Origin: Microbacterium sp. AK009
GTDB lineage: Bacteria > Actinomycetota > Actinomycetes > Actinomycetales > Microbacteriaceae
Reading direction: 5' to 3'
DNA: 64,000 nucleotides
Assembly (NCBI RefSeq): GCF_013410955.1
Contig: NZ_JACCCG010000002.1
Location: forward strand, 372,001-436,000
The notes beneath the pieces were generated by a model. It was given only the letters and a program-made list of their open reading frames with translations. It had not been told where the DNA came from and ran no database searches. The position numbers and the translations under genes were made by a program. Shown here one piece after another: positions 1-64,000 of this stretch. Positions within the stretch are counted from its first letter, which is position 1, and every line of letters starts with the position of its first letter.

Positions 1-165
1 GTCGATCATGAGGGGGAGGAAGATCGAGTCCGCGAACGACAGGTGGTTGCTGGCGAGGATCGCCGCGCCCTCCGCGGGGACGTTCCGCCGACCGACGACC
101 CACGGTCGGAAGATGGCCTTGAGGATGGGTCCGATGACCACGTACTTCATCAGCCAGTAGAACAT
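1..165 (-). CDS. 1-acyl-sn-glycerol-3-phosphate acyltransferase-like protein (partial, N-terminal 55 codons)
   Basis: Only the first 55 codons lie in the window; the gene runs off the left edge. The translation starts MFYWLMKYVVIGPILKAIF, a hydrophobic N-terminus, followed by the acyltransferase motif NHLSFAD (HX4D), the catalytic His-Asp pair of the PlsC/LPLAT family. Such enzymes transfer a fatty acyl chain to lysophosphatidic acid at the membrane. An in-frame stop lies just upstream of the ATG, so this start is nearly forced. It begins 6 bp after the stop of the ROK kinase on the same strand, so the two are probably cotranscribed. Family assignment is good; the exact acceptor cannot be told. 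Confidence 0.85.
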   Translation of the reverse strand, partial: MFYWLMKYVVIGPILKAIFRPWVVGRRNVPAEGAAILASNHLSFADSIFLPLMID

Positions 166-171
166 CGACGC

Positions 172-1113
172 TCACGCCTCCTGGCCGGCGAGGTCGGCGA
201 CACCGATGAGGCCGGCGTCGTTGCCGAGCCGGGCGATGGCGAAATCCGCCACCGGGCGTTCGCCGTACCCCGGGAGGGACGTCTCGTAGGCCAGACGCAC
301 CGGTTCGAGCAGGATGTCGCCGAGCTGGGCCACTCCCCCGCCGATGACGAAGAGCTCGGGATCAAGCACGGCCTGGAACCCGCCGCAGGCCTCGCCGAGT
401 GCCGTCGCGACACGTCGCAGCGCCTCGAGCGCGCCGGGGTCGCCGGACAGGATCAGGTCGGAGATGACGTGGCCGGTGAGCGTGCCGTGCGTGGCGCGCG
501 CCGCAGCGAGAGCCTCCCCGATGCCGCCGGAATCGGCGATGGCGCCCGCCTCCCGCTGCAGCGCACGCCCCGAGGCGTACTGCTCGAGACAACCGTTCTG
601 GCCGCACCCGCACGGCAGGCCGTTGCGCGTGAAGCGCATATGGCCGAGCTCCCCGGCGATCCCGTGACCCCCGTGGAACATCCGGCCGCCGATGATGACC
701 GCTCCCCCGACGCCCGTCCCCATGGTGAGCATCACCATGTCGTCGACCGCGGCGCCCGCACCGAACCGGAACTCGGCCCACCCGGCGGCGTTGGCGTCGT
801 TCTCGATGGTGACGGGGCGTCCGATCCCGGCCTCGAGAACGGCTTTCAAGGGCTCGTTGCGCCACGCGATGTTGGGAGCATGGATGACGGTGGCCTGCGC
901 CTTGTCGATGAAACCGGCCGCGGCGACGCCCACGGCGACCGCGTCGTGACGATCGATGTACGACCGGGCCATCTCGACGACGGCGGCCGCGAGCTCGGCG
1001 GTGTCGGTGGGCGTGTCCACGCGTCCTTTGTCGAGGATGCGACCCTCCTGATCGACGACACCGCCGGCGATCTTCGTCCCACCGATGTCGATCCCGACTG
1101 TGAGCACGCGCAT
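172..1113 (-). CDS. ROK-family glucokinase
   Basis: This 313-aa sugar kinase probably phosphorylates glucose to glucose-6-phosphate in the cytoplasm. The N-terminal phosphate-binding loop reads GIDIGGTKIAGGVV and the ROK zinc signature CGCGQNGCLEQYASG lies near residues 170-185, with GELGH just before it. The frame stays open upstream to 1212, but homology begins at MRVLTVGIDIGG, so I chose the ATG at 1113. A GTG two codons later (1107) is better spaced from the GGAAGG sequence and is an alternative. A TAGACT -10 hexamer lies at 1151-1156. The acyltransferase follows 6 bp downstream. ROK repressors are excluded because there is no N-terminal helix-turn-helix. Confidence 0.92.
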   Translation of the reverse strand: MRVLTVGIDIGGTKIAGGVVDQEGRILDKGRVDTPTDTAELAAAVVEMARSYIDRHDAVAVGVAAAGFIDKAQATVIHAPNIAWRNEPLKAVLEAGIGRPVTIENDANAAGWAEFRFGAGAAVDDMVMLTMGTGVGGAVIIGGRMFHGGHGIAGELGHMRFTRNGLPCGCGQNGCLEQYASGRALQREAGAIADSGGIGEALAAARATHGTLTGHVISDLILSGDPGALEALRRVATALGEACGGFQAVLDPELFVIGGGVAQLGDILLEPVRLAYETSLPGYGERPVADFAIARLGNDAGLIGVADLAGQEA

Positions 1114-1150
1114 CCCTTCCGTCCTGGGCCCCGCCCGAGGAGGCGGATCG

Positions 1151-1202
1151 AGTCTAGTCGCGGGCTCGCGCACTGCGTGGCCGGATATGCCTCGACTAGA
1201 AT
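1151..1202. promoter_or_regulatory. Divergent promoter region between the glucokinase and acyl-CoA synthetase genes
   Basis: Two -10-like hexamers face away from each other. TAGACT on the minus strand (1151-1156) lies 37 bp upstream of the kinase start. TAGAAT on the plus strand (1197-1202) lies 39 bp upstream of the acyl-CoA synthetase GTG. Neither has a convincing TTGACA-like -35, which is common in actinobacteria. This is motif reading only. Confidence 0.5.
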
Positions 1203-1241
1203 CTGAGGACATCCGACCGAATCGGTACCGAAGGAGTTGCC

Positions 1242-3068
1242 GTGATCCAATTCGATGTTCCGGCCGTGGTCCCCGCCGACCCCCAAGCCAACATCAGCGA
1301 CCTCCTGGCGGAGCGCGTGAAGGCGACCCCCGAGCGCCCGCTGTTCGCCGTCCCCGAAGGAGACGGGTGGCGGGACATCACGGGCGCCCAGTTCCAGTCC
1401 CAGGTCGTCGCCCTGGCCAAGGGCCTCGTCGCCGCCGGCGTGGAACCGGGAGACAAGGTCGCCTTCATCGCCCGCACGACCTACGACTGGACCCTGGTCG
1501 ACTTCGCGATCTTCTTCGCCGGCGCCGTCATGGTGCCGATCTACGAGACGAGCTCCGCCGCGCAGATCTCTTGGATCCTCGCCGACTCGGGCGCCGTGGC
1601 CGTGATCGCCGAATCCGCCGAGCACGCGGGCCGCGTCGCCGAGGTGCGGGCCGAGCTGCCGCTCGTGCGCTCGGTCTGGCAGATGCACTCCGGCGATCTC
1701 GACGCCCTCGTCGCCCAGGGCAAGGACGTCACCGACGAGGAGATCGAACGTCGTCGCAACCTCGCGGTCGGCGCCGACATCGCCACCCTCATCTACACCT
1801 CGGGGTCGACGGGCCGCCCGAAGGGGTGCGTCCTCACCCACAGCAACTTCGTCGAGCTGGCACGCAACTCCGCGGTCGCGCTGAGCGAAGTGGTGCAGAC
1901 CCCCGGGGCATCCACGCTGCTGTTCATCACCACGGCGCACGTCTTCGCCCGCTTCATCTCGATCCTCAACGTCCACGCGGGCGTGAAGACCGGGCACCAG
2001 CCCGACACCAAGCAGCTGCTGCCCGCGCTCGGATCGTTCCAGCCGACCTTCCTGCTGGCGGTGCCGCGGGTGTTCGAGAAGGTGTACAACTCCGCCGAGC
2101 AGAAGGCCGAGGCCGGCGGCAAGGGCAAGATCTTCCGCGCCGCCGCCCATGCGGCGATCGAGCACTCCGCCCTGCTGCAGGACGGCAAGAAGATCCCCCT
2201 CGGCCTGCGGCTGAAGTTCCGCCTGTTCGACCGTCTGGTCTACAGCAAGCTCCGCGCGGCGATGGGCGGACGGGTCACCTACGCGGTGTCCGGCTCCGCG
2301 CCGCTCGGCGAGCGACTGGGGCACTTCTTCCACAGCCTGGGCGTCGTCATCCTCGAGGGCTACGGCCTCACCGAGACCACGGCTCCGGCCACGGTGAACC
2401 TCGCCACCAAGTCGAAGATCGGCACCGTCGGTCCCGCCCTGCCGGGAGTGAGCGTCCGACTCGCCGACGACGGCGAGATCGAAGTTCGCGGCATCAACGT
2501 CTTCAAGGAGTACTGGCGCAACCCCGAGGCCACGGCCGCCGCGTTCGACGGCGACTGGTTCAAGACCGGCGACATCGGCTCGTTCGACGCCGAGGGGTTC
2601 CTCAAGATCACCGGGCGGAAGAAAGAGATCATCGTCACCGCGGGCGGCAAGAACGTCGCCCCCGCGGCGCTGGAGGATCCGATCCGCGCCAACCCGATCG
2701 TCGGCCAGGTCGTCGTCGTGGGTGATCAGAAGCCCTTCATCTCGGCGCTGATCACCCTGGACCCCGAGATGCTGCCGACGTGGCTTGCGAACAACGGGCT
2801 GCCCGGCGACATGTCGCTGGCCGACGCGGCGAAGAACGAGAAGGTCCGTGCTGAGGTCCAGCGCGCCGTCGACAACGCCAACACGACCGTCTCCCGGGCG
2901 GAGTCCATCCGCAAGTTCACGATTCTGCCCTCGGAGTGGACCGAAGCCAGCGGCCACCTCACCCCCAAGATGAGCATCAAGCGGCATACGATCGTGAACG
3001 ACTTCGCCGCGGAGATCGACGAGATCTACTCCGCGCCGGTCAACACCACGAACGTCTCGATTCCCTGA
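1242..3068 (+). CDS. Long-chain fatty-acid--CoA ligase (AMP-forming)
   Basis: This 608-aa enzyme activates long-chain fatty acids to acyl-CoA through an acyl-adenylate, feeding beta-oxidation or lipid synthesis. The ANL-superfamily motifs are all present: YTSGSTGRPKG (P-loop, about residue 185), GYGLTETTAPATVN (about 375), KTGDIGSFDAEGFLKITGRKK (about 445-465) and the C-terminal-domain hinge. Length and the motif GRKKEIIVTAGGKNVAP fit FadD15-type actinobacterial synthetases. The GTG start is supported by AAGGAG at 1231-1236, five bases upstream. The gene is monocistronic and ends before a bidirectional terminator. The chain-length range cannot be read from sequence. Confidence 0.95.
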   Translation: MIQFDVPAVVPADPQANISDLLAERVKATPERPLFAVPEGDGWRDITGAQFQSQVVALAKGLVAAGVEPGDKVAFIARTTYDWTLVDFAIFFAGAVMVPIYETSSAAQISWILADSGAVAVIAESAEHAGRVAEVRAELPLVRSVWQMHSGDLDALVAQGKDVTDEEIERRRNLAVGADIATLIYTSGSTGRPKGCVLTHSNFVELARNSAVALSEVVQTPGASTLLFITTAHVFARFISILNVHAGVKTGHQPDTKQLLPALGSFQPTFLLAVPRVFEKVYNSAEQKAEAGGKGKIFRAAAHAAIEHSALLQDGKKIPLGLRLKFRLFDRLVYSKLRAAMGGRVTYAVSGSAPLGERLGHFFHSLGVVILEGYGLTETTAPATVNLATKSKIGTVGPALPGVSVRLADDGEIEVRGINVFKEYWRNPEATAAAFDGDWFKTGDIGSFDAEGFLKITGRKKEIIVTAGGKNVAPAALEDPIRANPIVGQVVVVGDQKPFISALITLDPEMLPTWLANNGLPGDMSLADAAKNEKVRAEVQRAVDNANTTVSRAESIRKFTILPSEWTEASGHLTPKMSIKRHTIVNDFAAEIDEIYSAPVNTTNVSIP

Positions 3069-3083
3069 CCGGATGATCGGCGT

Positions 3084-3122
3084 GAGCCGGATCACGGCCG
3101 CTTCAGGGCAGTGATCCGGCTC
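3084..3122. terminator. Bidirectional hairpin terminator between fadD-like gene and def
   Basis: A perfect 12-bp inverted repeat, GAGCCGGATCAC (3084-3095) and GTGATCCGGCTC (3111-3122), encloses a 15-base loop. It lies between two convergent genes: the ligase stops 15 bp to the left and the deformylase stop codon begins 3 bp to the right. There is no T-tract, as is usual for GC-rich terminators. Confidence 0.75.
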
Positions 3123-3125
3123 GCG

Positions 3126-3617
3126 TCAGAACCAGTCGGACTCGCGCACCTCGCGCATCGCGATCTTGCGGTCCTCGGGGCGCAGCCGCGAGAGGTAGAG
3201 CAGTCCGTCGAGATGGTCGGTCTCGTGCTGGAGCGCCTGGGCGAGAAGGCCCTCGCCCTCGATGATGCGCTCCGCTCCGTCGAGGTCGATGCCGCGCACC
3301 CGGGCGTAGGGGTGACGCAGCGCGTCGTGCCACAGACCGGGAACCGACAGGCATCCCTCCCCCGTGGGGACGGGCTCGCCCGACACCTCCTCGAGGACGG
3401 GGTTGAGGATGTACCCGATGTCACCGTCGATGTTGTAGCTGAACGCGCGCAGCGGCACCCCGATCTGCGGGGCGGCGACGCCCGCGCGACCAGGGAGCTC
3501 GACGGTGTCGAGCAGGTCCTGCACGAGGGCGCGGACGCCGTCGTCGATCGTGGTGACCGGCGCACTCGGGGCGCGCAGCACCGGGTCGCCGAAGAGGCGG
3601 ATGGGGCGAACCGTCAT
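3126..3617 (-). CDS. def: Peptide deformylase
   Basis: This 163-aa metalloenzyme removes the formyl group from the N-terminal methionine of new proteins. All three family motifs are visible: GVAAPQIG (motif 1), EGCLSVPG (motif 2, whose Cys binds the metal) and QHETDHLDG (motif 3, HEXXH-type with the catalytic Glu). The length is normal for a compact deformylase. It starts 10 bp after the stop of the MinD-like ATPase gene on the same strand, so it is probably cotranscribed with it. Confidence 0.96.
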
Positions 3618-3627
3618 CGGATCGCGC

Positions 3628-5217
3628 TCACGCGGCCGGGGCGAGGTCCCGCAGGCCCTCGACGACGGTCGCCGCCAGCTCGCGCGCCGCGAGACGCGTG
3701 GCCGGCTGCAGGTCGCGGAACGTGATGGCGCTCCCCGCCGCGATCTGCGGGTCGAAGGGCAACCTGATCACGGCGCGCACGCGGCTCCGGAAGTGGGTCT
3801 CCAGCTCGTCGGGGCGCACGACCGGCGGACCGGGGCGGGAATTGTTCAGCACGACCACGGCGTTCTTCACGTGCTCGGCGTACCCGTTGGTCTCCAGCCA
3901 CGTCAAGGTCTCCGACGCAAGGCGCGCCTCGTCGACGCTGAGGCCCGCCACGACGACGAGCTGGTCGGCCAGCTCGAGCGTGGCTCCCATGACGGAGTGG
4001 ACGATGCCGGTGCCGGTGTCGGTGAGCACGATGGAGTAGTAGTGCGCTGCGAGGGTGGCCACGTCGTGGTAGTCGCGGTCGCTGAACGCTTCGGAGACCC
4101 GGGGGTCGGCGTCGGACGCGAGAACGTCCAGTCGGGTCGCGTCGCGCGCGACGATACGGGAGATGTCGTTGTATCCGTTCACCTCCGCGCGGGCACGCGC
4201 GAGGTCGCGGACCGTCTTGCCGTTGGCTCGGGCGATGCGCTCGGCGAGCGTCCCCCGGTCGGGGTTGGCGTCGACCGCGATGACACGATCGTCGCGGGCG
4301 TCTGCCAGCGCCATTCCGAGGAGCGTGGTGACGGTCGTCTTGCCGACTCCGCCCTTGCGCGAGAGGACGGGGACGAAGCGCGCGCCGCCGGTGAGGGGCG
4401 CGCCGATCCGACGATCGAGCTCCTTGCGCGCGCGGGCGCGCCTGCTGTCGCCGAGGTTGACCCGTCGGCCGGTGAGCGAGTAGACCAGGTGACGCCACAC
4501 ACCCTCAGGCTCGGCGCGTACGAGGTGGCGCTGATCGAGCAGCCGGTCGGGAGTGAGCAGATCGGGCGTCTCCCGGCCTCCCTCGAACTCGCCGAGGCGC
4601 TTAGAGGATAGGGCGACCTCGTTGCGCGTCGTCACGCGCTCGGCTGACCGGGCGCGCTGCGGGCGTTGGGGCTGATCGGGGTGCTGCAGCTCCCACCGTG
4701 TCGCGGGGACCGAGCCGGTGCGGGTGGTCGGCGCGGCGGTCGCGGGAGCCGGATCCGGCGGCGTCGCCGGCGTGCTGCCCTCGGCAGGACCGACGAGCGC
4801 CGCGGCGGGCTCAGGGATGTCTTCGACGATATCGGCGTCGACGTGGTCGGCGTCGCCGGCGTGAGCGTCGTCGTCGATGTGCGCGGGGTGGGCGTCGTCC
4901 TCGACGATCTCGGCCTCAGCGGTCTCGGCCGGGGGCTCGATGGCGACCGGCTCACTCACCGGCGAGGCCGTGCCCGCGGCATCCACTGCCCCGCCCTCGG
5001 GCGAATCCGAAGCCTCGATCGCCTGCGGCATCTCGTCGTCCACGACGTCCTCGTCGTCGAGGGCGTCGTCATCGGTCGGAGAAGGAAGGATGACGCTGAC
5101 TTGGGCGGTCTGGCCGCTCAGTACTCCGAGAGCAGTCGAATCGATGCTCACGGTGTCGGGGAGGACGCCGTTCTCATCGTCGTCCTCGGGCGTTTCATCG
5201 AAGGCGTCGGGCGTCAC
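3628..5217 (-). CDS. MinD/ParA-like P-loop ATPase with long acidic N-terminal region
   Basis: This 529-aa protein has two parts. Residues 1 to about 200 are low-complexity, rich in Asp, Glu, Ala and Pro, and probably disordered. Residues 280-529 form a deviant-Walker ATPase: [10 protein letters not shown] at about 287-296 and [13 protein letters not shown] shortly after. A segment [11 protein letters not shown] (about 248-258) precedes the ATPase. From memory this arrangement resembles the EspI-type MinD-like proteins that accompany actinobacterial type VII secretion, but no secretion gene lies nearby, so the role is open. The GTG start is supported by AGGAG upstream. No transmembrane segment is evident. 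Confidence 0.8.
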
Positions 5218-5275
5218 TGCAGGTCTCCTGGAACAGGCACATCACTGCGCACTCACGGTGAGGCGCCGTTCCAGG

Positions 5276-8200
5276 CTAGTGCGCGGGGCGGATGACGACC
5301 AAAAGGTCGCCCGCCTCGACCTGTGCGGTCGCGGCGATCGCGATGCGCTCGACGACGCCGTCGACGGGCGCGGTGATGGCCGCCTCCATCTTCATCGCCT
5401 CGATCGAGGCGATCGGCTCTCCCGCGGCGACCGTGGCGCCGACCTCGATCTTGACGGTGACGACGCCGGCGAACGGTGCCGCGACCTGGCCGGGGCGCGA
5501 CGTGTCGGCCCGCTCGGCCGGACGGGTCTCGACACTGATGCTGCGGTCTCGCACATAGACGGGGCGGAGCTGCCCGTTCAGCGTGGTCATGACCGTGCGC
5601 ATGCCCTTGGCATCCGCTTCGCCGATGGCTTCGAGGCCGACGTAGAGCTGCACGCCGGGATCGATCTCGGCGACGTGCTCCTCGCCGGGCTTGAGTCCGT
5701 ACAGGTAGTCGGGGGTGCCGAGGCTCGAGAGGTCGCCGTACGCCTCCCGCGCCTTCTCGAACTCGCGTGCCGGACCGGGAAAGAGCAGGCGGTTGAGGGT
5801 GCGGCGCCGCGATGCCGCGTCGCCGTCGAGCCCTTCCCTCTCCTCCGACGTGAGCGGCGGGATCTCGATGGAGACGGTGCGGCCGGCCAGCACCTTCGTG
5901 CGGAAGGGCTCGGGCCACCCACCGGGAAGATCACCGAGCTCGCCGGCCATGAACCCGACGACGGAGTCGGGGATGTCGTAGTTCTGAGGGTTCTCGGCGA
6001 AGTCGGCCGGGTCGGCCTTGGCGGCGACCAGCGCGAGGGCGAGATCGCCCACCACCTTCGACGATGGCGTCACCTTCGGGATGCGTCCGAGGATGCGGTC
6101 GGCGGCGGCGTACATGTCCTCGATGAGCTCGAAGTCATCGGCCAGGCCCAGCGCGATCGCCTGCTGGCGCAGGTTCGAGAGCTGGCCGCCGGGGATCTCG
6201 TGGTGGTAGACCCGGCCGGTGGGACCGTCGAGCCCCGACTCGAAGGGGCGGTAGAGGTGCCGCACGCCCTCCCAGTAGGGTTCCAGGTCGCTCACCGCCT
6301 GGAGGTCGATCCCGGTGTCGCGGTCGGTGTGGGCGAGGGCTGCGACCAGCGCCGAGAGTGACGGCTGACTGGTCGTGCCCGCCAGGGGTGCCGCCGCGGC
6401 GTCGACGGCGTCGACGCCGGCCGCGCTCGCAGCCAGGAGGGTGGCCAGCTGACCCCCTGCAGTGTCGTGCGTGTGCAGGTGGACCGGGAGGTCGAAGCGT
6501 TCACGCAGAGCCGCGACCAGGCGTGCGGCCGCGGCGGGACGCAGGAGTCCTGCCATGTCCTTGATCGCGAGGATGTGAGCCCCCGACGCGACGATCTGCT
6601 CGGCGAGGCGCAGGTAGTAGTCCAGCGTGTACAGCTGCTCGGCGGGGTCGAGCAGGTCGCCGGTGTAGCAGACGGCGACCTCGGCCACGGCGGTGCCGGT
6701 GTCCAGGACCGAGCGGATGGCGGGCACCATCTGGTCGACGTCGTTGAGGGCGTCGAAGATGCGGAAGATGTCCACACCCGTCGAGGCCGCCTCGCGGACG
6801 AAGGCGTCGGTGACCTCGACCGGCCTGGGCGTGTAGCCGACGGTGTTGCGTCCGCGCAGCAGCATCTGGATGGGGATGTTGGGAACAGCGTCGCGGATCG
6901 CCGCGAGACGCTCCCAGGGATCTTCGGCGAGGAACCTCAGCGCCACGTCGTAGGTCGCACCGCCCCACGCCTCGATCGACAGCAGCTCTGGCGTCATCCG
7001 CGCCACGTGCGGCGCGCAGCGGACCAGGTCGCGCGTGCGCACGCGGGTGGCCAGGAGCGACTGGTGGGCGTCGCGGTAGGTGGTCTCGGTCACCGCCAGC
7101 GGCGTCTGCTCCCGCAGAGCTCGGGCGAAACCCGCCGGGCCCAGCTCCCGTAGGCGCTGCAGGTTGCCCGATGGTGCGGGGGCGAGCAGATCGATGTCCG
7201 GAAGCTTGCTGCCCGGTGACACCGAGACCGGCTTCTCGCCGTAGGGCCGGTTGACGGTGACATCGGCCAGCCAGTTCAGCAGCTTCGTCGCCCGGTCTCG
7301 CGACGGATGGCTGGTGAGCAGGCGCGGACGCTCCTCGATGAACGCCGTGGAGAGGTCACCCTCGACGAACGCCGGGTCGTCGAGGACGGCCCGAAGGAAC
7401 GGGATGTTGGTGGCGACGCCGCGGATGCGGAACTCGGCCAGCGCGCGCTTGGCGCGGGCGACGGCGGCCGGGTAGTCGCGCCCGCGGCAGGTGAGCTTGG
7501 CGAGCATCGAGTCGAAATGAGGGCTGATCTGCGAGCCCGCGGCCGTCGTCCCGCCGTCGAGGCGGATGCCGGCTCCGCCGGGCGAGCGGTAGGTCGTGAT
7601 CCGGCCGGTATCGGGACGGAAACCCAGGGCGGGGTCCTCCGTGGTGATGCGGCACTGCAGTGCGGCGCCGCGGAGCACGATCCGGTCCTGCGACAGGCCG
7701 AGGTCGGCGAGGGTCTCGCCCGCGGCGATGCGCATCTGCGACTGGACGAGGTCGATGTCGGTGACTTCTTCGGTGACGGTGTGCTCGACCTGGATGCGGG
7801 GGTTCATCTCGATGAAGACGTGCTGACCCGCCCGCTCCCCCGCCGTGTCGACGAGGAATTCTACGGTGCCGGCGTTGACGTACCCGATCGACTCGGCGAA
7901 AGCGACCGCGTCGCGGTGGATGCGCTGACGCAGCTCGTCGTCGAGGTTCGGTGCGGGCGCGATCTCGATGACCTTCTGGTGGCGGCGCTGCACCGAGCAG
8001 TCCCGTTCGAACAGGTGCACGGTGTGGCCCGTGGCATCCGCCAGGATCTGAACCTCGATGTGCCGCGGCCGCAAGACCGCCTGCTCGAGGAAGACGCGCG
8101 GGTCGCCGAAGGCCGCGCCGGCCTCGCGCATCGCCTCGGCGATCGCGGGCGGCAGCTCGCCCGGGGTCTCCACCCGGCGCATGCCGCGACCCCCGCCGCC

Positions 8201-8683
8201 GGCGACGGCCTTGACGAAGAGGGGGAAGCCGATTTCGGGGGCGGCTGCGACGAGCGCGTCGACGTCGTCGGACGCGTCGGTGGAGCGCAGCACCGGAACA
8301 CCGGCCGCGATGGCGTGCTCCTTGGCCGTTACCTTGTTCCCCGCCATCGCGAGCGCGCGAGCAGGGGGTCCGATGAAGGTGATGCCGTTCTCGGCAGCCC
8401 GGGAGGCGAGCTCGGGATTCTCCGACAGGAACCCGTAGCCCGGGTAGATGGCGTCCGCGCCGGATTCCAGCGCGACCCGGATGATCTCGTCGACGTCGAG
8501 GTAGGCGCGCACCGGGTGACCCGGCTCGCCGATCACGTACGATTCGTCGGCCTTCTGCCGGTGCAGGGATCCGCGGTCCTCGAAGGGGAAGACCGCGACG
8601 GTGCGGGCTCCCAGCTCGTACGCGGCGCGGAAGGCGCGGATCGCGATCTCACCGCGATTGGCGACCAGGATCTTCTCGAACAT
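5276..8683 (-). CDS. pyc: Pyruvate carboxylase
   Basis: This 1135-aa multidomain enzyme carboxylates pyruvate to oxaloacetate with ATP and biotin, the main anaplerotic reaction. Domains in order are: biotin carboxylase with ATP-grasp fold (about 1-450, starting FEKILVANRGEIAIR), carboxyltransferase (about 520-800), the conserved PYC/OADA linker domain, and the biotinyl domain with EAMKMEA, whose Lys near residue 1098 carries biotin. The length is complete for a single-chain enzyme. I chose the ATG at 8683 because GAGG is spaced five bases before it; an in-frame GTG two codons upstream lies too close to that motif. A TAGGCT hexamer lies about 50 bp upstream. Confidence 0.97.
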   Translation of the reverse strand: MFEKILVANRGEIAIRAFRAAYELGARTVAVFPFEDRGSLHRQKADESYVIGEPGHPVRAYLDVDEIIRVALESGADAIYPGYGFLSENPELASRAAENGITFIGPPARALAMAGNKVTAKEHAIAAGVPVLRSTDASDDVDALVAAAPEIGFPLFVKAVAGGGGRGMRRVETPGELPPAIAEAMREAGAAFGDPRVFLEQAVLRPRHIEVQILADATGHTVHLFERDCSVQRRHQKVIEIAPAPNLDDELRQRIHRDAVAFAESIGYVNAGTVEFLVDTAGERAGQHVFIEMNPRIQVEHTVTEEVTDIDLVQSQMRIAAGETLADLGLSQDRIVLRGAALQCRITTEDPALGFRPDTGRITTYRSPGGAGIRLDGGTTAAGSQISPHFDSMLAKLTCRGRDYPAAVARAKRALAEFRIRGVATNIPFLRAVLDDPAFVEGDLSTAFIEERPRLLTSHPSRDRATKLLNWLADVTVNRPYGEKPVSVSPGSKLPDIDLLAPAPSGNLQRLRELGPAGFARALREQTPLAVTETTYRDAHQSLLATRVRTRDLVRCAPHVARMTPELLSIEAWGGATYDVALRFLAEDPWERLAAIRDAVPNIPIQMLLRGRNTVGYTPRPVEVTDAFVREAASTGVDIFRIFDALNDVDQMVPAIRSVLDTGTAVAEVAVCYTGDLLDPAEQLYTLDYYLRLAEQIVASGAHILAIKDMAGLLRPAAAARLVAALRERFDLPVHLHTHDTAGGQLATLLAASAAGVDAVDAAAAPLAGTTSQPSLSALVAALAHTDRDTGIDLQAVSDLEPYWEGVRHLYRPFESGLDGPTGRVYHHEIPGGQLSNLRQQAIALGLADDFELIEDMYAAADRILGRIPKVTPSSKVVGDLALALVAAKADPADFAENPQNYDIPDSVVGFMAGELGDLPGGWPEPFRTKVLAGRTVSIEIPPLTSEEREGLDGDAASRRRTLNRLLFPGPAREFEKAREAYGDLSSLGTPDYLYGLKPGEEHVAEIDPGVQLYVGLEAIGEADAKGMRTVMTTLNGQLRPVYVRDRSISVETRPAERADTSRPGQVAAPFAGVVTVKIEVGATVAAGEPIASIEAMKMEAAITAPVDGVVERIAIAATAQVEAGDLLVVIRPAH

Positions 8684-8757
8684 GCACACCTCGCGGTTGG
8701 GCCGTGTGGTCTGGGCTGAGTGTGCTCTCAGCCTAGGGGACGGTAACGTAGTGCCTC
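8684..8757. promoter_or_regulatory. Divergent pyc / parA-like promoter region with inverted repeat
   Basis: The 74-bp spacer holds an inverted repeat GCTGAG (8715-8720) and CTCAGC (8727-8732) with a 6-bp centre. A minus-strand TAGGCT, a plausible pyc -10, overlaps its right edge. On the plus strand TAACGT (8744-8749) is placed so that transcription would begin at or next to the parA-like GTG (8758). The inverted repeat could be an operator for either gene or chance. Confidence 0.4.
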
Positions 8758-9567
8758 GTGCACGTACTCTCCGTCAGCTCGCTCAAGGGCGGGGTCGGCA
8801 AGACGACCGTGACGCTCGGACTCGCTTCCGCCGCTTTCGCGCGCGGTGTCCGGACGTTGGTCGTCGACCTGGACCCGCAGTCCGACGTGTCGACGGGGAT
8901 GGACATCCAGGTCGCCGGTCGTCTGAACATCGCCGATGTCCTGGCCAACCCCAAGGAGAAGGTCGTCCGGCAGGCGATCACGTCCTCCGGCTGGGCGAAG
9001 GTGCATCCCGGCACGATCGACGTGATGATCGGAAGCCCTTCGGCGATCAACTTCGACGGACCCCACCCGAGCGTTCGCGACGTGTGGAAGCTCGAGGAGG
9101 CCCTCGCCACGATCGAGGCCGACTACGACCTCGTCCTCATCGACTGCGCGCCCTCGCTCAACGCCCTCACGCGCACCGCATGGGCAGCCAGTGACCGGGT
9201 GATCGTCGTCACCGAGCCCGGGCTGTTCTCGGTCGCTGCCGCCGACCGCGCGCTCCGCGCCATCGAGGAGATCCGTCGCGGTCTCTCCCCCCGGCTCCAG
9301 CCGCTCGGCCTCGTGGTCAACCGCGTGCGTCCCCAGTCGATCGAGCACCAGTTCCGCATCAAGGAGCTGCGCGACATGTTCGGTCCGCTCGTGCTGAGCC
9401 CCCAGCTTCCCGAGCGGACGTCGCTGCAGCAGGCTCAGGGCGCGGCGAAGCCGCTGCACATCTGGCCGGGAGACTCCGCGCAGGAGCTCGCCGCCGATTT
9501 CGATGCACTGCTGGACCGCGTCATCCGCACCGGACGCATCCCGACCCCGGGCGAGACCCGGGTCTGA
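8758..9567 (+). CDS. ParA-family ATPase (orphan, no adjacent parB)
   Basis: This 269-aa deviant-Walker ATPase starts [19 protein letters not shown] and has the ParA elements VVDLDPQSDVSTGMD (switch I) and LVLIDCAPSLNALT (Walker B). Such proteins position chromosomes, plasmids or protein cargos on the nucleoid or membrane. No parB or cargo gene is adjacent; it sits between pyc and the MerR gene. No Shine-Dalgarno sequence precedes the GTG, and TAACGT ends 8 bases before it, which suggests a leaderless mRNA. A similar gene sits beside the FHA/FtsR cluster in other actinobacteria as I recall, so a role in cell-cycle or polarity control is possible but unproven. Confidence 0.85.
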   Translation: MHVLSVSSLKGGVGKTTVTLGLASAAFARGVRTLVVDLDPQSDVSTGMDIQVAGRLNIADVLANPKEKVVRQAITSSGWAKVHPGTIDVMIGSPSAINFDGPHPSVRDVWKLEEALATIEADYDLVLIDCAPSLNALTRTAWAASDRVIVVTEPGLFSVAAADRALRAIEEIRRGLSPRLQPLGLVVNRVRPQSIEHQFRIKELRDMFGPLVLSPQLPERTSLQQAQGAAKPLHIWPGDSAQELAADFDALLDRVIRTGRIPTPGETRV

Positions 9568-9609
9568 CCCGCCCAGCCCGCCGACGACGACGGGGTAGCC
9601 GGGTGCGGC

Positions 9610-10155
9610 TCAGGCCGAGCGCGCGGTACGACGCGCAGCGAGTTCGTCGACGGGGTCGGGCGCCTGGGGATCGAACTCCACGAGGGTCGTCTCGACCTCG
9701 CGCAGCACCTTGCCCACGGCGATGCCGAAGACACCCTGGCCACGGCTGACGAGGTCGATGACCTCGTCGTTCGAGGTGCACAGGTAGACCGACGCGCCAT
9801 CGCTCATGAGCGTGGTGCCGGCCAGGTCGCGGATGCCGGCGGCGCGCAGCTGCTCTACGGCCGTGCGGATCTGCTGCAGCGAGATGCCGGTGTCGAGGAG
9901 ACGCTTGACGAGTTTGAGGACCAGGATGTCGCGGAAGCCGTACAGCCGCTGCGACCCCGAGCCGCTCGCGCCGCGCACGGTCGGTTCGACCAGCTGCGTA
10001 CGAGCCCAGTAGTCCAGCTGCCGGTAGGTGATGCCGGCGGCGCGGGCGGCGACGGCGCCGCGGTAGCCCACTTCATCGTCCATCTGCGGAAGCCCGTCGG
10101 TGAACAGGAGGTCGGCGACGAAGCCGGGTTCGTCGGCCGCTTCACGAGCGGTCAT
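9610..10155 (-). CDS. MerR-family transcriptional regulator (second MerR of the ftsR cluster)
   Basis: This 181-aa protein has the MerR winged-helix at about residues 35-105 (GYRGAVAARAAGITYRQLDY, then YGFRDILVLKLVKRLLDTG). A C-terminal part contains LAGTTLMSDG and VYLCTSNDEVIDLV. It resembles the M. tuberculosis Rv1830 type, which sits next to FtsR. The frame is open to a GTG at 10185, but GAGGAGG sits six bases before the ATG at 10155. A -10 hexamer TAGCGT at 10189-10194 would also place the transcription start downstream of that GTG. Target genes are unknown. Confidence 0.88.
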   Translation of the reverse strand: MTAREAADEPGFVADLLFTDGLPQMDDEVGYRGAVAARAAGITYRQLDYWARTQLVEPTVRGASGSGSQRLYGFRDILVLKLVKRLLDTGISLQQIRTAVEQLRAAGIRDLAGTTLMSDGASVYLCTSNDEVIDLVSRGQGVFGIAVGKVLREVETTLVEFDPQAPDPVDELAARRTARSA

Positions 10156-10188
10156 GCGATCCTCCTCACGGAACGGGGTGCGCACTCC

Positions 10189-10194
10189 ACGCTA
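10189..10194 (-). promoter_or_regulatory. -10 hexamer (TAGCGT) of the second MerR gene
   Basis: TAGCGT on the minus strand lies 33 bp upstream of the chosen ATG, inside the 115-bp gap after ftsR. It implies that this MerR gene has its own promoter rather than depending only on read-through from ftsR. Confidence 0.45.
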
Positions 10195-10270
10195 GATGAG
10201 CCCCGCCCCCCGAGCAACGACATCCGCCTCAACGCGTCGGCGTGTCGCGGCCGAGCGAGGCTGCCCCGCG

Positions 10271-10966
10271 TCATCCGAGCAGGCGATCGAGCGCGGTGCG
10301 CAGCAGGATCGCACGCACCTCTTCGAGTTTGCGCGCGAGTTCGGGCGCCACCTCTCCCGCTCGTCCCCGGGACGCGGCGTCGGTGCGACGCAGCAGGGGC
10401 GCGAGGGACGACTCGATGAGGGAGGCGTCGCGCTCCGCGCTCTGCTTGACGCTGCGGACGTGACGCGGCTCGATGCCGTGACGATCCAGCGCGACGAGGG
10501 CGCGCAGGAGCGTGACGGACTGATCGCTATAGCTCTCGGCTGCGGTGATGATCCCCGTGCTGATGGCGTCGTTGAGCAGCTGGGGCGCGGCGCCGGCGGC
10601 CGCCAGCAGCTCCTCGCGACGGTACCGACGCGGTGCCGGGACGATCGAGGGCGGCGGCGCGGAGGTCGGCGGTGCGGGGTCGCGCCCGGCGTCGACGTCG
10701 GCGAGATAGTCGCGGATGACGCTGAGGGGCAGGTAGTGGTCGCGCTGGAGCGTGAGCGCCAGCCGTAGGCGGTCGAGGTCGGCCGGCGAGAACTTGCGAT
10801 ACCCCGAGTCGGTACGCACCGGGGTCACGATCCCCTGCACCTCGAGGAACCGCAGCTTGCTGGAGGTCAGACTCGGGAACTCCGGAGACAGCCTCGCGAG
10901 CACCTGGCCGATGCTGAGCAGGCCCGCCGACGATGATCGCTGGCGGGCGGAGGAGGCCGGAGCCAT
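10271..10966 (-). CDS. ftsR: MerR-family regulator FtsR
   Basis: This 231-aa regulator has an N-terminal MerR-type DNA-binding domain (LLSIGQVLARLSPEFPSLTS, then GIVTPVRTDSGYRKFSPADL and LPLSVIRDYL). A C-terminal helical part follows (HGIEPRHVRSVKQSAERDASL). In Corynebacterium the homologue FtsR, encoded beside odhI, activates ftsZ; that is family knowledge, not seen here. Its ATG overlaps the stop of the FHA gene (TGATG), so the two are translationally coupled. Order and overlap match the conserved garA-ftsR pair, which supports the name. Confidence 0.88.
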   Translation of the reverse strand: MAPASSARQRSSSAGLLSIGQVLARLSPEFPSLTSSKLRFLEVQGIVTPVRTDSGYRKFSPADLDRLRLALTLQRDHYLPLSVIRDYLADVDAGRDPAPPTSAPPPSIVPAPRRYRREELLAAAGAAPQLLNDAISTGIITAAESYSDQSVTLLRALVALDRHGIEPRHVRSVKQSAERDASLIESSLAPLLRRTDAASRGRAGEVAPELARKLEEVRAILLRTALDRLLG

Positions 10967-11487
10967 CAGCCCGCCTGCGGCAGATCTGCGGGCGAGACGA
11001 AGAAGTTGAGGCGGAACTTGCCGATGCGAAGCTCCGAGCCGTTGGTGAGCACGGCGCGGTCGACCCGCTCGCCGTTGACGTAGGTCCCGTTCAGCGAGCG
11101 CTGATCCACGAGCTCGAACGCCGTTCCCTGTCGGGTGATCTCCGCGTGCCGACGCGAGACGGTGACGTCGTCGAAGAAGATGTCGGCTTCCGGGTGACGA
11201 CCGACCGTGGTGACGTCGGTGTCGAGAAGGTAGCGCGCGCCGGCCGTCGGGCCCGAGCGCACCAGAAGCAGCGCCGCACCCGAGGGGAGTGCGTCGATGG
11301 CCTCGAGCTCTGCGGTGTTCAACGCGCTGCCGAAGGGGACGAACGACAGGTCGGCGTCGTGGCCGAAGGTCTGCGTCGTGTCCGAACCGCGATCGGCGCC
11401 GTCATCGCCCGGCAGGCGTCGGATCTCACCAGAGTCTGGTCGCCGATTGTCGTCGTCACCAGATTCTGGTCGCCGATTGTCGTCCAC
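10966..11487 (-). CDS. FHA-domain protein of the GarA/OdhI type
   Basis: This 173-aa signalling protein has a C-terminal FHA domain: TVGRHPEADI at about 94-103, SRRHAEI at 111-117 and SLNGTYVNG at 131-139, all with the phosphothreonine-contacting residues. Its N-terminus carries DTTQTF at 36-41, in the position of the ETTS/ETTSVF phosphorylation site of GarA and OdhI. In those proteins the site is modified by Ser/Thr kinases, and the unphosphorylated protein inhibits 2-oxoglutarate dehydrogenase. The GTG start has AAGGAGGG upstream and TAGGCT at 11511-11516. Residues 1-20 are an internal 10-residue duplication. Lipoamide dehydrogenase, the E3 of that complex, lies 2 kb away. Confidence 0.88.
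   Translation of the reverse strand: MDDNRRPESGDDDNRRPDSGEIRRLPGDDGADRGSDTTQTFGHDADLSFVPFGSALNTAELEAIDALPSGAALLLVRSGPTAGARYLLDTDVTTVGRHPEADIFFDDVTVSRRHAEITRQGTAFELVDQRSLNGTYVNGERVDRAVLTNGSELRIGKFRLNFFVSPADLPQAG
11428..11487 (-). repeat. Two tandem 30-bp repeats at the 5' end of the FHA gene
   Basis: Units 11428-11457 and 11458-11487 differ at only a few bases and encode DNRRPESG-like decapeptides twice (residues 1-20). The period is a multiple of three, so the duplication is in frame. It lengthens the disordered arm before the phosphorylation motif. Confidence 0.8.
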
Positions 11488-11503
11488 GTCGTGCCCTCCT
11501 TCG

Positions 11504-11530
11504 GTGAGCCAGCCTATCCGACGTGCTCAC
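11504..11530 (-). promoter_or_regulatory. Promoter of the FHA-ftsR operon
   Basis: TAGGCT (11511-11516, minus strand) gives an 18-20 base leader containing AAGGAGGG before the GTG at 11487. It is enclosed by an inverted repeat GTGAGC (11504-11509) and GCTCAC (11525-11530), which might be an operator. The -10 reading is fair; the operator reading is speculative. Confidence 0.45.
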
Positions 11531-11667
11531 GCCCTGACGACCGGCTCGGCGCACCTGGCGACGACGATGCCGCAGGGCGATTGTTTCGGCCTGTGTCGGC
11601 GAAGATGACCGCGGCCGCGCCGCGACCTAACCTGGCCGACATCCGAAACTACCCACAGGAGTCCGAC

Positions 11668-12006
11668 GTGTCGAGTCCGCACCGCTTCCCCACACCTGTC
11701 GAGGTGAAGGGGCGCGCGGCCTGCATGTGCGCACACGGGCACTCCTGCACCTCGGTCGCCCCCGGGCACGCGATGCACCTCATCCAGGCGCGGCTGATCG
11801 CCGCGACCCCCCGCGAGTGGATCGACGCGATCGTCGCCTCGGTCTCCGACGGCGTCACGGTGCTCCACACCCTCGACGGGGCGCGTGTCGAGGTGTGGTC
11901 GGCGTCGCCGATCGAGGGCGCCCGGCCGGGCGCGCCGGTCGCTGTGCACGCGCGTCACCACGCCCTGGCCGTCGGGCGCGCCCGCGTCAACGTCGCCGTC
12001 CTCTGA
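11668..12006 (+). CDS. Small Cys/His-containing protein of unknown function
   Basis: This 112-aa protein is not one I recognise. The chosen GTG is preceded by AGGAG at good spacing, although the frame stays open far upstream. The N-terminal third contains AACMCAHGHSC followed by PGHAMH, a cluster of three Cys and four His within about 20 residues. That could bind a metal ion or carry a disulfide. The rest is predicted mixed alpha/beta (RLIAATPREWIDAIVASV; VTVLHTLDGARVEVW; APVAVHARHHALAVG) with no signal peptide or membrane segment. It is convergent with the Cys-rich copper-storage-like gene 18 bp away. Confidence 0.6.
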   Translation: MSSPHRFPTPVEVKGRAACMCAHGHSCTSVAPGHAMHLIQARLIAATPREWIDAIVASVSDGVTVLHTLDGARVEVWSASPIEGARPGAPVAVHARHHALAVGRARVNVAVL

Positions 12007-12024
12007 CCTGGCCGGCGCCGGGCG

Positions 12025-12423
12025 TCACGCCTGGGCGAGCATGGACTCCCGCATCGCCATGCAGGCATCCATGCAGGCCTGGCAGGACTGCGCGCACATG
12101 CGGCAGACCTCGCTCATGTCGGCGTGGCGCATGCACTCGTCCATGCAGAGCTGACACATCGCGATGCACGCGTCGAGCATCGACACCATGACCGCGGGGG
12201 TCGTGCCCGACATGCGCAGCATCGCCCGCAGCATCGTGTTGCACATGTCGGCGCAATTCATGCAGGCCGGCGCGCAGTCCATCATCTGGGCGGCGCACAC
12301 CGTGCACGCCTGTTCGCAGGCGGCGCAGGCGTCCATGCACGCCTGCAAGAGGTCCATGTCCATGCGGGTGTCGCCGCCCATCATCGACGTCGAGCCCATG
12401 GCATCCATCATCATGCGGTCCAT
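12025..12423 (-). CDS. Four-helix-bundle copper-binding protein (Csp-like)
   Basis: This 132-aa cytosolic protein contains about 18 Cys, mostly in CXXC and CXXXC spacings along predicted helices (QACMDACAACEQACTVCA; CIAMCQLCMDECMRH; VCRMCAQSCQACMDACMAM), and many Met. That pattern fits the copper storage protein (Csp3-like) family, whose four-helix bundle holds many Cu(I) ions on inward-facing Cys. There is no signal peptide, consistent with cytosolic Csp3 rather than exported Csp1. The ATG at 12423 has GAGG six to seven bases upstream. The gene is divergent from copC, so the pair may form a copper-handling unit. The number of ions bound is not predictable. Confidence 0.88.
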   Translation of the reverse strand: MDRMMMDAMGSTSMMGGDTRMDMDLLQACMDACAACEQACTVCAAQMMDCAPACMNCADMCNTMLRAMLRMSGTTPAVMVSMLDACIAMCQLCMDECMRHADMSEVCRMCAQSCQACMDACMAMRESMLAQA

Positions 12424-12527
12424 CCCGTACCTCGCTCTCGATCTCGCGCGACGGGGCAGGTGCACCCGCCTGAGCCCACAGTAGGCGTCCAGGCATCGTT
12501 GATGAAGACCCCCGTAGCGTGGGCATC

Positions 12528-13181
12528 GTGAATCGTTCCGGTCTTCGCCTCTCCCCCGCCCGCGCGATCCTCGGCGTCATCGTGGCGCTGGCGGCGGTGT
12601 TCGCCCTCCCCGTCGCCGCTTCCGCTCACGACGAGCTGCTCGCATCCGACCCCGCGTCCGGCAGCACGGTCGACCAGGCCCCGGCCGCGATCACCCTCAC
12701 CTTCAGCGGCGCGGTCTCGCAGGAGACCGGGGCCACGGTGATCGAGGTGACGGATGCCACCGGCGCGGCGCTCGTCGACGGATCGCCGACCATCACCGAC
12801 AACGTGGTGTCGCAGCCGCTGACCCCGGCCCAGCCGGGTGCCGTCACGGTGCTGTGGAAGGTGGTGTCCAGCGACGGCCACCCGATCTCCGGAGAGCTGT
12901 CGTTCGCCGTCGCGGAAGGGGCCGCGCCGACGCCGACCGCCGACGCCACCGTGACCCCGGCGCCCGACGCCGCTGCCTCTCCGTCCGCCTCGGCCGCGGA
13001 GACGGCCACCGCCACGCCGTCGCCGACCGACACGGGCGAAGCCGCGTCGTCCACGGCTGCGATCGTGCCGTGGATCATCATCGGCGTCGTCGCAGCCGCC
13101 GTCGGCGGGGCGATCGTGTACCTGCTGCTCGCCCGCGCACGGGGCCGCACCCCGGGCACCGGCGGCGGTGCCGACCGATAG
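12528..13181 (+). CDS. CopC-domain copper-binding protein with C-terminal membrane anchor
   Basis: This 217-aa protein has a signal peptide ending in ASA. The mature chain then begins HDELLASDPASGSTV, so its N-terminal His can be a Cu(II) ligand as in CopC. SSDGHPISGEL near residues 115-125 offers the Asp and second His of that site. After the beta-barrel CopC domain come a Pro/Thr/Ser/Ala-rich linker of about 55 residues and one transmembrane helix (AAIVPWIIIGVVAAAVGGAI). Copper would be bound outside the membrane. No copD is adjacent. The GTG at 12528 is chosen because TAGCGT ends 7 bases before it and no Shine-Dalgarno is present; a GTG three codons earlier is the alternative. Confidence 0.9.
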   Translation: MNRSGLRLSPARAILGVIVALAAVFALPVAASAHDELLASDPASGSTVDQAPAAITLTFSGAVSQETGATVIEVTDATGAALVDGSPTITDNVVSQPLTPAQPGAVTVLWKVVSSDGHPISGELSFAVAEGAAPTPTADATVTPAPDAAASPSASAAETATATPSPTDTGEAASSTAAIVPWIIIGVVAAAVGGAIVYLLLARARGRTPGTGGGADR

Positions 13182-13190
13182 GCTGGAAGC

Positions 13191-14588
13191 ATGCCTCACT
13201 ACGACGTCGTCATCCTCGGCGCCGGCCCCGGCGGGTACGTCGCGGCCGTCCGGAGCGCCCAGCTCGGTCTTTCCGTCGCCATCATCGAAGAGAAGTACTG
13301 GGGGGGCGTCTGCCTGAATGTCGGGTGCATCCCCTCGAAGGCGCTGCTGAAGAACGCCGACCTCGCCCATCAGGTGCTCCACAAGGCTGACCTGTTCGGC
13401 ATCTCGGGTGACGTGCACTTCGACTTCGGGGTGGCATGGGACCGCAGCCGCAAGGTGGCCGAGACCCACGTCAAGGGCATCCACTTCCTGATGAAGAAGA
13501 ACAAGGTCACCGAGTACGACGGCCGCGGCACCTTCATCGACGCGCACACCATCCAGGTGCAGAAGTCCGACGGCGGGGCCGAGACGGTCACGTTCGACAA
13601 CGCGATCATCGCCACCGGCGCGAAGGTCCGTCAGCTGCCCGGCGTCGAGATCGGCGGGAACATCGTCACCTACGAGGAGCAGATCCTCTCGCGCGAGCTC
13701 CCCTCCTCCATCGTCATCGTCGGCGCCGGCGCGATCGGCATGGAGTTCGCCTTTGTGATGTCGAACTACGGCGTGAAGGTCACCATCGTGGAGTTCCTCG
13801 ATCGGGCGCTGCCGAACGAAGACGCCGACGTGTCGAAGGAGATCGCGCGCCAGTACAAGAAGTACGGCATCGATATCCTGACCTCCACCAAGGTCGACAC
13901 GGTCACCGACCACGGCGACAAGGTCACGGTCGCCTACACCGGCAAGGACGGCACCAGCGGGTCGCTCGATGCCGACAAGGTGATGGTCTCGATCGGCTGG
14001 ATCCCGAACGTCGAGGGCTACGGGCTGGACAAGACCGGCGTCGAGCTCACCGAGCGCGGTGCGATCGGCATCGACGACTACATGCGCACCAGCGTGCCCC
14101 ACATCTACGCCATCGGTGACGTCACCGCGAAGCTGCAGCTGGCGCACGTCGCAGAGGCGCAGGGCGTGGTGGCCGCCGAGACGATCGGCAAGGCCGAGAC
14201 CATGCCGCTCGGCGATTACCGCATGATGCCCCGCGCGACGTTCTGCACCCCCCAGGTCGCGTCGTTCGGACTGACCGAGCAGCAGGCCCGTGATGCCGGC
14301 TACGACGTGAAGGTGGCGAAGTTCCCCTTCAGCGCCAACGGCAAGGCGAACGGTCTGGGCGAGCCGGTCGGATTCGTCAAGCTCATCGCCGACGGCGAGC
14401 ACCTGGAACTGCTCGGTGGTCACCTCATCGGACCCGATGTCTCGGAGCTTCTCCCCGAGTTGACGCTCGCGCAGAAGTGGGATCTCACCGCGCTCGAGGC
14501 CGCGCGCAACGTGCATACGCACCCGACGCTGTCCGAGGCTCTCCAGGAGGGCTTCCACGGCCTCGTGGGTCACATGATCAATCTGTAG
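13191..14588 (+). CDS. lpdA: Dihydrolipoyl (lipoamide) dehydrogenase, E3
   Basis: This 465-aa flavoprotein reoxidises lipoamide in the pyruvate and 2-oxoglutarate dehydrogenase complexes, passing electrons to NAD+. It shows the FAD-binding [17 protein letters not shown], the redox-active disulfide [17 protein letters not shown] (about 40-55), the NAD-binding [12 protein letters not shown] and the C-terminal [10 protein letters not shown] with the catalytic His-Glu pair. The length is normal. TAGGCT overlaps the copC stop and ends 6 bases before the ATG, so a leaderless transcript is possible in addition to read-through. Confidence 0.97.
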
Positions 14589-14594
14589 GCCGGA

Positions 14595-15233
14595 CTACCG
14601 CCCGAGCGCCCGCCCGATCTTCGATTCCGAGGATGCGGGGCGGGCGCCGGCGTTTCGGGCGAGCTGGGCGAGGTCGCCCAGGAACCGCTCGGCGTCAGCG
14701 GGCGCGGCGGGGCCCAGTTCGATCTCCCACTCGCGCCAGGAGCGCTCGGTCCCGGTCGACTCGTCACGGGTCTCCACGTGGTCGTCGAGGAACTCCGCGA
14801 CGACGCCGCCCGCGGCATCCTTCATCTGCACGGCCAGCCGGCGGTTGCGCACCCGGGCGATCGGGCGCACCGGCTCTGCCGTGAGGCGCCGGATCTCGGC
14901 CTGCACCGCCTCGGGGAGCGACGCGTCCTTCCCGAGCGGCCACCCGAGCTCCACCCGGCCCGCACCCTGCCGCGGTCCCTTCAGATGCCACCCGGCATCG
15001 GGGCCGCCGGTGCGGCGACGCAGCGCGTAACCGGCCCGTCCGAGGGCGAGATCGGCGGTGTCGTAGTACTGGGCGTCGAGCTCGCGCACCTCGGGGGCGG
15101 CGACCTCGGCCACCTCCGCAACGGCGCGCCAGTCCGGCGCCGCCGTCTCCGCGTCCACGTCGAGCTTGACCTCGATCTCGACGGAGCGGACCGGCTCGCC
15201 CGGATCAGTCGTCGTTCGAGGGTCCGATCTCAT
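14595..15233 (-). CDS. CYTH-domain phosphohydrolase-like protein
   Basis: This 212-aa protein belongs to the CYTH/triphosphate tunnel metalloenzyme group. The hallmark EIEVKLD lies near residue 18. Tunnel Lys and Arg residues follow (YALRRRTGG, WHLKGPRQGAGRVE, RVRNRR) and then acidic stretches (AEFLDDHVETRD, WREWEIELG). Members hydrolyse inorganic triphosphate or organic polyphosphates; a CHAD partner domain is absent. The ATG has GGAGG six bases upstream, although the longer frame is open. It overlaps the 3' end of the upstream small gene by 29 bp. Confidence 0.88.
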   Translation of the reverse strand: MRSDPRTTTDPGEPVRSVEIEVKLDVDAETAAPDWRAVAEVAEVAAPEVRELDAQYYDTADLALGRAGYALRRRTGGPDAGWHLKGPRQGAGRVELGWPLGKDASLPEAVQAEIRRLTAEPVRPIARVRNRRLAVQMKDAAGGVVAEFLDDHVETRDESTGTERSWREWEIELGPAAPADAERFLGDLAQLARNAGARPASSESKIGRALGR

Positions 15234-15423
15234 CGGTCGCCTCCACGAACCAGAATTCCGCCTCGGTCGGGCCGTCGTGCTCGCCGGTGTGCTGCGCGTC
15301 GCCCTTGCGCCGGTAGACGACCTGTCCTTCGCCGTAGGGGACGATGAGCGAGTCGAGGTCGGGAGCATCCAGGGGCAGGACCTGCCCGTCGAGCGGACCA
15401 CCGTGCAGTCGTGCAATAGCCAT
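15205..15423 (-). CDS. Small conserved-looking protein, function unknown
   Basis: This 72-aa protein (MAIARLHGGPLDGQVLPLD ... EFWFVEATDEIG) resembles short actinobacterial proteins with an HGGPxDG motif, but I cannot assign a function. It has no membrane segment. TACACT on the minus strand ends 6 bases before the ATG. The GGAGG directly next to the ATG is too close to act as a ribosome binding site, so the mRNA may be leaderless. Its last 29 bp overlap the CYTH gene, so the two are coupled. It is divergent from glgP. Confidence 0.7.
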   Translation of the reverse strand: MAIARLHGGPLDGQVLPLDAPDLDSLIVPYGEGQVVYRRKGDAQHTGEHDGPTEAEFWFVEATDEIGPSNDD

Positions 15424-15495
15424 CCTCCGAGTGTATCGACGGCGATCTGCTCGGTGAGGGGGTTGCGCACATCACGCTCGCCTACACTTCACAGC

Positions 15496-18057
15496 GTGAA
15501 GGCCATCCGCACATTCGCCGTTCGTCCCGTTCTCTCCGAGCAGCTCGCCCCGCTCGACCGCCTCGCCACCAACTGGCGGTGGGCCTGGTCGGACGAGACG
15601 AAGGCGCTGTTCGCGTCCATGGACCCCGCGCGGTGGGAGGAGGTCGGGGGCAACCCCGAGCAGCTCCTCGGCGTGCTCGGGCAGGAACGGCTCGACGCCC
15701 TGGCGCAGGACACGGATTTCGTCGCCCGCGTCCGCGCCGAGGCCGAGCGCCTCGATGCCTACCTCCGTGACGACCGGTGGTATCAGGCGCTCCAGGGCGA
15801 CAAGCCGGTCCACATCGCCTACTTCTCCCCCGAGTTCGGCGTCGACGGCACCCTCCCGCAGTATTCGGGGGGGCTCGGCATCCTCGCCGGCGACCACCTC
15901 AAGAGCGCGTCGGACCTCGGCGTGCCCCTCACCGGCGTCGGGCTGTTCTACCGCGCGGGATACTTCCGTCAGTCGATCGGCGACGACGGCTGGCAGCGGG
16001 AGAGCTACCCGCTCCTCGACCCGTACGGTCTCGGTCTGACCCTGCTCCGTGACGGGGACGGGGCCCCGGTCGAGATCGGACTCGACCTCCCCTCGGGGCG
16101 GCGCCTGGCCGCCCGCATCTGGGTGGCCCAGATCGGTCGGGTCCCGCTCCTGCTGCTCGACGCCGACACCCCCACCAACACCGACGACCTCCGCCAGGTG
16201 ACCGACCGCCTCTACGGCGGGGGCGGCGAGCACCGCCTCCTGCAGGAGCTGCTTCTGGGTGTGGGGGGCGTCCGCGCGGTGCGGGCCTGGTGCGAGCTGA
16301 CCGGCGCGCCCAGCCCCGAGGTCTACCACACCAACGAGGGCCACGCGGGTTTCCAGGGCTTGGAGCGGATGTCGGAACTCATCGTCGGTGAGGGCCTGAG
16401 CTTCGATCAGGCGCTGGCGCAGGTGCGCGCCTCGACCGTCTTCACCACTCACACGCCGGTGCCCGCCGGCATTGACCGCTTCCCCCGCGACCTGGTCGCC
16501 TCCTACCTGCAGGGCGCGCTGTTCACCTCGCTTCCTGCCGAGCAGGCTCTCGACCTGGGCCTGGAGTCCTACCCCGGCGGCGATCCCCACGTGTTCAACA
16601 TGGCCGTTCTCGGCCTTCACCTCGGACAGCACGCCAACGGGGTGTCGCTCCTCCACGGATCGGTGAGCCGTCGGATGTTCGGGTCACTCTGGCCGGGTGT
16701 CGACACCGACGAGGTGCCGATCACCTCCATCACCAACGGCGTCCACGCCCCGACCTGGGTCCACCCCGCCCTCACCGGTCTCAGCGAGCGCGTCTTCGGT
16801 GACGCGCACACCGATCGCCACGACTGGCGCTCTCGCGAGGTCGTCAGCGACCAGGAGCTGTGGGGTGTGCGCACGCAGATGAAGCAGGAGCTCGTCGCCG
16901 AGGCGCGGCGGCGCCTCGGCGCCGCAGCCCGGTCGGCGGGCAATGCCGCCGTGCCCGCATGGATCGACGAGATCCTCGACCCGAACGTCCTGACCATAGG
17001 CTTCGCCCGGCGCGTGCCGACGTACAAGCGTCTGACGCTGATGCTCCGCGATCCCGAGCGCCTCACCCGGATCCTCACCGATCCGGAGCGACCGGTCCAG
17101 CTGGTGATCGGCGGCAAATCGCACCCGGCTGACGATTCCGGCAAGATCCTGATCCAGCAGCTCGTGCGGTTCAGCCGCGATCCGCGGGTGCGCGGGCGTA
17201 TCGTGTTCCTCCCCGACTACGACATCACCCTGGCGAAGACCCTCTACCCCGGCTGCGACGTGTGGCTGAACAACCCGCTGCGGCCCCTCGAGGCGTGCGG
17301 CACATCGGGCATGAAGGCCGCCTTGAACGGTGTCCTCAACCTCTCGATCCTCGATGGCTGGTGGGACGAGTGGTATGACGGCCGGAACGGCTGGGCCATC
17401 CCGACCGCCGACACGGCGGCGACCGACGAGGAGCGCGATGACACCGAGGCGGCCGCGCTCTACGACCTGATCGAGCACCAGCTCGTCCCGCGGTTCTACG
17501 AGCGCATCGGCGGAGTGCCGGCCGGCTGGCTCGACATGGTGCGCCACACGATGACCGACCTCGGCAAGAAGGTCACGAGCGACCGGATGGTGCGTGATTA
17601 CGTCACGAGACTGTACGTGCCCTCGACCATGAACGAACGCGCCCTGCGCGCCGACGATTTCGCGCAGGCCCGCTCGCTCGCCACGTTCGTCGGCCGGGTG
17701 CGCAGCGCCTGGGACAGGGTCGCGATCGCGCACGTGGAGGGTTCGGATGCCACCACCCGCGCCTCCACCGGCGAGACCCTCGAGATCGAGGCCGAGGTGC
17801 GCCTGGACGGCCTGTCGCCCGACGACGTCGCGGTGGAGCTGGTCTACGGACGCACCGACGAGGACGATGTCATCGGCGCCGACCACTCCGCCGTGCCGCT
17901 GGAGGCCCAGGGGCCGGCCGTCGACGGGGTCACCCCCTATCGCGGCTCCCTGCCGCTGCAGATCACGGGGACCTTCGGCTACACGGTGCGGGTCGTGCCG
18001 CGGCATCCGTTCCTGGTGTCCCCGGTGGAGCTGGGTCTCGTGACCTACGCCGGATGA
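15496..18057 (+). CDS. glgP: Alpha-glucan (glycogen/maltodextrin) phosphorylase
   Basis: This 853-aa GT35 enzyme releases glucose-1-phosphate from alpha-1,4-glucans. It has the DUF3417 N-terminal segment typical of the short actinobacterial type (PLDRLATNWRWAWSDE). VHIAYFSPEFG and YSGGLGILAGDHLK come next, then HTNEGHAGF and TTHTPVPAGIDRF. The pyridoxal-phosphate region EACGTSGMKAALNGVLN (about 597-613) follows. A beta-rich C-terminal extension follows from about residue 755. The frame is open 330 bp further upstream, but homology starts at the GTG at 15496, and TACACT ends 7 bases before it with no Shine-Dalgarno. The downstream amidotransferase overlaps its stop by 4 bp. Confidence 0.95.
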   Translation: MKAIRTFAVRPVLSEQLAPLDRLATNWRWAWSDETKALFASMDPARWEEVGGNPEQLLGVLGQERLDALAQDTDFVARVRAEAERLDAYLRDDRWYQALQGDKPVHIAYFSPEFGVDGTLPQYSGGLGILAGDHLKSASDLGVPLTGVGLFYRAGYFRQSIGDDGWQRESYPLLDPYGLGLTLLRDGDGAPVEIGLDLPSGRRLAARIWVAQIGRVPLLLLDADTPTNTDDLRQVTDRLYGGGGEHRLLQELLLGVGGVRAVRAWCELTGAPSPEVYHTNEGHAGFQGLERMSELIVGEGLSFDQALAQVRASTVFTTHTPVPAGIDRFPRDLVASYLQGALFTSLPAEQALDLGLESYPGGDPHVFNMAVLGLHLGQHANGVSLLHGSVSRRMFGSLWPGVDTDEVPITSITNGVHAPTWVHPALTGLSERVFGDAHTDRHDWRSREVVSDQELWGVRTQMKQELVAEARRRLGAAARSAGNAAVPAWIDEILDPNVLTIGFARRVPTYKRLTLMLRDPERLTRILTDPERPVQLVIGGKSHPADDSGKILIQQLVRFSRDPRVRGRIVFLPDYDITLAKTLYPGCDVWLNNPLRPLEACGTSGMKAALNGVLNLSILDGWWDEWYDGRNGWAIPTADTAATDEERDDTEAAALYDLIEHQLVPRFYERIGGVPAGWLDMVRHTMTDLGKKVTSDRMVRDYVTRLYVPSTMNERALRADDFAQARSLATFVGRVRSAWDRVAIAHVEGSDATTRASTGETLEIEAEVRLDGLSPDDVAVELVYGRTDEDDVIGADHSAVPLEAQGPAVDGVTPYRGSLPLQITGTFGYTVRVVPRHPFLVSPVELGLVTYAG

Positions 18058-18794
18058 CCCGGCACAAGCCCTTCGTTCTTCTCGCCACGCGCGCGGAGGA
18101 CCTCCCCGCCGATGAGGAGTACACCTCGTTCCTGCGGTTCGCCGGGCTCGAGGAGCGGGAGCTCATCCGGATCCGAATGGAGGCAGGGCCTCTTCCGCCC
18201 CTCGACCTCGACGCGCTGTCGGGCATCTTCGTCGGGGGCGGTCCCTTCAACGCCTCCGACCCGGCGGAGAAGAAGTCGGCGGTGCAGCGGCGGGTCGAAG
18301 CGGAGTTCGCCCGTCTGCTCGACGAGGTCGTCGCGCGCGACTTCCCGTTCCTGGGCGCCTGTTACGGAATCGGGACGCTGGGCAGTCACCAGCGCGCCGT
18401 GATCGACCGCACCTACTCCGAGCCGATCAGCGTGGTTCCGGTGACCCTCACGGACGCCGGGGAGGACGACCCGCTGCTCGCGGGTTTCCCGCGGACCTTC
18501 GACGCCTTCGTCGGCCACAAGGAAGCGGTGTCGGTCCTTCCCGACTCAGCGGTGCTGCTGGCGTCGTCGCCGACCTGTCCGGTGCAGATGTTCCGGGTCG
18601 GCCGCAACGTCTACGCCACGCAGTTCCATCCCGAGCTCGACCTCGACGGCATGCAGACCCGCGTGCACGCCTACGCCGACTACGGCTACTTCGGAGCCGA
18701 CGAACTCGATCTCACGCTGGCCGCCGTGCGACGGACGCCGGTGATCCACCCGCCGCGTCTGCTGCGGACGTTCGTCGAGCGTCACGCGCGCTGA
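18054..18794 (+). CDS. Class I glutamine amidotransferase-like protein
   Basis: This 246-aa protein has the class I amidotransferase triad: the nucleophile Cys in FLGACYGIG (about residue 104) and the His-Glu pair in QFHPELD (about residue 188). It resembles stand-alone GMP-synthase-like amidotransferases of actinobacteria, and the acceptor substrate is unknown. The ATG overlaps the glgP stop (ATGA), so translation is coupled to a glycogen enzyme. That link is unusual for this family and may only reflect compact gene packing. Confidence 0.85.
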   Translation: MTRHKPFVLLATRAEDLPADEEYTSFLRFAGLEERELIRIRMEAGPLPPLDLDALSGIFVGGGPFNASDPAEKKSAVQRRVEAEFARLLDEVVARDFPFLGACYGIGTLGSHQRAVIDRTYSEPISVVPVTLTDAGEDDPLLAGFPRTFDAFVGHKEAVSVLPDSAVLLASSPTCPVQMFRVGRNVYATQFHPELDLDGMQTRVHAYADYGYFGADELDLTLAAVRRTPVIHPPRLLRTFVERHAR

Positions 18795-18805
18795 GCCTGG
18801 CCTGC

Positions 18806-19513
18806 TCAGGCGCGGACGACCTCTGCGATCTCAGCCTCGCCGGCCGGAGCGGCGTGGGTGAGCCCAGGGCCCAGGCCGATGTCGACGAGCGTGATGCGCC
18901 CCGACAGCGCGGGCCCGCGCCCCCGGGCAAGACCCGCCTTCACCGCGCCGAAGGTGATGGTCTCGTGGGCGGCGGGCACGAGCTCATCGCCCTCCCCGGT
19001 GTCGGGGTCGAGACCGCTCGGCAGGTCGACCGCGAGGATGCGGTGACCCGGAGCCTTCTCCGCGGCGAGGGCGGCTGCCGCGTCGCGGGCGCCGCCGCGC
19101 AGCGACCCGCCTCCGCCGAGCCCGATCATGCCGTCCAGGACGATCCCGTAGTCGCCGGGGTCGAGCGCCGACAGGTCGACCCGCCGGGTCCCGGCCGCCA
19201 CCGCGGCGGCGAGGCCCGCGCCGTGGGCGTCGCCGCCGACGAGCACCACATCCACACGCGCCCCGGCGGCGGCGAGCTCAGCGCCTGCGAAGAGGGCGTC
19301 GCCACCGTTGTCGCCCCGCCCGGCGAGGACGAGTGCCCGGGGGACGGTTGCTGCGGCCAGCCGCGCCGCGGCGATCTCCGCCAGCGCGTGCGCAGCCCGG
19401 GCCATGAGGGGAACTCCGGAGGCGAGGAGCGGGGCCTCGGCATCGCGGATGTCGGCCGCCCGGTAGGTCGGAACCCGAAGGCGAGATGTCGCAGGGCGGT
19501 CAGCGGTCGTCAC
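18806..19513 (-). CDS. nnrE: NAD(P)H-hydrate epimerase (YjeF_N domain)
   Basis: This protein of about 235 aa epimerises damaged R-NAD(P)HX to the S form for repair by a dehydratase. Typical YjeF_N sequences are visible: LVLAGRGDNGGDALFAGAEL (about 60-80), IVLDGMIGLGGGGSLRG and VDLPSGLDPDTGE, followed by TFGAVKAGL. No dehydratase domain is fused and none is adjacent. The start is uncertain: I used the GTG at 19513, while an ATG at 19528 adds five residues. It overlaps the end of the YihY gene by 14 bp. Confidence 0.85.
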   Translation of the reverse strand: MTTADRPATSRLRVPTYRAADIRDAEAPLLASGVPLMARAAHALAEIAAARLAAATVPRALVLAGRGDNGGDALFAGAELAAAGARVDVVLVGGDAHGAGLAAAVAAGTRRVDLSALDPGDYGIVLDGMIGLGGGGSLRGGARDAAAALAAEKAPGHRILAVDLPSGLDPDTGEGDELVPAAHETITFGAVKAGLARGRGPALSGRITLVDIGLGPGLTHAAPAGEAEIAEVVRA

Positions 19514-20567
19514 GCCGCGCCCCGGCATCCGCTGTCGTCTTCACCTGGGCCTGCGCCGCGGCGTCGGTCTTCGACCGCCTCTCCTCCGCCTCGGCGGTCC
19601 GGGCTGCCTCCAACTCGTCCGCCGCGGCCTGCACCGACAGCTCGGCGCGCTTGACGCGGCGCTGGAGGAAGGTCGTGGCGCCGAAGCGGGCGCGGACCCG
19701 ATCGCGCTCCTCCTCGATGCCGGTGATGATGTACGCCGAGGCGATGAGGATCACCTGCGCCGAGAGGTTCAGCCAGAGGAGCAGCGCGATGAGCGAGGCG
19801 AAGGTCGCCAGCAGCGGGTTCGATCCCGCGCCCCCGACGAAGAGGCTCGACAGCTGCTGGAGAACGGTGAGCCCGGCGGCGCCGATGAGGGAGCCGCTGA
19901 GGAGTGAGCGCGCCGACGGCCTGGTGCCCGACAGCGTGCGGAACGCCACGGCGATGACGGCGGCGTCGAGCAGGAAGACCACGACGATGGTCGTCGCGCG
20001 TGTGGCGATCTGCAGCAGCACGTCGTCCTCGGTGAGTCCGAGCCACCCGCCGACGAGGGAGATCCCCGCACTGCCGATGACGGTCGCCACGGCCGAAGCG
20101 CCGAGCGCCGCGCCGATCCCGATCGCAAGAAGAAGGTTCCGAAGCAGCACCCACAGCCAGAAGGAGTCGTCGGTGAGCTCGTTCGCAAGCCGTCGGATGG
20201 CGGTGCGCAGCGAACCGATGGCGCCGATCGCGGCGCCGACGAGGCCGACGGAGGCGATCACCCCGGCCACGGTGAGCCCGGCAGGTGCCTGGATCACATC
20301 GAGGTCGATCAGACCGCCCTCTCCGACGAGGCCGGGGATCGCCGAATCGACGGCGTCGATCAAGGCCTGCCAGGCCACCGGGTTCCCGGCGAGCCACAGC
20401 GCGGCCAGGGAGAAGCCGAGCAGCACGGCGGCGAACAGGCTGAACAGCGTGCGATACGTCACGCTGTCCGCGAGCATCGGACCCTGCCGCTCGGTGTAGA
20501 GCAGAAGCGCGCGCACGGGCTTGAGCGTGAGAACGCGTGCGATCACACGCTCGATGAGATTCGGCAT
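19500..20567 (-). CDS. YihY/BrkB-family integral membrane protein
   Basis: This 354-aa membrane protein has about six transmembrane helices (for example TLFSLFAAVLLGFSLAALWL and VIASVGLVGAAIGAIGSL, then LLRNLLLAIGIGAALGASAV). The C-terminal tail (about residues 290-354) is charged, probably coiled-coil, and rich in Ala, Glu and Arg. YihY proteins were once called RNase BN, but that activity belongs to another gene; the true function is unknown. I placed the start at the ATG with GGGGAG seven bases upstream, not at the start of the longer open frame. The charged tail probably lies in the cytoplasm. Confidence 0.88.
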   Translation of the reverse strand: MPNLIERVIARVLTLKPVRALLLYTERQGPMLADSVTYRTLFSLFAAVLLGFSLAALWLAGNPVAWQALIDAVDSAIPGLVGEGGLIDLDVIQAPAGLTVAGVIASVGLVGAAIGAIGSLRTAIRRLANELTDDSFWLWVLLRNLLLAIGIGAALGASAVATVIGSAGISLVGGWLGLTEDDVLLQIATRATTIVVVFLLDAAVIAVAFRTLSGTRPSARSLLSGSLIGAAGLTVLQQLSSLFVGGAGSNPLLATFASLIALLLWLNLSAQVILIASAYIITGIEEERDRVRARFGATTFLQRRVKRAELSVQAAADELEAARTAEAEERRSKTDAAAQAQVKTTADAGARRDDR

Positions 20568-20675
20568 GGGCGGACTCTCCCCGTCGGCGGTCGATGACTG
20601 GTCTCCCCCCGCCAAACTAGGGGGTGCAGCCCCAGACATCCGGCCGTTGAGAATTGCACGGACGCAGGGTAAGGG

Positions 20676-21173
20676 TCAGGCGACCATGGGTCCGATCCCG
20701 GAGCCGGCGATGCTCGCCCCGATCACCATCCATGCGCCGATGAGCATCGCCGGCCCGAAAGCGATACGGGTGCGGCGGCCCGCGCGACCGACGAGGATGA
20801 GAAGGACGCCCGCCGCCCCGCCGACGACGAAACCGGCGAGGGCGCCGATCGCGAGGGCCTCCCACCCCAACCATCCGAGGTAGAGCCCGAGGACGCCGGC
20901 GAGTTTCACGTCGCCGCCGCCGAGACCGCGGCGGGAGAGGACGCGAAGCAGAAGGTAGAAGCCGAACAGGATCATCATGCCGATCAGGGCGCGCCCGAGA
21001 GCCGCCGCCGGCGCACCGAAGAGCACTGCACCGAGGAGGAGCGCTCCGCCCACGCCGTAGCTGGGCAGCACGATCCGGTTCGGCAGGCGGTGATGGCGGA
21101 CATCGATGATCGCGAGCACGACGCTGATCACGCCCAGGTAGGCGAACGCGGTGATCTCGAGGGCCGTCGACAC
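20676..21173 (-). CDS. A24-family prepilin peptidase (short, lacks the methylase domain)
   Basis: This 165-aa polytopic protein carries the two aspartate motifs of A24 aspartic peptidases: AIIDVRHHRLPNRI near residue 20 and GGGDVKLAGVLGLYLG near residue 85. The short length, without the N-terminal Cys-containing methyltransferase part, matches TadV/CpaA-like enzymes that process Flp-type pilins or other membrane proteins. No pilus gene lies in the window. The GTG at 21173 is preferred because TAGCTT (21181-21186, minus strand) ends 7 bases before it and no Shine-Dalgarno is present. Confidence 0.85.
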   Translation of the reverse strand: MSTALEITAFAYLGVISVVLAIIDVRHHRLPNRIVLPSYGVGGALLLGAVLFGAPAAALGRALIGMMILFGFYLLLRVLSRRGLGGGDVKLAGVLGLYLGWLGWEALAIGALAGFVVGGAAGVLLILVGRAGRRTRIAFGPAMLIGAWMVIGASIAGSGIGPMVA

Positions 21174-21257
21174 GCGAGCGAAGCTAACAGAACAGCCGAC
21201 GCCGACGCGGTCGGACATCGGTCGCTGTGGAGAACTCCCCCGATCGCGGGGCGCCGG

Positions 21258-22250
21258 TCACCAGAGCGGGTGGATGGCGGCGCGCAAGTGGCGGTCGTAC
21301 ACCTCGTGCACGGCGGCGTCGAAGCCGCCGAGGTCGGCGCCGCCGTCGAGCAGCGCACCGGCCTGGGCATTCGACGTCGCCTGTGCGACGTTCCGCGCAC
21401 CCGGGATGACGGTGGTGACACCGGGCTGCGAGGCGATCCACGCGAGCGTTGCGGCCGGAAGGCTCACCCCCTCGGGGACGGCGCGCGCCAGCGCGGACGC
21501 CGCGGCGAGCCCGGCCTCGTAGTCCACGCCGGAGAAGGTCTCGCCCCTGTCGAAAGCCTCCCCCTGACGGTTGTAGCTTCGGTGGTCGTTCTCGGCGAAG
21601 GACGTCTCGGCGGTGTACTTCCCCGACAGCAGACCGGAAGCCAGGGGCACCCGCGCGAAGACGGCGACCTGCGCGGCCGCCGCCGCCGGGAGCACCTCGT
21701 CGAGTGGCTTCAGCCGGAACGGGTTGAAGATGATCTGGATGTTGGTCACGTTCGGTCGTGCGATGGCGGCGAGCGCCTGCGCCGTGGTCTCGACGGAGAC
21801 GCCGTAGGCGGCGAGGCGACCGTCGGACACGAGCGCGTCCAGGGCGTCGTAGACCGCGTCGGATTCGATCACTTCGGTGGGCGGGCAGTGCAGCTGCACC
21901 AGGTCGAGGGTCTCGACCCCCAGGTTGGCGCGTGAGCGGTCGTTCCAGGCCCGGAAGGCCTCCGGTGTGTAGTTCTCGGCCCGCTGCTCCATGCGACGCC
22001 CCATCTTCGTCGCGACGGTGATCGCATGGTCGGGGTGTGCCGCGAGGAACCGTCCGATGAGCGATTCGCTCCGCCCGTCGCCGTAGACGTCGGCGGTGTC
22101 GAAGAGGGTGACGCCCTGGTCGACGGATGCCTGCAGGACGGCGAGCGCGTCGTCCTCCGAGACATCGCCCCAATCTGCGCCGAGCTGCCAGGTGCCGAGG
22201 CCGATGGCCGAGACGTCGCGGCCGGTGCGGCCGAGGGAACGATGCTGCAT
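21258..22250 (-). CDS. Aldo/keto reductase
   Basis: This 330-aa NADPH-dependent oxidoreductase has the catalytic tetrad of the family: Asp in LFDTAD, Tyr in VYGDGRSE, Lys in TKMGRR and His in LVQLHCPPTE. The NADP-binding end is AWIASQPGVTTVIPGARN. It belongs to the group annotated as general-stress or YhdN-like reductases; the substrate is unknown. The frame is open well beyond the start, but homology begins at MQHRSLGRTGRDVSAIGLG and AAAGG lies 8-9 bases upstream. It stands alone, facing the L,D-transpeptidase operon. Confidence 0.92.
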   Translation of the reverse strand: MQHRSLGRTGRDVSAIGLGTWQLGADWGDVSEDDALAVLQASVDQGVTLFDTADVYGDGRSESLIGRFLAAHPDHAITVATKMGRRMEQRAENYTPEAFRAWNDRSRANLGVETLDLVQLHCPPTEVIESDAVYDALDALVSDGRLAAYGVSVETTAQALAAIARPNVTNIQIIFNPFRLKPLDEVLPAAAAAQVAVFARVPLASGLLSGKYTAETSFAENDHRSYNRQGEAFDRGETFSGVDYEAGLAAASALARAVPEGVSLPAATLAWIASQPGVTTVIPGARNVAQATSNAQAGALLDGGADLGGFDAAVHEVYDRHLRAAIHPLW

Positions 22251-22323
22251 GGGGACGACCTTTCGAAAGGAGCAGAGCAACGGCCAGCGTAACGGCAGGC
22301 TGTCGGGGTGGGACGGTCGGGGT

Positions 22324-23292
22324 TCAGGGGCGGATGAGGACGGGGGTGCCCATCGGCAGCTCGGCGAGCTTTCCGATCGCCGCCGCGTCGAGTCTGATGC
22401 ACCCGTTGGAAATGGCTCCCGAGCGGGCGTCGTGGTAGTGGAAGGCCGTGATCGCGACATCCGCCCCGCCGAACCCGTCGAGGGTCGGCGACTGCACCGA
22501 GAGATAGACCAGCGGATGGCCACGGGTGTAGCCGAAGGAGGGCTCGACGCGGGTCGTCATGATGAAGGAGCGCCCGGTCGGAGTGGGGGTCCCCTCCACA
22601 CCCCATCCGAAGTCGGTGGCGATGCGTTCGCCGCCGCCGGGACGCACGATGTCGATGGTGCGCGCGGAGAGCGACACCTCGACGCGCGCGTCCACGGCGG
22701 CGAAGACGACGTCCTGAGCGCGGAGCCATCCGGTGAGCTGGCCGGGATTCCCTGTCGACGGCGTCGCCTGGCGTCCCGTGAGGAGCACCCGCACCCAGTG
22801 CTCCTGGCGCTCGACCACCGGCACGGTGGTGCCCCCGTAGACGTACTCGGCGGGGAGGACCGCGACCGGGTCACCGGTCGGATCGGCGAAGACCGGGGCG
22901 CCGGCGCCGACCGCCGTCACGACCTCGCCGGTGGGTGCGCTCGCCGGATCACTGTCGACCGGCAGCTGCGGAAGCACGGCGAAGACGTCGGCCTGCGGAA
23001 GTGAGGCGAGGTCGTACGCGGCGGTGTTGGCGGCGAAGCCCGCCGGTGCAGGCGCCGGCGTCGCTTCGGGCGTCGGGGTCGCCGAGGGCGTCACCACCGT
23101 GGGGGTGGGGACGGCGGCGGGCTCCGCAGCGGCGTCAGGGCGCAGGAGCCAGGCGCCCGTGAATCCCGCCACGAGGACCACGATGCCGATGGCCAGCGCG
23201 CCCCATGCGCGCGGAGATGTGGTTCCGGGGTCCTGGGATACGCGCACTCCCCCATGTTCCGTCGGCGGGGGCGGCGGTGCAACCGCGCTCAC
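22324..23292 (-). CDS. L,D-transpeptidase (YkuD domain), membrane-anchored
   Basis: This 322-aa cell-wall enzyme forms 3-3 crosslinks in peptidoglycan or attaches proteins to it. The N-terminal cytoplasmic tail is followed by one transmembrane helix (AWGALAIGIVVLVAGFTGAWLL, about 28-50) and a Pro/Thr/Ala-rich linker. An SH3-like segment comes next, then the C-terminal YkuD domain with HYHDARSGAISNGCIRLD (catalytic His and Cys). The GTG start overlaps the stop of the mug gene by 4 bp (GTGA) and has GGAG upstream. Coupling of a cell-wall crosslinker to a DNA glycosylase has no obvious functional reason. Confidence 0.92.
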   Translation of the reverse strand: MSAVAPPPPPTEHGGVRVSQDPGTTSPRAWGALAIGIVVLVAGFTGAWLLRPDAAAEPAAVPTPTVVTPSATPTPEATPAPAPAGFAANTAAYDLASLPQADVFAVLPQLPVDSDPASAPTGEVVTAVGAGAPVFADPTGDPVAVLPAEYVYGGTTVPVVERQEHWVRVLLTGRQATPSTGNPGQLTGWLRAQDVVFAAVDARVEVSLSARTIDIVRPGGGERIATDFGWGVEGTPTPTGRSFIMTTRVEPSFGYTRGHPLVYLSVQSPTLDGFGGADVAITAFHYHDARSGAISNGCIRLDAAAIGKLAELPMGTPVLIRP

Positions 23293-23858
23293 CCGATCAC
23301 TCCGGCGGCGCGGGCGGGATCTGCGTAAGCCCGGGCGAGCGATTCGACGGTGTCGTGGGCGTTGAGACCGCTCGGATTGGGGACCACCCACAACCGGGCG
23401 CCGGCGAGGAGCTCGGTCTGCTCGCCGCTGACGGCCCGTGGGCGGTCGAAGCCCTGCCGGTAGGCGGTGAGCCCCACCACGGCGACGACGGGGGGATGCT
23501 GCTCCCCGACGAGCACCGTCAGAGCCGAGGCACCCGCGCGGAGCTCCTCGCGGCTCAGCTCGTCGGCGCGCGCGGTGGCGCGCCGCACGAGGTTCGTGAT
23601 GCCGATGCCGCGCTGCAGGAGCAGGTCGCGGTCGGCAGCCGACATCCCGTCCTCGGTGATCCGCGGCAGGTGCGGCAGGATGCCCGCCGCAACGAGCGCA
23701 GGGTAGAACCTGTTGCCGGGGCGAGCGAAGTGCGCTCCCGTCGCAGCTGTCCACAGCCCCGGATTGATCCCGACGAACAGAAGCCGCAGCCGCTCGGGGA
23801 GAAGGTCGGGCACCGTCTGATCGCGGAACCGCTCGAGGTCTGACGCGCGCAATGCCAT
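23289..23858 (-). CDS. mug: G/U(T) mismatch-specific DNA glycosylase (MUG type)
   Basis: This 189-aa uracil-DNA glycosylase superfamily member excises uracil or ethenocytosine opposite guanine. The MUG signatures are FVGINPGLWTAATGAHFARPGNRFYPAL (quoted here in parts: GINPG with catalytic Asn, and NRFYPAL) and NPSGLNAH near residue 160. The length is normal. The sequence CAGACT ends 6 bases before the ATG and no ribosome binding site is present, suggesting a leaderless transcript that also carries the L,D-transpeptidase gene. Confidence 0.92.
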   Translation of the reverse strand: MALRASDLERFRDQTVPDLLPERLRLLFVGINPGLWTAATGAHFARPGNRFYPALVAAGILPHLPRITEDGMSAADRDLLLQRGIGITNLVRRATARADELSREELRAGASALTVLVGEQHPPVVAVVGLTAYRQGFDRPRAVSGEQTELLAGARLWVVPNPSGLNAHDTVESLARAYADPARAAGVIG

Positions 23859-23897
23859 GCGTCAAGTCTGGCTGCCCGCGCCGGCGGACGGCTCGCC

Positions 23898-24218
23898 TCA
23901 GCTGTCGCGGATGTCGCCGTCGACGTAGAACCAGCGGCCGCCTTCTCTGACGAATCGCGAGCGTTCGTGGAGGATGCCGATGCCCTCGCCCGCGCGATAG
24001 GTCGCGCGGAACTCGACGATCCCGTCGTTGTCATCCGTCCCACCACCTATGGTGTCGACGATCTGAAGAGCCCTCCAGGCCGGGTTCTCCGCGAGTTCCA
24101 CCGCCGCCGGGCGCGTCGATGGATGCCAGGTGCGCAACAGCCACTCCGCATCACCGTCGCGGAACGCCTGGAAACGCGACCGCATGAGCTCCTCGGCGGT
24201 CTGCGGTTCGTTCGGCAC
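23898..24218 (-). CDS. YchJ-like domain protein
   Basis: This 106-aa protein matches the middle domain of the YchJ/UPF0225 family: TAEELMRSRFQAFRDGD, LLRTWHPSTRP, VEFRATYR, HERSRFVREGGRWFYVDGD. The flanking Cys-rich SEC-C motifs of full-length YchJ are missing, as is common in actinobacterial versions. The fold is NTF2-like; its role is unknown. A CAGACT hexamer ends 6 bases before the GTG start with no Shine-Dalgarno, like its neighbour mug. Confidence 0.85.
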   Translation of the reverse strand: MPNEPQTAEELMRSRFQAFRDGDAEWLLRTWHPSTRPAAVELAENPAWRALQIVDTIGGGTDDNDGIVEFRATYRAGEGIGILHERSRFVREGGRWFYVDGDIRDS

Positions 24219-24356
24219 CGAACGAGTCTGACACGGGCTCCGGCTACCGCGCCGGCCGGCATGGGAATGTCAAGCCCCTGGGATGTCCGCTCCCGCGGCG
24301 GGTAGACAGGGCACTCGGATCGCCTTGCGATCACTTCGAACGAAAGGTCTTCCGAA

Positions 24357-24875
24357 ATGATGACGACGTCTGCGCGCGACCGCGCGAAAAGGCCGCGGAC
24401 CGCTCTCGCCGGCCCATACGGGCACCCGTTCCATCCGATTCTCGTGACGATCCCGATCGGTGCGTGGACGGCGAGCCTCGTCTTCGATCTGATCGGGATC
24501 TTCGTCGACGATCCCACGCCGTACGTCGTCGGCGCACGCATCCTCATCATCGTCGGGCTCGTCGGTGCGGTCTTGGCCGCGGTGTGGGGATTCCTCGACT
24601 ACCTGCAACTCGAACGCGAGACTCCGGCGCAGAAGACCGGCCTCGTGCACATGCTCCTCAACCTCGGAGCCATGGCGCTGTTCGCGGTGAACCTCATCGT
24701 GCGCTTCCTCGGCGACGACGACGAGGTGAGCGTGCTAGGGCTGATCCTCACCCTGGTCGCTCTCGCGGCGCTGTCGCTGTCCGGGTGGCTCGGCGGCAAA
24801 CTGGCCTACACGTACGGCGTGCGCGTTGCCGACGAGCAGAAGCAGGCGGAGGGATTCCGCGCGGGCACGCCGTGA
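24357..24875 (+). CDS. DUF2231-type four-helix membrane protein
   Basis: This 172-aa membrane protein begins with a basic tail, then GPYGHPFHPILVTIPIGAW, the HPxHP motif of DUF2231 proteins, and four transmembrane helices. Function is unknown; the conserved His residues suggest heme or redox-linked roles in some relatives. The ATG pair at 24357 follows GAAAGG. It stands alone between leftward genes. Confidence 0.82.
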   Translation: MMTTSARDRAKRPRTALAGPYGHPFHPILVTIPIGAWTASLVFDLIGIFVDDPTPYVVGARILIIVGLVGAVLAAVWGFLDYLQLERETPAQKTGLVHMLLNLGAMALFAVNLIVRFLGDDDEVSVLGLILTLVALAALSLSGWLGGKLAYTYGVRVADEQKQAEGFRAGTP

Positions 24876-24888
24876 CGCGACCCCGCGG

Positions 24889-25284
24889 TCACACCGGGCT
24901 CACCAGCTGCACGAGGTTGCCGCACGTGTCATCCAGAACCGCCGTCCGAACCGGTCCGCCCGTCGTGGGCGCTTGCAGGAACGTCACGCCGGCGGCCACC
25001 AGTTCTTCGTAGGCAACATCCACATCCTCGACCGCGAACGATGCGGCCGGGATCCCCTGCTCGGCGAGGGCACGCGTGTAGTCCTGCGCCGCCGGGTTCT
25101 CGTCGGGCTCGAGGAGCAGTTCGACGCCATCCGGGGCATCGCTGGCCACGACGGTCAGCCAGCGGTAATCCCCGAGCGGGATGTCGTTCTTGACCACGAA
25201 GCCGAGCCGGTCGGTGTAGAACCGCCGCGCCTTCTCCTGATCGTCGACGAACACGCTCATCACATGCAGCCGGGCTTTCACCAT
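24889..25284 (-). CDS. VOC-family (glyoxalase/bleomycin-resistance fold) protein
   Basis: This 131-aa protein has the two beta-alpha-beta-beta-beta repeats of the vicinal oxygen chelate fold: LHVMSVFVDDQEKARRFYTD at the N-terminus and GNLVQLVSP at the C-terminus, with Glu in ELLLEPDEN. Members bind or modify small molecules, and the substrate is unknown. It lies 12 bp after an ArsR-type repressor gene, which probably controls it. Confidence 0.88.
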   Translation of the reverse strand: MVKARLHVMSVFVDDQEKARRFYTDRLGFVVKNDIPLGDYRWLTVVASDAPDGVELLLEPDENPAAQDYTRALAEQGIPAASFAVEDVDVAYEELVAAGVTFLQAPTTGGPVRTAVLDDTCGNLVQLVSPV

Positions 25285-25296
25285 TTCCGTCTCCTG

Positions 25297-25563
25297 TCAT
25301 TCGAGTGGCCAGCGCTCGGCGATCTCGCGGAGCGGCTCGGTGTTCATCCGGTGGATCTTGGTCCTGCCCACGCGGGCCGTCCGCACCAGATCGCTCTCCT
25401 CCAGGACCGCGAGGTGCTGCGAGACCGCCTGCCGCGACGACGTTGTGCCGGAAGCCACCAGGCGGGTGCAGATCTCGAACAGCGTCATCTCTGCGCCCCC
25501 GGCGAGGAGGTCGAGGATCTGACGGCGGGTCGGATCTGCGATCGCCCGGTAGACGTCGGCCAC
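25297..25563 (-). CDS. ArsR/SmtB-type transcriptional repressor
   Basis: This protein of about 88 aa is a winged-helix regulator: DVYRAIADPTRRQILDLLAGG, then SRQAVSQHLAVLEESDLVRT (recognition helix) and RTKIHRMNTEPL. There is no CXC metal motif, so it probably senses an organic signal. I place the start at the GTG at 25563 because a TTGACA ... CATATT promoter sits directly upstream and would begin transcription near that codon. In-frame GTG (25572) and TTG (25581) lie in or before the -10. It heads an operon with the VOC gene and probably represses itself through the palindrome in the promoter spacer. Confidence 0.85.
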   Translation of the reverse strand: MADVYRAIADPTRRQILDLLAGGAEMTLFEICTRLVASGTTSSRQAVSQHLAVLEESDLVRTARVGRTKIHRMNTEPLREIAERWPLE

Positions 25564-25571
25564 CCACGTCA

Positions 25572-25600
25572 CAATATGCAAGCTTTTGCTTGCGTGTCAA
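25572..25600 (-). promoter_or_regulatory. ArsR-VOC promoter with operator in the spacer
   Basis: On the minus strand TTGACA (25595-25600) is separated by 17 bp from ATATTG (25572-25577), or by 16 bp from CATATT. The spacer is almost filled by the perfect inverted repeat GCAAGC-N4-GCTTGC (25578-25593). A repressor bound there would cover both promoter elements. Autoregulation by the ArsR protein is the simplest reading. Confidence 0.7.
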
Positions 25601-25636
25601 GATCTGCGGCACGACAGGACTGAGCGCCGATCCCTC

Positions 25637-25846
25637 TCAGCCCGCGGCCGGGCCGTCCTCGAGTCCGGTGTGGCCGAGGCCCGGGCGGACGGGGGCGTCG
25701 GGATCGATGTCGATCCGCCGGATGCCGTCGTGCTCGGAAACGCGGATGCGCGGTGCGGCATCCTCTTCGGTCGCCTCCGGCGCACGGGTCAGCTGGTCGT
25801 GCCGGTCCTTCGCGCGCTGGGCCTGATCGTCGATCGAGTCGTCCAT
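25637..25846 (-). CDS. Small acidic protein, function unknown
   Basis: This 69-aa protein begins MDDSIDDQAQRAKDRHDQL and ends in an Asp/Pro-rich stretch (RRIDIDPDAPVRPG). It is soluble and highly charged; I recognise no family. The open frame extends far upstream as an artefact of high GC. The ATG chosen has TACCGT (25853-25858, minus strand) ending 6 bases before it, the same leaderless arrangement seen in many genes of this window. No ribosome binding site is present. Existence is likely but not certain. Confidence 0.55.
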   Translation of the reverse strand: MDDSIDDQAQRAKDRHDQLTRAPEATEEDAAPRIRVSEHDGIRRIDIDPDAPVRPGLGHTGLEDGPAAG

Positions 25847-25999
25847 GGACCCACGGTAGGAGGGGGACGTGACGGATGCCGCGGGCTTGACAGCGGACTC
25901 GATACCGGCGCCGCCCGGGAATAGCCACGGCACGGAGCTCGTTGACGAGGCCCGGAGCGGTGCTCGCCGGGAGCACCGCCTGCGAAAGGACGATCCCCC

Positions 26000-27088
26000 G
26001 TGACTCTCTTCTCCCCGACCACCGTCGGTTCGTTCACCGTGCGGAACCGCCTCGCGCTCGCTCCGATGACGCGCCTGAGGGCCGACGAGACCGGCGTGCC
26101 CGGTGATTTGATCGCCGAGTACTACGCCCAGCGTGCCGGCATCGGTCTGCTGGTGACCGAGGGAGTGTTCCCCAGCGCCGAGTCCAAGGCCTACCCGGGG
26201 CAGCCTGGCATCGCCACCGCGACCCAGACCCGGGGCTGGGCTCGGGTCGCATCGGCCGTGCACGCCGCCGGCGGAACCGTCTTCATGCAGCTGATGCACG
26301 GCGGACGGGTCTCGCACCCCGGGATCACCGGAACCCCGCGCATCGTCGCGCCGTCGGCGATCGCCATCAAGGGGCAGACGCGCCTCGCCGACGGGTCGAA
26401 GGCGGACTTCCCGGTGCCGCACGCCCTCGACACCGCCGAACTCGGAACCGTGCGCGACGAGTTCGTCGCGTCCGCGCGGAATGCCGTGGATGCCGGCTTC
26501 GACGGCGTCGAATTGCACGCCGCGAACGGGTACCTCCTCCATGAGTTCCTCTCCCCCGCGTCCAACCGGCGCGAAGACGAATACGGCGGCTCGCCTGAGG
26601 CACGCGCACGCTTCGTCGTCGAGGTCGCGCAGGCCGTCGTGGCTGAAGTGGGTGGGGAGCGCGTCGGCATCCGGATCTCGCCCGCGCACAACATCCAGGA
26701 TGTCTGGGAGCGTGACGCCGGAGAGACCCGCGCCACCTACCTCGCTCTGGTCGAGGGCCTGGCACCCCTGGGGATGGCGTACCTCAGCATCCTCCACGAG
26801 AACCCCGCCGACGATCTCCCCCAGGAGCTTCGTCGGGTGTTCGGCGGCACCTTCATCGCCAACACCGGTTTCGGACGCGTCACCACTCGCGACGAGGCCA
26901 TCCGCACCGTCGGGGAGGACGTCGCCGACCTCGTGGCCGTCGGGCGCCCGGCGATCGCGAACCCCGACCTCGTGAAGCGCTGGGAACAGGGCGCCGCGGA
27001 GAACCCCGTCGACCAGGCCACCGTCTACGGTCCCGACGAGCGCGGCTACACCGACTACCCGACCCTGGCGGCCGATCGCGCGGCATGA
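26000..27088 (+). CDS. Old yellow enzyme-family alkene reductase (NADH:flavin oxidoreductase)
   Basis: This 362-aa FMN enzyme reduces activated C=C bonds or nitro groups with NAD(P)H. The OYE features are FSPTTVGSFTVRNRLALAPM at the N-terminus, MQLMHGGR, and FDGVELHAANGYLLHEFLSP with the substrate-binding His and Asn (HAAN). SNRREDEYGG and the FMN-phosphate segment ANTGFGR near residue 290 complete the set. It is close to the NemA/XenB type. The GTG start begins VTLFSPT. Physiological substrate is unknown; it may serve in detoxification of electrophiles. Confidence 0.93.
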   Translation: MTLFSPTTVGSFTVRNRLALAPMTRLRADETGVPGDLIAEYYAQRAGIGLLVTEGVFPSAESKAYPGQPGIATATQTRGWARVASAVHAAGGTVFMQLMHGGRVSHPGITGTPRIVAPSAIAIKGQTRLADGSKADFPVPHALDTAELGTVRDEFVASARNAVDAGFDGVELHAANGYLLHEFLSPASNRREDEYGGSPEARARFVVEVAQAVVAEVGGERVGIRISPAHNIQDVWERDAGETRATYLALVEGLAPLGMAYLSILHENPADDLPQELRRVFGGTFIANTGFGRVTTRDEAIRTVGEDVADLVAVGRPAIANPDLVKRWEQGAAENPVDQATVYGPDERGYTDYPTLAADRAA

Positions 27089-27152
27089 CCGCGCCGGGCG
27101 GCCCGCGTCGCCGACCGGTCGCCAGACCACATCAGACACCACGCCGAGGCAC

Positions 27153-27186
27153 GCGAAAGGGCCGGCCCTTCGGCCGACCCTTTCGC
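27153..27186. terminator. Hairpin terminator, duplicated copy (copy 1)
   Basis: CGAAAGGG pairs with CCCTTTCG, and an inner CGGCC pairs with GGCCG around CTTC after one mismatch. It lies 64 bp after the stop of the OYE gene and can end plus-strand transcription as well as backing up the tRNA terminator on the other strand. Confidence 0.7.
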
Positions 27187-27285
27187 ATTCCGGTCGGGAT
27201 GCGCCCCACCGCCCCTCCCCGCGGCGCTCCGCACCGCGCAGAGCCTCCGGCGGCGGGGACCCCGCCAGACACCACGCCGAGGAAC

Positions 27286-27319
27286 GCGAAAGGGCCGGCC
27301 CTTCGGCCGACCCTTTCGC
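27286..27319 (-). terminator. Hairpin terminator of tRNA-Pro (copy 2)
   Basis: This is the same 34-bp hairpin as copy 1, beginning 8 bases after the 3' end of the tRNA on the minus strand. The GC-rich stem with an A/T-rich base fits a factor-independent terminator. Confidence 0.75.
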
Positions 27320-27326
27320 ATTCCGG

Positions 27327-27400
<74 letters not shown>

Positions 27401-27497
27401 ATGCCCCCGCCGAAACGCGGACAACTCCCCCATCCTACCGGCTCGTCGGAGCGCTCGCGAACGCGCGGGAGCGCGGTGCGCCCGGTACTCTCCCTCC

Positions 27498-28196
27498 ATG
27501 GCCTCGACGCGGACTCCCCCGCCCACGGCGCTCGGCCACACCCTGCTCCCGTTCACTCCGTACGGTCTGGTCGCCGCCGTCCACGTCATCTCGCTGGCGG
27601 CAGGCGCGTCCGGCGTCGCCGCGCCGACCAAACTCCTGCTCATGCCGCTTCTGGCGGTCGGCGTCGTCTGGGCCCTCCGCGGCGCGATCGCGCGCACCCC
27701 CGGCATCCTGCTCCTCATCGCGCTCGGCCTGTCGTGGCTCGGAGATGGCGCAGGCACGTTCTTCCCCTTCGCCCCGACCGTCCCGATGATGCTGCTCTGC
27801 TTCGGCCTGGCGCACGTGGCCTACATCGTGCTGTTCTGGCGCTTCCTCGCGCGTGACCCGGTGCCCCCGTGGGCCCTCGTGTATGCCGTCTGGTGGGGTG
27901 CGCTCCTCGCCGCGCTGTGGCCGCACCTCGGAGCGCTCCTGCTTCCCGTGGCGGTCTACGGCCTGGTTCTCGGGGGCACCGCGGTCGCCGCGTCCCGCGC
28001 AGGGGCGACGATCGCCGTGGGTGGGGCGTTCTTCCTCACGTCCGACTCGATCCTCGCCTTCGACCTGTTCTGGCCCGACGCGCCGACGGCCCTGACCGGC
28101 CCGCTGGTGATGCTCACGTACACCCTCGGACAGGGGCTCATCGCGCTCGGCGTGGTGCGGGCGCTCTCCTCCGCCGCCCGAGGAGGCCCAAGATGA
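27498..28196 (+). CDS. YhhN-family membrane protein (lysoplasmalogenase-like)
   Basis: This 232-aa protein has about eight transmembrane helices and the YhhN features KLLLMPLLAVGVVWAL, GLSWLGDGAGTFF and GGAFFLTSDSILAFDLF, whose Asp residues form the putative active site. Relatives hydrolyse the vinyl-ether bond of lysoplasmalogens; most bacterial members are untested. The ATG has TACTCT (27486-27491) ending 6 bases upstream and no Shine-Dalgarno, so the mRNA may be leaderless. The next gene overlaps its stop by 4 bp. Confidence 0.88.
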   Translation: MASTRTPPPTALGHTLLPFTPYGLVAAVHVISLAAGASGVAAPTKLLLMPLLAVGVVWALRGAIARTPGILLLIALGLSWLGDGAGTFFPFAPTVPMMLLCFGLAHVAYIVLFWRFLARDPVPPWALVYAVWWGALLAALWPHLGALLLPVAVYGLVLGGTAVAASRAGATIAVGGAFFLTSDSILAFDLFWPDAPTALTGPLVMLTYTLGQGLIALGVVRALSSAARGGPR

Positions 28197-28561
28197 CCGA
28201 GGGCACCACCCGCGTGGATGCGTGGCTCTGGGCGATCCGCATCTACAAGACCCGTTCCGCTGCGACGACGGCCTGCCGAGCGGGGCACGTCCGCGTCAAC
28301 GGAGAACGGGCCAAGGCAGCGGTGCAGGTGCGGCCCGGCGACGAGCTGCGCGTTCGCATCCAGGGGTTCGACCGGATCCTGGTGGTGCGCCAGACGATCT
28401 CCAAGCGCGTCGGAGCCGCGGTCGCCGCATCCGCCTTCGAAGATCGCACACCGCCCCCGCCCCCGCGGGAGCTCGCCGGCTCCGTCCCGGTGCGCGACCG
28501 CGGCGCCGGGAGACCGACGAAGCGCGAACGACGCGACCTCGACCGACTGCGCGGCCGCTGA
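28193..28561 (+). CDS. S4-domain RNA-binding protein (Hsp15-like)
   Basis: This 122-aa protein has an N-terminal S4 domain: TRVDAWLWAIRIYKTRSAAT, then GHVRVNGERAKAAVQVRPGDELRVR, matching Hsp15/YrfH-type proteins that rescue stalled 50S subunits carrying nascent chains. The C-terminal half is basic (GAGRPTKRERRDLDRLRGR) and could bind RNA. The ATG overlaps the yhhN-like stop (ATGA) and has AGGAGG upstream. Confidence 0.9.
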   Translation: MTEGTTRVDAWLWAIRIYKTRSAATTACRAGHVRVNGERAKAAVQVRPGDELRVRIQGFDRILVVRQTISKRVGAAVAASAFEDRTPPPPPRELAGSVPVRDRGAGRPTKRERRDLDRLRGR

Positions 28562-28601
28562 CCCCGATGCGGATGTCGACGGCTGCCGCTAGCGTCACCC
28601 C

Positions 28602-29189
28602 ATGAGCGTCGAGATCCTGCCTGCCACCTCCGACCGCCACGACGACGCCGTGCACGCCATCGCGCACGGCGACGGGCCGAGCTGCCTGTGCCAGTGGTGG
28701 ATGGTCCGCCCCTCCGACTTCGCCGCGTTGACGAAGGAGGACAAGGAGCGGATGCTGCGCGACGACCTGTCGGCCCCGGTGGCGCCGGGCCTCATCGCCT
28801 ACCGCGATGGCGAGGCAGCCGGCTGGGTCAGAGTCGGTCCCCGCCCCGCCCAGACGCGGATCGCGCGCACCCGGGCGATCATCGCCCACTCCCGCGAGCC
28901 CCTCGAAGACTCGTCGGTCTGGGCCGTCACCTGCTTCGCGATCCGGCGCGAGCATCGCGGCGAGGGTCTCATGCGAGATCTCCTCGGCGCCGCCGTCGCA
29001 CACGCCCGGGCACAGGGCGCGCGGGTCATCGAGGGCTATCCCCTCGACCCGAAGGTGAAGAGGCGCGGCGCGAACGATCTCTATCACGGCACCGTCTCGG
29101 TCTTCGAGGGCGCCGGGTTCGCGGTGGTCGCCCGCCCCCGGCCCGACAGCGCGATCGTCGCGCTCACCGTCTCCGACGCGACCGGCTGA
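28602..29189 (+). CDS. GNAT-family N-acetyltransferase
   Basis: This 195-aa protein has the GNAT acetyl-CoA loop in RREHRGEGLMRDLLGAA (about residues 110-125), preceded by VTCFAI (beta-4) and followed by GYPLD and FEGAGFAVVARP. An N-terminal CLCQWW motif fits a GNAT subgroup found in actinobacteria. The substrate is unknown. TAGCGT (28590-28595) ends 6 bases before the ATG, with no ribosome binding site, indicating a likely leaderless transcript. Confidence 0.87.
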   Translation: MSVEILPATSDRHDDAVHAIAHGDGPSCLCQWWMVRPSDFAALTKEDKERMLRDDLSAPVAPGLIAYRDGEAAGWVRVGPRPAQTRIARTRAIIAHSREPLEDSSVWAVTCFAIRREHRGEGLMRDLLGAAVAHARAQGARVIEGYPLDPKVKRRGANDLYHGTVSVFEGAGFAVVARPRPDSAIVALTVSDATG

Positions 29190-29201
29190 CCCGCCGTTCC
29201 G

Positions 29202-30116
29202 CTACGAGCTCACCTCGCCCGGCAGGCTGTCGAGCAGCCATCGGGCGCCGCGGCTCACCGCACCGACGGCGCCCACGCGTGCCGCGAGCTCCCGATCGCT
29301 CGTGATCACGGTCACCGCTTCGCCGCGGGCCGCGGCGGCCGCCGCCGCCTCGACGATCTCATCGTCCCCCGCCTGAGAGGCGCGGACGACCTCGAGCCCC
29401 TCCGGCATCGGTGCGCGCCGGGCCTCGCCTTCCACGACGGCGATGATGCGGGGAAACCACAGCTCGCCCCAGAGCCCGAGCGCTTCTGCGTCGACGCCCG
29501 CGTCGACGAGATGCCGCAGGCGGCGGAGCATCCGGTCCGCCGCCCCCGCGCGATCGCGCCACCAGCCGTCGGGAACCGCACCGACGACGTTGGCCACATC
29601 GACGATCAGGGTAGGTCGTGTCCGCAGGTTCTCCTGCAACGATGGCCAGGCCGCACCAAACCCGGGGTGCAGCGGATAGTCCTCGACCTCGTCCAGCCCG
29701 ACCCATGCCAGCTCCAAGCTCTCCGGGTCGGCGATCACCGGCTCGAAGGGCACCACCACCTCGGCGACGACGGTCGTGTAGGTCCAGATCCCCACGTCGA
29801 ACACGCTCACGAAGCGTGGACGGACCGCGCCCGCCGGCACGCCGGCTTCCTCTCGCGCCTCGCGCAATGCGGCGTCGGTGGCACCCTCGCCCTGGTGCCG
29901 CGCCCCGCCCGGCAGCCCCCATGTGCCGCCGAAGTGACTCCATCCGACACGGTGCTGCAGGAGCACGCCGCGCGTCGGGTCGACCGCGAGCAGCCCGGCC
30001 GCACCGAAACGGCCCCAGTACCGCTCCCCGGTCTCCGCGACGACCCACGCGTCACCCGGATCGCGCGGCCCGCTCGGACGACGGGGCTCGCCCGGAGCCG
30101 GGGGTTGGATGCTCAC
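29202..30116 (-). CDS. Fusion of a Nudix hydrolase and a NYN/PIN-like nuclease domain
   Basis: This 304-aa protein has two domains. Residues 35-160 are a Nudix hydrolase with a complete Nudix box: G71, E77, then REAREEAGV at 85-93. Residues 168-300 look like a NYN/PIN-like nuclease: TLIVDVANVVG with D173 and N176, AGDDEIVEAA with D251 and D252, ITSDRELAARV with D274, and the ending SRGARWLLDSL. The second part could cleave RNA, and the first could act on capped RNA ends or nucleotides. CAGGCT ends 6 bases before the GTG start. The domain calls are firm for Nudix and fair for NYN. Confidence 0.85.
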   Translation of the reverse strand: MSIQPPAPGEPRRPSGPRDPGDAWVVAETGERYWGRFGAAGLLAVDPTRGVLLQHRVGWSHFGGTWGLPGGARHQGEGATDAALREAREEAGVPAGAVRPRFVSVFDVGIWTYTTVVAEVVVPFEPVIADPESLELAWVGLDEVEDYPLHPGFGAAWPSLQENLRTRPTLIVDVANVVGAVPDGWWRDRAGAADRMLRRLRHLVDAGVDAEALGLWGELWFPRIIAVVEGEARRAPMPEGLEVVRASQAGDDEIVEAAAAAAARGEAVTVITSDRELAARVGAVGAVSRGARWLLDSLPGEVSS

Positions 30117-30181
30117 CCACTCAGCCTGTCACAGCCCCGCGGTCCCGGGCCTTCGGCTGCGTCATCGGATGTCACAGCGCC

Positions 30182-31735
30182 TCAGCGCTGGCGTCGCTCC
30201 CGCACCCGCATATTCAGCACGATCGGCGTGCCTTCGAAGCCGTAGAGCTCCCGGAGGCGGCGCTGGATGAACCGGCGATACCCGGGATCGAGGAACCCCG
30301 TGGTGAACAGCACGAAGGTCGGCGGACGCGTCGACGCCTGCGTGCCGAACAGGATGCGAGGCTGCTTGCCCCCGCGAACCGGATGCGGGTGCTCGGCGAC
30401 GAGCTCGGAGAGGAACGCGTTGAACTTTCCGGTGGAGATACGCTGATCCCACGACCTCAGCGCGGTCTCCAGCGCCGGGACGAGCTTGTCCAGGTGGCGA
30501 CCGGTGCGGGCGGAGATGTTCACGCGCGGCGCCCAGGCGACGTGCGCGAGGTCCTGCTCGATCTCGCGCTCGAGGTAGCGGCGGCGGTCGGCGTTCTCGA
30601 GGTCGGCGTCGTTCAGGCGATCCCACTTGTTGAAGGCGAGCACGAGGGCCCGCCCCGACTCCAGCACGAGGTCGATGATGCGGACGTCCTGCTCGCTGAG
30701 CGACTCCGAGACGTCGAGCACGACGACGGCGACCTCGGCCTTCTCCAGCGCCGCCGACGTCCGCAGCGACGCGTAGAAGTCCGCCCCCTGCTGGAGGTGC
30801 ACGCGGCGTCGGATGCCGGCCGTGTCGACGAAGCGCCACAGCTTGCCGCCGAGCTCGACGACCTCGTCGACGGGGTCACGGGTGGTGCCCGCGAGTTCGT
30901 TGACGACGACCCGCTCCTCACCGGCGGCCTTGTTCAGCAGCGACGACTTGCCGACGTTCGGCCGCCCGAGGATCGCCACGCGGCGGGGCCCGCCGATCTC
31001 CTGCTTCGCGACCGCGGAGACCTCCGGCAGCACCTTCATCATCTCGTCGAGGAGGTCGGCGACCCCCCGGCCGTGGATGGCCGAGACGGGGTGCGGTTCT
31101 CCGAGACCGAGATTCCACAGGGCTGCAGCCTCGGGCTCCTGACGGGCGTCATCGATCTTGTTGGCGACGAGGAAGACGGGCTTGCCGCTCTTGCGCAGCA
31201 GCTTCACGACGTGCTCGTCCGTCGACGTCGCCCCCACCATCGCGTCGACGACGAACATCACGACGTCGCAGAGATCGATGGCGATCTCCGCCTGGGCGGC
31301 GACGGAGGCGTCGATGCCGCGGGCATCGGGCTCCCACCCGCCAGTGTCGACGATGGAGAACCGTCGGTCCATCCATTCGGCCTTGTAGGTCACCCGGTCG
31401 CGGGTCACCCCCGGTGTGTCCTCGACGACCGCCTCGCGGCGTCCGAGGATCCGGTTCACGAGCGCCGATTTACCGACATTCGGTCGTCCGACGATGGCGA
31501 CGACCGGCAGGGCCGGGAGGAATTCCACCCCCTCGCCGTCGTCGAGAAGACCGGCCAGGAGCGCCGCATCCTCTTCCTCGAGGTCGTAGTCCGACAGGCT
31601 CGCTCGGAGGGTCGCCGCGCGCTGCTCGGCGAGGTCGTCGTCGATGTCGGCGAGGGCCTCGGCGAGGTGATCTTCTCCCGCGGCGTACTCGCCGTCGTCG
31701 GGAAGGGCGTCGGCGGGACGCGTGTCATCGGACAT
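30182..31735 (-). CDS. der: Ribosome biogenesis GTPase Der (EngA)
   Basis: This 517-aa protein has two tandem GTPase domains. G1 motifs are [12 protein letters not shown] (about residue 84) and [12 protein letters not shown] (about 257), with DTGG and DTAG G3 motifs and NKID/NKWD G4 motifs. The C-terminal KH-like domain binds rRNA. Der assembles the 50S subunit. An acidic N-terminal extension of about 70 residues, usual in actinobacteria, precedes the first G domain. It overlaps cmk by 11 bp and is the last gene of the parA-scpAB-rluB-tyrA-cmk-der operon. Confidence 0.96.
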
Positions 31736-32414
31736 CGGAAACTCCCGTCTGCACGAGCGAATGCACGACGCCGAGGACGGCGTCGACGGTCTGTGCGAAA
31801 TCGAGGTCGGTCGAATCGACCACCGTCACTCCGGGAGCGGCGGTCAGGAAGTCGACCACCGCGCTGTCGGAGGTGTCGCGCCGCTCGAGCGCCGCCGCGA
31901 CGGCCGCGGTGTCGTCGGTGTCGAGCTCGGCGGACCGGCGCGCCGCGCGCACTCCCGGAGCGGCCGTGAGAAGGATGCGGACGGGGGCGTCGGGTGCGAG
32001 CACCGTGGTGATGTCGCGGCCTTCGACGACCACCCCCGATCTGTGCGAACCGGCGATCAGCGCGCGGAAGAGGGCATTGATGGATCGCCTGACCGGCGCC
32101 ACCCGGGCGACGCCGCTCACGGCGTCGGTGACGCGCTGCTCGCGGATGGCGGCAGTGACGTCGACCGTTCCGACACGGACCCAGTAGTCGTCGGGGTCGA
32201 GGGAGATGTCGTACGCGAAGTCACCGGCGAGCTCGAGCACCGCCGTGGCGTCGGAGGTGTCGGCGCCGTGCTCGAGCGCGTGCCAGGCCAGCGCCCGGTA
32301 GGCGGCCCCGGTGTCGAGGTAGCCGAAGCCGAGGCGACGTGCCACCTCTTTGGACACGCTGGATTTCCCGCTTCCCGCGGGGCCGTCGATGGCGACGACG
32401 AGGGGGTCAGTCAT
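31725..32414 (-). CDS. cmk: Cytidylate kinase
   Basis: This 229-aa enzyme phosphorylates CMP and dCMP. It begins [19 protein letters not shown] with the P-loop, then [16 protein letters not shown], and [15 protein letters not shown] and [10 protein letters not shown], all typical of bacterial Cmk. An in-frame ATG five codons earlier is less likely because the ATG at 32414 matches the normal N-terminus. It overlaps the tyrA stop by 8 bp and der by 11 bp. Confidence 0.95.
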
Positions 32415-33540
32415 TGGTGGTGCTCGCAATCTTCCAGCCGCGGGACTCCAGCCCCGCGATCGCAGGGCGGACGGCGCTGGGTACGACGCTGATCTCGGCG
32501 AGGCCGAACAGCGCTCCCGGCGAGTGCTCCAGCCGCAGATCTTCGACGTTCACTTCCAGTTCCCCGAGGTCGCCGAAGAGTCGGCCGAGCTGTCCCGGAC
32601 GGTCATCGACCATGACGACGACGGTCTCGAACCGCCGGTTCTGCCCGTGCTTCCCGGGCAGGCGCTCCACGCCCTCGTTGCCACGTCGGATCGTGTCGGC
32701 GATCGAGCGGCGGGCGCCAGGCGCTTCGGGGGCGCGGAGGGCGCCGGCGACGTCGGCGAGATCGGCGGCGACGGCGTCGAGGACGGATGCCACGGGCGCG
32801 GCGTTCGCGCCGAGGATCTGCACCCACAGCTCCGGGGCCGAGGCCGCGATCCGGGTCGTGTCGCGGACGCCCTGACCTGCCAGGCGCAGGAAGCCGTCGG
32901 GGGCGTCGACGAAGCGCGCGGCCAGGAGGCTCGCGACCAGCTGCGGCACGTGCGACATGAGCGCGACGGCGGCGTCGTGCTCTTCGGGGGTCATCTCCAG
33001 CGGTGTGGCACCGAGATCGAGGGCGAGGGCCTCGACGACGGCGAGGTCGCGGGAGGGGGTCTCCTCGTCCCGGCAGACCACCCAGGGCCTCCCCACGAAG
33101 ATGTCGGCGCGAGCGGCGATCGCACCACCGCGTTCACGTCCGGCCAGCGGGTGCGACCCGATGTAGTGGGTCAGATCCACGCCGCGCTCCCGAAGTGTGC
33201 GGAGCGGCTCGAGCTTGACGCTCGCGACATCCGTCACCACCGCCTGCGGGTGACGACGCAGTTCCCGCTCGATGACGTCAGCGGTGACATCGGGCGGCAC
33301 GGCCACGACGATGAGCACCGGTTCGTCATCGTCGCGGGTGGCGCGCCCCGCGCCGTAGTCGATCGCCAGGCGCAGCTGCGAGGGTGAGGTGTCGTCGAGG
33401 GCGACGTCGACGCCGAGCGCGCTCAGCGCGTGCCCGATGCTCGCCCCGAGCAGGCCCGAGCCGACGATGCGGACCGTCCCCTGAACCCGCGGCGCGAGCG
33501 GCGGGGCCGGGCGCGCGGCAGAGCTGTTCTCGAGGGTCAC
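32407..33540 (-). CDS. tyrA: Prephenate dehydrogenase with C-terminal ACT domain
   Basis: This 377-aa NAD(P)-dependent enzyme converts prephenate to 4-hydroxyphenylpyruvate in tyrosine synthesis. The nucleotide-binding motif is [15 protein letters not shown] (about 25-40). The catalytic region has [14 protein letters not shown] with the key His, and [13 protein letters not shown]. Residues from about 300 form an ACT-like domain ([17 protein letters not shown]), suggesting feedback control by tyrosine or another amino acid. It overlaps rluB and cmk. Confidence 0.95.
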
Positions 33541-34301
33541 GGGTTCTCCTGGCGCGACAGGGTCAGAAGCGCACCGCGTTCCACTGTAGTCAACTCCCGT
33601 GCCTGTCCCACCGCGAGGGTTCCCAGGTGCAGGGGCCCGAACTGCCGCCGGACCAGCTCGACGACAGGATGCCCCACCTCGGCCATCATGCGCCGGACGA
33701 TGCGGTTGCGCCCCGAGTGGAGGGTGAGCTCGACCAGGGATTCGTCTTCGGCGGGAGAGGATGACAGGAGCCGGGCCTTGTCTGCGGCGATGGGGCCGTC
33801 CTCGAGTTCGACCCCGCGGGTGAGACGGGCGAGGGTCTGCGCGGTGACGCGCCCGGCGACCTTGGCGACGTAGACCTTGGTCACCCCGAACGAGGGGTGC
33901 GCGAGAACGTGGGCGAGCGCGCCGTCATTGGTCAGCACGAGCAGACCGCTGGTGTCGGCGTCCAGCCGGCCGACGTTGTAGAGCCGCTCCGGCCACGCCG
34001 CGGTGAATGTCCGCAGGTCGGGCCTCCCGCGGTCGTCCTTCAGCGAGCTCACCACCCCGCGCGGTTTGTTGAGCATCACATAGCGCTTGGACTGATCCAG
34101 CTGCACCGCGACACCGTCCACGTCGATGAGGTCGGTGTCGACGTCGACCCGGGAGCCGAGCTCGGTCACGGGCTGCCCGTTGACCCGCACCCGCCCGTCG
34201 ACGATCATCTGCTCGGCGACGCGGCGCGATGCGACGCCGGCGTTCGCGAGCGCCTTCTGCAGGCGGACACCCTCGGTGCCCGGTTCAGTGGTCTCACTCA
34301 T
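33537..34301 (-). CDS. 23S rRNA pseudouridine synthase, RluB/RsuA family
   Basis: This 254-aa enzyme has an N-terminal S4 domain (VRLQKALANAGVASRRVAEQM) and the RsuA-type catalytic core VGRLDADTSGLLVLTNDG, whose Asp is the nucleophile. LNKPRGVVSS precedes it, and SGRNRIVRRMMAEVGHPV follows. Its place after scpB is the standard scpA-scpB-rluB order, which favours RluB over RsuA. It overlaps both neighbours by 4 bp. Confidence 0.93.
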   Translation of the reverse strand: MSETTEPGTEGVRLQKALANAGVASRRVAEQMIVDGRVRVNGQPVTELGSRVDVDTDLIDVDGVAVQLDQSKRYVMLNKPRGVVSSLKDDRGRPDLRTFTAAWPERLYNVGRLDADTSGLLVLTNDGALAHVLAHPSFGVTKVYVAKVAGRVTAQTLARLTRGVELEDGPIAADKARLLSSSPAEDESLVELTLHSGRNRIVRRMMAEVGHPVVELVRRQFGPLHLGTLAVGQARELTTVERGALLTLSRQENP

Positions 34302-34912
34302 CGGATGTCCTCGAAACCGTCCGCGCCGTCGTCGAGGAGAGGAGAGATCGGCGGCAGGTCGTCGAGGGAGTTGATACCCAGGTTCACCAGCAGCGCGTCG
34401 GTCGTCTCGTAGTGGATCGCCCCGGTGTCAGGGTCGGTGAAAGCCTCGGTGATGAGGCCGCGGGCGAGAAGGGTGCGCACGACCGAGTCGACGTTCACGG
34501 CGCGGATCGCGGCGACCTGGCCGCGGGTGACGGGCTGTTTGTACGCGATGACCGCCAGGGTCTCCAGCGCCGCCTGCGACAGGCGCGCGGGCGCCTGACC
34601 GCCGACGAACTCGCTCACGAGATCATCGTGCTCTGCTCGCACGTACAGGCGCCACCCGCCGCCGACCTCGCGGAGCTCGAAGCCGCGGCGAGGGCCTCCG
34701 TTCTCGCCGTTGTAATCGGCGACGAGCGACTCGATGGCCTGGCGGACGGCGGCGACGGGCGCACCCACGGCCGTCGCGAGGCTCACCAGGCTCTGCGGCT
34801 CCTCCACCACCAGCAGGATGGCTTCCAGTCGCCGCGCCACGGACGCCGGCGTCGGAGCCGCCGGGGTCTCGGCCGGCGAAACGGGATCGGTCAGGGTCTG
34901 CTCATCGGTCAT
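34298..34912 (-). CDS. scpB: Segregation and condensation protein B
   Basis: This 204-aa winged-helix protein is the kleisin-associated subunit of the SMC-ScpAB condensin. It shows VARRLEAILLVVEEPQSLVS, then SQAALETLAVIAYKQPVTRGQ, the strongest ScpB signature, and LLARGLITEAFTDPDTG. The ATG overlaps the 3' end of scpA by 11 bp. Confidence 0.95.
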   Translation of the reverse strand: MTDEQTLTDPVSPAETPAAPTPASVARRLEAILLVVEEPQSLVSLATAVGAPVAAVRQAIESLVADYNGENGGPRRGFELREVGGGWRLYVRAEHDDLVSEFVGGQAPARLSQAALETLAVIAYKQPVTRGQVAAIRAVNVDSVVRTLLARGLITEAFTDPDTGAIHYETTDALLVNLGINSLDDLPPISPLLDDGADGFEDIR

Positions 34913-35741
34913 AGTCGGCTCCCAAGCTGGCGAGACTCTCGTCGCTCAAGCGGTCTGCGGTCCACCGCAGGGTCAGTTCGCCGAGCGGCTCGAGCTGCTC
35001 GAACGAAAGGGCGGCGTGGCGGAACAGCTCGAGGACGGAGAGGAATCGGGCGACCACCACGCCGGGCTGATCGACGCCGGCGATGAGTTCGCGAAACGAC
35101 AGCGATCCCGCTCCACGAAGGAGGGCCACAACGACGGCCGCCTGCTCGCGGATGCTGACCAGCGGCGCGTGCAGGTGATCCAGGCGCACCTGGGGGATCT
35201 CCCTCGGGGTGAGCGCCAGAACGGCGAGCGCGGCGAAGTCGGCGGCGCTCAGCGTCCAGACGAGTTCCGGAGTCGACGCGCGATGGCGTTCGTCCAACCG
35301 CACCGACCGGGCGTGGCGGTGATCCTCGGCGTGGAGGCGTTCGGCGAACCAGCCCGAGACCTGCTTGAACGCGCGGTACTGCAGCAGTCGGGCGAAGAGG
35401 AGGTCACGGGCCTCGAGCAGCGCCACCGACTCGGCGTCGACGAGTTCTCCCTGCGGAAGGAGCCCGGCGACCTTCATGTCCAGCAGGGTCGCGGCGACGA
35501 CGAGGAACTCCGACGCCTCCTCGAGCTCGTCCTCCGGGCCGAGCCCTCGCAGGTAGGCGATGAACTCGTCCGTGACGGCGCTGAGCGAGACCTCGGTGAT
35601 GTCGAGCTCCCGCTGGGAGATGAGAGTAAGCAGGAGATCGAAGGGTCCGTCGAAGACGCTGAGCGAGACACGGAACCCGTGATCGCCGGGCGCGTCGGCC
35701 GCCGCCGGCGGCCCGTCGGGGTTGTCAGGCGACGGCGCCAC
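34902..35741 (-). CDS. scpA: Segregation and condensation protein A
   Basis: This 279-aa kleisin bridges the SMC heads in chromosome condensation. It shows FRVSLSVFDGPFDLLLTLI and ELDITEVSLSAVTDEFIAYL at the N-terminus, then EEASEFLVVAATLLDMKVAGLLP, all characteristic. The start is a GTG inside the 3' end of parA (17-bp overlap), and the gene runs into scpB. Smc itself is not in the window. Confidence 0.95.
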   Translation of the reverse strand: MAPSPDNPDGPPAAADAPGDHGFRVSLSVFDGPFDLLLTLISQRELDITEVSLSAVTDEFIAYLRGLGPEDELEEASEFLVVAATLLDMKVAGLLPQGELVDAESVALLEARDLLFARLLQYRAFKQVSGWFAERLHAEDHRHARSVRLDERHRASTPELVWTLSAADFAALAVLALTPREIPQVRLDHLHAPLVSIREQAAVVVALLRGAGSLSFRELIAGVDQPGVVVARFLSVLELFRHAALSFEQLEPLGELTLRWTADRLSDESLASLGADYDR

Positions 35742-36630
35742 GCGCGACCAGCTCCCGCGCGAGTCGCAGGTAGGCCTGCGCCGCGGCGTGCTCGGGCGCG
35801 AACTCGGTGATGGGCATTCCCGACACGGAGGCGTCGGGGAACTTCACGGTGCGTCCGATGACCGTCTCCAGCACCTCGTCGCCGAAGGCCTCGACGACGC
35901 GCTCGAGCACTTCGCGGGAGTGGAGGGTGCGGGCGTCGTACATCGTGGCGAGCACTCCGTCGAGCGTGATCGTCGGGTTCAGCCGATCGCGCACCTTGTC
36001 GATGGTCTCGATGAGGAGCGCCACACCTCGAAGGGCGAAGAATTCGCACTCGAGTGGGATGAGGACGCCGTGGCTCGCGGTGAGCGCATTGACCGTCAGG
36101 AGTCCGAGCGAGGGCTGGCAGTCCACGAGGATGACGTCGTAGTCGGCCGAGACCTTGCGCAGCACCCGGGCCAGCGTCGTCTCGCGTGCGACCTCGTTGA
36201 CGAGGTGGACTTCGGCTGCCGAGAGGTCGATGTTGGCGGGGAGGACGTCGAGGTTCTCGACCCGCGTGGAGACGATGACCTCGCCCGGATCGCGCTTGGT
36301 GTCCAGCAGCAGGTCGTAGATCGTGGGGATCTCGTGGGTCTGTATGCCCAGGCCGGCCGACAGCGCGCCCTGCGGATCGAAGTCCACGGCCAGGACCCGG
36401 CGACCGTACCCGGCGAGCGCCGCGGCGAGGTTGATGGTCGTGGTGGTCTTACCCACCCCGCCCTTCTGGTTGCACAGCGAGATGATGCGCGCGGGTCCGT
36501 GGCCCTCGAGCTTGGGCGGGGTCGGGAATCCGCGGTACGGCCGACCGGTGGGACCGATCGGGACGTCGCTGACAGCGGCCTTCTTCGCGCTCCGCGTGCT
36601 ACCGGCCACGACTCTCCTGACTTCCGACAT
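35725..36630 (-). CDS. ParA/Soj-like ATPase of the scpAB operon
   Basis: This 301-aa deviant-Walker ATPase carries [20 protein letters not shown] at about 52-71, VDFDPQGALSAGLG and ILVDCQPSLGLLTVNAL. It is encoded directly before scpA, an arrangement conserved in actinobacteria, distinct from the parAB locus near the origin. No parB is adjacent. It probably helps chromosome organisation with ScpAB. It is the first gene of a seven-gene operon and has TAGAAT just upstream of its ATG. Confidence 0.93.
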   Translation of the reverse strand: MSEVRRVVAGSTRSAKKAAVSDVPIGPTGRPYRGFPTPPKLEGHGPARIISLCNQKGGVGKTTTTINLAAALAGYGRRVLAVDFDPQGALSAGLGIQTHEIPTIYDLLLDTKRDPGEVIVSTRVENLDVLPANIDLSAAEVHLVNEVARETTLARVLRKVSADYDVILVDCQPSLGLLTVNALTASHGVLIPLECEFFALRGVALLIETIDKVRDRLNPTITLDGVLATMYDARTLHSREVLERVVEAFGDEVLETVIGRTVKFPDASVSGMPITEFAPEHAAAQAYLRLARELVARGAVA

Positions 36631-36639
36631 GTCTGATCG

Positions 36640-36645
36640 ATTCTA
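36640..36645 (-). promoter_or_regulatory. -10 hexamer (TAGAAT) of the parA-scpAB-rluB-tyrA-cmk-der operon
   Basis: TAGAAT on the minus strand ends 9 bases before the ATG, so the 5' leader would be only about 2 nt. It lies in the 57-bp gap after xerD, the only clear break between the two large leftward operons. Confidence 0.55.
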
Positions 36646-36687
36646 ACGACGCGCGCCGCCCTGCCCGGGAGGCTCACCCATCACCGC

Positions 36688-37611
36688 TCACCGGGCGCGT
36701 GGATGACTGGTCGCGTAGACGTCGCGCAGGGCGTCGACGCTCACGTGGGTGTAGATCTGCGTCGTCGTGACCGACGCGTGCCCCAGAAGCTCCTGCACGA
36801 CGCGCACGTCGGCGCCGCCCTGCAGCAGGTGAGTGGCGAAGGAGTGCCGGAGAGTATGCGGCGACACGTGGGCGGTGAGCTTCGCCCGTTCCGCCGCCTG
36901 CTGGATCACCGCCCACGCACTCTGGCGCGACAGTGGCGCGCCGCGCGCGCCGAGGAAGAGCCGCGGCGTCGCCCGGCCGCGCCGCGAGAGCTCGGGGCGG
37001 GCGCGGGTGAGGTAGGCGCCGAGCGCCGCCTGGGCGTACGAACCCACCGGAACGATGCGCTCCTTGGAGCCCTTGCCTCGCAGGCGCAGCACCGCGGGGT
37101 GGGCCACATCGTCGAGGTCGAGCTGCACGGCCTCCGACACCCGCGCTCCCGTTGCGTACAGGAGCTCGAGCAGCGCGCGGTCCCTGAGGGCCACCTCGTC
37201 GCCGGGCTGCGCGGCGCCGGGCGCCGGCCCCGCAGCATCCAGCAGCTGCTCCACCTGCGCGATCGTCAGCGCCTTCGGCAAGCGCTGGGGGGCTTTCGGT
37301 GGTCGCAGCGCTCCGGCAGGATCGACCTCCTGCAGACCCTCCTGAACGAGGAAGCGGTGCAGACCCCGTACCGAGGACTGCAGACGGGCGAGACTGGATG
37401 CCGCCGGCGGGGGGTTCTCGCGCGCGCGTTCGGCCGCGAATTCCTCGAGGAGGTGGGGGGTGACCTCGGCGAGATCGCCGATGCCGCGCCCACCGAGCCA
37501 TTCCCGGTAGACGTCGAGATCACGGCGGTACGCCGCGACGGTGTGGTCGGAGAGCCCCCGCTCGACGGTGATGTGACGGAGGTAGGCGTTCACCGCCCGA
37601 TCCGGCGTCAT
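36688..37611 (-). CDS. xerD: Site-specific tyrosine recombinase XerD
   Basis: This 307-aa recombinase resolves chromosome dimers at dif. The N-terminal SAM-like domain starts [28 protein letters not shown]. The catalytic residues are Arg in ATGARVSE, His and Arg in [12 protein letters not shown], His in [12 protein letters not shown] and the nucleophile Tyr of IYTH. The frame is open upstream, but homology begins at MTPDRAV (ATG 37611). It lies 34 bp after the Nudix gene and next to parA-scpAB, as in many actinobacteria and firmicutes. Confidence 0.94.
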
Positions 37612-37645
37612 CGTCTCAGCCAGCCGGGGCGATGCATCGGGCCGC

Positions 37646-41645
<4,000 letters not shown>

Positions 41646-41649
<4 letters not shown>

Positions 41650-42614
41650 GACGGCCGCTCTCGCCCGGACGCGGTGGTCGGGCCCCGCCACCCCTCGACC
41701 GGCAGGCGGAACTTGCGCACCAGCCGGTCGGTGAATGCCGCGGGATGCAGGCGGGCGAGGCGCACAGGATGCGAGGCGCGACGCACGACGACGCGGGCCC
41801 CCGGGGGCAGGTCGTGCGAGCGGCGTCCGTCGCACCACAGGATGCCGGTGTCGTCGGTGCGATCGAGCACTTCGATGGCCACCGCGTGCTCGGGTCCGAC
41901 CACGAGGGGCCGCGCGAACAGCGCGTGCGCCGAGAGCGGCACCACCGAGATGGCCTGCACCGTCGGCCAGATGATCGGGCCGCCTGCCGAGAAGTTGTAC
42001 GCCGTCGACCCCGTCGGAGTCGACACGACGACCCCGTCGCATCCGAAACTCGACAGCGGGCGCCCGTCGACTTCGATCACGACCTCGAGCATCCGCTGGC
42101 GGCTCGCCTTCTCCACGGTCGCCTCGTTCAGCGCCCACGTGTCGAAGACCACGGCTCCCGAAGCATCCTTCACCCGGACGGACAGGGTGAGGCGCTCCTC
42201 GACCTCGTAGTCGCGCGCGATGACCATGCGGACGGCGTCGTCCATGTCATCCGGCTCGATCTCCGCGAGGAAGCCGACATGGCCCATGTTGATCCCGAGG
42301 ACAGGTGCGCGGCCGTCGCGGACGAGTTCGGCCGCGCGGAGGATCGTACCGTCGCCGCCGAGGACGATCGCCAGCTCGATGTCGTCGATCGCGACGTCGT
42401 CGCCGAGCCGGCCGATGCGGGCACGCGATGCCCCGGGTTCCTCGGCGCGGAAGAGGCGCTCGGTCAGCAGTCGCATCTCGGCCGTGTCGTCGGCGGGAAG
42501 GACGGGACGGGCACCTGCGGCGTTGAGCGCCGTGATCACACGGGTGGCCGCGTCGATCGTCGCAGGCCGGTGGGCGTGCGCGACGACGAGGATATTGCGC
42601 TCCGGATCGGTCAT
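41646..42614 (-). CDS. nadK: NAD kinase
   Basis: This 322-aa enzyme phosphorylates NAD+ to NADP+ with ATP or polyphosphate. Motifs are VLGGDGTILRAAEL (GGDG, about residue 90), LGINMGHVGFLAE, WALNEATVEK and VVVSTPTGSTAYNFSAGGP. The ending is basic and probably flexible. It overlaps tlyA and recN by 4 bp each, the conserved tlyA-nadK-recN arrangement of actinobacteria. Confidence 0.96.
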
Positions 42615-43411
42615 CGCTCCCCTGCCACGTCATTCACGGTCCCGAGCCATTCTGTCGGGTTTTGACCTGCCCCCGGTCGGAGGTGGATGAGGAACTCCCT
42701 GTTTCCGCGCGCGCCGAGGAGGGGTGAGGCCATCACGCCCGCTGTTCCAAAACCGCTGTCCCATGCGCTCCACAGCACACCGGCGACCGCATCAGCACGC
42801 GCGGCGGGGTCTGTGACCAGTCCCTCCCGCACCCCGGTCCTGCCGACTTCGAACTGCGGCTTCACCAGCAGCACGACATCGGCCGACGCCGGCACGACAC
42901 GGGCGATGGCAGGGAGGATGTGACGCAGCGAGATGAAGGACAGGTCTCCGACGACGAGCTCCGGCCCGGCGGCACGCGCGGACCAGGACCGCCAGTCCCC
43001 ATCGGTCATGTCCCGCGCATTGAACCCTTCCACCACGACGACCGCGGCGTCGCCGCGGATGCGCGCATCGAGCTGTCCGTGCCCTACGTCGACGGCGACG
43101 ACCGTGGCAGCGCCACGCTCGCGGAGCACTTGGGTGAAGCCACCCGTAGAGGCTCCGAGATCGAGCGCGACGCGCCCCCGCGGCTCGACGCCGAAGGCAT
43201 CGAGGGCGGCGAGGAGCTTGACCGCGCCGCGACTGACGTAGTGATCGGCCGCGGCGACGTCGATGACGGCGTCGTCGGCGACACGATGGGAGGCTTTCCG
43301 GATCTCGATGCCGTCGACGCGCACCGCACCGGCGGAGATCAGCGAGGCGGCGTGGGTGCGGGAACGTGCCAGGCCCCGGGCGGCCAGTGCCGCGTCAAGG
43401 CGATCGGTCAT
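42611..43411 (-). CDS. tlyA: TlyA-family rRNA 2'-O-methyltransferase
   Basis: This 266-aa protein has an N-terminal S4 domain (RLDAALAARGLARSRTHAASL) and a C-terminal FtsJ-like methyltransferase domain with VALDLGASTGGFTQVL as the SAM-binding motif and LVVGDLSFISLRHILPA. TlyA methylates 16S and 23S rRNA riboses and affects capreomycin sensitivity in mycobacteria; the old name hemolysin is misleading. It overlaps the small gene upstream and nadK downstream by 4 bp. Confidence 0.94.
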   Translation of the reverse strand: MTDRLDAALAARGLARSRTHAASLISAGAVRVDGIEIRKASHRVADDAVIDVAAADHYVSRGAVKLLAALDAFGVEPRGRVALDLGASTGGFTQVLRERGAATVVAVDVGHGQLDARIRGDAAVVVVEGFNARDMTDGDWRSWSARAAGPELVVGDLSFISLRHILPAIARVVPASADVVLLVKPQFEVGRTGVREGLVTDPAARADAVAGVLWSAWDSGFGTAGVMASPLLGARGNREFLIHLRPGAGQNPTEWLGTVNDVAGER

Positions 43412-43590
43412 CGATGCGCCGGATCGCCGGCGCCGAGAGTCTGATCCAGGCGCCGGGCAAGATCATCGTGGATCGCGGCGAAGCCCTCGGCGCGCTCGGC
43501 CAGCGGCTGGGATTCGATGATCTCCAGCGCCGACAGCAGCTCCGACGGAGCCCCGGCATCGGTCATCCGTTCGTCCTCGCCCATGGACAC
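43408..43590 (-). CDS. Small helical protein between the HAD phosphatase and tlyA
   Basis: This 60-aa protein contains LLSALEIIESQPLAERAEGFAAIHDDLARRLDQTL, which looks like two amphipathic helices. Short proteins of this type are found at the same place in other actinobacteria as I recall, and the function is unknown. The start is unclear: GTG 43590, ATG 43584 and ATG 43566 are in frame, and only the last has GAGG upstream. It overlaps tlyA by 4 bp. Confidence 0.72.
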   Translation of the reverse strand: MSMGEDERMTDAGAPSELLSALEIIESQPLAERAEGFAAIHDDLARRLDQTLGAGDPAHR

Positions 43591-43629
43591 AGAATACGTC
43601 CAATCCGATCAACGCCCGCGGGCGCCGAT

Positions 43630-44667
43630 TCACGGCCGGTGGAACGGGTCGGCGTACAGCCGCTCGGGGACGCGGAACCCGAAGATCGCCCGCCCGGTGT
43701 TCCAGATCGCCGTCGCGCCGGCCCGGAGGAGGTCGATCGGTCGGTCTCCGTCGCTGTCGATGAGCACATCGCCCCCGTCGATCCGGACGCGCGCGCGGCC
43801 GACCGTCACGGTGTCGCCCGCCACGCGGATCGTCGGATACGGCTCGTGCAGCTCCCGCAGATCGCCGAGGAGGTAGGTGGGCCGCGATCCGGGCGGTGCG
43901 GCGAGCACCTGCTTCGGCCGGTCGATACCGGTCAGCACGAGCGCGGAGTCGATGCCCGCTCTCTGCGCACCGAGGATGTCGGTGTCGAGCCGGTCACCGA
44001 TGAAGAGCGGACGGTGCGCGCCGAACCGCGACACCGCCTCGTCGAAGATCGGCGTCTCCGGCTTCCCGGCCACCGTCGCCAGACGCCCGACCGCGGTATG
44101 GACAGCGGAGACGAGCGTGCCGTTTCCAGGCGCGACACCGCGCGCCTGCGGAATCGTCCAGTCGGTGTTGGTCGCGATCCACGGGATCCCCCCGTCCTCC
44201 TCGGGGATCTTCAGCGCGTACGCGGCCTCGGCGAGCTGCGTCCACCCGACTTCCGGCGCGAACCCCTGTACGACAGCTGCGGGTTCGTCATCCGCGCTGC
44301 GGGTCACGACGAAGCCGGCCCTCTCGACTTCTCGCGTCAGCCCTTCACCGCCCACGACGAGAATCTTCGACCCCGCAGGCACACGCGTCGCGAGCAGCCG
44401 CATGGCGGCCTGCGGGCTGGTCACCACCTCGTCCGCCGCGGTGGGGAGTCCCAGAGACGTCAGGTGTTCGGCGACCGCCGTATCCGGACGCGAGGCGTTG
44501 TTGGTGATGTACGCGAGGCGCCGGCCCTCGCGCGCATGCGTGAGCGAGGCCACCGCATGCGGCAGCGCCCCCGACCCCGCGTACACGACACCGTCCAGGT
44601 CGGCGAGGACGACGTCGACGCCGTCGAGCGGCGTGGGGCCCGCGGCCCGCTTGCCGAACAAGGCCAT
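43630..44667 (-). CDS. HAD-superfamily subfamily IIA phosphatase
   Basis: This 345-aa protein has HAD motif I in VVLADLDGVVYAG, motif II in YITNNASRP (Thr), and motif III/IV in FIGDRLDTDILGAQRAGIDSALVLTG, with a class IIA cap between. Members act as glycerol-3-phosphate or 4-nitrophenyl phosphatases; in mycobacteria the neighbour of tlyA is such an enzyme. The ATG overlaps the upstream stop (TGATG). An extra C-terminal segment of about 60 residues follows the HAD core. Confidence 0.9.
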   Translation of the reverse strand: MALFGKRAAGPTPLDGVDVVLADLDGVVYAGSGALPHAVASLTHAREGRRLAYITNNASRPDTAVAEHLTSLGLPTAADEVVTSPQAAMRLLATRVPAGSKILVVGGEGLTREVERAGFVVTRSADDEPAAVVQGFAPEVGWTQLAEAAYALKIPEEDGGIPWIATNTDWTIPQARGVAPGNGTLVSAVHTAVGRLATVAGKPETPIFDEAVSRFGAHRPLFIGDRLDTDILGAQRAGIDSALVLTGIDRPKQVLAAPPGSRPTYLLGDLRELHEPYPTIRVAGDTVTVGRARVRIDGGDVLIDSDGDRPIDLLRAGATAIWNTGRAIFGFRVPERLYADPFHRP

Positions 44668-45944
44668 CAGCCGCGCTCGCCCGCATCGTCGACGGCAGTG
44701 TCGGCGATGTCGTGGTCGGCGATCACAGACGTCGAGGCGGATTCCCCCTCGACGGACTCCTCGACCACCTCGTCGATCTCGACCGTCTCCCACTGGTCGT
44801 CACCGTTCGCGCCGGCGATCACGTCAGCGGCCACCTCGGCGCGCGCGCGCCAGGACGCGGCCTCGTCATGACGGCCGAGCTCCTCGAGGACGGTCGCTCG
44901 CGCGTTGAAAAGATCGGGGCTCCAGGCGAACGCTCGGTCAGGATCGAGTTCGGGGATGTCCAGCTCCTGCAGTGCACGCTCTGCTTCACCGAGATCCAGC
45001 CGCGCGCCCGACATGGCGATCGCCAGATGGACACGCACGTCCGTGGGAAGGACTGTGCGATCGACCGCTCTGCCGACCTCGAGAGCACGGTCGGGTCGCC
45101 CGACACCGCGTTCACTGTCGACCATGAGGGCGATCTGGTCGTCGCGGCCCGAGATCCGTCGGTACGTGCGCAACTCCCGCAGTGCGAGCGCGAAATCCCC
45201 GACCGCGTATGCGGTGATCGCCGCCGTCTCGCGCACGACCGCCACCCGACCCGCGCGCCGAGTCGCGGCAAGAGCATGCTCGTGCGCCCGAGCCGGGTCT
45301 TCGTCGATGAGGAGAGCAGCCATCGCGAGGTGCTTCGCGACCGCCTCGGCATTCTCCTTGCTCAGAGTCTTCAGCTGGTTGCGCGCCGACGCATCGAGCG
45401 ACCGCGCCGTGATGTCTTCGGGGATCTCCGGCTCGGGCACGCGCTCCGATTGCGGCGGACGCGAGCGGCGGTCTGCACCATCACGGTGGTCGCCGTCTCG
45501 TCGCGGTCCGCTGGGGCGTCCGCCGTCCCGGCGTGGCGCGCCGTCACGAGCGCCACCGGAGGAGGCCGAACGGCGCACACCGTCCCGACGGGGACCACCC
45601 GAACGCTCGCCGTCCCGACGCGGACCACCCGAACGCTCACCGTCCCGACGGGGACCACCCGAACGCTCACCGTCCCGACGGGGACCGCCCGAACGCTCGC
45701 CGTCCCGACGGGGACCACCCGAACGCTCGCCGTCCCGACGGGGACCACCCGAACGCTCACCTTCCCGACGGGAACCGCGAGGCTGCGACCGCCCGTCGCC
45801 GTCACGTCGCACGCCATCGCGGCGGGGAGCGTCGCGCCGTTCGCCGTCACGACGCGGTGTGGAGCGAGGAGCGCCCTTGCCTCGGGCGTCGCGTGACGAC
45901 CGACCCTCGCGGTCGTCCGATCCCTCACGTCGATCGTCGGTCAT
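44667..45944 (-). CDS. Arg-rich repeat protein with C-terminal TPR-like helical domain
   Basis: This 425-aa protein has a strongly basic, low-complexity N-terminal half of about 165 residues. It includes six or more tandem copies of the decapeptide GERSGGPRRD. The rest (about 185-380) is helical with TPR-like pairs (VAKHLAMAALLIDEDPARAHEHA, ALALRELRTYRRISG, EAERALQELDI), then an acidic tail. The RGG-like arm suggests RNA or ribosome binding. It starts directly after the rRNA operon terminator, with GGAGAG upstream, and leads the operon to tlyA, nadK and recN. Function is unknown. Confidence 0.85.
   Translation of the reverse strand: MTDDRREGSDDREGRSSRDARGKGAPRSTPRRDGERRDAPRRDGVRRDGDGRSQPRGSRREGERSGGPRRDGERSGGPRRDGERSGGPRRDGERSGGPRRDGERSGGPRRDGERSGGPRRDGVRRSASSGGARDGAPRRDGGRPSGPRRDGDHRDGADRRSRPPQSERVPEPEIPEDITARSLDASARNQLKTLSKENAEAVAKHLAMAALLIDEDPARAHEHALAATRRAGRVAVVRETAAITAYAVGDFALALRELRTYRRISGRDDQIALMVDSERGVGRPDRALEVGRAVDRTVLPTDVRVHLAIAMSGARLDLGEAERALQELDIPELDPDRAFAWSPDLFNARATVLEELGRHDEAASWRARAEVAADVIAGANGDDQWETVEIDEVVEESVEGESASTSVIADHDIADTAVDDAGERG
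45571..45780 (-). repeat. 30-bp minisatellite inside the Arg-rich repeat gene
   Basis: Six near-identical 30-bp units occupy 45601-45780 in exact phase, with a decayed unit at 45571-45600. Differences are single transitions or transversions at three or four positions. Each unit encodes ten residues, so copy number changes keep the frame. Units follow without spacers, so this is not a CRISPR array. Confidence 0.95.
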
Positions 45945-45983
45945 GACGCTCTCCTCTCCGACTCAGCACGAGCCGTTAACGCG

Positions 45984-46013
45984 AAATGGCCACCCAGCAC
46001 TGGGTGGCCATTT
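45984..46013 (-). terminator. rRNA operon terminator
   Basis: A perfect inverted repeat with 14-bp arms (AAATGGCCACCCAG and its complement) and a 2-bp centre lies 10 bp after the 5S 3' end on the minus strand. It ends in TTT followed by CGCG. The very stable stem fits a strong rrn terminator that separates rRNA transcription from the downstream protein operon. Confidence 0.88.
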
Positions 46014-46023
46014 CTCGAAAGAA

Positions 46024-46141
46024 GTCCGGCGGTGTCCTACTCTCCCACAGGGTCCCCCCTGCAGTACCATCGGCGCTGAGAGGCTTAGCTTCCGGGTTCG
46101 GAATGGGACCGGGCGTTGCCCTCTCGCTATGGCCGCCGAAA
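46024..46141 (-). rRNA. rrf: 5S ribosomal RNA
   Basis: The minus strand begins with TTTCGGCGGCCATAGCGAGA and ends with GACACCGCCGGAC, which pair as the terminal helix. The interior has the conserved CCCGGTCCCATTCCGAACCC and AAGCTAAGCC segments. Length is about 118 nt. Ends are estimated to within a few bases. Confidence 0.95.
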
Positions 46142-46245
46142 CACTATTGATGTTTCAGTCTGCACAACAAAAGTCATTGTCATGCGGTTCTCGACCGTAC
46201 ATCGAGAACCACTCAGTGGACGCGGGCAACACAAACGAAGTGTTA

Positions 46246-51253
<5,008 letters not shown>

Positions 51254-51490
51254 AGAAATGTTGCTGCGAGCCGGTCGGAATAGACCGACAGCAGCGAGTT
51301 TGATCTGACCAAAGGGATGTCATTGCTGACTATCCGTTGCCGACCCGAAGGTCGGTCTTTGATCCAAAGGAATCTCTATCCGGCTTACGCCGGAACGAGG
51401 TTGTTTGGCATTTGACAAGTGCACGCTGTTGAGTTCTCAAGGATCGGATGCTCCTGCTTTCTGGCCTCTCGACCATCTCCGCAGGGCAAC
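51254..51490 (-). other. rrn leader region
   Basis: About 240 bp lie between the proximal promoter and 16S. On the minus strand TTGAGAACTCAACAGCGTGC, a boxA-like conserved leader element, is followed by hairpins, for example one closed by CCGACC-CGAA-GGTCGG, and another near the 16S start closed by CGGTC/GACCG. These would serve antitermination and pre-16S processing. Confidence 0.7.
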
Positions 51491-51496
51491 TTCTCT

Positions 51497-51525
51497 AGTT
51501 TAGCCCCCGTGTTCGACTCCGTCAA
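51497..51525 (-). promoter_or_regulatory. rRNA operon promoter, proximal
   Basis: On the minus strand TTGACG (51520-51525) and TAAACT (51497-51502) are separated by exactly 17 bp, a near-consensus vegetative promoter. Predicted transcription starts near 51490 and gives a leader of about 240 nt before 16S. Confidence 0.85.
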
Positions 51526-51977
51526 ATCGTGTCATTCGCAACCCGAAGGTCGCGGATGACGCTCGATCTGTTCGATCGTCGGGGGGGCTCCCCATCGTAG
51601 ACCTTCCGGCCGACGAGTCTCAAGTCTGAGCTTCAGCTCATGTTGAGGGGGGATGTTCTCCGCTTGAGGGGGGTGAGGCTCTCGGCCTCTCTCGCTTCCC
51701 TTTGGGGCGAACAAGTAATAAGTTACGCGGGCTGTGCGGGACTGGCAAATCGTGCCCGCATCCCGGGCGTGTCGCACCCCGGAGCCGCGGAATCCCGCGG
51801 AATGCGTCGTGGTGTGACCGGTTGAGGCGTGCGAGCGTCGGACCGACACAGCCGGCATCGACACTGCCGACGCACACGGCGTGAACTCCCCTCGGACATC
51901 CGCGCCCGCTCGCAGCAAGCTCGTCGGTGCGTCGTGAGCGTCCACCCCGCTCCCCGCGGGATGGCCCTGACCGAAGA
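51526..51977 (-). promoter_or_regulatory. tyrS-rrn intergenic region with distal rrn promoter
   Basis: This 450-bp stretch between the tyrS stop and the proximal rrn promoter has no convincing gene. On the minus strand TTGCCA (51743-51748) and TAACTT (51720-51725) are 17 bp apart, a good second rrn promoter about 220 bp upstream of the first. Frames open here (for example over 51532-51945) have rrn promoter sequence inside them and no homology I recognise. No clear tyrS terminator was found. Confidence 0.65.
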
Positions 51978-53282
51978 TCAGTGGACGAAGACGCCCGCCA
52001 GCGTCTTCTTGCCGCGGCGCAGCACCGATACCCCGCCGGGCAGCGAGCCTTCGACGGTGGCGGCGTCATCGCTGACGCGCACGCCGTCGATGCTGACACC
52101 GCCCTGCGCGATGGCACGTCGCGCCTCGGAAAGGCTGGCGACCAGCCCGGTCTCCACAAGCGCGTGGACGACGGAGGCACCTCGCTCCATGTCGGCGTGA
52201 GGAAGTTCGCGCAGCGCCTCGACCAGCGTCTCCGCATCGAGCGCGTGGAGGTCACCCTGCCCGAAGAGCGCATCGGAGGCGGCGATGACCGAGCGCGCGG
52301 CATCCTCCCCGTGCACCAGCGCAGTCACCTCCGCGGCCAAGCGCTTCTGCGCGGCGCGGCGGAACGGCTCGTCCGCCACCAGTCGCTCGAAGTGCTCGAT
52401 CTCCTCACGCGGGAGGAAGGTGAAGATCTTCAGGCGCGCGATGACGTCGGCGTCGTCGGTGTTGAGCCAGAACTGGTACATCCGGTACGGACTGCACATC
52501 GCGGGGTCGAGCCAGACGGCGTTGCCCTCGCTCTTGCCGAACTTCGTTCCATCGCTGTTGGTGATCAGCGGCGTGCCGATGGCATGAACCGAGGTGTGCT
52601 CGACGTAGTGGATCAGGTCGACCCCGCTGGTGAGATTCCCCCACTGATCAGACCCGCCGGTCTGCAGCACGCACTCGTAGGTGCGGTACAGCTCGAGGTA
52701 GTCCAGCCCCTGGAGGATCTGGTAGCTGAATTCCGTGTAGCTGATACCGGCTTCGGAATTCAGGCGTGCGCTGACCGCGTCTTTGCTCAGCATCTTGCCG
52801 ACGCGATAGTGCTTGCCGATCTCGCGGAGGAAGTCGATCGCCGACAGCGGCGCCGTCCAGTCGAGGTTGTTCACGATGCGCGCCGCGTTGTCACCGTCGA
52901 AACTGAGGAAGCGCTCCACTTGCGCGCGGAGGTACCCGACCCACTCCGCGACGGTCTCCTTGGTGTTCAAGGTCCGCTCGCTCGACGGGCGTGGATCGCC
53001 GATGAGGCCCGTGGACCCGCCGACCAAGCCGAGCGGACGGTGTCCGGCGAGCTGGAGTCGGCGCATCGTCAGCAGCTGCACGAGGTTGCCCAGGTGCAGA
53101 CTCGGCGCCGTGGGGTCGAACCCGCAGTAGAAGGTGATCGGTCCACCGCCGAGGAGCGCGCGCAGCTCGTCGGCATCCGTGGAGACGTGGATGAGTCCGC
53201 GCCACACCAATTCATCCCAGACGTTGTCGAAGGACGGATCGTTCGCGGGGGCGGTCGCGTTCACGACGGCAGCGGATGACAC
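51978..53282 (-). CDS. tyrS: Tyrosyl-tRNA synthetase
   Basis: This 434-aa class I synthetase charges tRNA-Tyr. The HIGH-like motif is HLGNLVQL (after FDPTAPSL). The tyrosine pocket includes QTGGSDQWGN, and the KMSKS-like loop is KFGKSEGNAVWLD. A C-terminal S4 domain (LSEARRAIAQGGVSIDGVRV) binds tRNA. The length is normal for the bacterial type. TAACCT ends 7 bases before the GTG start and there is no Shine-Dalgarno, so the mRNA may be leaderless, and a T-box leader is excluded. Confidence 0.97.
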   Translation of the reverse strand: MSSAAVVNATAPANDPSFDNVWDELVWRGLIHVSTDADELRALLGGGPITFYCGFDPTAPSLHLGNLVQLLTMRRLQLAGHRPLGLVGGSTGLIGDPRPSSERTLNTKETVAEWVGYLRAQVERFLSFDGDNAARIVNNLDWTAPLSAIDFLREIGKHYRVGKMLSKDAVSARLNSEAGISYTEFSYQILQGLDYLELYRTYECVLQTGGSDQWGNLTSGVDLIHYVEHTSVHAIGTPLITNSDGTKFGKSEGNAVWLDPAMCSPYRMYQFWLNTDDADVIARLKIFTFLPREEIEHFERLVADEPFRRAAQKRLAAEVTALVHGEDAARSVIAASDALFGQGDLHALDAETLVEALRELPHADMERGASVVHALVETGLVASLSEARRAIAQGGVSIDGVRVSDDAATVEGSLPGGVSVLRRGKKTLAGVFVH

Positions 53283-53374
53283 GCCTGCCAGGTTATCAGC
53301 GCGGCCATCCGCCCTCGGGCCCCCATGCGACGATCCTCAGCAGTCCTGTCCGACGCCCGTGGGACACTTGCGGC

Positions 53375-53968
53375 ATGACGGATGCCCTCGACGCCACCGA
53401 CCCGCTGGCGGTCGCGATCGTCGTGATCTTCCTGTTCCTCTCCCTGTGCGCCGCGCTCGTCCTCGTCACCGTCGCCCAGCGTCGCCCACAGTCATCCCTG
53501 CTGGCGGTCGCGGCGGGCCTCGTCCTGCTCGCCCTCGTCGTCTTCGCGGTACTCCCGTACAACGTTCCGGTCCTGCTCGGCGCCATCCTGGCATTCCTGG
53601 GTGTCGCCCTTGCCGTGCTCGGCGGCAACCCGTTCACGCGGTGGGTCCTCATCGCCGCGGATGGCCGCACCACGGAAGGCCCACGCGGGGGGATCCTCGT
53701 CGAGCTCGCCGCCGAGCACTCCGAGTCCCGGCAGGAGGAGATCCTTCGAGGCGGGACCACGATCGGTTTCCTCGAGCGAGCGTCGGTGGCGCTCGGCATC
53801 CTCGCGGGGTTTCCCGCCGTCATCGCCGTGGTCGTCGCACTGAAGGGCGTCGGTCGCTTCTCGGAGCTGGCGACACCCGCTGCCCGCGAGCGATTCATCG
53901 TCGGCACGTTGGCCAGTCTCCTCTGGGCCTCCGCGGTGGCAGCGGCCGTGTGGCTGGCGATCTGGTGA
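53375..53968 (+). CDS. Membrane protein convergent with satD-like gene
   Basis: This 197-aa protein has about five transmembrane helices: AVAIVVIFLFLSLCAALVLV, then LLAVAAGLVLLALVVFAVL, VLLGAILAFLGVALAVLGG, GILAGFPAVIAVVVALKGV and LASLLWASAVAAAVWLAIW. A cytoplasmic or external loop of about 50 polar residues lies in the middle (TEGPRGGILVELAAEHSES). No family is firmly recognised. It ends 3 bp from the end of the SatD-family gene. GACACT ends 6 bases before the ATG, so it may be leaderless. Confidence 0.75.
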   Translation: MTDALDATDPLAVAIVVIFLFLSLCAALVLVTVAQRRPQSSLLAVAAGLVLLALVVFAVLPYNVPVLLGAILAFLGVALAVLGGNPFTRWVLIAADGRTTEGPRGGILVELAAEHSESRQEEILRGGTTIGFLERASVALGILAGFPAVIAVVVALKGVGRFSELATPAARERFIVGTLASLLWASAVAAAVWLAIW

Positions 53969-53971
53969 GGG

Positions 53972-54616
53972 TCAGTCCCGGTCGCCGATCAGCACCTCGA
54001 GCCCCTCGATGAGTGCGCCGGCTTCGGCGGATGCCAGCGCTTGGGACACCGCAGACTGCACGATCCCTTCCGTCTTCGCCAGATCGCTCTGCGTGCGGCC
54101 GAGCCACCGACCGTAGATCAGTCGCCGAGTGCGAGCGCTCAGCTGTGAGATCGCGCGGTCGCGTGCGAGCAGGCCGCTGTTGGCTACGCGGACCGTCTCG
54201 CTGACTTCCGCGGAAGCCGTCCCCGTCGCCGCCACCCAGGTCCGCGCCGACGGCGCGACTCGGTGGGCGAGTCGCTCGACATTCTCGATCGCCGCGCGCG
54301 CCGCCCACCAGGCTTCCCCCTCCGACAAGGCACCGCCGATCGATGGGATCTCTTCGATGTCGCCGAGGCCGACCCCGAACCGGAGCTCGACGCCTTCGGG
54401 GAGGGTGAGCTGAAGCAGGAGGGTCGCTGCGAGCGCCGCCGAGAGATCGGGATACGTCCCCTGCATCTCATCGCCGACGATGGGGAGGAGGGCGCGTTCG
54501 GCGGGCGGTCCCTCCGCGGCGACCCGGGCGAGCGCCGCCTCCAGGTCGCGTTGCGCCGCCCTCCTGTTCGCAAGCTCGCGAGACGAGACGATGTCTGCGA
54601 TCACGACGGTCGGCAT
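53972..54616 (-). CDS. SatD-family protein with C-terminal helix-turn-helix
   Basis: This 214-aa protein begins VVIADIVSSRELANRRAAQRD, the SatD-family signature. GDEMQGTYPDLSAALAATL and RFGVGLGDIEEI follow; these resemble features of nucleotide-cyclase-like folds. Its C-terminus (GRTQSDLAKTEGIVQSAVSQALASAEAGAL) reads as a sigma-like helix-turn-helix. It may be a ligand-responsive DNA-binding protein that regulates itself: its promoter region is crowded with TATCAG motifs. TATGCT ends 6 bases before the ATG, so the mRNA is probably leaderless. Confidence 0.82.
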   Translation of the reverse strand: MPTVVIADIVSSRELANRRAAQRDLEAALARVAAEGPPAERALLPIVGDEMQGTYPDLSAALAATLLLQLTLPEGVELRFGVGLGDIEEIPSIGGALSEGEAWWAARAAIENVERLAHRVAPSARTWVAATGTASAEVSETVRVANSGLLARDRAISQLSARTRRLIYGRWLGRTQSDLAKTEGIVQSAVSQALASAEAGALIEGLEVLIGDRD

Positions 54617-54686
54617 GGGATCAGCATATCGCTGATAAGTCCGGAAGTATCAACCCATCACTGATATTCCTACAGATATCGGTCTT
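54617..54686 (-). promoter_or_regulatory. satD promoter with clustered TATCAG operators
   Basis: This AT-rich 70-bp island between argH and satD holds several CTGATA/TATCAG copies. TCAGC-ATATC-GCTGA (54621-54635) is an inverted repeat overlapping the -10 (54623-54628). A second partial palindrome has the core TCCGGA flanked by GATA and TATC, and further CTGATA copies lie closer to argH. Self-regulation by the SatD-like protein is the simplest explanation. Confidence 0.6.
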
Positions 54687-59380
<4,694 letters not shown>

Positions 59381-59384
<4 letters not shown>

Positions 59385-60280
59385 CCTCGCACCACCTCTG
59401 TTCCGATTCCGTTGCTGGTGAAGATCTCCACGAGCACCGAGTGCGGCACCCGCCCATCGATGATCGCCGCCGTCTCGACACCTCCCTCGACCGCCTCGAG
59501 GCACGCCTGCATCTTCGGGATCATTCCCGACTCCAGCGTCGGGAGCATCTCCCGCAGAGCAGAGGATGTCAGGTGCGAGACGAGGGAGTCGCGGTTCGGC
59601 CAGTCGGCGTACAGGCCCGGCACGTCGGTGAGGACCACGAGCTTGACCGCCTTCAGCGCGACCGCGAGCGCCGATGCCGCGGCGTCGGCGTTGACATTCA
59701 GTGAGGCGCCGGGGCGATCGAGGTCGGGCGCGATGCTGGACACCACCGGGATGCGGCCGGCAGCGAGATGGTCCAGGACCGGCTGCGGGTCGACCTCGAC
59801 GACATCACCCACCCGTCCCAGGTCGTGCTCGATGCCGTCGATGGTGACGCCGCGCCGGCGGCCGCCGAAGAGGCCTGCGTCCTCGCCGCTCAGGCCCGTC
59901 GCCAGCGGACCGTGGGTATTGATCTTCCCCACGAGCTGCGGGTTGATCTGGCCGGTGAGCACCATCCGCACCACCGAGATCGCCTCGGTGGAGGTGACCC
60001 GGTAGCCGCCCTTGAACTCGCTCGGGATCTCCAGCCGGTCGAGCATCGAGGAGATCTGCGGCCCGCCGCCGTGCACGACGACGGGCTTCACGCCCGCGTA
60101 GCGGAGGTAGGCCATGTCGGCGGCGAAGGCGTCCTGCAGCTCTTCGCTGACCATGGCGTTGCCGCCGTACTTGATCACGATGACCTGATCGCGGAAGCGC
60201 CGCAACCAGGGCAGCGAGTCGATGAGGACCGCGGCTCTCGCGCTGGCCTCACCCGGGTCGGTCGTCTGGATGTCGGTCAT
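59381..60280 (-). CDS. argB: Acetylglutamate kinase
   Basis: This 299-aa kinase phosphorylates N-acetylglutamate. Motifs are [34 protein letters not shown], and [18 protein letters not shown], with [17 protein letters not shown] near the end. The N-terminal helix ([21 protein letters not shown]) is the element that in arginine-inhibited relatives forms the hexamer, so feedback inhibition by arginine is likely. ATG overlaps the argJ stop by 4 bp. Confidence 0.96.
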
Positions 60281-61473
60281 GAGGAGTACGCGCTGTTCTC
60301 GTGGACGTAGTCGTGGGTGAGGTCGTTGGTGCGGATGAGCGCGTGAGCATCGCCGGACTTGAGGTCGATGCGGACCACCGTCGCGCGGGGCGTCAGGTCG
60401 ACCTCCTCGCGGGGGCGGTCGGGGCCGCCCTGGGTGCACACGCGGACGCCGTTCATCCACACGTCGACGTCATAGGGATCGAAGGCGGCGTCGGTGGTTC
60501 CGATCGCCGCGAGCACGCGCCCCCAGTTGGGATCGTTGCCGAAGATCGCGGCTTTGAAGAGGTTGTTGCGGGCGACCGAGCGTCCGACGGTCACGGCGTC
60601 GTCCTCGGATGCAGCGTTCGTGACCTGGATGCTGATGTCGTGACTCGCGCCTTCCGCGTCGGCCTGGAGCTGCCCGGCGAGGTCGTCGCACACGGCGGTC
60701 AGCCGCCGCCGGAATTCCTCCGGATCAGGCGTCACGCCCGACGCGCCGCTGACCATGAGGGTCACCTGGTCGTTCGTCGACATGCATCCGTCCGAGTCCA
60801 GGCGGTCGAAGGTCGTGCGGGTTGCTGCACGCAGATGAGCATCGGCCCCCTCGGCGGTGAGGACGGCGTCGGTGGTGAGGACGACGAGCATCGTGGCAAG
60901 GCCAGGCGCCAGCATCCCCGCGCCCTTCGCCATGCCACCGACCGTCCATCCGTGACTGGCTTGGACGGCCCGCTTCGGCCGCGAGTCGGTCGTCATGATG
61001 GCTTCGGATGCCGCATCGCCGCCGTCCGCAGCGAGCGACGCGATCGCCCGCTCGGTCCCGTCGAGCACCTTCTGCCGGAACACCTCGTCGCCGGTCCCGA
61101 TGAGGCCGGTGGAGCAGACCAGGATGTCGCCGGCGCCGACGCCGAGGAGGGCTGCGGCCTTCTCGGCGGTCTGGTGCGTGGTCTGGAAGCCGAACGATCC
61201 GGTGAAGCAGTTGGCCCCGCCGGAGTTCAGCACGATCGCCTCGACGACGCCGTCGCGGACCACCTGCTCAGACCAGAGGATGGGGTTGGCCTTGGCGCGG
61301 TTGCTCGTGAAGACCGCGGCACCGACCTTCAGCGGCCCGCGATTCACGACGACGGCGACATCGGGCTTGCCGGTGGACTTCAGGCCCGCGGCGACCCCGG
61401 CCGCCTCGAAGCCCCTGGGCGCGGTGACGCCCGTGGCGGAGAAACCGTGCGGCCGATCGTCGTCGATGTTCAC
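60277..61473 (-). CDS. argJ: Glutamate N-acetyltransferase / amino-acid N-acetyltransferase
   Basis: This 398-aa enzyme recycles the acetyl group from acetylornithine to glutamate. The self-cleavage site lies in [17 protein letters not shown], where the chain splits before the Thr of ATML to form the active N-terminal nucleophile. Other family segments are [12 protein letters not shown] and [19 protein letters not shown]. The GTG start overlaps the argC stop by 4 bp. With argJ present the cyclic pathway is expected. Confidence 0.96.
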
Positions 61474-62546
61474 GGGGCGACTCCGTTCACGGTGAGCGCC
61501 CGCCCCTCGGGGAGGCCGAGCGCGATGTTCATGGACTGCACCGCGGCGCCCGCGGTGCCCTTGACGAGGTTGTCGACCGCGGTGACGACGACGACCCGGT
61601 TCGCGTCTCGGTCGATCGCGAGACCCATCAGCGCGGTGTTGGCGCCGAGCACGTCGGCCGTGCGGGGGAAGTGTCCTGCGGGAAGCAGCTGCACGAAGGT
61701 CTCGCCGCCGTACGCCCGCTCCCACGCCGCACGGATGTCGTCGTCGGTGGCGCCGGGCGCGATGGGCGCGGTCGAGGTGGCGAGGATCCCGCGCGCCATC
61801 GGCACGATCACCGGCGTGAACGACACCCGGATCGCCGGCTGGTTGCCCGCGCCGTCATCCGCGGGAATCTCCGGCATCGCGGCGGCGAGCGCCTGCCGGA
61901 TCTCGGGGATGTGGCGATGGCTTCCGCCGACGGCGTAGGGGTTCGCGGTGCCGAGGATTTCGCTGCCGAGGAGGTGCGGCTTCAGACTCTTCCCGGCGCC
62001 GGAGGGCCCGACCGCGAGCACCGTGACGATGTCCCCCGGATCGATGACCCCGGCCGCGACCCCGGGCGCGAGGCTGAGGCTCACGGTGGAGGCGTTGCAT
62101 CCAGGGGCTGCGATGCGGGTCGCGCCCCGCAGCAGGTCTCGCTGCGTGCCCCGGCCGACCGGCAGTTCGGGAACCCCATACGTCCACGGATCGTGGAAGT
62201 CGCCCCCGTAGAACGTCGCCCATTCGTCCATCGACTCGAGCCGGTGATCGGCGCCGGCGTCGATGACGAGCGGCGTGTCCGCCAGCGCGTCGGTGTACTG
62301 CCCCGACTGTCCGTGCGGAAGAGCGAGGAAGACGATGTCGTGACCGGAGAGCACCTCAGGGGTGGTCTCTCGAAGCGTCACGTGCGCCAGCGAGCGCAGG
62401 TGCGGCTGATGCTCGATGAGCATCTGACCGGCGTTGGAGTGCGCGGTGACCGTGCGGATCTCGACGTCGGGATGTGCGGCGAGAATCCGGAGGATCTCAC
62501 CGCCCGCATAGCCGGATGCGCCGGAGACGGCGACCGAATATGTCAT
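61470..62546 (-). CDS. argC: N-acetyl-gamma-glutamyl-phosphate reductase
   Basis: This 358-aa enzyme reduces acetylglutamyl phosphate with NADPH. The cofactor motif is [19 protein letters not shown], and the catalytic Cys is in [34 protein letters not shown] and PMARGILAT complete the family pattern. AGGTGG five bases upstream supports the ATG at 62546 over the ATG three codons earlier. It is the first gene of the arginine operon. No clear ARG box was identified upstream. Confidence 0.96.
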
Positions 62547-62801
62547 GGATTCCACCTTAGAGTCTGGGGTCGTGGGCTGCCGACGGCGACGCCCGTGACT
62601 CCCCTCCAGGAGGGTGCGCGGGGTCGCCTAGAGTCGGCGTCCGTCCAGACGTCGGCGCGCCGGAGCGACGCTCACGAGGAGCGTGGCGGAACCGAGCGCG
62701 GCCGAAGGCATGCGCCGACCCTAGCGTCGCGCGCTCGTGCGATGCAAACCGGCGAGCTCTGTGGACTTGACAGTTTAAGTTTGCGATGCAAACCTGTTTG
62801 T
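62547..62801. promoter_or_regulatory. Divergent argC / ABC-operon control region
   Basis: On the plus strand TTGACA (62767-62772) is followed by the perfect inverted repeat GTTTGC-GAT-GCAAAC (62779-62793). A weak -10 (AAACCT, 62790-62795) ends 6 bases before the GTG at 62802. A second copy of GCGATGCAAACC lies at 62739-62750. Near argC a short palindrome CCCTCC-A-GGAGGG (62602-62614) and a CAGACT hexamer (62561-62566, minus strand) are visible; their roles are unknown. Confidence 0.6.
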
Positions 62802-63452
62802 GTGAGTGACGCAATGAGCCCGGACAGAGATCAGGCAGAGCGGATGCTGCGAGTGATGCAGTCTCAGCAGCGGATGACCCAGAGCCGCCTCGTGCGCAGC
62901 TACGTCGTGCTCCTGGTGGTGTGGGCAGCGGCGTGGGCGCTCGGATTCGGCGTCCTGTACCTCTCGGCCATCTCGGACCCCCTTGTTCCGGCCACCGCGG
63001 CATGGCCGATCTTCGCCGCCTGCATCGTGCTCGCGATCGTCTGGTCCATCACGACCGGGGTGCGCAGCGCCTCCTCCGGAATCCGCGGCGCCTCCCGCAT
63101 CCAGGGGATGCTGTACGGCTGGTCGTGGACGGTGGCCATGATCGGCGCATCGATCCTCCTCGCAGGCGTCCAGCGCACCGGCCTCCCGCCCGACACCGCC
63201 GCCGTGCTCTACCCCGGGATGTTCGCCCTCGTCGTCGGCATCCTCTACCTCGGCGGCGGAGCGCTCTGGCGCTCCCTCCCGCAGTACGTCCTCGGTGTCG
63301 TCTTCATCGTCGTCGCCGGGATCGCGACGTTCCTCGGCACACCTGTGCACTATCTCGTCTATGCCGTCGCAGGTCCGATCTCGATGCTGGTGGTCGCGCT
63401 GCTGCTCGGTCGGGGCGTCCTGCCTCTCGAGCCCCGCCGGGACACCGCGTGA
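62802..63452 (+). CDS. Six-helix membrane protein of a regulated ABC-transporter operon
   Basis: This 216-aa protein has a short polar N-terminus (SDAMSPDRDQAERMLRVMQ) and six transmembrane helices, the last near the C-terminus (ISMLVVALLLGRGVL). I recognise no catalytic motif. It probably works with the downstream regulator and ABC ATPase. The start is GTG 62802 if the transcript is leaderless; ATG 62814 is an alternative. The regulator gene overlaps its stop (GTGA). Confidence 0.78.
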   Translation: MSDAMSPDRDQAERMLRVMQSQQRMTQSRLVRSYVVLLVVWAAAWALGFGVLYLSAISDPLVPATAAWPIFAACIVLAIVWSITTGVRSASSGIRGASRIQGMLYGWSWTVAMIGASILLAGVQRTGLPPDTAAVLYPGMFALVVGILYLGGGALWRSLPQYVLGVVFIVVAGIATFLGTPVHYLVYAVAGPISMLVVALLLGRGVLPLEPRRDTA

Positions 63453-63748
63453 ACGATCTCGATCCCGTCATCCATGCGCCGGCGAGGCTTCGCATCATGA
63501 CGGCGCTCACCGAGGCGCTCGCCGATGGCGACGACATCACGTTCCCCGCCCTCCAGAAGCTTCTCGACATGACCGCGGGGAATCTGACCACTCATCTGTC
63601 CAAGCTCGAGGCGGCCGGTTACGTCGGCATCGCCAAGGCCTTCACGGGCCGTAAGCCCACGACGTTCATCACCCTCACTCCTGTCGGACGCACCGCGTTC
63701 CGCACCTACCGCGCTCACCTGCTCGATCTTCTCGGAGGATCATCATGA
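63449..63748 (+). CDS. Winged-helix transcriptional regulator (MarR/ArsR-like, short)
   Basis: This 99-aa protein has a single winged helix: [50 protein letters not shown] (quoted here in two parts), and the wing [20 protein letters not shown]. Such stand-alone regulators often sit in transporter operons and repress them. The palindrome in the promoter of this operon is the obvious target. It is coupled to both neighbours by GTGA and ATGA overlaps. Confidence 0.88.
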
Positions 63749-64000
63749 CCCGCCCCGTCCATCTCTTCGGCGTCACCAAGCGGTTCGGAGACCTGACCGC
63801 TCTCGACGACGTCTCACTCGACGTCGATGCCGGGGAGTGCGTCGGTCTCCTCGGGCCGAACGGCGCCGGCAAGACCACGGCGCTCTCCCTCCTCACCGGC
63901 GTCCGGCAGCCGACATCCGGAACCGTCCGCCTCTTCGGTGCCGATCCGCGCGATCCCGCGGCCCGCCGATCGCTGGGCAGTACGCCGCAGGCGACGGCAC
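63745..64000 (+). CDS. ABC transporter ATP-binding protein (partial, N-terminal 85 codons)
   Basis: The gene runs off the right edge. The visible part has the A-loop region [20 protein letters not shown] and Walker [20 protein letters not shown], and stops before the signature motif. It resembles ATPases of drug or lipid exporters of the CcmA/DRA type. The ATG follows GGAGG and overlaps the regulator stop by 4 bp. A permease gene is expected just outside the window. Confidence 0.92.

Follow-up and report, generated by a model that had tools for sequence, protein, structure and literature searches.

The window analyzed here, a 64,000-nucleotide stretch of Microbacterium sp. AK009, carries on its minus strand an open reading frame (29202–30116) that begins with a GTG at 30116, ends with a stop codon at 29204–29202, and encodes a protein of 304 amino acids. 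The original prediction had placed a Nudix hydrolase fused to a NYN/PIN-like nuclease at these coordinates; the coordinates stand, and the strand, which had gone unstated, is the minus strand. Since the plus strand opposite is likewise free of stop codons over 29202–30116, homology decides which strand is coding. The protein has orthologues elsewhere and a single match in the whole genome (3.46 Mb, 14 contigs). Its nearest named relatives belong to Microbacterium, as judged from 80 named loci that are the best 80 of 481 confirmed loci and are biased to close relatives. We also noted a 783-codon open frame on the plus strand (window 29618–31969), antisense to der and to the fusion gene, which is most likely a G+C artefact.

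On the same strand, 65 bp upstream of the fusion gene, lies der (PF01926 and PF14714), followed by cmk and a prephenate dehydrogenase gene, and a convergent GNAT gene begins 12 bp past the fusion stop codon. As judged from frames of at least 100 amino acids and from gap lengths, these gaps are too short to accommodate an antitoxin gene next to the fusion, in agreement with the proposal that the gene is not part of a toxin pair. A der gene was found within 3 kb upstream, on the same strand, in 53 of the 80 named loci (48 from Microbacterium, plus L009, L024, L040, L056 and L057); the 27 loci that lack it comprise 24 from other genera and three from Microbacterium (L004, L017 and L018). A small S4-domain protein (PF01479; window 28193–28561, plus strand) is encoded two genes away from the fusion, and a relative of it was present within 3 kb downstream in 47/80 loci. 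ARAGORN called a tRNA-Leu (aag) at window 32611–32684 (minus strand), inside the prephenate dehydrogenase gene (32407–33540); this call is probably a false positive.

A −10-like element, CAGGCT, precedes the GTG start by six bases (30117–30128, minus strand). We compared the corresponding region in 41 orthologues, which were hand-picked from the 80 loci and are related by ancestry. In 36 of them, an AGGCT-like element lies 5 to 7 bases ahead of the start codon; the pattern was written after viewing these same 41 sequences, so that this count is descriptive. TANNNT, the first pattern tried, occurred in 1/41, and a Shine-Dalgarno-like pattern in 0/41. Across the window, an AGGCT-like element lies ahead of 8 of the 1759 ATG/GTG sites on one strand and 7 of the 1847 on the other. 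Collectively, these sequence patterns suggest that the fusion gene is probably leaderless with its own promoter, and the leaderless character that had been proposed is supported rather than proven.

The N-terminal half of the protein (residues 21–166; 29619–30056, minus strand) is predicted to be a Nudix domain of the RenU type. PF00293 matched residues 39–150 with an E-value of 2.1e-15 and 57.4 bits, above its curated cut-off of 21.1. A phmmer search of solved structures returned RenU of Mycobacterium smegmatis (msmeg_0790/rv0413, formerly annotated mutT3; PDB 6uuf) at 2.1e-37, followed by the next chain at 1.5e-5. The predicted model of the full-length protein matched 6uuf with a Z-score of 22.2 (rmsd 1.5, 146 residues, 53% identity), the next Nudix row scoring 15.8, and the match spans approximately residues 21–167. 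Both sequence and predicted fold therefore place this half nearest to mycobacterial RenU. The Nudix motif given for RenU in PMC4401782 is that of the fusion. The crystallized 6uuf chain has alanine at three Nudix-box positions, from which we infer that it is the catalytic mutant of PMC4401782. Unlike the fusion, RenU is described there as an ~17 kDa protein encoded next to pknG, and the 6uuf chain is, at 167 residues, too short to include a NYN domain.

Residue conservation was scored in 52 aligned fusions, i.e. the window copy and 51 of the 80 named loci. The Nudix box (residues 71–93; 29838–29906, minus strand) follows GX5EX7REUXEEXGU, and G71, E77, R85, E86, E89 and E90 are each present in 52/52, which bears out the intact box (E77, R85, E86, E89 and E90) of the original prediction. 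The hydrophobic position U after RE is occupied by a small residue (A in 37, S in 14 and G in one of the 52). Two other assignments were considered and set aside. A MutT1-like architecture gave a poor superposition, since Rv2985 (9cxx) aligned over 213 residues at an rmsd of 5.5 and Rae1 matched the C-terminal half far better. Likewise, a search for defense systems returned, as the sole PADLOC match at E 0.01, the Nudix part against PDC-S07 (20.4 bits).

The Nudix half had been suggested to act on RNA 5' ends, removing NAD caps or triphosphates, after which the NYN half cuts the same RNA. Both parts could act on RNA, and yeast Dcp2 (4kg3) matched the model with a Z-score of 14.4, as one among many Nudix rows that score alike. 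In addition, the NYN endoribonuclease MARF1 is found in human cells in association with DCP1:DCP2, a Nudix decapping complex (PMC6294520). MARF1 shares with the fusion its NYN fold and acidic cluster; unlike the two halves of the fusion, however, MARF1 and DCP1:DCP2 are separate proteins, MARF1 has RRM and LOTUS domains in addition, and the mouse NYN domain matched the C-terminal half with a Z-score of only 8.2. Against cap removal, RenU, the nearest relative, hydrolyzes free FAD, ADP-ribose and NADH (PMC4401782). None of the NCBIfam models reached its cut-off for the fusion protein, and those for RNA pyrophosphohydrolases, whose cut-offs range from 116 to 154.4, scored between 11.8 and 17.1 bits. 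The Zn-ribbon of NudC (PF09297) had no match in the fusion protein up to an E-value of 10. By contrast, Zn_ribbon_NUD matched once outside the window (G000:C4:308214-308300; 150 of 252 candidates scored), in a separate 342-codon frame of the same genome that also has an SQAWPYPRS stretch, which we take to resemble the NudC motif. The genome is thus predicted to have a NudC-type Nudix protein distinct from the fusion. Cap removal by the fusion appears improbable to us, and because cap opening by its Nudix half lacks support, the description of the protein as a self-contained RNA decay enzyme amounts to a guess.

The C-terminal half (residues 167–304; 29205–29618, minus strand) is predicted to be a NYN domain of the Rae1/YacP type. 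In the full-length AF2 model (pLDDT 91.5, pTM 0.86), residues 167–304 matched Rae1 with a Z-score of 16.6. When the C-terminal part was modeled alone (pLDDT 91.8), Rae1 again gave the best matches (Z-scores of 15.0 and 14.9), followed by ExoIX (8.3) and the mouse Marf1 NYN domain. Thus the structure prediction on which the nuclease assignment had been staked returned a NYN fold. Like Rae1/YacP of Bacillus subtilis (5mq8 and 5mq9), this half has a five-stranded NYN fold, with Z-scores of 14.9 to 16.6 and 23–24% identity.

At the level of sequence profiles, the assignment is less direct. PF05991 (NYN_YacP; cut-off 24.6) scored below its cut-off for both the full-length protein (16.1 bits) and the C-terminal half (18.7 bits). 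Among 20 aligned relatives, 12 matched PF05991 with E-values no higher than 1 (the best being 9.9e-5), and for two or three there were matches to other families of the PIN or FEN type. When solved structures were searched with a sequence profile, Rae1 had an E-value of 0.76 and ranked after an unrelated chain (0.051). Because the PF05991 match is sub-threshold, the NYN claim rests on structure, profile comparison and intermediates. The intermediates are stand-alone proteins that were found by the C-terminal profile of the fusion and that, at matching positions, also exceed the PF05991 cut-off; examples are G143:C1 near 2064240, G134:C11 near 2939 and G072:C5 near 233840. In hhalign, a set of 38 domains that carry the GWW motif described below aligned to 22 canonical YacP rows with a probability of 96.1 and an E-value of 3.2e-9 (controls: reversed 0.1, Nudix 0.2), and the 20 fused rows alone gave 83.5 and 8.4e-6 (controls 0.2 and 0.4). 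Predicted structure settles the NYN fold of the C-terminal half, the family profile alone being insecure, and the combination of both domains in one 304-residue chain, as originally proposed, is thereby upheld. In a whole-genome search, the only Rae1-type NYN was the fusion gene itself, as a weak match under the PF05991 cut-off.

The alignment with canonical YacP puts the motifs of the two families in register. D173 and N176 correspond to DGYN, E229 (29430–29432, minus strand) to the Asp of the 'FDA' motif, D251 (with D252, 29361–29366, minus strand) to 'TAD', and D274 (29295–29297, minus strand) to 'TSD'. D173, N176, E229, D251 and D274 are each invariant in the 52 aligned fusions, so that no loss in orthologues speaks against a nuclease. 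Of the acidic pattern in the original prediction, D173, N176, D251 and D274 stand, while the alternative D252 does not (D in 44/52; G, E or Q in eight), and E229 had not been named. PMC6294520 describes the MARF1 NYN domain as cutting RNA in vitro, with acidic residues D358, D426, D427 and D452; the acidic set of the fusion corresponds to these by motif order rather than by computed superposition. D173, E229, D251 and D274 would hold the metal, with N176 supporting them.

Two differences from Rae1/YacP, besides the joined Nudix domain and the E for D in the 'FDA' motif, set the fusion apart. First, the C-terminal tail of YacP is absent from its NYN domain in the alignment with canonical YacP, so the fusion may not act on the ribosome in the way that Rae1 does. 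Second, D173-x-A-N176 is followed by a GWW(R/K)DR motif (residues 173–189; 29550–29600, minus strand), in which D173, A175, N176, W185, W186, D188 and R189 are conserved in 52/52. GWW was absent from all 22 canonical YacP rows and present in all 18 stand-alone NYN proteins of Actinomycetota that were read (out of 26 such loci). These stand-alone proteins share the domain and the motif with the fusion but have no Nudix domain, and at 0/26 loci was there a gene for a RenU-type Nudix protein within 1.5 kb. Long frames at five of the stand-alone loci (L090, L094, L101, L106 and L111) were considered as other fusions and dismissed by eye as overlap frames.

In the full-length model, approximately four residues link the final helix of the Nudix domain to the first strand of the NYN domain. 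Such a short link and a confident joint model would be compatible with a Nudix half that serves mainly as a sensor, binding ADP-ribose, NADH or FAD and thereby switching the NYN nuclease. A precedent is NrtR, whose Nudix-like domain senses ADP-ribose and controls DNA binding, and NrtR with ADP-ribose (3gz8) was among the fold matches (Z-score 15.3). However, comparable scores were obtained with many other Nudix folds, and the conservation of the catalytic Nudix residues in 52/52 fusions suggests that catalysis is probably kept. We regard a mainly sensory Nudix half as rather unlikely.

The fusion is a real, recurrent combination of two known parts. In 79 of the 80 named loci, a single frame covers both halves, at least as far as residue 269. 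The exception, L070 (Microbacterium sp. CH12i, 2989–3498), has the Nudix half only, in a 170-residue frame whose match stops at residue 166; there was no trace of NYN at an E-value of 1 in the fetched stretch, and the der, S4 and YhhN neighbors were present. Loss of the NYN half is a possible explanation. The survey of the fusion that had been called for was extended to 297 sampled genomes of the order, at least 67 of which have a one-frame fusion (a single match spanning both halves), and four further genomes have partial matches. The fused genomes belong to six families and include 13/13 sampled from the genus Microbacterium. A fused copy was also found in Nonomuraea. The NYN part was detected in 111/297 genomes of the order at an E-value of 1e-5 (two of them weak), and was unfused, with no spanning match among the matches listed, in 38/297, three of these being from the family of the window genome. 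In a sample of the phylum, the NYN part was found in 67/296 genomes, and PF05991 exceeded its cut-off in 98/149 genomes, the genome of the window excepted. Among phages, one record was matched, an unverified 9.9 kb fecal phage contig (L266, MT836529.1) that has the NYN part only (5001–5396; residues 158–300, 47.6% identity); the contig may represent bacterial DNA, or the phage may carry a copy.

In trees built from 60 Nudix rows and 65 NYN rows, the fused state had to change seven and six times, and three and two of these changes, respectively, are forced by well supported branches; the rows were hand-picked, support is weak at many forks, and the bootstrap of the Nudix tree is unsettled. These trees are compatible with a single ancient fusion followed by losses as well as with repeated fusion.

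A RenU-type Nudix (E-value of 1e-20) was found elsewhere in 21/38 genomes with an unfused NYN and in 90/186 genomes without NYN (p = 0.48), and this lack of co-occurrence speaks against an obligate joint function. Nor did neighboring genes supply a common context. Clustering the neighbors of 20 stand-alone and 15 fused loci revealed no neighbor conserved across distant genera. Apart from the NYN/Nudix gene and its antisense frames, no neighbor group above the score limit covered more than three loci, and such groups consisted of L205–L207, all of one genus, except for one that also included L054. Guilt by association from NYN neighborhoods was set aside on this account, the groups being confined to at most three loci, nearly all of one genus.

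These observations would fit two independent housekeeping enzymes that share a chain but are not functionally coupled: both parts occur alone (NYN unfused in the 38 genomes above, and many unfused Nudix proteins), they do not co-occur when unfused, a conserved neighborhood was not seen outside close relatives, and the fused state has been gained or lost repeatedly. On the other hand, a fusion kept throughout the sampled members of its genus and present in six families is more persistent than a neutral accident suggests. We consider such uncoupled enzymes a minority possibility, albeit one to be taken seriously.

The reading that we favor, with some confidence, is that of a soluble bifunctional enzyme, a dinucleotide pyrophosphohydrolase and Rae1-like endoribonuclease in which RNA cutting would be coupled to the nucleotide or redox state. 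Its Nudix half would split free dinucleotide cofactors of the ADP-ribose, FAD or NADH type, and its NYN half would act as a divalent-metal endoribonuclease of the Rae1/YacP branch, most likely making a regulatory or quality-control cut in mRNA. Coupling might arise from shared location, or the RNase might respond when the Nudix half binds or turns over its ligand. We infer both enzymatic activities, the metal ligands and any coupling from homology and predicted structure. The lack of co-occurrence when unfused calls for caution on coupling, and the six to seven gains or losses of the fused state, together with a Nudix half without NYN at L070, also count against this bifunctional enzyme.

A more specific version can be drawn by analogy with the two nearest characterized proteins. 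Mycobacterial RenU binds ribosomal protein L13 and degrades NADH (PMC4401782), and Rae1 of Bacillus subtilis is a ribosome-associated endoribonuclease that cuts at the A site (PMC8266666). Because of these two properties, the fusion could be imagined as a ribosome-linked, redox-gated mRNA cutter, in which the RenU half docks on ribosomes and NADH, FAD or ADP-ribose determines when the mRNA under translation is cut by the Rae1 half. The lack of a YacP tail and the absence of co-occurrence when unfused weigh against this version, and we regard it as a long shot. If true, it would link redox state directly to translation-coupled mRNA decay.

Each half of the protein is of a known kind. In the literature scanned (titles and the starts of abstracts, with most subscription journals outside its scope), we found no description of a Nudix-NYN fusion or of a GWW-type NYN, i.e. 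neither the joined architecture nor the GWW branch. The fusion puts into one chain two enzymes that have separately been tied to ribosome or redox control, and it points to a GWW-type branch of Rae1-like NYN domains distributed across Actinomycetota. Should RNA cutting by the fusion be coupled to nucleotide state, the protein would be a simple and testable regulatory device; if the two halves are uncoupled, it would still offer a way into what the stand-alone GWW proteins do.
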